From Candidatus Thioglobus autotrophicus (GTDB lineage: Bacteria > Pseudomonadota > Gammaproteobacteria > PS1 > Pseudothioglobaceae), in contig JAKUUR010000018.1 in assembly GCA_022448455.1 (NCBI GenBank), positions 1 through 34,264 on the forward strand: a stretch of 34,264 nucleotides of DNA, written 5' to 3'. The notes under the pieces are model-generated. The model was not told the DNA's origin and ran no database searches. It worked only from the letters and a program-made list of their open reading frames with translations. Numbering within the stretch: the first letter of the stretch is position 1; the number at the start of each line of letters is the position of its first letter. A program made the position numbers and the translations under genes. Shown here piece after piece: positions 1 through 34,264 of the stretch.

Positions 1-22
1 AATCTTTGCGTATTTTAGACCA

Positions 23-52
23 AGTATTTTGCAACATACTTTAAGTATTTTG
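23..52. repeat. Direct repeat with near-perfect palindrome
   Basis: The 10-mer AAGTATTTTG occurs at 23-32 and again at 43-52. The stretch 32-52 is also a 21-base palindrome around position 42 (core ATACTTTAAGTAT, one mismatched pair further out). It lies at or just before the small reading frame that follows and could be an operator or the end of an old mobile element. Nothing else supports either reading. Confidence 0.35.
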
Positions 53-250
53 TTGTTTTCACAGATTGTCTTTAATTTATGCATAACCTTCCCCTTCTTA
101 TACTCAAATCATACCATCCAAAGAGATATCAAATTGAATAACCAAGACAAACAGAAGATGAAACAATTGCAGAAAGAACTGCTAAACGCACAAAAGAAAG
201 TTGATGAACTACAAAACAAGTTGAACGAGTTCTTGTGTAATTCACTATGA
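29..250 (+). CDS. Small hypothetical protein, coiled-coil tail, start uncertain
   Basis: I do not recognise this frame. It is open to the left edge of the window (no stop from position 2), so it may be the end of a longer gene. Possible starts are TTG at 29, TTG at 134 (preceded by AAGAGA) and ATG at 158. The part after the ATG is a short charged helix rich in K, Q, E, L and N with heptad-like spacing. The stretch before it is hydrophobic and could be a membrane segment if translated. Its stop overlaps the start of the next frame in an ATGA junction, which suggests translational coupling and is the main reason to think the pair is real. Confidence 0.35.
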   Translation: MQHTLSILLFSQIVFNLCITFPFLYSNHTIQRDIKLNNQDKQKMKQLQKELLNAQKKVDELQNKLNEFLCNSL

Positions 251-465
251 GTGATGATTCAAAACATATTGATAGTACTGAAAAAGCATTGGAAGTAGGA
301 ATTGAAAGAGTAAGACATTTACCACATCCATTAGAAAAAGAGACCAGTGAGAAACTCACTGATATTGCTGACTGCCTTAATCTACTTGCAAAGTTTGTGA
401 TTGACGAGTCCAGATATGCTCGTATCGTTCATTCCCAATTTAGAAAAAGATTAGAAAAGAATTAA
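247..465 (+). CDS. Small hypothetical protein (72 aa), coupled to upstream frame
   Basis: This is an acidic to neutral, mostly helical protein of 72 residues with no signal peptide or membrane segment and no family I can name. It has an ATG start four bases inside the end of the previous frame (ATGA). The C-terminus is basic (residues around RKRLEKN). It ends about 40 bases before the convergent MORN-type gene. The two-gene arrangement recalls small accessory pairs such as toxin-antitoxin modules, but no toxin or antitoxin motif is visible and I do not claim that function. Confidence 0.45.
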   Translation: MSDDSKHIDSTEKALEVGIERVRHLPHPLEKETSEKLTDIADCLNLLAKFVIDESRYARIVHSQFRKRLEKN

Positions 466-506
466 ACGAATAGAGTATTGATTACCAACAGATTTAGATG
501 TTTTAG

Positions 507-1643
507 TTAACAACCACTGATACACTCACCGTCTTTATAATTTCGTTCTGAAACTAACTGACCATTTTCATATATGTATTTAGTTTCAAGAACTAGTTTG
601 TTATTTTTGTAATTTCTCTCTCTAATCTTCAGACCATTACCGTCCCACCATGTATTCTTGCCTTCTTTATTTCCATTTATATAATTTGATTCTGACCTTT
701 TCTGACCATTTGCATGCCACCATGTTTGTATACCTTCTGGGTATCCATCTTGAAAATTAGTCATCCACCTTGTCTGTCCATTCCAATACCACCATATTTG
801 TATACCTTCTGGGTATCCATCTTTAAAATTTACCTTTTTCAATTTTTGACCATTCTGATTCCACCAATTCCAATTACCATCAAACATGCCATTTATTAAC
901 TTGCCTTTTGATCGATACTGACCATATGCATCTTTGTAAATACATATGCTAGTGGCAGAAATGCCAACCTCCTCATTTGGAAAATAATAGATGCCTTTTT
1001 TTTCTTGAACGCCTGATTGTAGATAACAAAAATCACTTAAAGAGAAGTCCAAATGCGAGTCAGCAATTCTTATTGCTTCTGATCCATATACATGTACGTA
1101 TAAAATATTTTCTTTTGAAAATCTATCAGAATCATAAGACCATTGATCAAAACTTAGATCACTATTTATTTTTACTATTTGGTTTATTCTTGCATAAAAA
1201 TCCTCAATCTCAGTCATTGAAAAATACAAATACTTTTTATCATTTTCAAAACCCTCAAATAGATAAGTACAAAGATGTTCGTCAATTAGATCACCTGCCT
1301 CACCGTAGCAAATTTGGTTATTTTTTTTATCAATTGACCAACTGACATCATCACCAGTATATTCACTAAGTCCACCAAATTCAGGTTCCCTATATTTGTA
1401 TTGCCCTATACCATTTTTGGATAATTTCCCATATTTCTCATCAGCAGGATAATAAAAATTCGAACCATCTTTATTAACTAAGACAGTAACCATAGTAGCG
1501 TATTGGTATGTTTCCGAGACTGCATCAATAATTTCAGACCAAGTTAACTGTTTAATGTTAGTAATACTATTACGAGGTATTTCTGCATTAATATTTGCAG
1601 ATACAAAAAATATAATGAAAGATATGATAAATTTTATTTTCAT
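507..1643 (-). CDS. Secreted MORN-type (YwqK-like) repeat protein
   Basis: This 378-residue protein has an N-terminal signal peptide: Lys residues, a hydrophobic run, then a likely cleavage after the Ala of ANINA at about residue 20. The middle (about 30-250) is a unique region I do not recognise. The last 130 residues are about five repeats of 24 residues of the MORN_2/YwqK kind, each built as NG/DG, a G, a WW pair, NGQ and a closing N-F/Y. Such repeats occur in surface or periplasmic proteins and in proteins annotated as YwqK-family antitoxins; a molecular function is not established from sequence. It is transcribed toward grpE's downstream side from an AT-rich 271-base gap. Two of its repeats are nearly identical at DNA level, a sign of recent repeat expansion. 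Confidence 0.7.
   Translation of the reverse strand: MKIKFIISFIIFFVSANINAEIPRNSITNIKQLTWSEIIDAVSETYQYATMVTVLVNKDGSNFYYPADEKYGKLSKNGIGQYKYREPEFGGLSEYTGDDVSWSIDKKNNQICYGEAGDLIDEHLCTYLFEGFENDKKYLYFSMTEIEDFYARINQIVKINSDLSFDQWSYDSDRFSKENILYVHVYGSEAIRIADSHLDFSLSDFCYLQSGVQEKKGIYYFPNEEVGISATSICIYKDAYGQYRSKGKLINGMFDGNWNWWNQNGQKLKKVNFKDGYPEGIQIWWYWNGQTRWMTNFQDGYPEGIQTWWHANGQKRSESNYINGNKEGKNTWWDGNGLKIRERNYKNNKLVLETKYIYENGQLVSERNYKDGECISGC
717..823. repeat. 72-base tandem repeat inside the MORN gene
   Basis: Bases 717-751 and 789-823 are 35-mers differing at a single position (724 G against 796 A), offset by 72 bases, exactly 24 codons. They encode adjacent MORN-type repeats (DGYPEGIQ-x-WW). The in-frame offset points to recent unequal crossover or slippage. 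Confidence 0.8.
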
Positions 1644-1914
1644 AATTGAGTCTTTTTTGAACTATGAGTGAATTCTACTACTTAATGTTCAGAAAAGTTT
1701 ACTAGTATGAACTATGGTGTTCGGAAAAGAGGGATTGTTGAACATAGGGTTAAAACGCTTCAAATATGCATTTTTTACATAGACATTGATGAACGTGTTT
1801 GTGATGGATACTTTATTAAGCATCCGACTAAAACTTATCTGTAATTGATTAGTTTCACTTTTGTTTCACTTAGTGCTGAAAATGTTGTTATATCAACGAT
1901 TGCAGACGCATTGA

Positions 1915-2460
1915 TTACTGAACAACAATCACCATTGCTGGTCGAACTAGTCGATCATTAAGAGTAAATCCTACCTGCACAACCTCAAGGACTGTGTTTG
2001 ATTCTTTGTCAGACATCGGCACCATAGTAACTGCTTCGTGGAGTTCTGGATTAAATGTCTCTCCAATAGGGTCAATGGTTTCAACTCCAAACTTTTCAAG
2101 AGTTAAGTTGAAAACTTTATTGGTCAATTCTAGACCTTCAATAGTATGTTCAAGGGTTGCATTTTTATCCATTGCAGATTTGAGGCCTATAGATAGTGAA
2201 TCTTTCACTTCTAAAAGTGCTTTTACAAAGCCATCCAAAGCATACTTGTGAGCCTTTTCGAGGTCTTTTGCAGTACGTCTTTTTAGATTTTCCATTTCGG
2301 CTTGAGAACGTAATAGTTTGTCCCAATTATCTTTTGCTGATTGTTGGGCTTCAGCAAGCTGAGCTTCTAAATCAAGAGATTTTTCATTGGCAATTGAAGC
2401 CTCATCTTTAGCCTCAATATGCTCTTCTTTTTGCTGTTTTTGTTTTTTCTTTTTTGTCAT
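1915..2460 (-). CDS. grpE: GrpE, nucleotide exchange factor of DnaK
   Basis: GrpE releases ADP from the cytoplasmic chaperone DnaK. The 181-residue protein has a Lys/Gln/Glu-rich tail (1-20), a long helix that would form the parallel coiled-coil dimer (about 25-80, containing [13 protein letters not shown]), and the C-terminal beta domain with [11 protein letters not shown] and the terminal VRPAMVIV that mark the family. Length is normal (E. coli about 197). No dnaK follows on the same strand within the window; after 271 bases comes the MORN gene instead, so grpE is either separate from dnaK in this genome or was parted from it by insertion. A possible heat-shock promoter lies just upstream. 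Confidence 0.95.
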
Positions 2461-2491
2461 TATTTAATCAAACTAATGTATATTTAGCATG

Positions 2492-2521
2492 TTATGTAGT
2501 TACTCTTTAGAATATTTCAAG
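2492..2521 (-). promoter_or_regulatory. Possible sigma32 (heat-shock) promoter of grpE
   Basis: On the minus strand CTTGAAA (2515-2521) is a perfect sigma32 -35 element, followed after 15 bases by CTACATAA (2492-2499), which fits the CCCCATNT -10 element only in part. It ends about 30 bases before the grpE start codon. The -35 and its spacing are good; the -10 is weak. Confidence 0.4.
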
Positions 2522-2525
2522 GCCT

Positions 2526-3344
2526 ATGTTTAATACAATTGGCATTATAACTAAACCACAAGATATTACCAGTGAAAAAACTGCAAGGGAGTTAGACGCT
2601 TTTCTTAAAGAACAAGGTGTGTTACTTGCAGAGGATGAGAAATCCATTAAGAAGAGTGCAGACTTGATTATTGTTGTCGGTGGTGACGGTAGTATCCTTA
2701 GTACAGCAAGAACTTATGTTGATAGTAACATCCCTATTCTTGGTATTAATCTAGGCAGACTCGGATTTTTAGCTGATGTTTCTGTTGAGTCTATGATGAC
2801 TGTAATAACTGACATTTTAAGTGGTGAGTATATAAAAGAGGAAAGAGCTTTGTTGAGCTGTCAAGTTGAGCGAGAAGGCAATATCTTATCTCAACATTTG
2901 GCATTCAATGAAGTGGTCGTGCATCGCAATGAAACCCCTAGGATGATTGAATTTGAATTATTCATTGACGGTGATTTTGTTAATAAACAACGTGCAGATG
3001 GGATGATAGTTACGACACCTACTGGATCTACCGCATATGCACTGTCCAGCGGTGGACCCATTATGCACCCCAGTGCTAACACGATTTGCTTGGTATCAAT
3101 AAGCCCTCATACGATGAGCCATAGACCCTTTATTCTTCATGGAGAGAGTGAAGTGTTGATTTCACTGATAGATTCAGACGACAAGGCTACCGTTAGCTTT
3201 GATGGTCAAGCCTCTTTTTCAATTTTGTTGGGAGATAATCTTCGTGTCAGACAACATGATAATTTTATTCACTTAATACATCCAAAGGGCTATGACTATT
3301 TTGAAATTATTCGTTCAAAGTTGCACTGGGGTCACAAAGTTTAA
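2526..3344 (+). CDS. nadK: NAD kinase
   Basis: NadK makes NADP from NAD and ATP (or polyphosphate) in the cytoplasm. The 272-residue protein has the family GGDG motif at 52-55 (after hydrophobic DLIIVV), the NE-x-VVHR segment, and the NAD-binding RADGMIVTTPTGSTAYALSS stretch near 155-175. Length is a little short of E. coli NadK (292). The start ATG has only AAGG close in front of it and begins 65 bases from the divergent grpE. recN follows after 12 bases, a pairing common in Gammaproteobacteria, so the two are probably one transcript. Confidence 0.95.
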   Translation: MFNTIGIITKPQDITSEKTARELDAFLKEQGVLLAEDEKSIKKSADLIIVVGGDGSILSTARTYVDSNIPILGINLGRLGFLADVSVESMMTVITDILSGEYIKEERALLSCQVEREGNILSQHLAFNEVVVHRNETPRMIEFELFIDGDFVNKQRADGMIVTTPTGSTAYALSSGGPIMHPSANTICLVSISPHTMSHRPFILHGESEVLISLIDSDDKATVSFDGQASFSILLGDNLRVRQHDNFIHLIHPKGYDYFEIIRSKLHWGHKV

Positions 3345-3356
3345 AGCGCTCAAACT

Positions 3357-5018
3357 ATGCTAGATCAACTATCTGTAAAAAATTTGGTGGTTGTAGAAGA
3401 CTTAAATATAGAGTTTCTACATGGCATGACTGTTGTCACTGGAGAAACGGGTGCTGGTAAATCAATCATAGTACAAGCACTCAACCTAGCTATCGGCGGA
3501 CGTTCAGATGCTGCATTGGTTCGAAATGGGAAAAGCAAAGCAGAAATTATTGCAACATTTAATCTAGATGGCAATCAAAGCATTCAATCTATCCTTGAGG
3601 GTCTTGATTTGGAAGATGGCAATGAATGTATTTTGAGGAGAGTTATAGGGTCTGATGGTAAGTCTAGGTCTTATGTGAATGGAAGTAATGTGACTTTGTC
3701 GACTTTGAGAGATGTTGGCTGTCATTTGATCGATATGCATGGTCAAAATGAACATCAATTGCTACTACGTAATCATCAGCATCGCATTCTTTTGGATGAC
3801 TTTGCAGATACTCATCATCTTTGTGAGGAAGTCAATACTATTGTTCGTGGTTACAGACAAGTCACAAAAGAGGTCGATGATTTGAGAAACAGTCATGAGC
3901 TTTTATCTGCACAAAAAGATTTATTAAATCATCAACTTGAGGAACTTATTCAGTGTCAGCTAGACCAAGATGAATTAGATAACATTGAAAATAACTACAA
4001 AATATCAAGTAATGTTAGTTTGTTGATTGAAAAAATTTCTAAGACACTTGAGTCTCTGGATGATGAATCGGGTGTAAACAATATTTTGATAGAGGCAGAA
4101 GGTGTTATCGGTCAAGCGCGAGAGTTTGATGATCGCCTAGAGTCAATTCAATCTTTATTGTCAAGCGCTCAGGTGCAGGTCCAAGAAAGTATTTATGATT
4201 TAACGAATTATCTAAGTAAAGTTAGCGGCCAGGAAGCTAATGTCACCGATTTGGAGGCAAGAATTAATATGTTGCATGACTTGGGTAGAAAGCATCGTTG
4301 TCAAATCCCAGAATTATTAAATACACAAAACAGCATTCAAAATAAACTCAATGAATTCGACACTTCTTCTGATAAGTTAGAAGAATTATTGACAAAACAG
4401 AAGCAACTCGAGAGGGACTACTACAAAAAATCAAAAATACTGAGCGAGAAAAGACAACATGCCGGTGTGTCTCTTTCAGAAAAAGTGACCGACTTGATGC
4501 AAGACTTAGGCATGCCTGGCAGTGAGATTCTTTTTTGTCTTAATTCTTATAAAGATTCAATACGGCTAAATGGAAACGAAGAAATTATTATTCATGTGAA
4601 AACCAATGTCGGGCAAGACCTTAAGCCTTTAAGAAAAGTAGCTTCTGGAGGTGAATTGTCACGCATTTCACTAGCACTTTCAGTAGTAACCAGTAAAACT
4701 GAGCTAACTCCAAGTATCGTTTTTGATGAGGTTGATGTTGGTATTAGTGGTTCGGTTGCAGAAATTGTTGGCCAGCTTCTTAAAAGGCTATCGGATCGAT
4801 ATCAAATCATTTGTGTCACCCATCTGGCACAAGTTGCTGCTCAAGGAAAGGAGCACTTGAAGGTTGTCAAGATTCAACGGAGCGGTTCAACATTTACACA
4901 AGTCACAGCTCTTAATCAGGAACAACGAACCGATGAAGTAGCTCGAATATTAGGTGGCATTAAAATCAGTGATAAAACAAGAATGGCTGCAGCAGAAATG
5001 ATTAAAGCAAGCGCTTAA
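3357..5018 (+). CDS. recN: DNA repair protein RecN
   Basis: RecN is an SMC-like ATPase that acts on double-strand breaks during recombinational repair. The 553 residues show the head-coil-head layout: Walker A GETGAGKS at 29-36, a central coiled-coil region (about 160-380), the ABC signature SGGELSRISLAL, and Walker B IVFDEVDVGISG, followed by the TRMAAAEM type end. Length matches the family. It sits 12 bases after nadK with no Shine-Dalgarno, suggesting coupled translation. I see no LexA box in front, so SOS control, if any, would act from the nadK promoter. Confidence 0.96.
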   Translation: MLDQLSVKNLVVVEDLNIEFLHGMTVVTGETGAGKSIIVQALNLAIGGRSDAALVRNGKSKAEIIATFNLDGNQSIQSILEGLDLEDGNECILRRVIGSDGKSRSYVNGSNVTLSTLRDVGCHLIDMHGQNEHQLLLRNHQHRILLDDFADTHHLCEEVNTIVRGYRQVTKEVDDLRNSHELLSAQKDLLNHQLEELIQCQLDQDELDNIENNYKISSNVSLLIEKISKTLESLDDESGVNNILIEAEGVIGQAREFDDRLESIQSLLSSAQVQVQESIYDLTNYLSKVSGQEANVTDLEARINMLHDLGRKHRCQIPELLNTQNSIQNKLNEFDTSSDKLEELLTKQKQLERDYYKKSKILSEKRQHAGVSLSEKVTDLMQDLGMPGSEILFCLNSYKDSIRLNGNEEIIIHVKTNVGQDLKPLRKVASGGELSRISLALSVVTSKTELTPSIVFDEVDVGISGSVAEIVGQLLKRLSDRYQIICVTHLAQVAAQGKEHLKVVKIQRSGSTFTQVTALNQEQRTDEVARILGGIKISDKTRMAAAEMIKASA

Positions 5019-5030
5019 ATTATCCAACTT

Positions 5031-5058
5031 AAAGCTATTCCAGTTCCATAATAGCTTT
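5031..5058. repeat. 9-bp perfect inverted repeat after recN
   Basis: AAAGCTATT (5031-5039) and AATAGCTTT (5050-5058) form a perfect 9-base stem with a 10-base loop, 12 bases after the recN stop. It is followed by ATAAAAAA rather than a T tract, so it is not a standard intrinsic terminator; it may still protect the nadK-recN mRNA 3' end. Confidence 0.5.
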
Positions 5059-5089
5059 ATAAAAAACCGATTTCAATATCTTTTATGAA

Positions 5090-5104
5090 TGACTATATTA
5101 GTCA
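5090..5104. promoter_or_regulatory. Palindrome upstream of the atp promoter
   Basis: TGACTATATTAGTCA is a perfect 6-3-6 palindrome centred about 50 bases before the -35 element of the atp promoter. The placement would suit an activator site. No regulator can be assigned. Confidence 0.35.
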
Positions 5105-5146
5105 CAAAAAAGTTGATTTGTAGTCAGTAATTTATACTTGGAAGGC

Positions 5147-5174
5147 TTGACTCTTTGGCGTAAGATTGTATAAT
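5147..5174 (+). promoter_or_regulatory. Sigma70 promoter of the atp operon
   Basis: TTGACT (5147-5152) and a perfect TATAAT (5169-5174) are 16 bases apart. The expected transcription start is near 5181, giving a leader of about 20 bases before the first gene. This is the strongest consensus promoter I found in the window, in keeping with a highly expressed operon. Confidence 0.8.
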
Positions 5175-5201
5175 ATTGCGTTTGTGTATCGGGCAGGGTA
5201 G

Positions 5202-6406
<1,205 letters not shown>

Positions 6407-6431
6407 TTTTTTTTATAGTTTTTATATGTAG

Positions 6432-6683
<252 letters not shown>

Positions 6684-6716
6684 TTTGTTTTTTCAACTAA
6701 ATAAAGGTATTTAGCT

Positions 6717-7187
6717 ATGAATATTAACCTTACGCTAGTCGGAGAAACAATCATGTTTGCGATGTTTGTCTGGTTTTGCATGAAGTTTATCTGGCCACCA
6801 CTTGTTGATGCGATGGCTGCACGTAAAAAGAGCATTGAAGATGGCTTGAAAGCAGCTGAGCGTGGCAAAGAAGAGCATGCACAAGCCAAGCAAAATGCTG
6901 AAGAGCTATTAGCCAGCACTAAAAACCAAGCAGCTGATATTATTGCTAATGCGGACAAGCAAGCAAATGTGATGATTGATAACGCTAAAGGTGCGGCTTC
7001 TGAAGAAGCTGATAAGATTAAAGTGCATGCGAAGGCAGAGCTTGATCAAGAAATTGTCAAAGCACGTAATGAACTAAAAGGCCAAGTTTCGACTTTGGTT
7101 ATGCAGGGTGTTAATTCTGTCTTAGAAAAAGAAGTTGATACTAAGACGCATAAAGATATGCTTTCCAAACTGTCTAAATCACTATAG
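6717..7187 (+). CDS. atpF: F-type ATP synthase F0 subunit b
   Basis: Subunit b is the peripheral stalk. One N-terminal membrane helix (about 5-25, ending at [11 protein letters not shown]) is followed by a long Ala/Lys/Glu-rich helix that dimerises and contacts delta. The 156 residues equal the E. coli length. Only one b-type gene is present, as in heterotrophic Gammaproteobacteria, with no b' paralogue. Confidence 0.97.
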
Positions 7188-7196
7188 GTTAGAGCT

Positions 7197-7745
7197 ATGG
7201 AACTATCAACAATTGCCAAGCCTTACGCACAAGCGATTTTTGAAATTGCAGAGAAAAATGGCTCTCTATCCGAGTGGAGCGCACTATTAAGCACTGCTAG
7301 TGCAATTATGGCTGACGACGCAGCACAAGCCTTCATTGCTTCCCCTGGTACAAGCAAGGAACAAAAGGTTGAATTGATTTGTGCGCTACTTGAAAAAGTA
7401 ACCTCCAGAGAATTGAGCAAACAAGAGTCAGCATTTATAAATCTTATTCTTAATAATGGACGTACAGACGCTTTTGGCAGTATTGCCTCTGCATTTGATT
7501 CTGCAGTCTCCAATGCAAATCAGAGTAAGAGCTTTCAAGTTGTGAGTGCATTCAAGTTAACTGAGGCAGAAGAAAAGGCAATTGTTGATGATTTGACTAG
7601 CAAACACAAAACAACAGTAACTGTCGATACTGTCGTTGATGAGACATTAAAAGGTGGTGTGATTATCAAGGAAGGTGACAAAGTAATCGATACATCAATT
7701 AAGGCAAAAGTAGACGCGTTAAGTGTGTGCTTGTCTGTAAATTAA
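7197..7745 (+). CDS. atpH: F-type ATP synthase F1 subunit delta
   Basis: Delta joins the b stalk to the top of the F1 head. The 182 residues open with the family pattern IAKPYAQAIFEIA and end with the LKGGVIIKEGDKVIDTSI segment that is the most conserved part. It starts 10 bases after atpF with GGTTAGAG in front of the ATG. Confidence 0.96.
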   Translation: MELSTIAKPYAQAIFEIAEKNGSLSEWSALLSTASAIMADDAAQAFIASPGTSKEQKVELICALLEKVTSRELSKQESAFINLILNNGRTDAFGSIASAFDSAVSNANQSKSFQVVSAFKLTEAEEKAIVDDLTSKHKTTVTVDTVVDETLKGGVIIKEGDKVIDTSIKAKVDALSVCLSVN

Positions 7746-7766
7746 TTATATATAGAGAGGTTAGTT

Positions 7767-9308
7767 ATGCAATTAAACGCTTCTGAAATCAGTGATTTAA
7801 TTAAAAAAGAAATAGAGGGTTTTGACTTTTCAGCAGAAGCCCGCACAGAAGGTACAGTAATCAGTGTGAGTGATGGAATCGTTCGTATTCATGGTTTAGC
7901 TGATGCACAGTTCGGTGAGATGCTAGAATTCCCCGGTAACACTTTTGGTCTAGCTCTTAACCTTGAGCAAGATTCAGTTGGTGCAGTTATTCTAGGTGAC
8001 TACCTTCATATATCCGAGGGTGACACGGTTAAGTGTACAAATCGAATCATGGAAGTGCCAGTTGGCAGTGAACTTCTAGGTCGTGTTGTCAACCCGCTTG
8101 GCTTTGATCTTGAAGGTAAGGGTGAAATTAAAGCTTCTGACTCTCGTCCACTTGAGGTTGTTGCTCCAGGTGTAATTGAAAGACAATCAGTTAGTCAACC
8201 AATCCAAACAGGCATTAAAGCGATTGACTCAATGGTGCCAATCGGTCGCGGTCAGCGTGAGTTGATTATTGGTGACCGTCAAACAGGTAAAACTGCAGTT
8301 GCTATAGATACCATCATTAACCAAAAAGGCACTGGTGTTAAATGTATTTATGTTGCCATCGGTCAGAAAGCCTCTTCAGTTGCGGCTGTTGTTCATAAGC
8401 TAGAAGAACACGGCGCACTTGAGCATACTATTATTGTTTCGGCATCTGCGTCAGACTCTGCAGCGCTTCAGTACATTGCTCCATATGCTGGTTGTGCAAT
8501 GGGTGAGTATTTTCGTGATCGTGGTGAAGACGCGCTTATTATTTATGACGACTTAACTAAACAAGCTTGGGCTTATCGACAAGTGTCACTTCTTTTGAGG
8601 CGTCCACCAGGTCGTGAAGCGTACCCAGGAGACGTATTCTATTTGCACTCTCGTTTATTGGAAAGAGCATCACGAGTGAATGCTGACTATGTAGAAAAAA
8701 TAACTAATGGTAAAGTTAAGGGCAAGACGGGCTCTTTAACAGCGCTACCAATTATTGAGACACAAGCGGGCGACGTATCAGCTTTCATTCCAACGAACGT
8801 CATTTCAATTACAGATGGTCAAATCTTTTTAGAGACTGACCTATTTAACGCCGGCATTCGTCCTGCGATTAATGCCGGTCTGTCGGTTTCACGTGTTGGT
8901 GGTGCTGCCCAGACTAAAGTTATTAAGAAGTTAGGCGGAGGTATACGTCTAGACTTGGCGCAGTACCGAGAGTTGGCTGCGTTTGCTCAGTTTGCATCAG
9001 ACCTTGATGCAGAAACCAAAGCACAAATTGATCGTGGTCAACGTGTCACTGAGCTGATGAAGCAAGCGCAATATTCACCTCTGAATGTTGCTGAAACTGC
9101 GGCATCACTTTTTGCTGCAAACTGTGGCGCTTTGGATGATGTTGAAGTTAATAAAGTGGTTGATTTTGAAGCGTCACTTTTGGCATATATGAATGCAAAC
9201 CAAGCTGACTTGATGGCTAAAATCAATGAGTCTGGCGATTACAACGATGACATTGCCGCAGGACTTCAAGCAGCGATTGATGACTTTAAGGCTAACCATA
9301 CTTGGTAG
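7767..9308 (+). CDS. atpA: F-type ATP synthase F1 subunit alpha
   Basis: Alpha is the non-catalytic nucleotide-binding subunit of the F1 hexamer. At 513 residues it equals the E. coli protein in length. The P-loop GDRQTGKT is at 169-176 and the family signature [17 protein letters not shown] is near 365. Conserved Arg in SVSRVG is the arginine finger that reaches into the beta site. A clear Shine-Dalgarno (AGAGAGG) precedes the ATG. Confidence 0.98.
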
Positions 9309-9314
9309 AAAACT

Positions 9315-10178
9315 ATGGCAGTAGGTAAGGAAATTAGGACGCAAATCTCGAGTATTCAAAATACTCAGAAGATTACTTCAGCCATGGAAATGGTTGCTGC
9401 TTCTAAGATGAAAAAAGCACAGGATAGGATGCGGGCTTCACGTCCGTATTCTGAAAAAATCCTTAAGGTTATTGGACACTTAACTCATGCCCATTCTGAG
9501 TTTAAGCACCCTTATATGACAGCCTCTGGTGACCTTAAGCGTATTGGAGTTATCATTATCTCGAGTGATAGAGGTCTTTGTGGTGGTTTAAACAACAATT
9601 TGTTTAGAAGTCTTTTGAAAGATATAACCGTTTGGCAATCAGACAGTATTGAAATTGAACTCTGTACGATTGGTAAAAAGGCCACTTCATTTTTCAAAAA
9701 TACTGGCCTAAACATTACATCTGTTTTGACTGATCTTGGAGACACCCCTCACTTTGATGACCTTTTAGGTGTGATTAAAGTAATGTTAGACCGTTATGAT
9801 GCAGGTGAGCTTAATCAAATCATGATCGCTTACAACATGTTTGCAAATACCATGACTCAAGTTCCTACTGTTAAACAAATTGTGCCAATGGAGATCACTG
9901 AGATTGAAGGCATGGACCACTACTGGGATTATATCTACGAACCAGACGCCGAAGATGCATTAACTGCATTGTTGGTTCGCTATATCGAAGCCTTAGTATA
10001 CCAAGGCATTGTTGAAAACATGGCTTGTGAACAATCATCCCGTATGATTGCGATGAAGAGTGCAACTGACAATGCTGGGGATATGGTTAAAGAGCTAAGG
10101 TTAATTTATAATAAGGCAAGGCAAGCTGCAATAACTCAGGAGATTTCTGAGATTGTTGGTGGTGCGGCTGCTGTTTAG
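9315..10178 (+). CDS. atpG: F-type ATP synthase F1 subunit gamma
   Basis: Gamma is the rotor shaft. The 287 residues begin with the [20 protein letters not shown] helix and close with the partner C-terminal helix (about residues 240-280, ending [14 protein letters not shown]), the two parts of the coiled-coil shaft. [12 protein letters not shown], near residue 80, is the conserved loop. It starts 6 bases after atpA. Confidence 0.97.
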
Positions 10179-11582
<1,404 letters not shown>

Positions 11583-11999
11583 ATGTCAGTAATTCATGTT
11601 GATATAGTTAGTGCGACTGAGGAAATCTACTCAGGCGATGCAAACTGTGTGTTTGCACCTGCTACTATGGGTGAGATTGGTGTCTATCCTCAGCATGTGC
11701 CACTGATTAGTACACTTAAGCCTGGAGAGGTAAGAGTTGAAACAGAAAATGGCGTTGAGTCAATTTATGTCTCTGGTGGTATCGTTGAGGTTCAGCCACA
11801 TACTGTGACTATCTTTTCAGACACCGCAATTCGCGCAAACGACTTAGACGAAGCTAAAGCAATTGAGGCCAAACAGCGTGCCGAGGAAGCAATGTCTAAT
11901 GCACAGTCAGACCAAGAGGTCTCTACGACCCAAGCAGCGCTAGCTGAGTCTATGGCGCAACTTCAAATGATCAGTAAGATGCGCGGTAAAAAGCGTTAA
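11583..11999 (+). CDS. atpC: F-type ATP synthase F1 subunit epsilon
   Basis: Epsilon binds gamma and can inhibit ATP hydrolysis. It has an N-terminal beta sandwich (about 1-85, with GEIGVYPQHVPLIS) and a C-terminal helical hairpin (about 90-138), both full length at 138 residues. It begins directly after the atpD stop and its own stop overlaps by four bases the stop of the convergent alkyltransferase gene. The operon's terminator lies beyond it inside that gene. Confidence 0.96.
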   Translation: MSVIHVDIVSATEEIYSGDANCVFAPATMGEIGVYPQHVPLISTLKPGEVRVETENGVESIYVSGGIVEVQPHTVTIFSDTAIRANDLDEAKAIEAKQRAEEAMSNAQSDQEVSTTQAALAESMAQLQMISKMRGKKR

Positions 12000-12301
12000 T
12001 AACCCTTAAATAGGATAGACTCAAAGTCAACAATCTTATTATCTACAACTTTAACGCCTTCTTCTTGAAGGCGTTTTATTTTGAGTCTGGAGCCACCTCC
12101 GAAACCACCTAAACCACCATTTGATTTCACCACTCTGTGGCAAGGAACTTCCGGTGCGAAGGGGTTTTTATTCATTGCATTGCCGACAGCTCGGTGTGCT
12201 TTAGGTCGGCCTACCATTTCGGCAAGACCACTATATGAAATCACTGTGCCAGAAGGAACCTGTTTTAAGGCTTCATAGCATTGAGATTGAAAAGATGTCA
12301 T
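11996..12301 (-). CDS. Minimal O6-alkylguanine-DNA alkyltransferase (MGMT/Ogt domain)
   Basis: This 101-residue protein is only the C-terminal DNA-binding and active-site domain of MGMT proteins; full Ogt is about 170 residues. It has the helix-turn-helix (about 22-45, GLAEMVGRPKAHRAVGNAM, with the Arg finger) and PCHRVV at 53-58. Cys54 is the methyl-accepting residue, so it is not an Atl protein, in which this residue is replaced by Trp or Ala. It may repair alkylated guanine by itself or flag it for excision. Its ATG overlaps the kdsC stop by one base (TAATG on the minus strand), making it the last gene of the rpmH-to-kdsC block. Confidence 0.85.
   Translation of the reverse strand: MTSFQSQCYEALKQVPSGTVISYSGLAEMVGRPKAHRAVGNAMNKNPFAPEVPCHRVVKSNGGLGGFGGGSRLKIKRLQEEGVKVVDNKIVDFESILFKGY
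12053..12082 (+). terminator. Intrinsic terminator of the atp operon, inside an antisense gene
   Basis: AACGCCTTC (12053-12061), loop TTCTT and GAAGGCGTT (12067-12075) form a perfect 9-base, GC-rich stem followed by TTATTTT on the plus strand. It is 54 bases after the atpC stop. On the minus strand no T tract follows, so it should stop plus-strand transcription only. The same bases encode the KRLQEEGVKV segment of the convergent alkyltransferase. Confidence 0.85.
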
Positions 12302-12831
12302 TAAAGATATGACTTCATTAAGTCGTCATACTTACTATGAGCCTTAAGTAGGCAATCACATACTTCTCTGACAGCACCATTACCACCCCTATTCTCTGTA
12401 ATGAGTAGTGCGTGTTCCTTTACAAAAGGGTGGGCATTTGCAACCGCTATTGGTAGGGCGATTTTTTTCATGACCGTTAAGTCCACAACGTCATCACCAA
12501 CAAAGGCTACCTGGTCGACATTCAAAGAAAGTGTCTCAAGGATTTGTTGCATTTTTATGTTCTTATCAGATTGACCTTGGTAATAGTGCTTGACTCCTAA
12601 ACCTTCCATCCTATGAGCCACAGAAGGGGTACTTCTTGATGATATCACAGCAACCTCAAAGCCTGATGAAAGTAGCATTTTTATGCCATGACCATCCAAC
12701 GCATTAAATTTTTTCAATTCGTTACCAGAGTCATCAAAATAGATGCCGCCATCTGTTAAAACACCGTCAACATCCAATACTAGAAGTTTCACTTGTTTAG
12801 CTATTTCATTTGTGCCATCATTTAATTTCAT
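12301..12831 (-). CDS. kdsC: KDO-8-phosphate phosphatase KdsC
   Basis: KdsC removes phosphate from 3-deoxy-D-manno-octulosonate 8-phosphate during lipopolysaccharide core synthesis. The 176 residues form a minimal HAD fold without a cap: nucleophile and acid-base Asp in LDVDGVLTDG (Asp20, Asp22), the SSRST motif II, Lys near 88, and GDDVVDL motif IV with its Mg2+-binding acids. A C-terminal NRGGNGAVREVCD tail is typical of KdsC tetramers. It shows that the host makes LPS. It usually sits beside kdsD and lpt genes; here it is joined to yidC (10-base gap), an uncommon location. Confidence 0.94.
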   Translation of the reverse strand: MKLNDGTNEIAKQVKLLVLDVDGVLTDGGIYFDDSGNELKKFNALDGHGIKMLLSSGFEVAVISSRSTPSVAHRMEGLGVKHYYQGQSDKNIKMQQILETLSLNVDQVAFVGDDVVDLTVMKKIALPIAVANAHPFVKEHALLITENRGGNGAVREVCDCLLKAHSKYDDLMKSYL

Positions 12832-12841
12832 GGTGTTTTAT

Positions 12842-14491
12842 CTAGCCATTGATTTTTTTGTTGATGTATTTTTGTTGCGCAATTGACAGCACGTTGTTGG
12901 TAACCCAGTATAGTACCAATCCTGCTGGGAACCAAAAGAAAAAAATCGTAAACACAAATGGTAGCATCATCATAATCCTTGCCTGCATGGGGTCCGCCGG
13001 TGGTGGATTAAGACGTTGCTGAAACCACATCGAGGCACCCATAATTAACGGTAATATAAAGTACGGGTCCTTCATAGACAGATCTGGCAAATATAAGAAT
13101 GGAGTTTGTCTCAATTCAACCAACTCTATGAGTACCCAGTAGACAGAAATAAAAACTGGAATCTGAACCAAGATAGGTAAACAACCTGCCGCAGGATTAA
13201 TCTTCTCCTTTTTGTATAACTCCATGGTTTTTTTACCAATTTTTTGCTTATCTCCTTCATAAGTTTCTTTAATCTTTTGCAGCCTAGGGGCTAATTTTTT
13301 CATGCCTGCCATCGAGCGGAATGATTTCTCAGAAAGTTTATAAAAGGCCAGTTTTATAAGCAATGTTAAAGCAACAATAGACAATGCCCAGCTACCAATA
13401 AAGCCATTGATCCAGTGTAGAACTACCGACAGAGGCTTGGCAACAATATAAAGAAAGCCGTAGTCGACTGTTCTGTCTAGACCGGGAGCCAGAAGCTCCA
13501 GACGTGCATATTCTTTAGGGCCAATATAGAGCTGGTTATTTGAAAGTGTTACTTGATTTCCAGGAGCAATTCTATAACTTGGATTAACCGTTGTCAGTAA
13601 ATATTTATCATTACTGGATTTGGTTGAATAGGTATGCTTTTCGTTTTCGTTAGGAATCCATGCTGTAAAAAAGTAGTGCTGAAGCATTGCAGCCCAACCA
13701 CCCTTGGAAACTGTCCTTGGTGTAGAATCAAAATCTTCGAAATCAATTTTTTCGAAAATCTCTTCGTCGTTATAAATCGCTCCACCAGAGTATGCTCGCA
13801 TGCCAATAGCAAAACCTCCAGAGTCATCTACACTGTCACGCACTAGCTGAGTGTAACTGCTGACGGTTTGTTCAATGCCACTGTTATTAGTGATTTGATA
13901 GTCAACCTCAACAATATAGCTGTTAGGCTTGAAGTGGTAATTTTTAGTTACAACGACACCGTTGTCACCTTGCCAAGTGAGTGGCACAATTAGTTCGCCA
14001 CTATCCCCTAGGAAGTAGTCTTGTCGCTCAGAGGAGTATTCTGAATGGTGGGTTGGCATCTGATCAGCCGGCAGAAGGCCACTTTGTGCTTGGAAAATAC
14101 TTCCAGTATTGTTGCTTAGTAATTGAAATTTTTCTTCTGAGTTTAACTCTTTTGGGTACTTATTTAGGTAGGCGTTGATTATTGTTCCACCTTTATGTGA
14201 AATTTGTAATGTCAATAAATCTGTAGTGACAGTTGTATATGGTCCTTGGTCAATCGACTGACTCATTGATGGCGTTGTATCTTCGATGATAGTAGCAGCA
14301 GCGCTAGGTACATCTGAGACTTCAGGAACATCAATGGTGTTGTCTTGTGAATCATAAGCAACAATACTGGTTTGAGTTATAGTATTGCCATTCTCGTCAG
14401 TTGTTTTAGTGAGTTCCCATTTATCCCAAAGAAGAAATACAGTTAAGGAGATTGCGATAAAGAGGAATATTTTTTGAGTATTCATGGCCAT
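12842..14491 (-). CDS. yidC: Membrane protein insertase YidC
   Basis: YidC inserts and folds inner-membrane proteins, alone or with SecYEG. The 549 residues have the gammaproteobacterial plan: an N-terminal membrane anchor (about 6-22), a large periplasmic beta-sandwich domain (about 60-340) and five C-terminal helices including the hydrophilic-groove helix after GSWALSIVALTLLIK. Length matches E. coli (548). ATG at 14485 is a possible alternative start two codons later. The F0 a and c subunits encoded upstream in the window are known YidC substrates. Confidence 0.97.
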   Translation of the reverse strand: MAMNTQKIFLFIAISLTVFLLWDKWELTKTTDENGNTITQTSIVAYDSQDNTIDVPEVSDVPSAAATIIEDTTPSMSQSIDQGPYTTVTTDLLTLQISHKGGTIINAYLNKYPKELNSEEKFQLLSNNTGSIFQAQSGLLPADQMPTHHSEYSSERQDYFLGDSGELIVPLTWQGDNGVVVTKNYHFKPNSYIVEVDYQITNNSGIEQTVSSYTQLVRDSVDDSGGFAIGMRAYSGGAIYNDEEIFEKIDFEDFDSTPRTVSKGGWAAMLQHYFFTAWIPNENEKHTYSTKSSNDKYLLTTVNPSYRIAPGNQVTLSNNQLYIGPKEYARLELLAPGLDRTVDYGFLYIVAKPLSVVLHWINGFIGSWALSIVALTLLIKLAFYKLSEKSFRSMAGMKKLAPRLQKIKETYEGDKQKIGKKTMELYKKEKINPAAGCLPILVQIPVFISVYWVLIELVELRQTPFLYLPDLSMKDPYFILPLIMGASMWFQQRLNPPPADPMQARIMMMLPFVFTIFFFWFPAGLVLYWVTNNVLSIAQQKYINKKING

Positions 14492-14505
14492 TTTCTTGGT
14501 TTCAA

Positions 14506-14730
14506 TTAGTTAGGTAGTTTTTTAGGCACCGGGTCAAATTTTGCTTCAGACCAGGGATGGCATTTGCTGATTCTTTTTGCGCCAAGCCCTATGCCTCTAA
14601 CTGCGCCGTGAGATTTGATGGCTTCAAAGGTGTATTCTGAGCAACTAGGTATATGTCGGCAGTTGTTGCCAAGTAATGGGCTAATTAGCCACTGGTAGCC
14701 CTTAATGAATATAAGTAATATGTATCGCAT
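14506..14730 (-). CDS. yidD: YidD, membrane protein insertion efficiency factor
   Basis: A 74-residue protein with an amphipathic N-terminus (ILLIFIKGYQWLISPLLG) and the invariant CRHIPSCSEYTFEAI motif, with the conserved Cys residues and the closing HPW motif. YidD assists YidC. Its ATG overlaps the rnpA stop by one base, and yidC follows 14 bases after it, the standard rpmH-rnpA-yidD-yidC order. Confidence 0.96.
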   Translation of the reverse strand: MRYILLIFIKGYQWLISPLLGNNCRHIPSCSEYTFEAIKSHGAVRGIGLGAKRISKCHPWSEAKFDPVPKKLPN

Positions 14731-15080
14731 TATGATTTAAGACCCTGCTTAGCGTTTTGTAACAAAGATAGTAGATCTGATGCCAATTCTTGGTTGTTCG
14801 TATTGGGCATTTTTTTTATCATCACTACAAAGTCCAGAAGATCGAAATCATCTCGATGCTGTCTAAAGGTTTCTCTCGCTAAGCGCTTAAACAAGTTTCG
14901 ATCAACCGCTCTTTTGCATATCTTTTTAGAGATTGCGAGACCTAGCCTTGAATTTGCGTGCCCAGAAGGACTGGCTATCAACTTCCAAAACCTGCCATCA
15001 GAGTGTATACCCTGTTGGAAAATATGAGCGTAGTCTCTAGCCTTGGTTATACGCGCACCTTGAACGAGCGAGCGATTCAT
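14730..15080 (-). CDS. rnpA: Ribonuclease P protein component
   Basis: RnpA is the protein subunit of RNase P, which matures tRNA 5' ends. The 116 residues are basic; the signature helix is DRNLFKRLARETFR (about 60-73), where the usual RNR is RNL. The RLGLAISKK strand precedes it. It begins four bases before the end of the rpmH stop context and is coupled to yidD. Confidence 0.95.
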   Translation of the reverse strand: MNRSLVQGARITKARDYAHIFQQGIHSDGRFWKLIASPSGHANSRLGLAISKKICKRAVDRNLFKRLARETFRQHRDDFDLLDFVVMIKKMPNTNNQELASDLLSLLQNAKQGLKS

Positions 15081-15084
15081 TATA

Positions 15085-15219
15085 TTAGGCGGCTAATCGT
15101 TTGCGGCCTTTTTTTCTACGTGCGCTTAGGATGGCACGACCAGCACGCGTCTTCATTCTGGCTCTAAAGCCATGGTTACGTTTACGTTTTAGTACGCTCG
15201 GTTGAAATGTTCTTTTCAT
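15085..15219 (-). CDS. rpmH: 50S ribosomal protein L34
   Basis: I translated this by hand on the minus strand. It gives a 44-residue protein that begins [18 protein letters not shown] and ends [10 protein letters not shown], a clear match to L34, the smallest protein of the large subunit. The ATG is at 15219 and the stop at 15085-15087. rnpA starts four bases after the stop. No good Shine-Dalgarno stands out (AGATATTC in front). Confidence 0.97.
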
Positions 15220-15338
15220 AATGAATATCTACTAACAAAAAACCTGAAATTTTACCATACTTGGTCAAAGTCATTATATTTGTTAAATGACAGTTTATAT
15301 GCTATAAAATCCTTAATAAACTCAAGCTTTGATAAAGA

Positions 15339-15347
15339 TGTGGATAA
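15339..15347 (-). promoter_or_regulatory. Perfect DnaA box
   Basis: TGTGGATAA is the exact complement of the R1-type DnaA box TTATCCACA. A weaker variant, TGTTAATAA, lies at 15491-15499. A cluster of boxes expected at an origin is not present. Confidence 0.55.
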
Positions 15348-15351
15348 TGAA

Positions 15352-15376
15352 ACAGGTATATAATTAAAATACCTGT
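15352..15376. repeat. 8-bp inverted repeat next to the DnaA box
   Basis: ACAGGTAT (15352-15359) and ATACCTGT (15369-15376) are perfect complements with a 9-base AT-only spacer. There is no T tract, so an operator is more likely than a terminator. Confidence 0.5.
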
Positions 15377-15436
15377 CATATGAATCAATAACGATTGATC
15401 AGATGGTTGAAAAATGTACGTCTTGCCCCTAAGTAG

Positions 15437-15487
15437 TCATCCTAGTGCTTTTGCTCCTTGGGTTTTTAATTAAAGCGACAAGGATGA
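15437..15487 (+). promoter_or_regulatory. Hairpin in the leader of smg-topA
   Basis: TCATCCT (15437-15443) pairs with AGGATGA (15481-15487), and GCTTT (15447-15451) with AAAGC (15472-15476), leaving a loop that holds CCTTGGG followed by five T. A competing helix, CCCTAAG (15427-15433) with CTTGGG (15457-15462) and then TTTTT, would look like a weak terminator. The two cannot form together fully, so attenuation is possible but unproven. Confidence 0.35.
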
Positions 15488-15521
15488 TGTTGTTAATAAT
15501 GTATTAATTTGATGAGGTTAT

Positions 15522-16010
15522 ATGACTAATAATATTCTTGATGTATTAACTTTCATGTTCGATATTCTGTTTGAGTCTGCAGAACAGGATTCAGCACAAG
15601 AGGTGGATGACGATCTTTTAAAGTCTCATCTATCAGATGCTGGATTTGATGATGATCGAATCGAAAAGGCATTGAATTGGCTGGAAAATATTGCCGCACT
15701 TCAGGATGGAAATATTGCCGCCTTCGATACCACGCATAATTCTATGCGTATCTACAATGAGTTAGAAAAAAACAAACTCGATGCAAAGGCCAGAGGTTTC
15801 ATTATGTTCATGGAAAATATGGGTCAGTTAAGTGCGAGTCAGCGAGAAATGGTTATTGATCAAGTGATGTCATTGGAAGACTCGAAATTGACTATTGATG
15901 ATTTGAAGTGGGTTGTTATGATGGTCATTGGAAATAGTATCGAGGCGTCCGTTTCTGCTCAGTGGATTGAGTCTGTTGTGTTTGATGATGACAACCCTAC
16001 TCTACAGTAG
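15522..16010 (+). CDS. smg: Smg / DUF494 family protein
   Basis: Smg proteins are conserved in Gamma- and Betaproteobacteria and usually sit between dprA and topA; their biochemical role is not established. The 162-residue acidic protein begins with the family pattern MFDILFESAEQ near residue 11, has an HLSDAGFDDDRIEKALNWL helix region and ends before topA by 8 bases. No dprA is found upstream here. GATGAGG lies in front of the ATG. Confidence 0.9.
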   Translation: MTNNILDVLTFMFDILFESAEQDSAQEVDDDLLKSHLSDAGFDDDRIEKALNWLENIAALQDGNIAAFDTTHNSMRIYNELEKNKLDAKARGFIMFMENMGQLSASQREMVIDQVMSLEDSKLTIDDLKWVVMMVIGNSIEASVSAQWIESVVFDDDNPTLQ

Positions 16011-16018
16011 GACAATTT

Positions 16019-18370
16019 ATGTCAAAAAATCTCGTTATTGTCGAGTCCCCGGCGAAGGCAAAAACGATTGAAAAGTTTCTAGGTCCTGACTATATTGTCA
16101 AGTCAAGCATTGGCCACATTAGAGATATGCCTAAGAAAGATATGGGCATTGACTTAAATAATAATTTTCTTCCCACTTATGTAGTCAGTGGCGACAAAAA
16201 GAAGATAGTTTCAGACCTTAAAAAATCAGTCAAAGCGGCTGAAAAAGTCTATCTTGCGACTGATGAAGACCGTGAAGGTGAAGCGATAGCTTGGCATCTA
16301 CAGCAAGCATTGTCACTAGCAGAAGATACCCCAAGAATTGTCTTTCATGAGATTACCAAAGGCGCCATCAATGATGCCATAACTAACCCCAGAACAATTA
16401 ATGCAGATCTTGTGGACGCACAGCAAGCAAGGCGCATTATTGACCGACTGGTCGGATTTGAAATTTCTCCTGTGTTGTGGCGCAAAATTTCTGGTGCACG
16501 TTCAGCGGGAAGAGTGCAATCCCCCGTTGTTCGATTAGTGGTTGAAAGGGAGCGTGAAATTACAGCACATAGTACTGTCAGTAGTTATAAAGTTAAGGCA
16601 ACTCTGACTGATGAGACGAATGAATTGTTTGAAGTGAAACTCAATGAAGATTTTGCCACCAAAGAAGATGCGCAAAATTTTGTAGAGGGTATGTTAGAAG
16701 CTACCATGAAGGTTGTTTCCGTAGAAACGAAGCCTTCTAAACGTTCCCCTAAAGCCCCTTTTATTACCTCAACTTTGCAGCAAGAAGCATCTCAAAAGTT
16801 GGGTTTTTCTGTGAAACAGACAATGTCGATTGCACAGAACTTATATCGCGAAGGTGCGATTACTTATATGCGTACTGATTCATTGAACTTATCAGAGGAA
16901 GCAATCACTGCTGCTCAAGAAGCTATAGTGTCATCCTATGGTTTAGATTTTCATCAAGCTAGGAGATATAAAACCAAATCATCTAGTGCTCAAGAGGCAC
17001 ACGAGGCGATCAGGCCGACAGATTTAACCAAGCCAAGCATTTTGGGTTTAGATAATCAATCAGCCAAGCTATATTCTTTGGTATATAAGCGCACATTGGC
17101 ATCCCAAATGAGTGACGCACAATTACAAAAAACTAAAATCAATATCGATATATCAAACCGAAATGAGCACTTTATTGCTGATGGAGAAGTGTTGTCCTTT
17201 AGCGGCTTTCTTAAAGTTTATGACTATATGGCTGCTGAGGATAAGCTACTACCAAGGCTTGATGTGGGGGAGTCTTTGTCGTTGGTTGATTTAATTTCAA
17301 GAGAATCATTCTCTCGGGCAAAGCCGAGATATACAGAGGCGTCATTGGTGAAAGAAATTGAACAGATGGGTATTGGAAGGCCATCCACTTTTGCAACGAT
17401 GATTACCACGGTGCAGGACAGGAATTACGTTATAAAAGAGAGCCGTGAAGGTGTTCAGCGTGACTACCAGCAAATTGAGATTGTGGACGGTGTCATTTCA
17501 GAGTCAACTCAAAGTGAAACTACTGGCGTCGAAAAAAACAAGTTATTTCCAACAAGCGTTGCCTATATATTGGTTGACTTTTTATTGAACAATTTCAAGA
17601 ATATTATCGGTTATGAGTTTACTGCTAATCTTGAACGTGACTTTGACAAAATTGCAGAAGAGTCTAAACCCTGGACTGGTGTTGTCCGAAATTTTTATGA
17701 TCCATTTCACAAGCAAATTGAGCTTGCAAAAGATGTTTCCCGAGATGAAACACATGGCAATAGAGAATTGGGTGAAGATCCTGCCACTGGTAAAACTGTG
17801 AGTGTTCGTTTTGGGCGTTATGGGCCATTCGCACAAATTGGTCATCAGGATGATGAAGAGAAGCCGACTTTTGCCTCGTTGAGAAAAGGACAAGATATCG
17901 AAACTATCACTTTTATCGAGGCTCTAGAGCTTTTTAAAATGCCAAGAATTTTGGGTGAGACAGGTGAAGGTGAAACCGTTAAGGCCAACTATGGGCGCTT
18001 TGGTCCCTATATTCAGTATGGAAAAAAATACGTCTCTTTGAAAGATGTCTCACCTGAAGAAGTTACACTTGAAACTGCTTTAGAGTTAATTGCTTCCAAA
18101 GAGAAGTTTGACGTTGAAAGGGTTATTAAAGTTTTTGATGATTCCGATATTCAGATTCTGAAGGGTCGTTTTGGACCCTATATTTGGAATGGGAAAAAAC
18201 GCGGAAAAGGACAAAAAAACGTCACTGTTGAAAAAGTATTTGGAGACAAGGCGCCAATCGATTTGACACTTGAAGAGTGTAAAAAAGCTATCGAGGGTAA
18301 AGACAAAGCTAAGGCAAAAAAGCGTAAAAGAAAAGCTGATTCTAAAAAAGCAAACTCATCAAATCAATAA
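16019..18370 (+). CDS. topA: DNA topoisomerase I (type IA)
   Basis: TopA relaxes negative supercoils. The 783 residues have the Toprim domain (Glu9 in VESPAKAKTIEKFLG, TDEDREGEA at 81-89), and the catalytic Tyr283 in YMRTDS. The C-terminal part lacks the Cys4 zinc ribbons of E. coli TopA; I see a single Cys there. Instead it has three copies of the topoisomerase C-terminal repeat, each with a GR[YF]GP[YF] motif, and a Lys-rich tail. It is shorter than E. coli TopA (865). It follows smg closely and is probably cotranscribed. Confidence 0.97.
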   Translation: MSKNLVIVESPAKAKTIEKFLGPDYIVKSSIGHIRDMPKKDMGIDLNNNFLPTYVVSGDKKKIVSDLKKSVKAAEKVYLATDEDREGEAIAWHLQQALSLAEDTPRIVFHEITKGAINDAITNPRTINADLVDAQQARRIIDRLVGFEISPVLWRKISGARSAGRVQSPVVRLVVEREREITAHSTVSSYKVKATLTDETNELFEVKLNEDFATKEDAQNFVEGMLEATMKVVSVETKPSKRSPKAPFITSTLQQEASQKLGFSVKQTMSIAQNLYREGAITYMRTDSLNLSEEAITAAQEAIVSSYGLDFHQARRYKTKSSSAQEAHEAIRPTDLTKPSILGLDNQSAKLYSLVYKRTLASQMSDAQLQKTKINIDISNRNEHFIADGEVLSFSGFLKVYDYMAAEDKLLPRLDVGESLSLVDLISRESFSRAKPRYTEASLVKEIEQMGIGRPSTFATMITTVQDRNYVIKESREGVQRDYQQIEIVDGVISESTQSETTGVEKNKLFPTSVAYILVDFLLNNFKNIIGYEFTANLERDFDKIAEESKPWTGVVRNFYDPFHKQIELAKDVSRDETHGNRELGEDPATGKTVSVRFGRYGPFAQIGHQDDEEKPTFASLRKGQDIETITFIEALELFKMPRILGETGEGETVKANYGRFGPYIQYGKKYVSLKDVSPEEVTLETALELIASKEKFDVERVIKVFDDSDIQILKGRFGPYIWNGKKRGKGQKNVTVEKVFGDKAPIDLTLEECKKAIEGKDKAKAKKRKRKADSKKANSSNQ

Positions 18371-18452
18371 GTTGTAGCTGTCCGATTGTCTGGTAATTCT
18401 TTCTAGGCTGTGGGAAAATCTCTATTTTAAATAAAATAATGGTAGCGAAAAT

Positions 18453-19064
18453 ATGACGAAGGTTAAGATTTGTGGTTTTACGAATGCCGAAAATGCCCTG
18501 CAAGCTGCACTTGCAGGCGTAGATGCTATTGGCTTGGTGTTTTATGATAAATCTCCACGCCATGTCAACATAGACGTGGCTCGTGAAATTGTTGCTGCAC
18601 TCCCTCCTTTCGTCAATAGGGTCGGTTTGTTTGTTAATGCTAATCCAAGCCTGATCGATGAAGTGCTCTGTGAAGTTGCACTGGATACATTACAGTTCCA
18701 TGGAGACGAGACTGTCAATGAATGTATGCAATATGATATGCCTTTCATTAAGTCGGTTGGGGTTTCTTCAGAGACTGATCTTAAAAAGTTTGCCAACGAC
18801 TTTTCTAAGGCCAGTGCTTTATTATTGGACTCTTATAGTTCCAATACCTATGGCGGCACAGGAAAGCCTTTCGATTGGTCCCTAGCATGCGTTGAAATTG
18901 ACCTACCTGTGATTCTTGCAGGTGGTCTAAACCCAAATAATGTAGCTGAAGCCATCAGCCAAGTGAAGCCTTACGCAGTGGACGCCTCAAGTGGTGTTGA
19001 AAGTGCAAAAGGTGTTAAAGATATTGATAAAATAAAGTCTTTTATTATTAACATTCGTTCATGA
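18453..19064 (+). CDS. trpF: Phosphoribosylanthranilate isomerase
   Basis: TrpF carries out the Amadori step of tryptophan synthesis. This is a 203-residue monofunctional TIM barrel with KICGFT (general base Cys7), Asp126 in LLLDSY as the general acid, and the phosphate-binding [10 protein letters not shown] and DASSGVES loops. It is not fused to trpC as in E. coli. The ATG overlaps nothing upstream; its TGA overlaps the trpB ATG (ATGA). Confidence 0.96.
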
Positions 19065-20263
19065 GTTATAACCTACCAGACGAGAAAGGTCACTTTGAGC
19101 AATACGGCGGTGTTTTTATTGCAGAAACACTAATGACAGCTGTAACAGAACTCAAACATGCCTATGAAAAATACAAAGACGACGCCGACTTTATAGCCGA
19201 ATTTGAAAACGACCTTAAGCACTATGTTGGCCGTAAAAGTCCACTATATCACGCAAAAAATTTAAGCAAGCAGTTGGGTGGTGCTCAAATCTATTTAAAA
19301 CGAGAGGATTTAAACCACACCGGCGCTCACAAAATAAACAATACCATCGGACAGGCGCTACTGGCTAGTCGGATGGGGAAAACAAGAATCATTGCCGAGA
19401 CTGGTGCAGGGCAACACGGTGTAGCTTCAGCTACCGTTGCTGCAAGGCTCGGTTTAGAGTGCGTAGTGTATATGGGTGAAGTTGATGTTGCCCGTCAAGC
19501 TCAAAATGTTTATCGTATGAAGTTACTAGGTGCGACAGTTGTTCCAGTCACCGCGGGGTCACGAACCTTGAAAGATGCGCTGAATGAAGCAATGCGTGAT
19601 TGGGTAACTAATATTGACGATACTTTTTATATTATTGGTACTGTTGCAGGGCCGCACCCCTATCCAATGATGGTAAGAGATTTCCAGTGCGTTATTGGTA
19701 AAGAGGTAAAAGAACAGTTTGGTGCCCAGGTTGGAGGCTTGCCAGATGCATTGGTTGCCTGCGTGGGAGGCGGCTCAAATGCGATCGGACTTTTCCATCC
19801 TTTTATTGATGACGCCTCAGTTAAGTTCTATGGTGTTGAGGCCGCAGGTTACGGTATTGAAAAGGGACCCGTTGCTCACGCAGCTCCTTTGTGTGCAGGC
19901 AGTGTTGGTGTCTTGCACGGCAATAGAACTTACCTTATGGAAGACTCAAATGGGCAAATAATCGAAGGCCACTCTATTTCCGCTGGGCTTGATTACCCTG
20001 GTGTTGGTCCAGAGCACGCTTACCTAAAAGATACTGGAAGGGCTGAATATGTGTCCATTACAGACAAAGAGGCATTAGAGGCTTTTCATTTACTAACAAG
20101 GGTTGAAGGCATATTGCCAGCACTAGAATCTGCACACGCTGTCTCTTACGCTGTTAAGTTGGCTCAAGAATGGTCAAGTGACAAAAACATAGTTATCAAC
20201 CTGTCTGGACGTGGCGATAAAGACATGCACACTGTTGGCGAAATTGAGGGTCTTGAATTCTAA
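19061..20263 (+). CDS. trpB: Tryptophan synthase beta chain
   Basis: TrpB joins indole and serine with pyridoxal phosphate. The 400 residues show the PLP Lys91 in [23 protein letters not shown], and the phosphate-binding GGGSNAIG loop. It is a canonical TrpB1 type that needs a TrpA partner. trpA normally follows at once; here the next gene is a transporter, so trpA must be elsewhere. The trpF-trpB ATGA overlap indicates tight coupling. Confidence 0.97.
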
Positions 20264-20345
20264 CAAGCAGGTTAGATATTAATCAAAAATTCTGTCATAA
20301 TGCTCTTACTCTAGTGATTTGTATTAGTGCTTGATAGGAGAGATT

Positions 20346-21644
20346 GTGCAAGAGGAAAAATCGGTTCTGAGAGAACGTGCAGGCATCTTTGCCATTTATC
20401 TTGTTGTATTGTTCATTAATGCTTTCGTTGATTTAGGCCACAAAATCATCATTCAGAATACAATTTTTATGATCTATGGTGAGCAAACACAGCTTATTTT
20501 AACTGCCATAGTGAATGCTATGATTCTTGTTCCTTTTATCCTCCTATTTACTCTTTCTGGCCATCTTTCTGACAAGTTTGCCAAGCCTCATATAATGCGC
20601 TGGAGTGCTTTTGCAGCTGTTTTAATTACATTGGCGATTACCTATTGTTATTATCAAGGAGCCTATAAATCTGCATTCGGTTTTACACTGCTTCTTGCAA
20701 CTCAGAGTGCTATCTATTCCCCAGCTAAGTATGGCTATATTAGAGAGTGCTTAAAGAAGGCTGGATTGAGTATAGGTAACGCTTACGTTTCTGCAGTCAC
20801 CCTGACATCAATTTTATTGGGTACGGTCTTTTTCTCTTATCTGTTTGAACTTTATCTAGGACTTAAGCAATACTCAACACCCGAGGAAATATTGATTCAT
20901 ATCGCTCCAGTTGGTTGGGTCTTGGTCGGTCTGTCAATGGTTGAATTGTTGGCAACCTTTGGGGTCCGTTTTTACGCTACTAAATTTAGTGAAGTGAAGT
21001 TGTCAATTCAAAAACTGATTACGCTTCATTACTTAATGAGCAATATTCGAGCCATAAAAGGAAACCAAATCATTTGGTTTTCGATATGGGGGACGGCTAT
21101 TTTTTGGGGAATGTCTCAAAACCTTGTTGCAGTTATTCCTGCGCTTGCTAAAGCTAATTTGGGAGTCACAAGTCCACTTATGGTGAACGCGATGTTGGCG
21201 CTCTCAGTTATAGGAATCATGGTAGGGGCTTATCTTTCTGCAAGAAAAAGCATCAACTCGGTGAAAGTTAATAACATATATACCGGTTCGACTACGATTA
21301 CAGTTTGCGCGATTTTGGTGCCTATTGTGTCCGCCTTAGGCTTTATACCAAACTCTACGGCTTTAATAATAGTATCAACCTTAATTCTGCTGTTTGGTAT
21401 TGGTGCAGGTATGATGCTGGTTCCGCTCAACGCTCTGATTCAAGCTCACTCAGCTAAGGATGGCTTGGGAAATGTATTGGCAGGCAAGAACTGGATACAG
21501 AACATGGCTATGATTGGTCTTTTATTGCTTACAGTGTTACTCGCCAAATCTAACGTGAGTAGTGTATATATACTTTACTTGAATGCCTTGATAGCGGTAG
21601 TTGGATTTACTGTTGTACTTAAAAGACTAAAAGCGATTCTATAG
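20346..21644 (+). CDS. MFS transporter of the LplT / Aas type
   Basis: An integral membrane protein with about 11-12 hydrophobic segments. The first part (NAFVDLGHKIIIQN, then a loop SGHLSDKFAKPHIMRW and the QSAIYSPAKYGYI motif) is characteristic of the lysophospholipid flippase family LplT and of the MFS part of Aas proteins. I place the start at GTG 20346, because AGGAGAG (20336-20342) makes an ideal Shine-Dalgarno for it and would otherwise lie inside a frame begun at TTG 20331. The acyltransferase gene starts two bases after its stop, so lysophospholipid import and re-acylation are probably coupled. Confidence 0.85.
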   Translation: MQEEKSVLRERAGIFAIYLVVLFINAFVDLGHKIIIQNTIFMIYGEQTQLILTAIVNAMILVPFILLFTLSGHLSDKFAKPHIMRWSAFAAVLITLAITYCYYQGAYKSAFGFTLLLATQSAIYSPAKYGYIRECLKKAGLSIGNAYVSAVTLTSILLGTVFFSYLFELYLGLKQYSTPEEILIHIAPVGWVLVGLSMVELLATFGVRFYATKFSEVKLSIQKLITLHYLMSNIRAIKGNQIIWFSIWGTAIFWGMSQNLVAVIPALAKANLGVTSPLMVNAMLALSVIGIMVGAYLSARKSINSVKVNNIYTGSTTITVCAILVPIVSALGFIPNSTALIIVSTLILLFGIGAGMMLVPLNALIQAHSAKDGLGNVLAGKNWIQNMAMIGLLLLTVLLAKSNVSSVYILYLNALIAVVGFTVVLKRLKAIL

Positions 21645-21646
21645 TA

Positions 21647-22228
21647 GTGCGACAAATCGCCGGTTATCTTTTGTTTGTATGGCGTTATCGATTAAAGGTA
21701 AAAGGCATCGAGAACCTTCCAAAAGCTGCCCCGGTGTTGCTTTTAGGGAATCATATTAGTTGGATAGATTTCGCTCTAATACAGTGGGCAACCCCAAGAA
21801 CAATTCGATTTGTAGTGCACGAAGATTACTACAACATGCTAATTATTAAGTGGGTTCTGATAGCTGTAGGTGCTGTTCCGATCAGACCATCGAATAGTCG
21901 CAATGCAATGCACAATATTGTGAGTTTATTAAATAAAAATTGTGTGATTGGTTTGTTTCCTGAAGGAGAAATTTCTACCAACGGTGAGTTGTCTGATTTG
22001 AAGAGGGGTTTTGAAAAGATATTGTCTGAATCTAAGGATGACGTCATTGTGGTTCCTTTTGCAATTAACGATATGTGGGGCACTTTTTTCTCAAAAGCAC
22101 CAAAAGCGATCAAAAAGAAACAAAAGTTTTGCTTTAGAAGGGATATTCATATTAATATTGGATCACCCTTAAATGCTAACGCAACCAGATCCGAAGTTAA
22201 GAAGTCTATTAGCAATTTACTCATTTAA
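21647..22228 (+). CDS. PlsC-like 1-acylglycerol-phosphate acyltransferase
   Basis: A 193-residue acyltransferase with the catalytic H-x4-D motif (NHISWID, His36 and Asp41) and the FPEGEIS block (about 104-110) that binds the phosphate of the acceptor. The start is GTG, placed two bases after the preceding transporter gene. In Aas-type proteins MFS, acyltransferase and AMP-ligase domains are fused; here the first two are separate neighbouring genes and no ligase is seen. A likely role is re-acylation of lysophospholipids brought in by the neighbour. Its last codons reappear in degenerate form after the next gene. Confidence 0.85.
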   Translation: MRQIAGYLLFVWRYRLKVKGIENLPKAAPVLLLGNHISWIDFALIQWATPRTIRFVVHEDYYNMLIIKWVLIAVGAVPIRPSNSRNAMHNIVSLLNKNCVIGLFPEGEISTNGELSDLKRGFEKILSESKDDVIVVPFAINDMWGTFFSKAPKAIKKKQKFCFRRDIHINIGSPLNANATRSEVKKSISNLLI

Positions 22229-22264
22229 TGTTAATATCAGTTCTATTTTCAAAACAATAATTAA
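22205..22264 (+). repeat. Degenerate direct repeat, copy A
   Basis: 60 bases covering the last codons of the acyltransferase gene and the gap after it. They match 22904-22963 without gaps at 45 of 60 positions (counted by eye), mostly transition differences. The likeness extends upstream to about 22183 with a short gap. Confidence 0.75.
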
Positions 22265-22279
22265 TTAAAAGGTGATGTT

Positions 22280-22888
22280 ATGAAAAAGATAATAGTAGTT
22301 GGTGCGACAGGTAAACTCGGCAAAGAAGTTGTTGAAGGTTTGGAAAAAGATTATGAGGTCGTCCGTGCCGGACGTTCAGGCCCTGATCTTAAGCTAGATG
22401 CTTTTGATTTTTCTAGTGTCAGCAAAGTGTTTGCTAGCGTTGGCTCTTTTGATGGATTAGTGTCTTGTATTGGTGGAACGCCTTTTAAGCCGTTTGAAGA
22501 ACTTACCATGGAAGATTTTGCGACTGGGCTATCGACCAAATGTTTGAGTCAATTAAATTTAGCGAAAGCAGCCATTCCATTTTTGAGTGAGAACGGGTCA
22601 ATCACATTAACAAGTGGCATTATAGGTGATGAGCCTCTTCTTGCGGGAGCATGCGCTGCTGCTGCAAACGGCGCTCTGAATATGTGCGTATCAACTTTAG
22701 CCGCAGAGTATGCAGGTAAACTTCGAATCAACATTGTGTCACCATCGATTATTGAAAATTCCGTAGATTATTATGGAATGCTTTTCGATGGCTTTGAGCC
22801 AACATCAAAAGAAAGCATCATTCATGCATATCGCCGCACCATATCAGCGCCAATAACTGGTCGTGTGTTGCGCTTAACAAGATCGTAA
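22280..22888 (+). CDS. Short SDR-fold protein without catalytic Tyr/Lys
   Basis: A 202-residue Rossmann protein of the SDR superfamily. The N-terminal nucleotide-binding motif is GATGKLG (8-14) and Ser112 in ITLTSG matches the catalytic Ser. Where other SDRs have Y-x3-K, this protein has A126 and N130 (AGACAAAANGAL), so ordinary alcohol/ketone redox catalysis is unlikely. Small SDR-like proteins with this change are known in proteobacteria, without an agreed role. AAGGTGATG lies before the ATG. It sits between two copies of a 60-base repeat, so it may have been inserted or left over from a duplication. Confidence 0.8.
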   Translation: MKKIIVVGATGKLGKEVVEGLEKDYEVVRAGRSGPDLKLDAFDFSSVSKVFASVGSFDGLVSCIGGTPFKPFEELTMEDFATGLSTKCLSQLNLAKAAIPFLSENGSITLTSGIIGDEPLLAGACAAAANGALNMCVSTLAAEYAGKLRINIVSPSIIENSVDYYGMLFDGFEPTSKESIIHAYRRTISAPITGRVLRLTRS

Positions 22889-22903
22889 AAGAGAGTTAAA
22901 TCA

Positions 22904-22963
22904 TCTATTGGCAATTCAGTTTTTTAATGTTAGTATTGACTCTATTTTTAAGGCACTAATTAT
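22904..22963 (+). repeat. Degenerate direct repeat, copy B (acyltransferase 3'-end remnant)
   Basis: Second copy of 22205-22264. Read in the matching frame it gives S-I-G-N-S-V-F-stop against S-I-S-N-L-L-I-stop of the acyltransferase, and the preceding T-R-S matches too, so it looks like a decayed copy of that gene's end plus its downstream gap. It also contains TTGACT (22936-22941), a possible -35 element for the next gene. Confidence 0.7.
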
Positions 22964-22999
22964 TGAATAAGAGTTAGCGTGTTTCTTTTTGGAGAGCGT

Positions 23000-24547
23000 A
23001 TGACTGATCAAAAGAGAAAGAGAAAGAGAAGGGATGGCGGACGGTCTGCGAAGATTGCGTATAGAAAAAAATCTGCGCAAATAGAAGCGCCAAGGTTTTT
23101 GTCACGCAAAATTCCATGTTATGAGTTACTGGGTGAAGAGGAATTGGTGAGCATTGAAGAGCATGCGGACTGGATTCTTAAAGAGGTCGGTATCGAGTTT
23201 TGGGGAGATGATGAGGCCCTAAAACTGTTCAAGGATGCAGGTGTCACAGTTAAAGGCAACAGACTGCAATTTGATAGAGGGCAAGCCCTTGAGCTTTGCA
23301 AGACAGCTCCTAAAGAGTTCGAAATGCATGCTCGAAATCCAAAAAGGTCAACGATATTTGGTGGCAATAGATTGGTTTTTGGGCCAGCATACGGATCCCC
23401 TTTTGTTTACGATCGAAAGAGAGGTAGGAGGCAGGGAACCATGGAAGATTTCCGGAACTTGGTCAAACTTGCTCACATGATCCCTTGGTTACACCATACA
23501 AGTGGCACAGTTTGTGAACCGGTTGACATACCTGTTAACAAGCGCCATTTAGATATGGTGTATGCTCATTTAAAGTATTCTGATAAGCCTTTTATGGGTG
23601 CTGTTACTGCACCCGAGCGTGCCGAAGATTCGATTACAATGGCGCGCATTGTTTTTGGCGACGAGTTTCTAGAGTCAAACTGTGTTATTCAGGGCAATAT
23701 AAACGTTAACTCGCCTCTGGTTTATGACAGCACTATGTCTGGGGCCTTGAAAGCCTATGCGAGAGCTAATCAAGGTGTTGTTATAACGCCCTTTATTCTT
23801 GGTGGTGCAATGTCACCAGTTACCATGCCAGCAGCAGTCGCTCAAGCCCATGCTGAAACTATGGTAGGCGTTGCCTTAACACAATTGGTACGACCGGGAT
23901 CGAGTGCTGTGTATGGCAATTTTTTAACAACCATGGATCTTAAGTCTGGAGCGCCAACATTTGGAACACCTGAATCTACTCTGGCAACCCTAGCGGTTGG
24001 ACAAATAGCACGAAGATTGGGGTTGCCTTTTCGGGCTGGTGGTCATTACACAGCTTCCAAAGTGACTGATGCTCAAGCCATGCAGGAGTCGGCGGATTCA
24101 ATGTTTCCAGCATTTTTGGCGGGCGCTAATTTTATCCACCAAGCGGCTGGTTGGTTGGAGGGCGGTTTAGTTGTAGGTTATGAGAAATTTATACTTGATT
24201 CGGACCGTCTTGGAATGTTGCATCGAATGGGTGATGGAATGGTCATTAATGAGAATTCTCTAGGTTTTAGTGCCTATATGGAAAACTCCCCAGGTGAGAA
24301 CTTTTTAGGTACAGAGCATACTGGAGAAAACTTTGAGACAGCAAACTTTCGCTCTGAAATAGCTGACAATAATTCTTTTGAGCAGTGGGAAGAGGATGGC
24401 TCTAAGGATGCCGAAGAGAGAGCTTACGAGCGCTGGAATACTATGCTCGATGAATATATAGAACCACCGATGGATTCCGCAATAGATGAAGAATTGAAAG
24501 ACTTTATAAGGTTAAAGAAAGACAGTATGGATGACGAGTGGTATTAA
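23000..24547 (+). CDS. MttB-family methyltransferase without pyrrolysine
   Basis: The MttB superfamily transfers methyl groups from quaternary or tertiary amines to a corrinoid protein. True trimethylamine MttB contains pyrrolysine read from an in-frame UAG; this frame of 515 codons is uninterrupted, so it belongs to the non-Pyl branch, which includes glycine betaine, proline betaine and carnitine methyltransferases. Visible family blocks are FGGNRLVFGPAYGSP, GTVCEPVD, and DLKSGAPTFGTPE. I start it at ATG 23000, since GGAGAG (22991-22996) is its Shine-Dalgarno; GTG at 22979 lies upstream of this. The N-terminus is very basic (KRKRKRR). Its stop overlaps by four bases the stop of the convergent carnitine gene. 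No corrinoid protein or activator gene is in the window. Confidence 0.85.
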   Translation: MTDQKRKRKRRDGGRSAKIAYRKKSAQIEAPRFLSRKIPCYELLGEEELVSIEEHADWILKEVGIEFWGDDEALKLFKDAGVTVKGNRLQFDRGQALELCKTAPKEFEMHARNPKRSTIFGGNRLVFGPAYGSPFVYDRKRGRRQGTMEDFRNLVKLAHMIPWLHHTSGTVCEPVDIPVNKRHLDMVYAHLKYSDKPFMGAVTAPERAEDSITMARIVFGDEFLESNCVIQGNINVNSPLVYDSTMSGALKAYARANQGVVITPFILGGAMSPVTMPAAVAQAHAETMVGVALTQLVRPGSSAVYGNFLTTMDLKSGAPTFGTPESTLATLAVGQIARRLGLPFRAGGHYTASKVTDAQAMQESADSMFPAFLAGANFIHQAAGWLEGGLVVGYEKFILDSDRLGMLHRMGDGMVINENSLGFSAYMENSPGENFLGTEHTGENFETANFRSEIADNNSFEQWEEDGSKDAEERAYERWNTMLDEYIEPPMDSAIDEELKDFIRLKKDSMDDEWY

Positions 24548-26022
24548 ACCTTATCACCTACTGCACGAGCTAAACCTTCTGGCTTAGCAAGTTTTTTATG
24601 AGCTTCGTAAACACGCTCAACTCTATTGATAACTAGTTCACTAGGCATGCTAGCACCACGGGTTTTTAGATTGACATGGATCAGCATATGTTCAGCTGTT
24701 GCTAGCAATCTGTCGTCCTCATGGTAGAGGTAATGGAACAGGTGAAGTTTTTTACCGGCACCTTGGATGACTTGGGTTGTTGCGTATACTCCTTCACCGA
24801 TTAGAACTTCATCTAAATGGCGAATATGCGTTTCCACAGTAAAGTAGGAGCCTATACTAGATATGTATTCCTCATCAACACCAACAATAGCCATCATTTC
24901 AGTGGTAGCATCTGAAAAACATTCCAGATAACGTGACTCTGTCATGTGGCCGTTATAGTCGGCCCATTCTTTACGTACTTTGGTTTTAAGCGTCAAGAGT
25001 GGAGCTGTCAGGTCAAGTTTTACAAAGTCTGTGCGTTTCTTTGTTCTATTTAAACGATCTTCAAACTCTTTCAGGGTATTGCCAGCGCCCCATCGATTCT
25101 TCTTCAATACCTTTAAAAAATCTACCAAGTTGTCGTCACGTTTTTTTTCTAATTCGTCAATACTAAATTGTCCAGATTGCTTATCAGATTGGCTTGAAAC
25201 TTTATCCACTAATTCCTCTGTAAATTCAGGGACATCCATTAGATGAGTCCATGGCCACTCAAGACATGGTCCAAATTGTGCAATAAAATGGCGCATTCCT
25301 GCCTCTCCACCTGCCAGTCTATAGGTTTCGAATAGACCCATTTGTGCCCAACGCAAGCCAAATCCAAAACGTATAGCGTCATCAATTTCTTCTGTAGTTG
25401 CGATATCGTCATTGACCAGCCAAAGCGCCTCTCGCCAGACTGATTCGAGGAGTCTGTCGGCAATAAATGCGGGGATTTCCTTTTTAATATGTAACGGGAA
25501 CATGCCGACATTAGTAAAAATACTACTGGCCCTTTCAATCAATTCTTTGGATGTTTTAGAGCCACCTACAATTTCCACCAAAGGAAGAAGATAGACCGGG
25601 TTGAATGGATGGGCTACGATGAGGCGTTCGGGTTGCTTCATTTTCGCTTGTAAGTCTGATGGTAGGATGCCTGACGTTGAGGAAGCAATAATTACATTAT
25701 TATTGGTACTCAATTCAATCTCATCATAAACCGATTGTTTTGCTGACAGTCTTTCCGGTACAGCTTCGATAATGATATCGGCAGATTTAGAAGCATCTGA
25801 AACCGAGTTTTCAAATGTAAGAGTGCCTCTCTTTGGTAAATCACATGCAAGTAGCTGAGCGTAAGCTCTTTCAGCATTTTGAATGACTTTGTTAACATTT
25901 TTTGGAGCATCTTTTGAGGGATCATAGACAGCAACATCTATACCATTTAAAAGAAATCGCGCTATCCAGCCACTACCAATAACGCCTGCACCAATAACGC
26001 CAGCGGAATTAATCCTCGTCAT
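24544..26022 (-). CDS. lcdH: L-carnitine dehydrogenase fused to betainyl-CoA thioesterase
   Basis: Residues 1-320 are a 3-hydroxyacyl-CoA dehydrogenase-type protein with the NAD site GAGVIG (11-16), HPFNPVYLLPLVE (138-150, catalytic His) and the C-terminal helical domain, as in carnitine 3-dehydrogenase, which makes 3-dehydrocarnitine. Residues about 340-470 are a hotdog thioesterase with DYNGHM (355-360). Thioesterases of this kind in carnitine clusters split betainyl-CoA to glycine betaine. Fused forms of these two activities are known. The BKACE gene lies 1 base upstream in the same operon and supplies the middle step, so the order of reactions is complete in two genes. Confidence 0.88.
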   Translation of the reverse strand: MTRINSAGVIGAGVIGSGWIARFLLNGIDVAVYDPSKDAPKNVNKVIQNAERAYAQLLACDLPKRGTLTFENSVSDASKSADIIIEAVPERLSAKQSVYDEIELSTNNNVIIASSTSGILPSDLQAKMKQPERLIVAHPFNPVYLLPLVEIVGGSKTSKELIERASSIFTNVGMFPLHIKKEIPAFIADRLLESVWREALWLVNDDIATTEEIDDAIRFGFGLRWAQMGLFETYRLAGGEAGMRHFIAQFGPCLEWPWTHLMDVPEFTEELVDKVSSQSDKQSGQFSIDELEKKRDDNLVDFLKVLKKNRWGAGNTLKEFEDRLNRTKKRTDFVKLDLTAPLLTLKTKVRKEWADYNGHMTESRYLECFSDATTEMMAIVGVDEEYISSIGSYFTVETHIRHLDEVLIGEGVYATTQVIQGAGKKLHLFHYLYHEDDRLLATAEHMLIHVNLKTRGASMPSELVINRVERVYEAHKKLAKPEGLARAVGDKV

Positions 26023-26023
26023 T

Positions 26024-26935
26024 CTATCCCCAGCGTTTCACTAGCTTCATTTTATCGCGTACATCTTGCGGTTCCATAATACTGCAACCCATACCTAGTG
26101 CAGTTTGTACAGCTTTTTCAACGAGCTCTTCGTTGGTTGCAAGGACGCCACGTTTGAGGTAGATGTTATCCTCAAGTCCGACACGAATGTTGCCACCAGC
26201 TAAAACTGCCAAGGCGACATAGGGCAATTCGTTCCTGCTAATCGAGAAGGCAGAAAAGGTCCAATCTTTTGGAACATTTGATGTCATTGCGAGAAATGTG
26301 TGTAGGTCATCAGGTGCGCCCCAAGGTATACCCATACAGAGCTGAATCATCACCGGATCATCAATTAGGCCTTGTTCTTTGAGCCATATTGCAAACTGTA
26401 AATGACCAGTATCAAAAACTTCAATTTCAGGTTTCACTCCCAGCGCTTGAACTTGTTTCGTCATCTCTTGCAATACTGAAGTGGTGTTGGTCATAACGTA
26501 ATCACCTTGGCCAAAATTCATGGAGCCACAATCAATAGTACATATCTCAGGAAGTATATCTGTGACATGTTCAAGTCGCTCCGTTGCACCAACCATATCG
26601 GTTCCTTTGTCATTTAATGGCAGCGGTTCTTCAGCAGAACCAAAAACCATGTCACCACCCATCCCAGTGGTTAGATTCAAAACCACATCAACCTTTGACT
26701 CTCTAATGAAATTAACGACTTCAGCATATAGAGCAGGATCACGAGCAGGAGCGCCTGTTTTTGGGTCTCTAACATGGATGTGAACAACAGCGGCGCCTGC
26801 CTGGGCTGCTCCAATACATGAGTCGGCGATTTGTTGAGGTGTGATGGGAACCTTGTCGGACCTTCCAGTCGAGTCTCCAGAGCCTGTAACGGCGCAAGTA
26901 ATAAATACATCCCTTGATGGTTGAAGGTTGATCAT
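26024..26935 (-). CDS. Beta-keto acid cleavage enzyme (BKACE), probable dehydrocarnitine cleavage
   Basis: A 303-residue DUF849/BKACE TIM-barrel protein. The Zn2+-binding HIHVRD (His52, His54) and NLTTGMGG are typical. These enzymes condense a beta-keto acid with acetyl-CoA and release acetoacetate. With dehydrocarnitine the products are betainyl-CoA and acetoacetate (CdhC activity). The specificity is inferred from the carnitine dehydrogenase-thioesterase immediately downstream and the CdhR-like gene opposite. A good Shine-Dalgarno, GGAGAA, precedes the ATG on the minus strand. Confidence 0.85.
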   Translation of the reverse strand: MINLQPSRDVFITCAVTGSGDSTGRSDKVPITPQQIADSCIGAAQAGAAVVHIHVRDPKTGAPARDPALYAEVVNFIRESKVDVVLNLTTGMGGDMVFGSAEEPLPLNDKGTDMVGATERLEHVTDILPEICTIDCGSMNFGQGDYVMTNTTSVLQEMTKQVQALGVKPEIEVFDTGHLQFAIWLKEQGLIDDPVMIQLCMGIPWGAPDDLHTFLAMTSNVPKDWTFSAFSISRNELPYVALAVLAGGNIRVGLEDNIYLKRGVLATNEELVEKAVQTALGMGCSIMEPQDVRDKMKLVKRWG

Positions 26936-26991
26936 AATAATTTCTCCAATAATAGACTATTCATTTTAGACAAAATAAATTGAGATTTAAA

Positions 26992-27010
26992 TATGTTACT
27001 GTTCAACATA
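26992..27010. promoter_or_regulatory. Inverted repeat in the carnitine divergent promoter region
   Basis: TATGTT (26992-26997) and AACATA (27005-27010), seven bases apart, form a perfect inverted repeat in the 119-base gap between the BKACE gene and the regulator. It overlaps the expected -35 of the regulator promoter, so it may be the regulator's own site. Confidence 0.4.
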
Positions 27011-27015
27011 CTGTG

Positions 27016-27024
27016 TGCTATACT
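27016..27024 (+). promoter_or_regulatory. Extended -10 promoter of the GlxA-type regulator
   Basis: TGC followed by TATACT (27019-27024) is an extended -10 element, 30 bases before the regulator's ATG. The -35 is poor, as is usual when an extended -10 is used. Confidence 0.45.
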
Positions 27025-27054
27025 TTTTCCGTCATAAATTATACATAATACGAA

Positions 27055-28017
27055 ATGAGTATATTTACCAGTTCAGAATCAACATTGCAGGTAACGATCT
27101 TGGTGTTACCTGAATCCTCTATGCTGGTACTTGCTTCTATGATTGACCCAATGCGGGCTGCAAACCGTTTATCGGAGAGGCAATGTTTTACTTGGAAGAT
27201 TGTTACAATTGATGGTCTGCCGGTTGAATGTACATGTGGTCTTCAAATTACAGCAGACGGGAAACTTGAATCCATCAAAGATGGAAATCTACTTTTTATT
27301 GTTTCTGGCTTTAAACAATTTGAATATATTTCCAGTGATGAGATAGGGTTTATTAGAAGATTTTCATTAAAGTTTGATGCAATGGGAGGCGTTGATACCG
27401 GGGCTTGGATTTTAGGAAAAGCTGGATTACTAGACGGCAAATCTGCTACAACTCATTGGGAAGATTTAGAAGATTTTGCAGATTATTTTCGACAAACTAA
27501 GGTTCAACCGGACCGCTTTGTCATTGATAAAGATGTTATTACAATTGGTGGCGCATCGCCTACCTTTGATTTTATGCTTCATTTGATTAGATCAAGAATC
27601 GGTTACCCTGCAGCTTTGGAGGTTGCAAGTGTTTTTGTATACGATGAAACGCATTTCTCAACTGATGCACAGCCACTCGTATCATTGGGGTTATTGAATG
27701 ATTTTGAGCCACGTGTCACTAAAGCTATCCGCATCATGGAATCAAACCTTGATGAACCGATTTCTGTGACATCAGTTGCAAAGAGATTGAATATTTCAAG
27801 TCGTAGACTAGAAAATCTCTTTCAATTGCATTTACAAACCACTCCAGGAGTATATTATTTAAATCTAAGATTACTTCGTGCAAGAAAATATGTCACGGAT
27901 ACGCTTTTACCAATGCAAGAAATAGCTATAAGAACCGGCTTTAACAGTCTTTCATCATTCTCAAGGTCCTTCAAGAAAAGTTACCATAACTCACCCAGTG
28001 CGTATCGTCAGAAATAA
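27055..28017 (+). CDS. GlxA-family AraC-type regulator, CdhR-like
   Basis: 320 residues with an N-terminal DJ-1/PfpI-like domain (about 10-190) and a C-terminal AraC double helix-turn-helix (about 218-318, with ISVTSVAKRLNISSRRLENLF and the closing GFNSLSSFSRSFKK). Regulators of this class, such as CdhR and GbdR in Pseudomonas, control carnitine and glycine betaine catabolism. Divergence from the carnitine genes supports activation of that operon by carnitine or a product. No Shine-Dalgarno is visible before the ATG. Confidence 0.85.
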   Translation: MSIFTSSESTLQVTILVLPESSMLVLASMIDPMRAANRLSERQCFTWKIVTIDGLPVECTCGLQITADGKLESIKDGNLLFIVSGFKQFEYISSDEIGFIRRFSLKFDAMGGVDTGAWILGKAGLLDGKSATTHWEDLEDFADYFRQTKVQPDRFVIDKDVITIGGASPTFDFMLHLIRSRIGYPAALEVASVFVYDETHFSTDAQPLVSLGLLNDFEPRVTKAIRIMESNLDEPISVTSVAKRLNISSRRLENLFQLHLQTTPGVYYLNLRLLRARKYVTDTLLPMQEIAIRTGFNSLSSFSRSFKKSYHNSPSAYRQK

Positions 28018-28054
28018 TTGTATTGTAGCCCAATAATAACTCTAAATATTATTT

Positions 28055-28072
28055 TGCATACGCTTGCAAATA
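28055..28072. promoter_or_regulatory. LacI-type operator O1
   Basis: TGCATACGCTTGCAAATA is the exact reverse complement of 28105-28122. Its core TGCATACGCTTGCA is a near-palindrome around a central CG, the layout of LacI/CcpA-family operators. It lies upstream of the promoter of the operon that encodes a LacI-family protein. Confidence 0.8.
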
Positions 28073-28095
28073 CTTTATAAAATATAGAAGGGCTG

Positions 28096-28104
28096 TGCTA
28101 TAAT
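28096..28104 (+). promoter_or_regulatory. Extended -10 promoter of the 28172 operon
   Basis: TGC then a perfect TATAAT (28099-28104) forms an extended -10 element directly against operator O2, with O1 just beyond the -35 position (TATAAA, poor). A repressor on the two sites would cover or loop out the promoter. Confidence 0.7.
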
Positions 28105-28122
28105 TATTTGCAAGCGTATGCA
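28105..28122. promoter_or_regulatory. LacI-type operator O2
   Basis: TATTTGCAAGCGTATGCA begins at the base after the -10 element, covering the transcription start. It is identical to O1 in inverted orientation; the site centres are 50 bases apart, close to five helical turns. Confidence 0.8.
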
Positions 28123-28171
28123 TCATTATTGTTATATCTAAAACTTCAGGTGATTAACACAAGGATAAACT

Positions 28172-29224
28172 ATGGCTGAAATTCAATTAAAAAATCTAAC
28201 CAAGCGATGGGGCAGTTTTGTTGGCGTAGACAACTTTAATTTAACTATTGCTGACGAAGAATTTTTGGTATTGCTTGGACCCTCTGGTTGCGGGAAAACG
28301 ACTACTATGCGAATGATCGCTGGCCTAGAAGATGTTACTGAGGGTGAAATAATAATCGGTGGAAAAATCGTTAATGGACTGGAACCAAAAGACCGAGATA
28401 TTGCAATGGTTTTCCAGTCATATGCGCTCTATCCAAACATGAATGTTTACGAAAATATTCGATTCCCTCTGAAGGTAAGAAAGGTTGATCGAGAACTTCA
28501 TGATGAGAGAGTGATGCGGGCGGTTGCAATGGTCGAACTGGATGACTTTTTACATCGAAAACCATCTGAATTATCGGGTGGTCAGCGTCAACGTGTTGCC
28601 TTGGCAAGGGCAATTGTTCGTGAACCTACTGTGTTTTTGATGGATGAGCCATTATCGAACCTTGATGCTAAATTGCGAGTCTCTACTCGCGCACAAATAA
28701 AAAATCTACAGCATGAGTTACGTGTCACAACCATTTACGTGACCCATGATCAGGTAGAGGCTATGACACTTGCTGATAGGATTGTTGTTATGAATGCTGG
28801 TGCTATTCAACAGATTGGGACTCCAAAAGAAATCTATAACAAACCTGCCAATAGTTTCGTTGCAAGCTTTATTGGTGCTCCTGCTATGAATTTGATGCAT
28901 GGTTCCATTAATGATGGCATCTTTATTGGTGAAAACGTCAGAATCACAGGATTAAATAAAGACCATTCTGGTGAGGTAACTCTGGGGTTTCGTGCTGAAG
29001 ATGCATCCATTGTTGAAAGTGGAGGCGAAATTACTGGCCCTACCTTTTCTATGGAGCTTTTGGGCGATGCGACAATGGTTTCTATTAGGGCTGGAGGCGA
29101 ACTGGTTTCCATCAAATCTGAGAAAAATTACTTTACTGAAATAGGCTCTATGGTTATGGCACATATTCCTGCAAATCTTTGCTTACTATTTAGCAAGGAA
29201 ACAGGAGAGATGATTGACAACTAA
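28172..29224 (+). CDS. ABC transporter ATPase, UgpC/MalK type
   Basis: A 350-residue ATPase of the carbohydrate-uptake (CUT1) type: Walker A GPSGCGKT (36-43), signature LSGGQRQR (134-141), Walker B FLMDE (155-159), and a C-terminal TOBE/OB regulatory region (about 235-350). Such ATPases power uptake of sugars, polyols or glycerol phosphates. No permease or binding protein is in the window; they may lie past the right edge, or the ATPase serves remote partners. It is the first gene of the LacI-operator-controlled operon. AAGGATAAACT precedes the ATG. Confidence 0.92.
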
Positions 29225-29260
29225 AAAATAAATATATAGATATTAAAACTTGAATTGAAT

Positions 29261-29746
29261 ATGAACCATAAAGAAAAATCAAAAGAAACATACTCCGTAG
29301 TAAAAGCCATGGAGGACGCTTTAGTAGCTGGCTCGAATGATATGGGTAAGTACTTCCATGAAGAATTTCGCTGGATGGGAAACCAGGGTTGCGGCACCAA
29401 AAAAAACCTTAAAGAGTTTCGAAATAATTGGCAGTTGCCTCTTAGAGCTGCTTTCACTGAACGAATATACAAAACAGATAAGTTCTTAGTGGATGGTGAG
29501 TGGGCCGCATGCTTTGGCCACATTGACGCAATCCATAGCGGTGAATTTATGGGTATTGTACCAACCAACAAACGAGTGAAAATTCACTACACTGATTTTT
29601 GGGAAGTTAAAGAAGGACTTATAGCTGACAACTGGGTAACGGTTGACTTTCCAAGTATTTTGGCACAGCTTGGTGTTGACGTATTTAACGGTCAAGGCTG
29701 GGAAGCCTATGATCGTGGCGAAAAAAAACCACGGAAACCTGAATAA
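29261..29746 (+). CDS. SnoaL/NTF2-like protein
   Basis: A 161-residue protein of the SnoaL-like (NTF2 fold) type, a cone-shaped fold used by isomerases, cyclases, dehydratases and non-enzymatic binding proteins. Evidence is the pattern of a helical start, then [11 protein letters not shown], a central strand pair, and [20 protein letters not shown], followed by the tail [14 protein letters not shown] prefer ATG 29261 over TTG 29255; neither has a clear Shine-Dalgarno. The C-terminal pattern recurs in the first half of the 32863-33831 protein, so the two are paralogues. Its reaction is unknown. Confidence 0.7.
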
Positions 29747-29757
29747 GTAGGGACATT

Positions 29758-31068
29758 ATGGCTATTCAATATTTAAAAAAAGGTAAAACTGAAGCAGACC
29801 GAGCAGTAGATGATGCGAAGGTCAGTAAGGTCGTCGAAGATACACTACAAGCAATTGCAGAAAAGGGTGACGAAGCTTTAAGAGAGTTCTCTATAAAGTT
29901 TGACAATTACAACCCAACATCTTTTAAGTTGAGCTCAGCCGAAATTGAAAATCTAATAAAGCAAGTGTCAAAACGTGACTTGGAAGACATTAAGTTTGCT
30001 CAAACCCAAATAAGGAAATTTGCTCAAGCCCAGCGTGATTCAATGTTAGATATAGAAATTGAAACTATGCCCGGCGTTATTCTCGGACACAAAAACATAC
30101 CGGTGCAGTCTGTCGGTTGCTACGTTCCTGGGGGTAAATTCCCGATGGTGGCCTCTGCGCATATGTCTATCGTTACGGCAGAGGTCGCGAAAGTTCCTCG
30201 TATTATAGCTGCTACACCACCATTTGAAGGGGAGCCCAATCCAGCAGTTATCGCTGCCATGCAACTTGGCGGTGCTCATGAGATTTACGTTATGGGTGGT
30301 ATTCAAGCGGTTGGTGCAATGTCGCTTGGCACTGAGACTATAAAATCCGTTGACATGATGGTAGGTCCGGGAAATGCATATGTTGCTGAAGCCAAAAGAC
30401 AATTATTCGGACGCGTAGGTATCGATTTACTTGCCGGACCAACAGAAACCATGGTAATAGCCGACGACACAGTTGATGCTGAATTATGTGCAACTGATTT
30501 GCTTGGTCAGGCTGAGCATGGATATGATTCTCCCGCCGTTTTGGTGACTAATAACCAAAAACTGGCTGAAGATACCCTCTCTGAGATAGACAGAATATTA
30601 AAGATTCTTCCAACCGCGAATACAGCCTCAGTAAGTTGGAAAGATTACGGTGAAGTCATTCTTTGCGATAGTTATGAAGAGATGCTCAATGTTGCCAACG
30701 ATATTGCCTCAGAACATGTTCAAGTTATGACGGATCGAGATCAATGGTTTTTAGATAATATGCACTCCTATGGCGCACTATTTTTAGGACCGAGAACAAA
30801 TGTTGCTAATGGTGACAAGGTTATTGGTACCAACCATACATTGCCAACTAAAAAAGCGGGTCGTTACACTGGCGGACTGTGGGTTGGCAAATTCCTTAAA
30901 ACGCATAGCTATCAGCAAATAACCACTGATGAGGCTGCCGTTAAGATTGGAGAGTATTGCTCTCGTTTATGCATGCTGGAATCATTTGTTGGGCATGCAG
31001 AACAGGCCAATATTAGGATTCGTCGTTATGGCGGAAAAGATATACCCTATGGAGAAGCTGCAGAATGA
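29758..31068 (+). CDS. Histidinol dehydrogenase-like zinc oxidoreductase (HpsN-like)
   Basis: 436 residues of the HisD family, which oxidises a primary alcohol to an acid in two NAD+ steps. All E. coli HisD zinc ligands have counterparts: Gln251 and His254 (GQAEHG), Asp353 (GDKVIG) and His413 (GHAEQA), with catalytic Glu319-His320 (SEH). The region after TNHTLPT (359-365) reads [18 protein letters not shown], unlike biosynthetic HisD. Known members with other substrates include HpsN, which oxidises 2,3-dihydroxypropane-1-sulfonate to sulfolactate. Location in a LacI-controlled catabolic operon, away from his genes, argues against histidine synthesis. The ATG follows TAGGGAC, and its stop overlaps the next start (ATGA). 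Confidence 0.8.
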
Positions 31069-31832
31069 TTGAACTACCTAAAACTCCATCTAGGTCGCTT
31101 AATGGACGTAAAGCTCTTATTATTGGAGCATCGTCTGGTATTGGTTTAGGATGTGCCGTAGCTTTGGCTGAGGCAGGCGCGCATGTATGCTTATCAGCTA
31201 GAAACGTCAACAACCTTAATCAGGTCGTTAAAGCGGTTCAAACAAAAGGCTGTAGTGCTGAAGCAATGGTTTTGGATATTTCTGATGTTGAAACTACACA
31301 AGAATCAATTGCAAATAATGGTCCTTTTGATATCTTGGTTAATAGCGCTGGTTTAGGTCGTCATGCGCCATCTCAGTACACCACTGTTGAGGATTTTGAT
31401 GAAGTTATGAATGTCAATCTTCGTGGGGCTTATTTTGTAACACAGGCTGTAGCAAATGGTTTAATCATTAGCAACAAGCCCGGCTCTTTAATAAATATTT
31501 CTTCTCAAATGGGACATGTAGGCGGTATTGATAGAGCCGTATATTCCGCATCCAAACATGCAGTAGAAGGTTTTACCAAAGCTATGGCAATTGAGTGGGG
31601 GCCATATAATATTCGAGTCAATACCATTTGTCCCACATTTATCCGTACACCATTAACACAAAGCACTTTAGATAGCCCTAAGCATAGAAGTTGGATTGAA
31701 GCAAAGATTAAGCTTGGTCGAGTAGGCAAGGTTGAAGATATCATGGGAGCGGTAGTATTTCTAGCTTCTGACGCTTCTGCAATGGTCACAGGTTCGGCAT
31801 TGATGGTTGATGGAGGTTGGACGGCAGATTGA
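31065..31832 (+). CDS. SDR-family dehydrogenase
   Basis: A classical short-chain dehydrogenase of 255 residues: cofactor motif GASSGIG (21-27), NSAG near 93-96, catalytic Ser (146/147), Tyr160 and Lys164 (YSASK), and the C-terminal [17 protein letters not shown]. It overlaps the HisD-like gene by four bases, so the two probably act on the same compound. In the dihydroxypropanesulfonate pathway an SDR (HpsO) accompanies HpsN and interconverts the isomers; this is a possible parallel, not a proof. Sequence alone does not fix the substrate. Confidence 0.85.
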
Positions 31833-32854
31833 TGGTAACTAAAAAAATAACCTCATTGGAAGTGGCAAAATTGGCTGGCGTGAGCCAGTCCGCAGTTTCA
31901 CGGGTTTTTACACCTGGCGCTTCTGCTTCCAAAAAAACAGAGGAAAAAGTTCGGAAAGCGGCTACGGAGCTTGATTACCGACCAAACGTTTTAGCTCGAT
32001 CTTTAATTACCGGTCGGTCACGCATTATCGGTCTAGTGGTTGCTCATCTGGATAACTACTTTTATCCTGAGGCACTGGAGCTTATTTCTAATTCCTTACA
32101 AAAAAAAGGCTACCATGTTTTGGTTTTTATGGCATCAAAAACAGCAGGTAGCATTGATGATGTGGTAGACGAGATTCTAGACTATCAGGTTGATGGCATC
32201 ATTCTTGCTTCTGTGGCAATTTCTTCAAACCTAGCCAGTCGATGTAATGCTAGAGGAGTTCCAGTAATTTTGTTCAATCGTTCCCAAGATGACGACAGGT
32301 TTTCGGCAATCACATCAGATAATATTCTTGGCGGGCAAAAAGTTGCGAGACTCTTGATTGCTGGAGGTCACAAACGTATAGCTTATATCGCTGGATGGGA
32401 AGGCGCTTCAACTCAGCGTGATAGAGAAGCTGGTTTTGTCGAAGAGCTGAAACAGCACGGAATGTCTCTTCATGCTCGTGAGGTTGGTAATTTTATTCAA
32501 GATGAAGCTCGACAGGCTGCACGGAAAATGTTTACTGCTAACGAAATACCAGATGCTGTTTTTGTAGCAAGTGATGACATGTCATTTGCAGTAATGGATG
32601 TAATTCGTTTTGAGCTAGGGTTAAAAATTCCAGAACAAGTTTCGGTTGTTGGCTATGATGACGTGCCAGTTTCTTCTTGGCCTGCTTATGATTTAACAAC
32701 TGTTAGACAGCCAGCTAATCGCATGGTAGCTGAAACCATTTCAATGATTCTTGAGTGTATTGAAAATAAGAAAACAAAGCCACGTCAAATAAAAATAGAT
32801 GGTCCACTTATCATGCGTGGCTCAACAAGAATTTCAACTAAATTGTCCAAATAG
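31832..32854 (+). CDS. LacI-family transcriptional repressor
   Basis: 340 residues with a LacI helix-turn-helix (about 8-27: LEVAKLAGVSQSAVSRVF), the hinge around residues 50-60 (RPNVLARSL), and a periplasmic-binding-protein-like effector domain (65-340). I place the start at ATG 31832, which overlaps the SDR stop in TGATG; TTG 31817 is possible but has no spaced Shine-Dalgarno. The paired LacI-type operators at 28055-28122 are its likely sites, giving autoregulation of the whole operon. The effector is probably the substrate or an early product. Confidence 0.92.
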   Translation: MVTKKITSLEVAKLAGVSQSAVSRVFTPGASASKKTEEKVRKAATELDYRPNVLARSLITGRSRIIGLVVAHLDNYFYPEALELISNSLQKKGYHVLVFMASKTAGSIDDVVDEILDYQVDGIILASVAISSNLASRCNARGVPVILFNRSQDDDRFSAITSDNILGGQKVARLLIAGGHKRIAYIAGWEGASTQRDREAGFVEELKQHGMSLHAREVGNFIQDEARQAARKMFTANEIPDAVFVASDDMSFAVMDVIRFELGLKIPEQVSVVGYDDVPVSSWPAYDLTTVRQPANRMVAETISMILECIENKKTKPRQIKIDGPLIMRGSTRISTKLSK

Positions 32855-32862
32855 GGGGTTGA

Positions 32863-33831
32863 GTGAAAGGATTTGACTCAAAGTTTGAAAATTTTCCTGA
32901 TTATATTAATGGTATTACTTATGAGATTTGGGAGGAGCGTGGAATTGATAAATTAGAATATCTCTATTCTAATGATATACCTGTGCGTTCACCATCAGGC
33001 ATAGTGATAGGAAACAAGGATGTCATTAAAGCTACTAAAGCTACATTATCTGAATTTCCAGATAGGCAGCTTCTAGGTGAAGATGTAATCTGGTCTGGCT
33101 CGCCTGAACAAGGCATGTTATCTTCTCATCGTATTATTTCTACAGCAACGCATTTGGGTGACGGCCAGTATGGCAAAGCAACTGGAATAAAAGTTAAATT
33201 CCGAACAATTGCAGATTGTCATGCAATCAATAACCAGATAAATGATGAATGGTTAATTCGGGATCAAGGGGGCATAGTTAGACAGTTAGGAATGGAGGTA
33301 GAGGATTGTGCTAGAAAACAGATAGATGCTGAGGGTGGACCAGAAAACTGTAAGTGGCCTTTTTCAGAATCCATGAATCAAATAGGCCCTTATCAAGGTA
33401 AAGGAAATTCTAATGAGTGGGGCGAGAAGTATGTTGATATATTAAGACAGATTATGAACTCCGATGAAGCAGTGATTACAAACCAATATGACCGAGGATG
33501 CCATCTTGAATATCCTGGAGGAGTTACAGGTCATTCATATTCAGATGCAACCGAGTTTTGGACAAACTTGCGTTCTGCTCTTCCAAGTGCAAAGTTTACA
33601 ATTGAACATCAAATTGGCCGTGAAGATAAAAATATGTCACCTCGAGCTGCAGTTCGCTGGACCCTAGAGGGTAAGCATGATGGCTGGGGTGTTTTTGGAG
33701 CACCATCTGGAGCAGAATTATATGTGATGGGTGTTTCACATGCTGAATTTGGGCCATGGGGGCTCAGAAGAGAGTACACCATATTTGATGAGGTAGCTTT
33801 ATGGAAGCAGATAATACTTAAGACAGGCTAG
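32863..33831 (+). CDS. Tandem SnoaL/NTF2-like protein
   Basis: A 322-residue protein that I read as two SnoaL-like domains. Domain 1 (about 20-140) ends with DEWLIRDQGGIVRQLGMEVE, which aligns with the end of the single-domain protein at 29261-29746. Domain 2 (about 185-320) contains TGHSYSDATEFW and VRWTLEGKHDGWG, and closes with an FGPWGLRREYTIFDEVALW strand set. Start is GTG, 6 bases after the AGGGGG Shine-Dalgarno. The function is unknown; isomerase, dehydratase or lactone-type chemistry would fit the fold and the neighbours. The next gene starts 2 bases after its stop. Confidence 0.7.
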   Translation: MKGFDSKFENFPDYINGITYEIWEERGIDKLEYLYSNDIPVRSPSGIVIGNKDVIKATKATLSEFPDRQLLGEDVIWSGSPEQGMLSSHRIISTATHLGDGQYGKATGIKVKFRTIADCHAINNQINDEWLIRDQGGIVRQLGMEVEDCARKQIDAEGGPENCKWPFSESMNQIGPYQGKGNSNEWGEKYVDILRQIMNSDEAVITNQYDRGCHLEYPGGVTGHSYSDATEFWTNLRSALPSAKFTIEHQIGREDKNMSPRAAVRWTLEGKHDGWGVFGAPSGAELYVMGVSHAEFGPWGLRREYTIFDEVALWKQIILKTG

Positions 33832-33833
33832 TA

Positions 33834-34264
33834 ATGAATAGAGAAGAAACAAAACCTCAAATAGTTCGCTTTAATGAATTAAAGCCTTGTAAAACAGCAT
33901 TTATTGATGCACATACACCCGGTTCAGACCAAAAAGATAACTTCACTATTATCGGTCCGGGTGTGTCAGAAAGTCCTGATCAATATGTACATATTTCTGA
34001 AACACCAGGTTTTAATATTGGTGCAGCTGGACAACCACCTAAATGTATTAACTCATTGCATTCACATACAACAGCTGAGGTATTTTTTGTTTTTAAAGGT
34101 CGCTGGCGATTTTTTTGGGGCAGGTGGGGTACCGCGGGAGAGGTAATTATTGAAGAAGGAGATATATTTAATGTGCCTACTGAAATGTTTCGGGCTTTCG
34201 AAAATATCGGAAATGATTACGGTATGCTTATGGCGATACTCGGTGGCGATGATGCTGGTGGTGG
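33834..34264 (+). CDS. Cupin-domain protein, cut by the window end
   Basis: I translated this frame by hand from ATG 33834. It stays open to the right edge, 143 codons. Residues 75-95 hold the cupin motif HSHTTAEVFFVFKG with the metal-type His76, His78 and Glu82; the second cupin motif (NVPTEMFRAFEN, about 113-124) lacks the usual His. Cupins of this sort include metal-dependent isomerases, dioxygenases and DMSP lyases as well as non-catalytic binders, so no function is assigned. It begins 2 bases after the tandem SnoaL gene and belongs to the operon. Confidence 0.75.
   Translation, partial: MNREETKPQIVRFNELKPCKTAFIDAHTPGSDQKDNFTIIGPGVSESPDQYVHISETPGFNIGAAGQPPKCINSLHSHTTAEVFFVFKGRWRFFWGRWGTAGEVIIEEGDIFNVPTEMFRAFENIGNDYGMLMAILGGDDAGG

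Follow-up and report, generated by a model that had tools for sequence, protein, structure and literature searches.

What does an operon serve for that combines a HisD-like dehydrogenase with an SDR, two SnoaL-like proteins, a cupin, an ABC transporter ATPase and a LacI-family regulator? The operon lies at the end of a 34,264-base stretch of DNA from Candidatus Thioglobus autotrophicus (the window, by which we mean the whole stretch analysed). An initial annotation had proposed dihydroxypropanesulfonate (DHPS) as the substrate. We read the operon, from comparisons of sequence, as probably serving the catabolism of a CUT1-imported and probably methylated polyhydroxy compound. Among the literature matches listed (titles and abstract starts of open-access articles), no publication on the operon was found.

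Organization of the locus

Seven ORFs in a single orientation occupy positions 28172–34262 of the + strand (ORF listing, Table 1), with intergenic gaps of 36, 11, −4, −1, 8 and 2 bases, and these coordinates confirm the seven-gene unit with gaps of −4 to 36 described initially. The cupin frame halts at codon 143 because the contig (34264 bases, coinciding with the window) ends there. The start of SnoaL_A was placed at ATG 29261, an alternative TTG at 29255 being possible. Carnitine-type genes at 22979–28017 adjoin the operon; a linkage with them was dropped, as no carnitine-type genes are annotated beside the Ruegeria, Octadecabacter and Paracoccus copies.

Table 1. Features of the operon and of its upstream region
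Feature	Position	Strand	Basis
LacI-type operator copy 1, TTTGCATACGCTTGCAAAT	28053–28071		Comparison of same-genus upstream regions
−10 hexamer TATAAT, with TG at 28096–28097 (extended −10)	28099–28104	+	Conservation
LacI-type operator copy 2, ATTTGCAAGCGTATGCATC, immediately after the −10	28106–28124		Same-genus upstream regions
UgpC/MalK-type ABC transporter ATPase	28172–29224	+	PRK11650, 444 bits (cut-off 432)
SnoaL_A, single-domain SnoaL-like protein	29261–29746	+	PF07366, 54.2 bits
HisD-like NAD/zinc dehydrogenase, own clade, GKFPM motif	29758–31068	+	Pfam Histidinol_dh, motif, tree
SDR-family dehydrogenase	31065–31832	+	Pfam/NCBIfam
LacI-family regulator, recognition helix AGVSQSAVSR	31832–32854	+	Pfam/NCBIfam; ATG 31832
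SnoaL_C, tandem double SnoaL-like protein, GTG start	32863–33831	+	Pfam in both halves; model
Cupin, N-terminal part, 143 codons of ~321 residues	33834–34262	+	ORF, relatives' copies, model

A HisD-like enzyme in a clade of its own

Both the 'hisD' annotation and the analogy with HpsN appear to be misleading for this clade of HisD-like enzymes. The window enzyme belongs to PF00815, scores 431.8 bits against TIGR00069 hisD (cut-off 243.8) and keeps the active-site Glu-His of histidinol dehydrogenase, but it has GDK for GDY and no his gene context. The other HisD of the genome (C67) is only 34% identical to it and groups with two other true HisDs; the window enzyme falls outside this group in the family tree, and on this ground a true HisD was rejected. 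Genuine histidinol dehydrogenase activity is unlikely, and a true HisD with accidental neighbours is extremely improbable, given the conservation of the operon and of its operator described below.

The solved structures that best match the HisD-like enzyme are HpsN enzymes, and the HpsN/HpsO/HpsP pathway (PMC11382572, PMC11131964) likewise has a HisD-family four-electron dehydrogenase adjoining an SDR. The catalytic Glu318-His319, Asp352 and Lys353 (HpsN numbering) are kept in the window enzyme, within ASEHVQ and NGDK; Lys353, sulfonate-binding in HpsN, is also retained in the other non-HisD clades. In contrast, the HpsN motif G-R-Y-A/S-H, which carries the sulfonate-binding His126 (PMC11382572), is replaced by G-K-F-P-M in the window enzyme and in 103 of 114 aligned copies, a set that includes nested copies from one locus. 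In the family tree the window clade (20 rows, 97/93) is separate from the HpsN group (3 rows, 100/99), both lying inside a larger group of 24 rows in a tree with long-branch warnings. The same genome has an HpsN cluster of its own on C70, in which a paralogue with GRYAH stands with GntR, MDR, SDR, Ldh_2 and a GD_AH (SuyAB-type) protein. Sulfolactate-processing genes or a sulfolyase, present in the C70 cluster, are not annotated in the Ruegeria, Octadecabacter and Paracoccus operons. The window operon also differs from the HpsN pathway by its LacI regulator, predicted CUT1 ABC transporter, SnoaL proteins and cupin, to which its relatives add a MetE-like protein and an aldolase. DHPS as the substrate is contradicted by the motif, the clade and the separate C70 cluster, and was rejected; the same observations speak against the operon encoding even a variant of the HpsN/HpsO route, which we regard as highly improbable. 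Beside the C70 cluster, TRAP-like ORFs were identified by eye.

Conservation of the gene set

Gene order is kept in all seven same-genus loci read, of which one (G010) ends inside SnoaL_C. A near-identical set with small differences is found in Ruegeria, Octadecabacter and Paracoccus, Octadecabacter being without SnoaL_A; the Ruegeria operon copies are 55% (SnoaL_A) and 62% (SDR) identical to those of the window. These relatives add the remainder of the cupin, a hydrolase, an RraA-like aldolase, extra SnoaL proteins, a binding protein and permeases and, Paracoccus excepted, a MetE-like protein. The initial annotation had called for a search for partners downstream of the contig end. Run in relatives, this search yielded the binding protein and permeases missing from the window, which come downstream in six of seven same-genus loci, but no sulfolyase is annotated in the named operons. 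The importer is probably of CUT1 (UgpABCE) type, with its ATPase in the window and its binding protein and two permeases seen in relatives; searched by sequence against solved structures, the binding protein gives weak matches to sugar-binding proteins. Neither it nor MetE was found in the genome's own assembly (a search without positive control), and the contig ends at the place expected for them.

More widely, 80 cupin-anchored loci contain HisD (77), LacI (77), SDR (72), SnoaL_C (69), the hydrolase (67), RraA (65) and MetE (64). These loci, mapped by tblastn with matches of at least 35% identity, ranked highest among 536 confirmed relatives, which biases the sample to close kin; counts of ugpC and of the operator among them are lower bounds, since many fetched loci start at the first gene. 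MetE was not found in 16 of the 80 loci and SnoaL_C in 11, some loci being short, and these gaps suggest a modular unit whose substrates may differ. Cupin and SnoaL_C occur together in the same eight of 369 sampled genomes of the class, this genome included, and the HisD clade is present in seven of these eight versus four of the 361 others. The possibility that the SnoaL and cupin genes are neighbours merely by chance, named at the outset as an outcome that would refute the proposal, was rejected on the basis of neighbourhood, co-occurrence, conservation in the 80 loci and the common operator.

Parts of the set are also met separately: Rhizobium plasmids carry the HisD clade in places where neither SnoaL nor cupin is annotated in the vicinity, and a Halobellus stretch has five SnoaL genes and MetE, with no HisD or cupin seen there. 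A second HisD and an amidase are found in Pantoea, Novosphingobium, Roseibium and Devosia-type relatives. Some loci also have DMGDH/MttB/Rieske-type genes in their surroundings; these may be there by chance and are given little weight.

Proteins of the operon and of its relatives

The relatives' RraA-like protein has a PF03737 domain and its copies (72 aligned) keep R-D-x-x-D, which we take to be the motif of HMG/CHA aldolases, although it scores under every NCBIfam cut-off shown. Similarly, the MetE-like protein has PF01717 and its copies (66 aligned) keep HxC and a later C, presumably the ligands of MetE-type cobalamin-independent methyltransferases, from which it differs by its length of ~374 aa, its one catalytic domain and its scores below the MetE cut-offs. 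In Novosphingobium, a 52.5% MetE homologue lies among folate and demethylation-type genes.

The two PF07366 scores in the window are 54.2 and 57.2 bits (cut-off 28.4). SnoaL_C is predicted to form a tandem double SnoaL fold (pLDDT 94), nearest in structure comparison to polyether epoxide hydrolases and polyketide cyclases or hydroxylases. Its first matches are the double-length 3rga (lasalocid epoxide hydrolase) and 9kw6 (MonBI-MonBII), but identities are 7–24% among the 50 matches listed and, unlike SnoaL/ester cyclase, epoxide hydrolase and ketosteroid isomerase-like proteins, those studied here occur as several copies per operon. These structural neighbours would suit a biosynthetic cluster in which SnoaL proteins act as polyketide cyclases making a natural product; however, no polyketide synthase is annotated in the Ruegeria, Octadecabacter and Paracoccus loci, and LacI control, an aldolase and an importer with a solute-binding protein typically belong to catabolic systems, which makes biosynthesis very unlikely.

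When solved structures are searched by sequence, the SnoaL proteins give weak relatives and the cupin none. The cupin fragment scores 25.4 bits versus a Pfam cut-off of 27.2, and the full-length Ruegeria copy 35.0. The model of the relatives' cupin (~321 residues) shows two barrel-like halves at moderate confidence (pLDDT 75), the nearest folds being dioxygenases and oxalate decarboxylase. The metal site of bicupin dioxygenases is HxH...E...H; here H76, H78 and E82 are invariant and the position of the later His is an invariant Arg120, so that three of the four usual ligands are kept.

A common operator

An operator of the type TTGCATACGTATGCAA, palindromic and CG-centred, is present twice ahead of the first gene, copy 1 being the inverted copy of copy 2. 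With such operators at its promoter and a LacI protein among its products, this is, to judge by its sequence, a LacI-controlled operon. In the window alone the operator count is at chance level (two matches at ≤3 mismatches versus 1.67 expected), so the operator draws its weight from conservation. The TATAAT between the two operators and operator copy 2 are both kept in 8/8 same-genus upstream regions, while copy 1 is clear in the window, G021 and G017, has an altered central CG in G003, G006 and G012, and is degenerate in G009 and G010. The operator is found again directly upstream of the binding protein/permease genes (G003, G006, G012, G017 and G021 compared).

Beyond the genus, the symmetric operator has 38 matches in 98 loci, 32 of them upstream of pathway genes, versus at most four and three for permuted palindromes (n=300), a control that overstates independence because the symmetric form was chosen after inspecting seven of the 98 loci and because the loci are related. 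At one mismatch, the operator is present at 33 sites in 19 of the 98 loci, with five sites not upstream of a mapped gene, and is not found in the Octadecabacter locus; in many of the 98 loci the first gene sits at the limit of the retrieved sequence. Two of these five sites may be noise, and one (Deinococcus) lies between the cupin and the binding protein. In a scan of ~31 Mb (12 records or genomes) the operator occurs at 22 places, 21 of them inside fetched clusters; the 22nd, in Shinella, precedes an unlinked SnoaL-binding protein-permease-permease-ugpC operon. Pathway genes of alpha- and gammaproteobacteria, as well as those of Deinococcus, are likewise preceded by the operator, and the LacI recognition helix is identical in alphaproteobacteria, Pantoea and Deinococcus. 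Across Proteobacteria and Deinococcus, one operator sequence links SnoaL proteins with an additional type of HisD-like enzyme, an aldolase and a two-barrel cupin, and a regulon held together in this way suggests that a compound of sea, soil and leaves is probably consumed via an undescribed route. The transport-sense-degrade unit with LacI proposed initially is supported by the operators and by the importer genes of relatives.

A candidate catabolic route

Gene order, co-occurrence, the common operator, protein families, conserved catalytic residues and the non-HpsN motif are directly supported; repression, the order of the steps, every reaction and the substrate class are what we infer in the following scheme. 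We favour, with some reserve, a model in which a substrate-specific catabolic regulon begins with the window genes. The operon-encoded LacI repressor would sit on the two operators flanking the −10 until released by the substrate or an early product. The CUT1-type importer would take up a polyhydroxylated, sugar-like compound, probably methylated and, in amidase-bearing relatives, also with an amide. SnoaL proteins, cupin, MetE-like protein and alpha/beta-hydrolase would strip the compound and open it. The HisD-like enzyme would convert a -CH(OH)-CH2OH end to -CH(OH)-COOH using 2 NAD+, the SDR would oxidise the secondary alcohol, and the resulting 2-oxo acid would be cleaved to pyruvate or a relative of pyruvate by an aldolase of RraA-like (or HpcH) type. 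Modules of HisD, SDR and an HpcH/RraA aldolase, met elsewhere without SnoaL or cupin, support this scheme as well as the alternative below. The binding protein and LacI are two direct handles on the substrate.

It is possible, if somewhat doubtful, that the substrate is instead an ordinary sugar acid (tetronate, 3-deoxy-aldonate, isosaccharinate-like) or an O-methyl sugar, whose terminal glycol HisD and SDR would convert to a 2-oxo acid for aldolase cleavage to pyruvate or hydroxypyruvate. The predicted CUT1 transporter, the LacI regulator and the conserved equivalent of HpsN Lys353 are consistent with this idea, as are HisD-SDR pairs with an HpcH/RraA aldolase that occur without SnoaL or cupin next to acid-type (TRAP or C4-dicarboxylate-type) transporters, and an Ensifer locus (SnoaL_C, cupin, HpcH-type aldolase) that has a 3-oxo-tetronate kinase and a second aldolase. 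However, a sugar acid leaves unexplained three to five SnoaL proteins and the two-barrel cupin with its dioxygenase- and oxalate decarboxylase-like folds, and at the Ensifer locus the operator has no close counterpart and the recognition helix is altered. No HisD is annotated at that locus.

Within the scheme of a methylated polyhydroxy compound, mycosporines are the boldest substrate candidate, and a long shot, their degradation being our own deduction from their chemical structures. The MetE-like protein would remove the ring methyl and SnoaL proteins would free the amino substituents. Oxidation of the ring CH2OH next to the tertiary OH would fall to HisD, and ring opening to cupin and hydrolase, yielding 4-carboxy-4-hydroxy-2-oxoadipate as the substrate of the RraA-like aldolase; no step in this sequence clearly calls for the SDR. 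Glutaminol-type mycosporines, which contain an amino alcohol with an amide, would be the targets of the second HisD and the amidase found in relatives, and the N-glycine part would be left to the FAD/GcvT-type oxidoreductases that lie close to some of the loci. No publication on bacterial genes for mycosporine breakdown was found among the literature matches listed, within the same scope as for the operon; PMC3083659 mentions that hydrolysis of MAA side chains has been suggested for Vibrio harveyi.

The operon and its relatives

The end of the window holds a unit of seven ORFs, all on the plus strand, in the order UgpC-type ATPase, single-domain SnoaL_A, HisD-like enzyme, SDR, LacI, double-domain SnoaL_C and cupin. 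The measured gaps (36, 11, -4, -1, 8 and 2 bases) bear out the initial annotation, which had described one unit with gaps of -4 to 36 bases. The contig is the window itself (34,264 bases), and the cupin ORF is therefore broken off at codon 143. Neither a binding protein gene nor a MetE-like gene turned up in this assembly (G000, 95% complete; searched without a positive control). Both sit just past the cut in related genomes, which makes an assembly gap the simplest explanation for their absence, loss being another possible one. The adjoining carnitine-type cluster is ordinary-looking and kept in the genus; it comprises MttB-type, carnitine dehydrogenase-thioesterase-like fusion and BKACE-like genes (ORFs read by eye) and a GbdR-like regulator (profile match).

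Coordinates of features in the window
Feature	Position	Remark
Carnitine-type cluster	22979-28017	adjoins the operon
Operator copy	28053-28071	inverted, before the -10
TATAAT	28099-28104	
Operator copy	28106-28124	just after TATAAT
Seven-ORF unit	28172-34262	plus strand

Among the 25 same-genus genomes (G000-G024), the clade of the window enzyme occurs in 17 (at least 72% identity, partial copies counted), and a paralogue at 44-46% identity in 18. The order in the seven genomes read is ugpC, snoaL_A, hisD, (snoaL_B in two), SDR, lacI, snoaL_C. It is followed in six of them by cupin, MetE-like, hydrolase and RraA-like genes, then (after a further SnoaL in four) a binding protein, two permeases and another SnoaL; the contig of the seventh (G010) stops within snoaL_C. 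Downstream regions of several same-genus genomes (loci L030, 10774-16124, and L043, 7446-12317) also carry MttB and FAD/GcvT (dimethylglycine dehydrogenase-like) genes, with Rieske- and MDR-like ORFs read by eye, and FAD/GcvT genes are present in four of the loci anchored on the cupin (L068, L075, L090, L125).

Outside the genus, a Ruegeria sp. AD91A plasmid carries the same gene set with snoaL_B, the Octadecabacter arcticus operon is without snoaL_A and is preceded by a transposase fragment, and that of Paracoccus alcaliphilus lacks MetE; all three have the genes for the binding protein and permeases 5' of hisD. In 80 loci anchored on the cupin, which are the best 80 of 536 confirmed relatives and, judged by their titles, come mainly from Roseobacter-group Alphaproteobacteria, the genes present at 35% identity or more are HisD (77), LacI (77), SDR (72), SnoaL_C (69), hydrolase (67), RraA (65), SnoaL_B (65), MetE (64), SnoaL_A (63) and ugpC (61). 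In an even sample of the class (369 genomes, G000 included), cupin and SnoaL_C are found in the same 8 genomes, two of them (G163, G191) as distant matches. They share a contig in 6 and lie on different contigs in G282 and G319, so that they co-occur even where not seen adjacent. This co-occurrence is inflated by relatedness, yet the 8 genomes span 7 families. The HisD clade (at least 62% identity) is present in 11 of the 369 genomes and in 7 of these 8, the eighth (G219) being 58% complete.

A predicted regulon

A TTGCAATCGTATGCAT-like palindrome lies directly 3' of a conserved TATAAT, upstream of ugpC, in eight same-genus sequences; an inverted second copy 5' of TATAAT is clear in three of them, has a changed central CG in three and is degenerate in two. 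All 13 same-genus genomes scanned contain this operator at up to one mismatch, 2 to 6 times each, against 0 or 1 match per genome for a backwards control pattern. In five genomes (G003, G006, G012, G017, G021), one or two more copies lie immediately before the gene for the binding protein. G000 has only three places at up to one mismatch, two at the window operon and one on contig C12 (36822-36837).

With two mismatches allowed, 98 other loci contain 38 copies of the symmetric 16-mer, 32 of them in the 400 bases before a mapped pathway gene; none of 300 permuted palindromes exceeded 4 occurrences, or 3 so placed, in the same loci (means 0.25 and 0.03). At one mismatch the operator is present in 19 of the 98 and precedes ugpC, binding protein, cupin, HisD, second HisD, hydrolase, SnoaL, amidase or LacI genes. 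Ruegeria, Paracoccus, Sinorhizobium, Roseibium, Devosia, Novosphingobium and Pantoea have such sites before pathway genes, and the Deinococcus site lies between the cupin and the binding protein; none was seen in the loci of Octadecabacter, Ensifer NER9, Antarctobacter and Tritonibacter. Across about 31 Mb, made up of 12 whole records or genomes, the 14-mer core at up to one mismatch occurs in 22 places, 21 inside the fetched clusters. The remaining one (Shinella G395, contig C3 near 9207, L193) precedes a SnoaL-SBP-permease-permease-ugpC operon on a contig other than that of the fetched cluster. Two of the 12 records gave no core match, their sites being more divergent.

The LacI recognition helix, AGVSQSAVSR, is identical in the window, Ruegeria, Octadecabacter, Paracoccus, Sinorhizobium, Roseibium, Novosphingobium, Pantoea and Deinococcus, and changed in Antarctobacter, Tritonibacter and Ensifer. 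The shared operator and helix tie SnoaL, transporter, amidase, both HisDs and cupin, beyond adjacency, into one predicted regulon. Judged from sequence, the window unit is a real regulon, of which no description was found among the matches listed in the open-licence literature surveyed.

The HisD-like enzyme is not HpsN

The HpsN motif is G-R-Y-A/S-H, its His binding the sulfonate (PMC11382572). The window enzyme has G-K-F-P-M, and so do 103 of the 114 copies aligned, a count that includes nested copies of one locus; the other 11 are HpsN, second-HisD, Pantoea and Deinococcus copies. The catalytic Glu-His and the Asp-Lys pair are retained. In a 32-row tree (long branches flagged by the program), true HisD (including the G000 copy on contig C67), HpsN, amidase-linked HisD2 and the window clade are separate. 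HpsN itself is encoded on contig C70 of the same genome (L035, 35001-55000), in a cluster of GntR/UTRA, zinc ADH, SDR, GRYAH HpsN, Ldh_2 and SuyAB-type GD_AH protein genes adjoined by TRAP-like ORFs (read by eye); by content, this is an apparently complete dihydroxypropanesulfonate (HpsN-type) operon, separate from that of the window. Motif, clade and this distinct operon rule out HpsN as the identity of the window enzyme and withdraw support from dihydroxypropanesulfonate, first guessed as the substrate.

Modules and substrate

The genes are separable. HisD and SDR accompany an HpcH or RraA-type aldolase, with no SnoaL or cupin annotated, in Sulfitobacter, where a C4-dicarboxylate-type binding protein is the neighbour, and in Antarctobacter and Tritonibacter, where TAXI-TRAP genes are; Rhizobium plasmids carry HisD without SnoaL or cupin nearby. 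In Stappia (L105, L109), where no SnoaL was mapped to the locus, the genes are HisD-LacI-SDR-cupin-hydrolase-RraA; Roseibium has the same genes as a block separate from its SnoaL-ABC block, and each block has a LacI of its own. HisD2 (motif GRYPL, GRYPI or GRFPL) is found in five loci (L045, L047, L051, L118, L124), always with an amidase in the cluster and in four with the operator directly upstream; a second HisD in Deinococcus, of unsure placement, adjoins a C-N hydrolase. On a plasmid of the haloarchaeon Halobellus limi (L136, 1126-15153), an ABC importer is followed by five SnoaL genes and a MetE-like gene, and the cluster also has an aldehyde dehydrogenase; the 30 kb shown contain neither HisD nor cupin. 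This separability suggests that an upper part (SnoaL, MetE or amidase, ABC) would prepare an acid with a terminal glycol, which a lower part (HisD, SDR, aldolase) would finish.

The SnoaL_C model is a confident tandem fold (pLDDT 94); the matches listed (7-24% identity) are headed by polyether epoxide hydrolases, followed by single-domain cyclases or hydroxylases. The cupin is modelled as a double barrel (pLDDT 75) whose closest folds among the matches listed are quercetin and salicylate dioxygenases and oxalate decarboxylase, at TM-scores of just 0.41-0.53 (query length), and Arg replaces one usual metal ligand. These predicted folds rank reaction types and prove none. The substrate may be a sugar acid or methylated polyol, or else a mycosporine-type ring. 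The HisD2-amidase set is present also in Roseibium, marine by its sample note, and did not turn up in the Sinorhizobium stretch; the link to fungal mycosporines is thereby weakened, and the mycosporine reading, already improbable, becomes slightly more so.

SnoaL genes also occur in other settings. A Vibrio pelagius plasmid (L048, 1-14143) has four SnoaL/NTF2-type genes and a CUT1 importer beside sarcosine oxidase subunits, with no LacI gene annotated and no close operator, and Ensifer adhaerens pC (L050, 12001-18937) carries a variant in which a SnoaL_C homologue, LacI and cupin are combined with an HpcH-type aldolase, 3-oxo-tetronate kinase and a second aldolase, with no HisD annotated. Around the MetE homologue of Novosphingobium pentaromativorans lie genes for an aminomethyltransferase-family protein, methylenetetrahydrofolate reductase, PurU, a FolD-type enzyme and protocatechuate dioxygenase, surroundings that suggest methyl-group handling.
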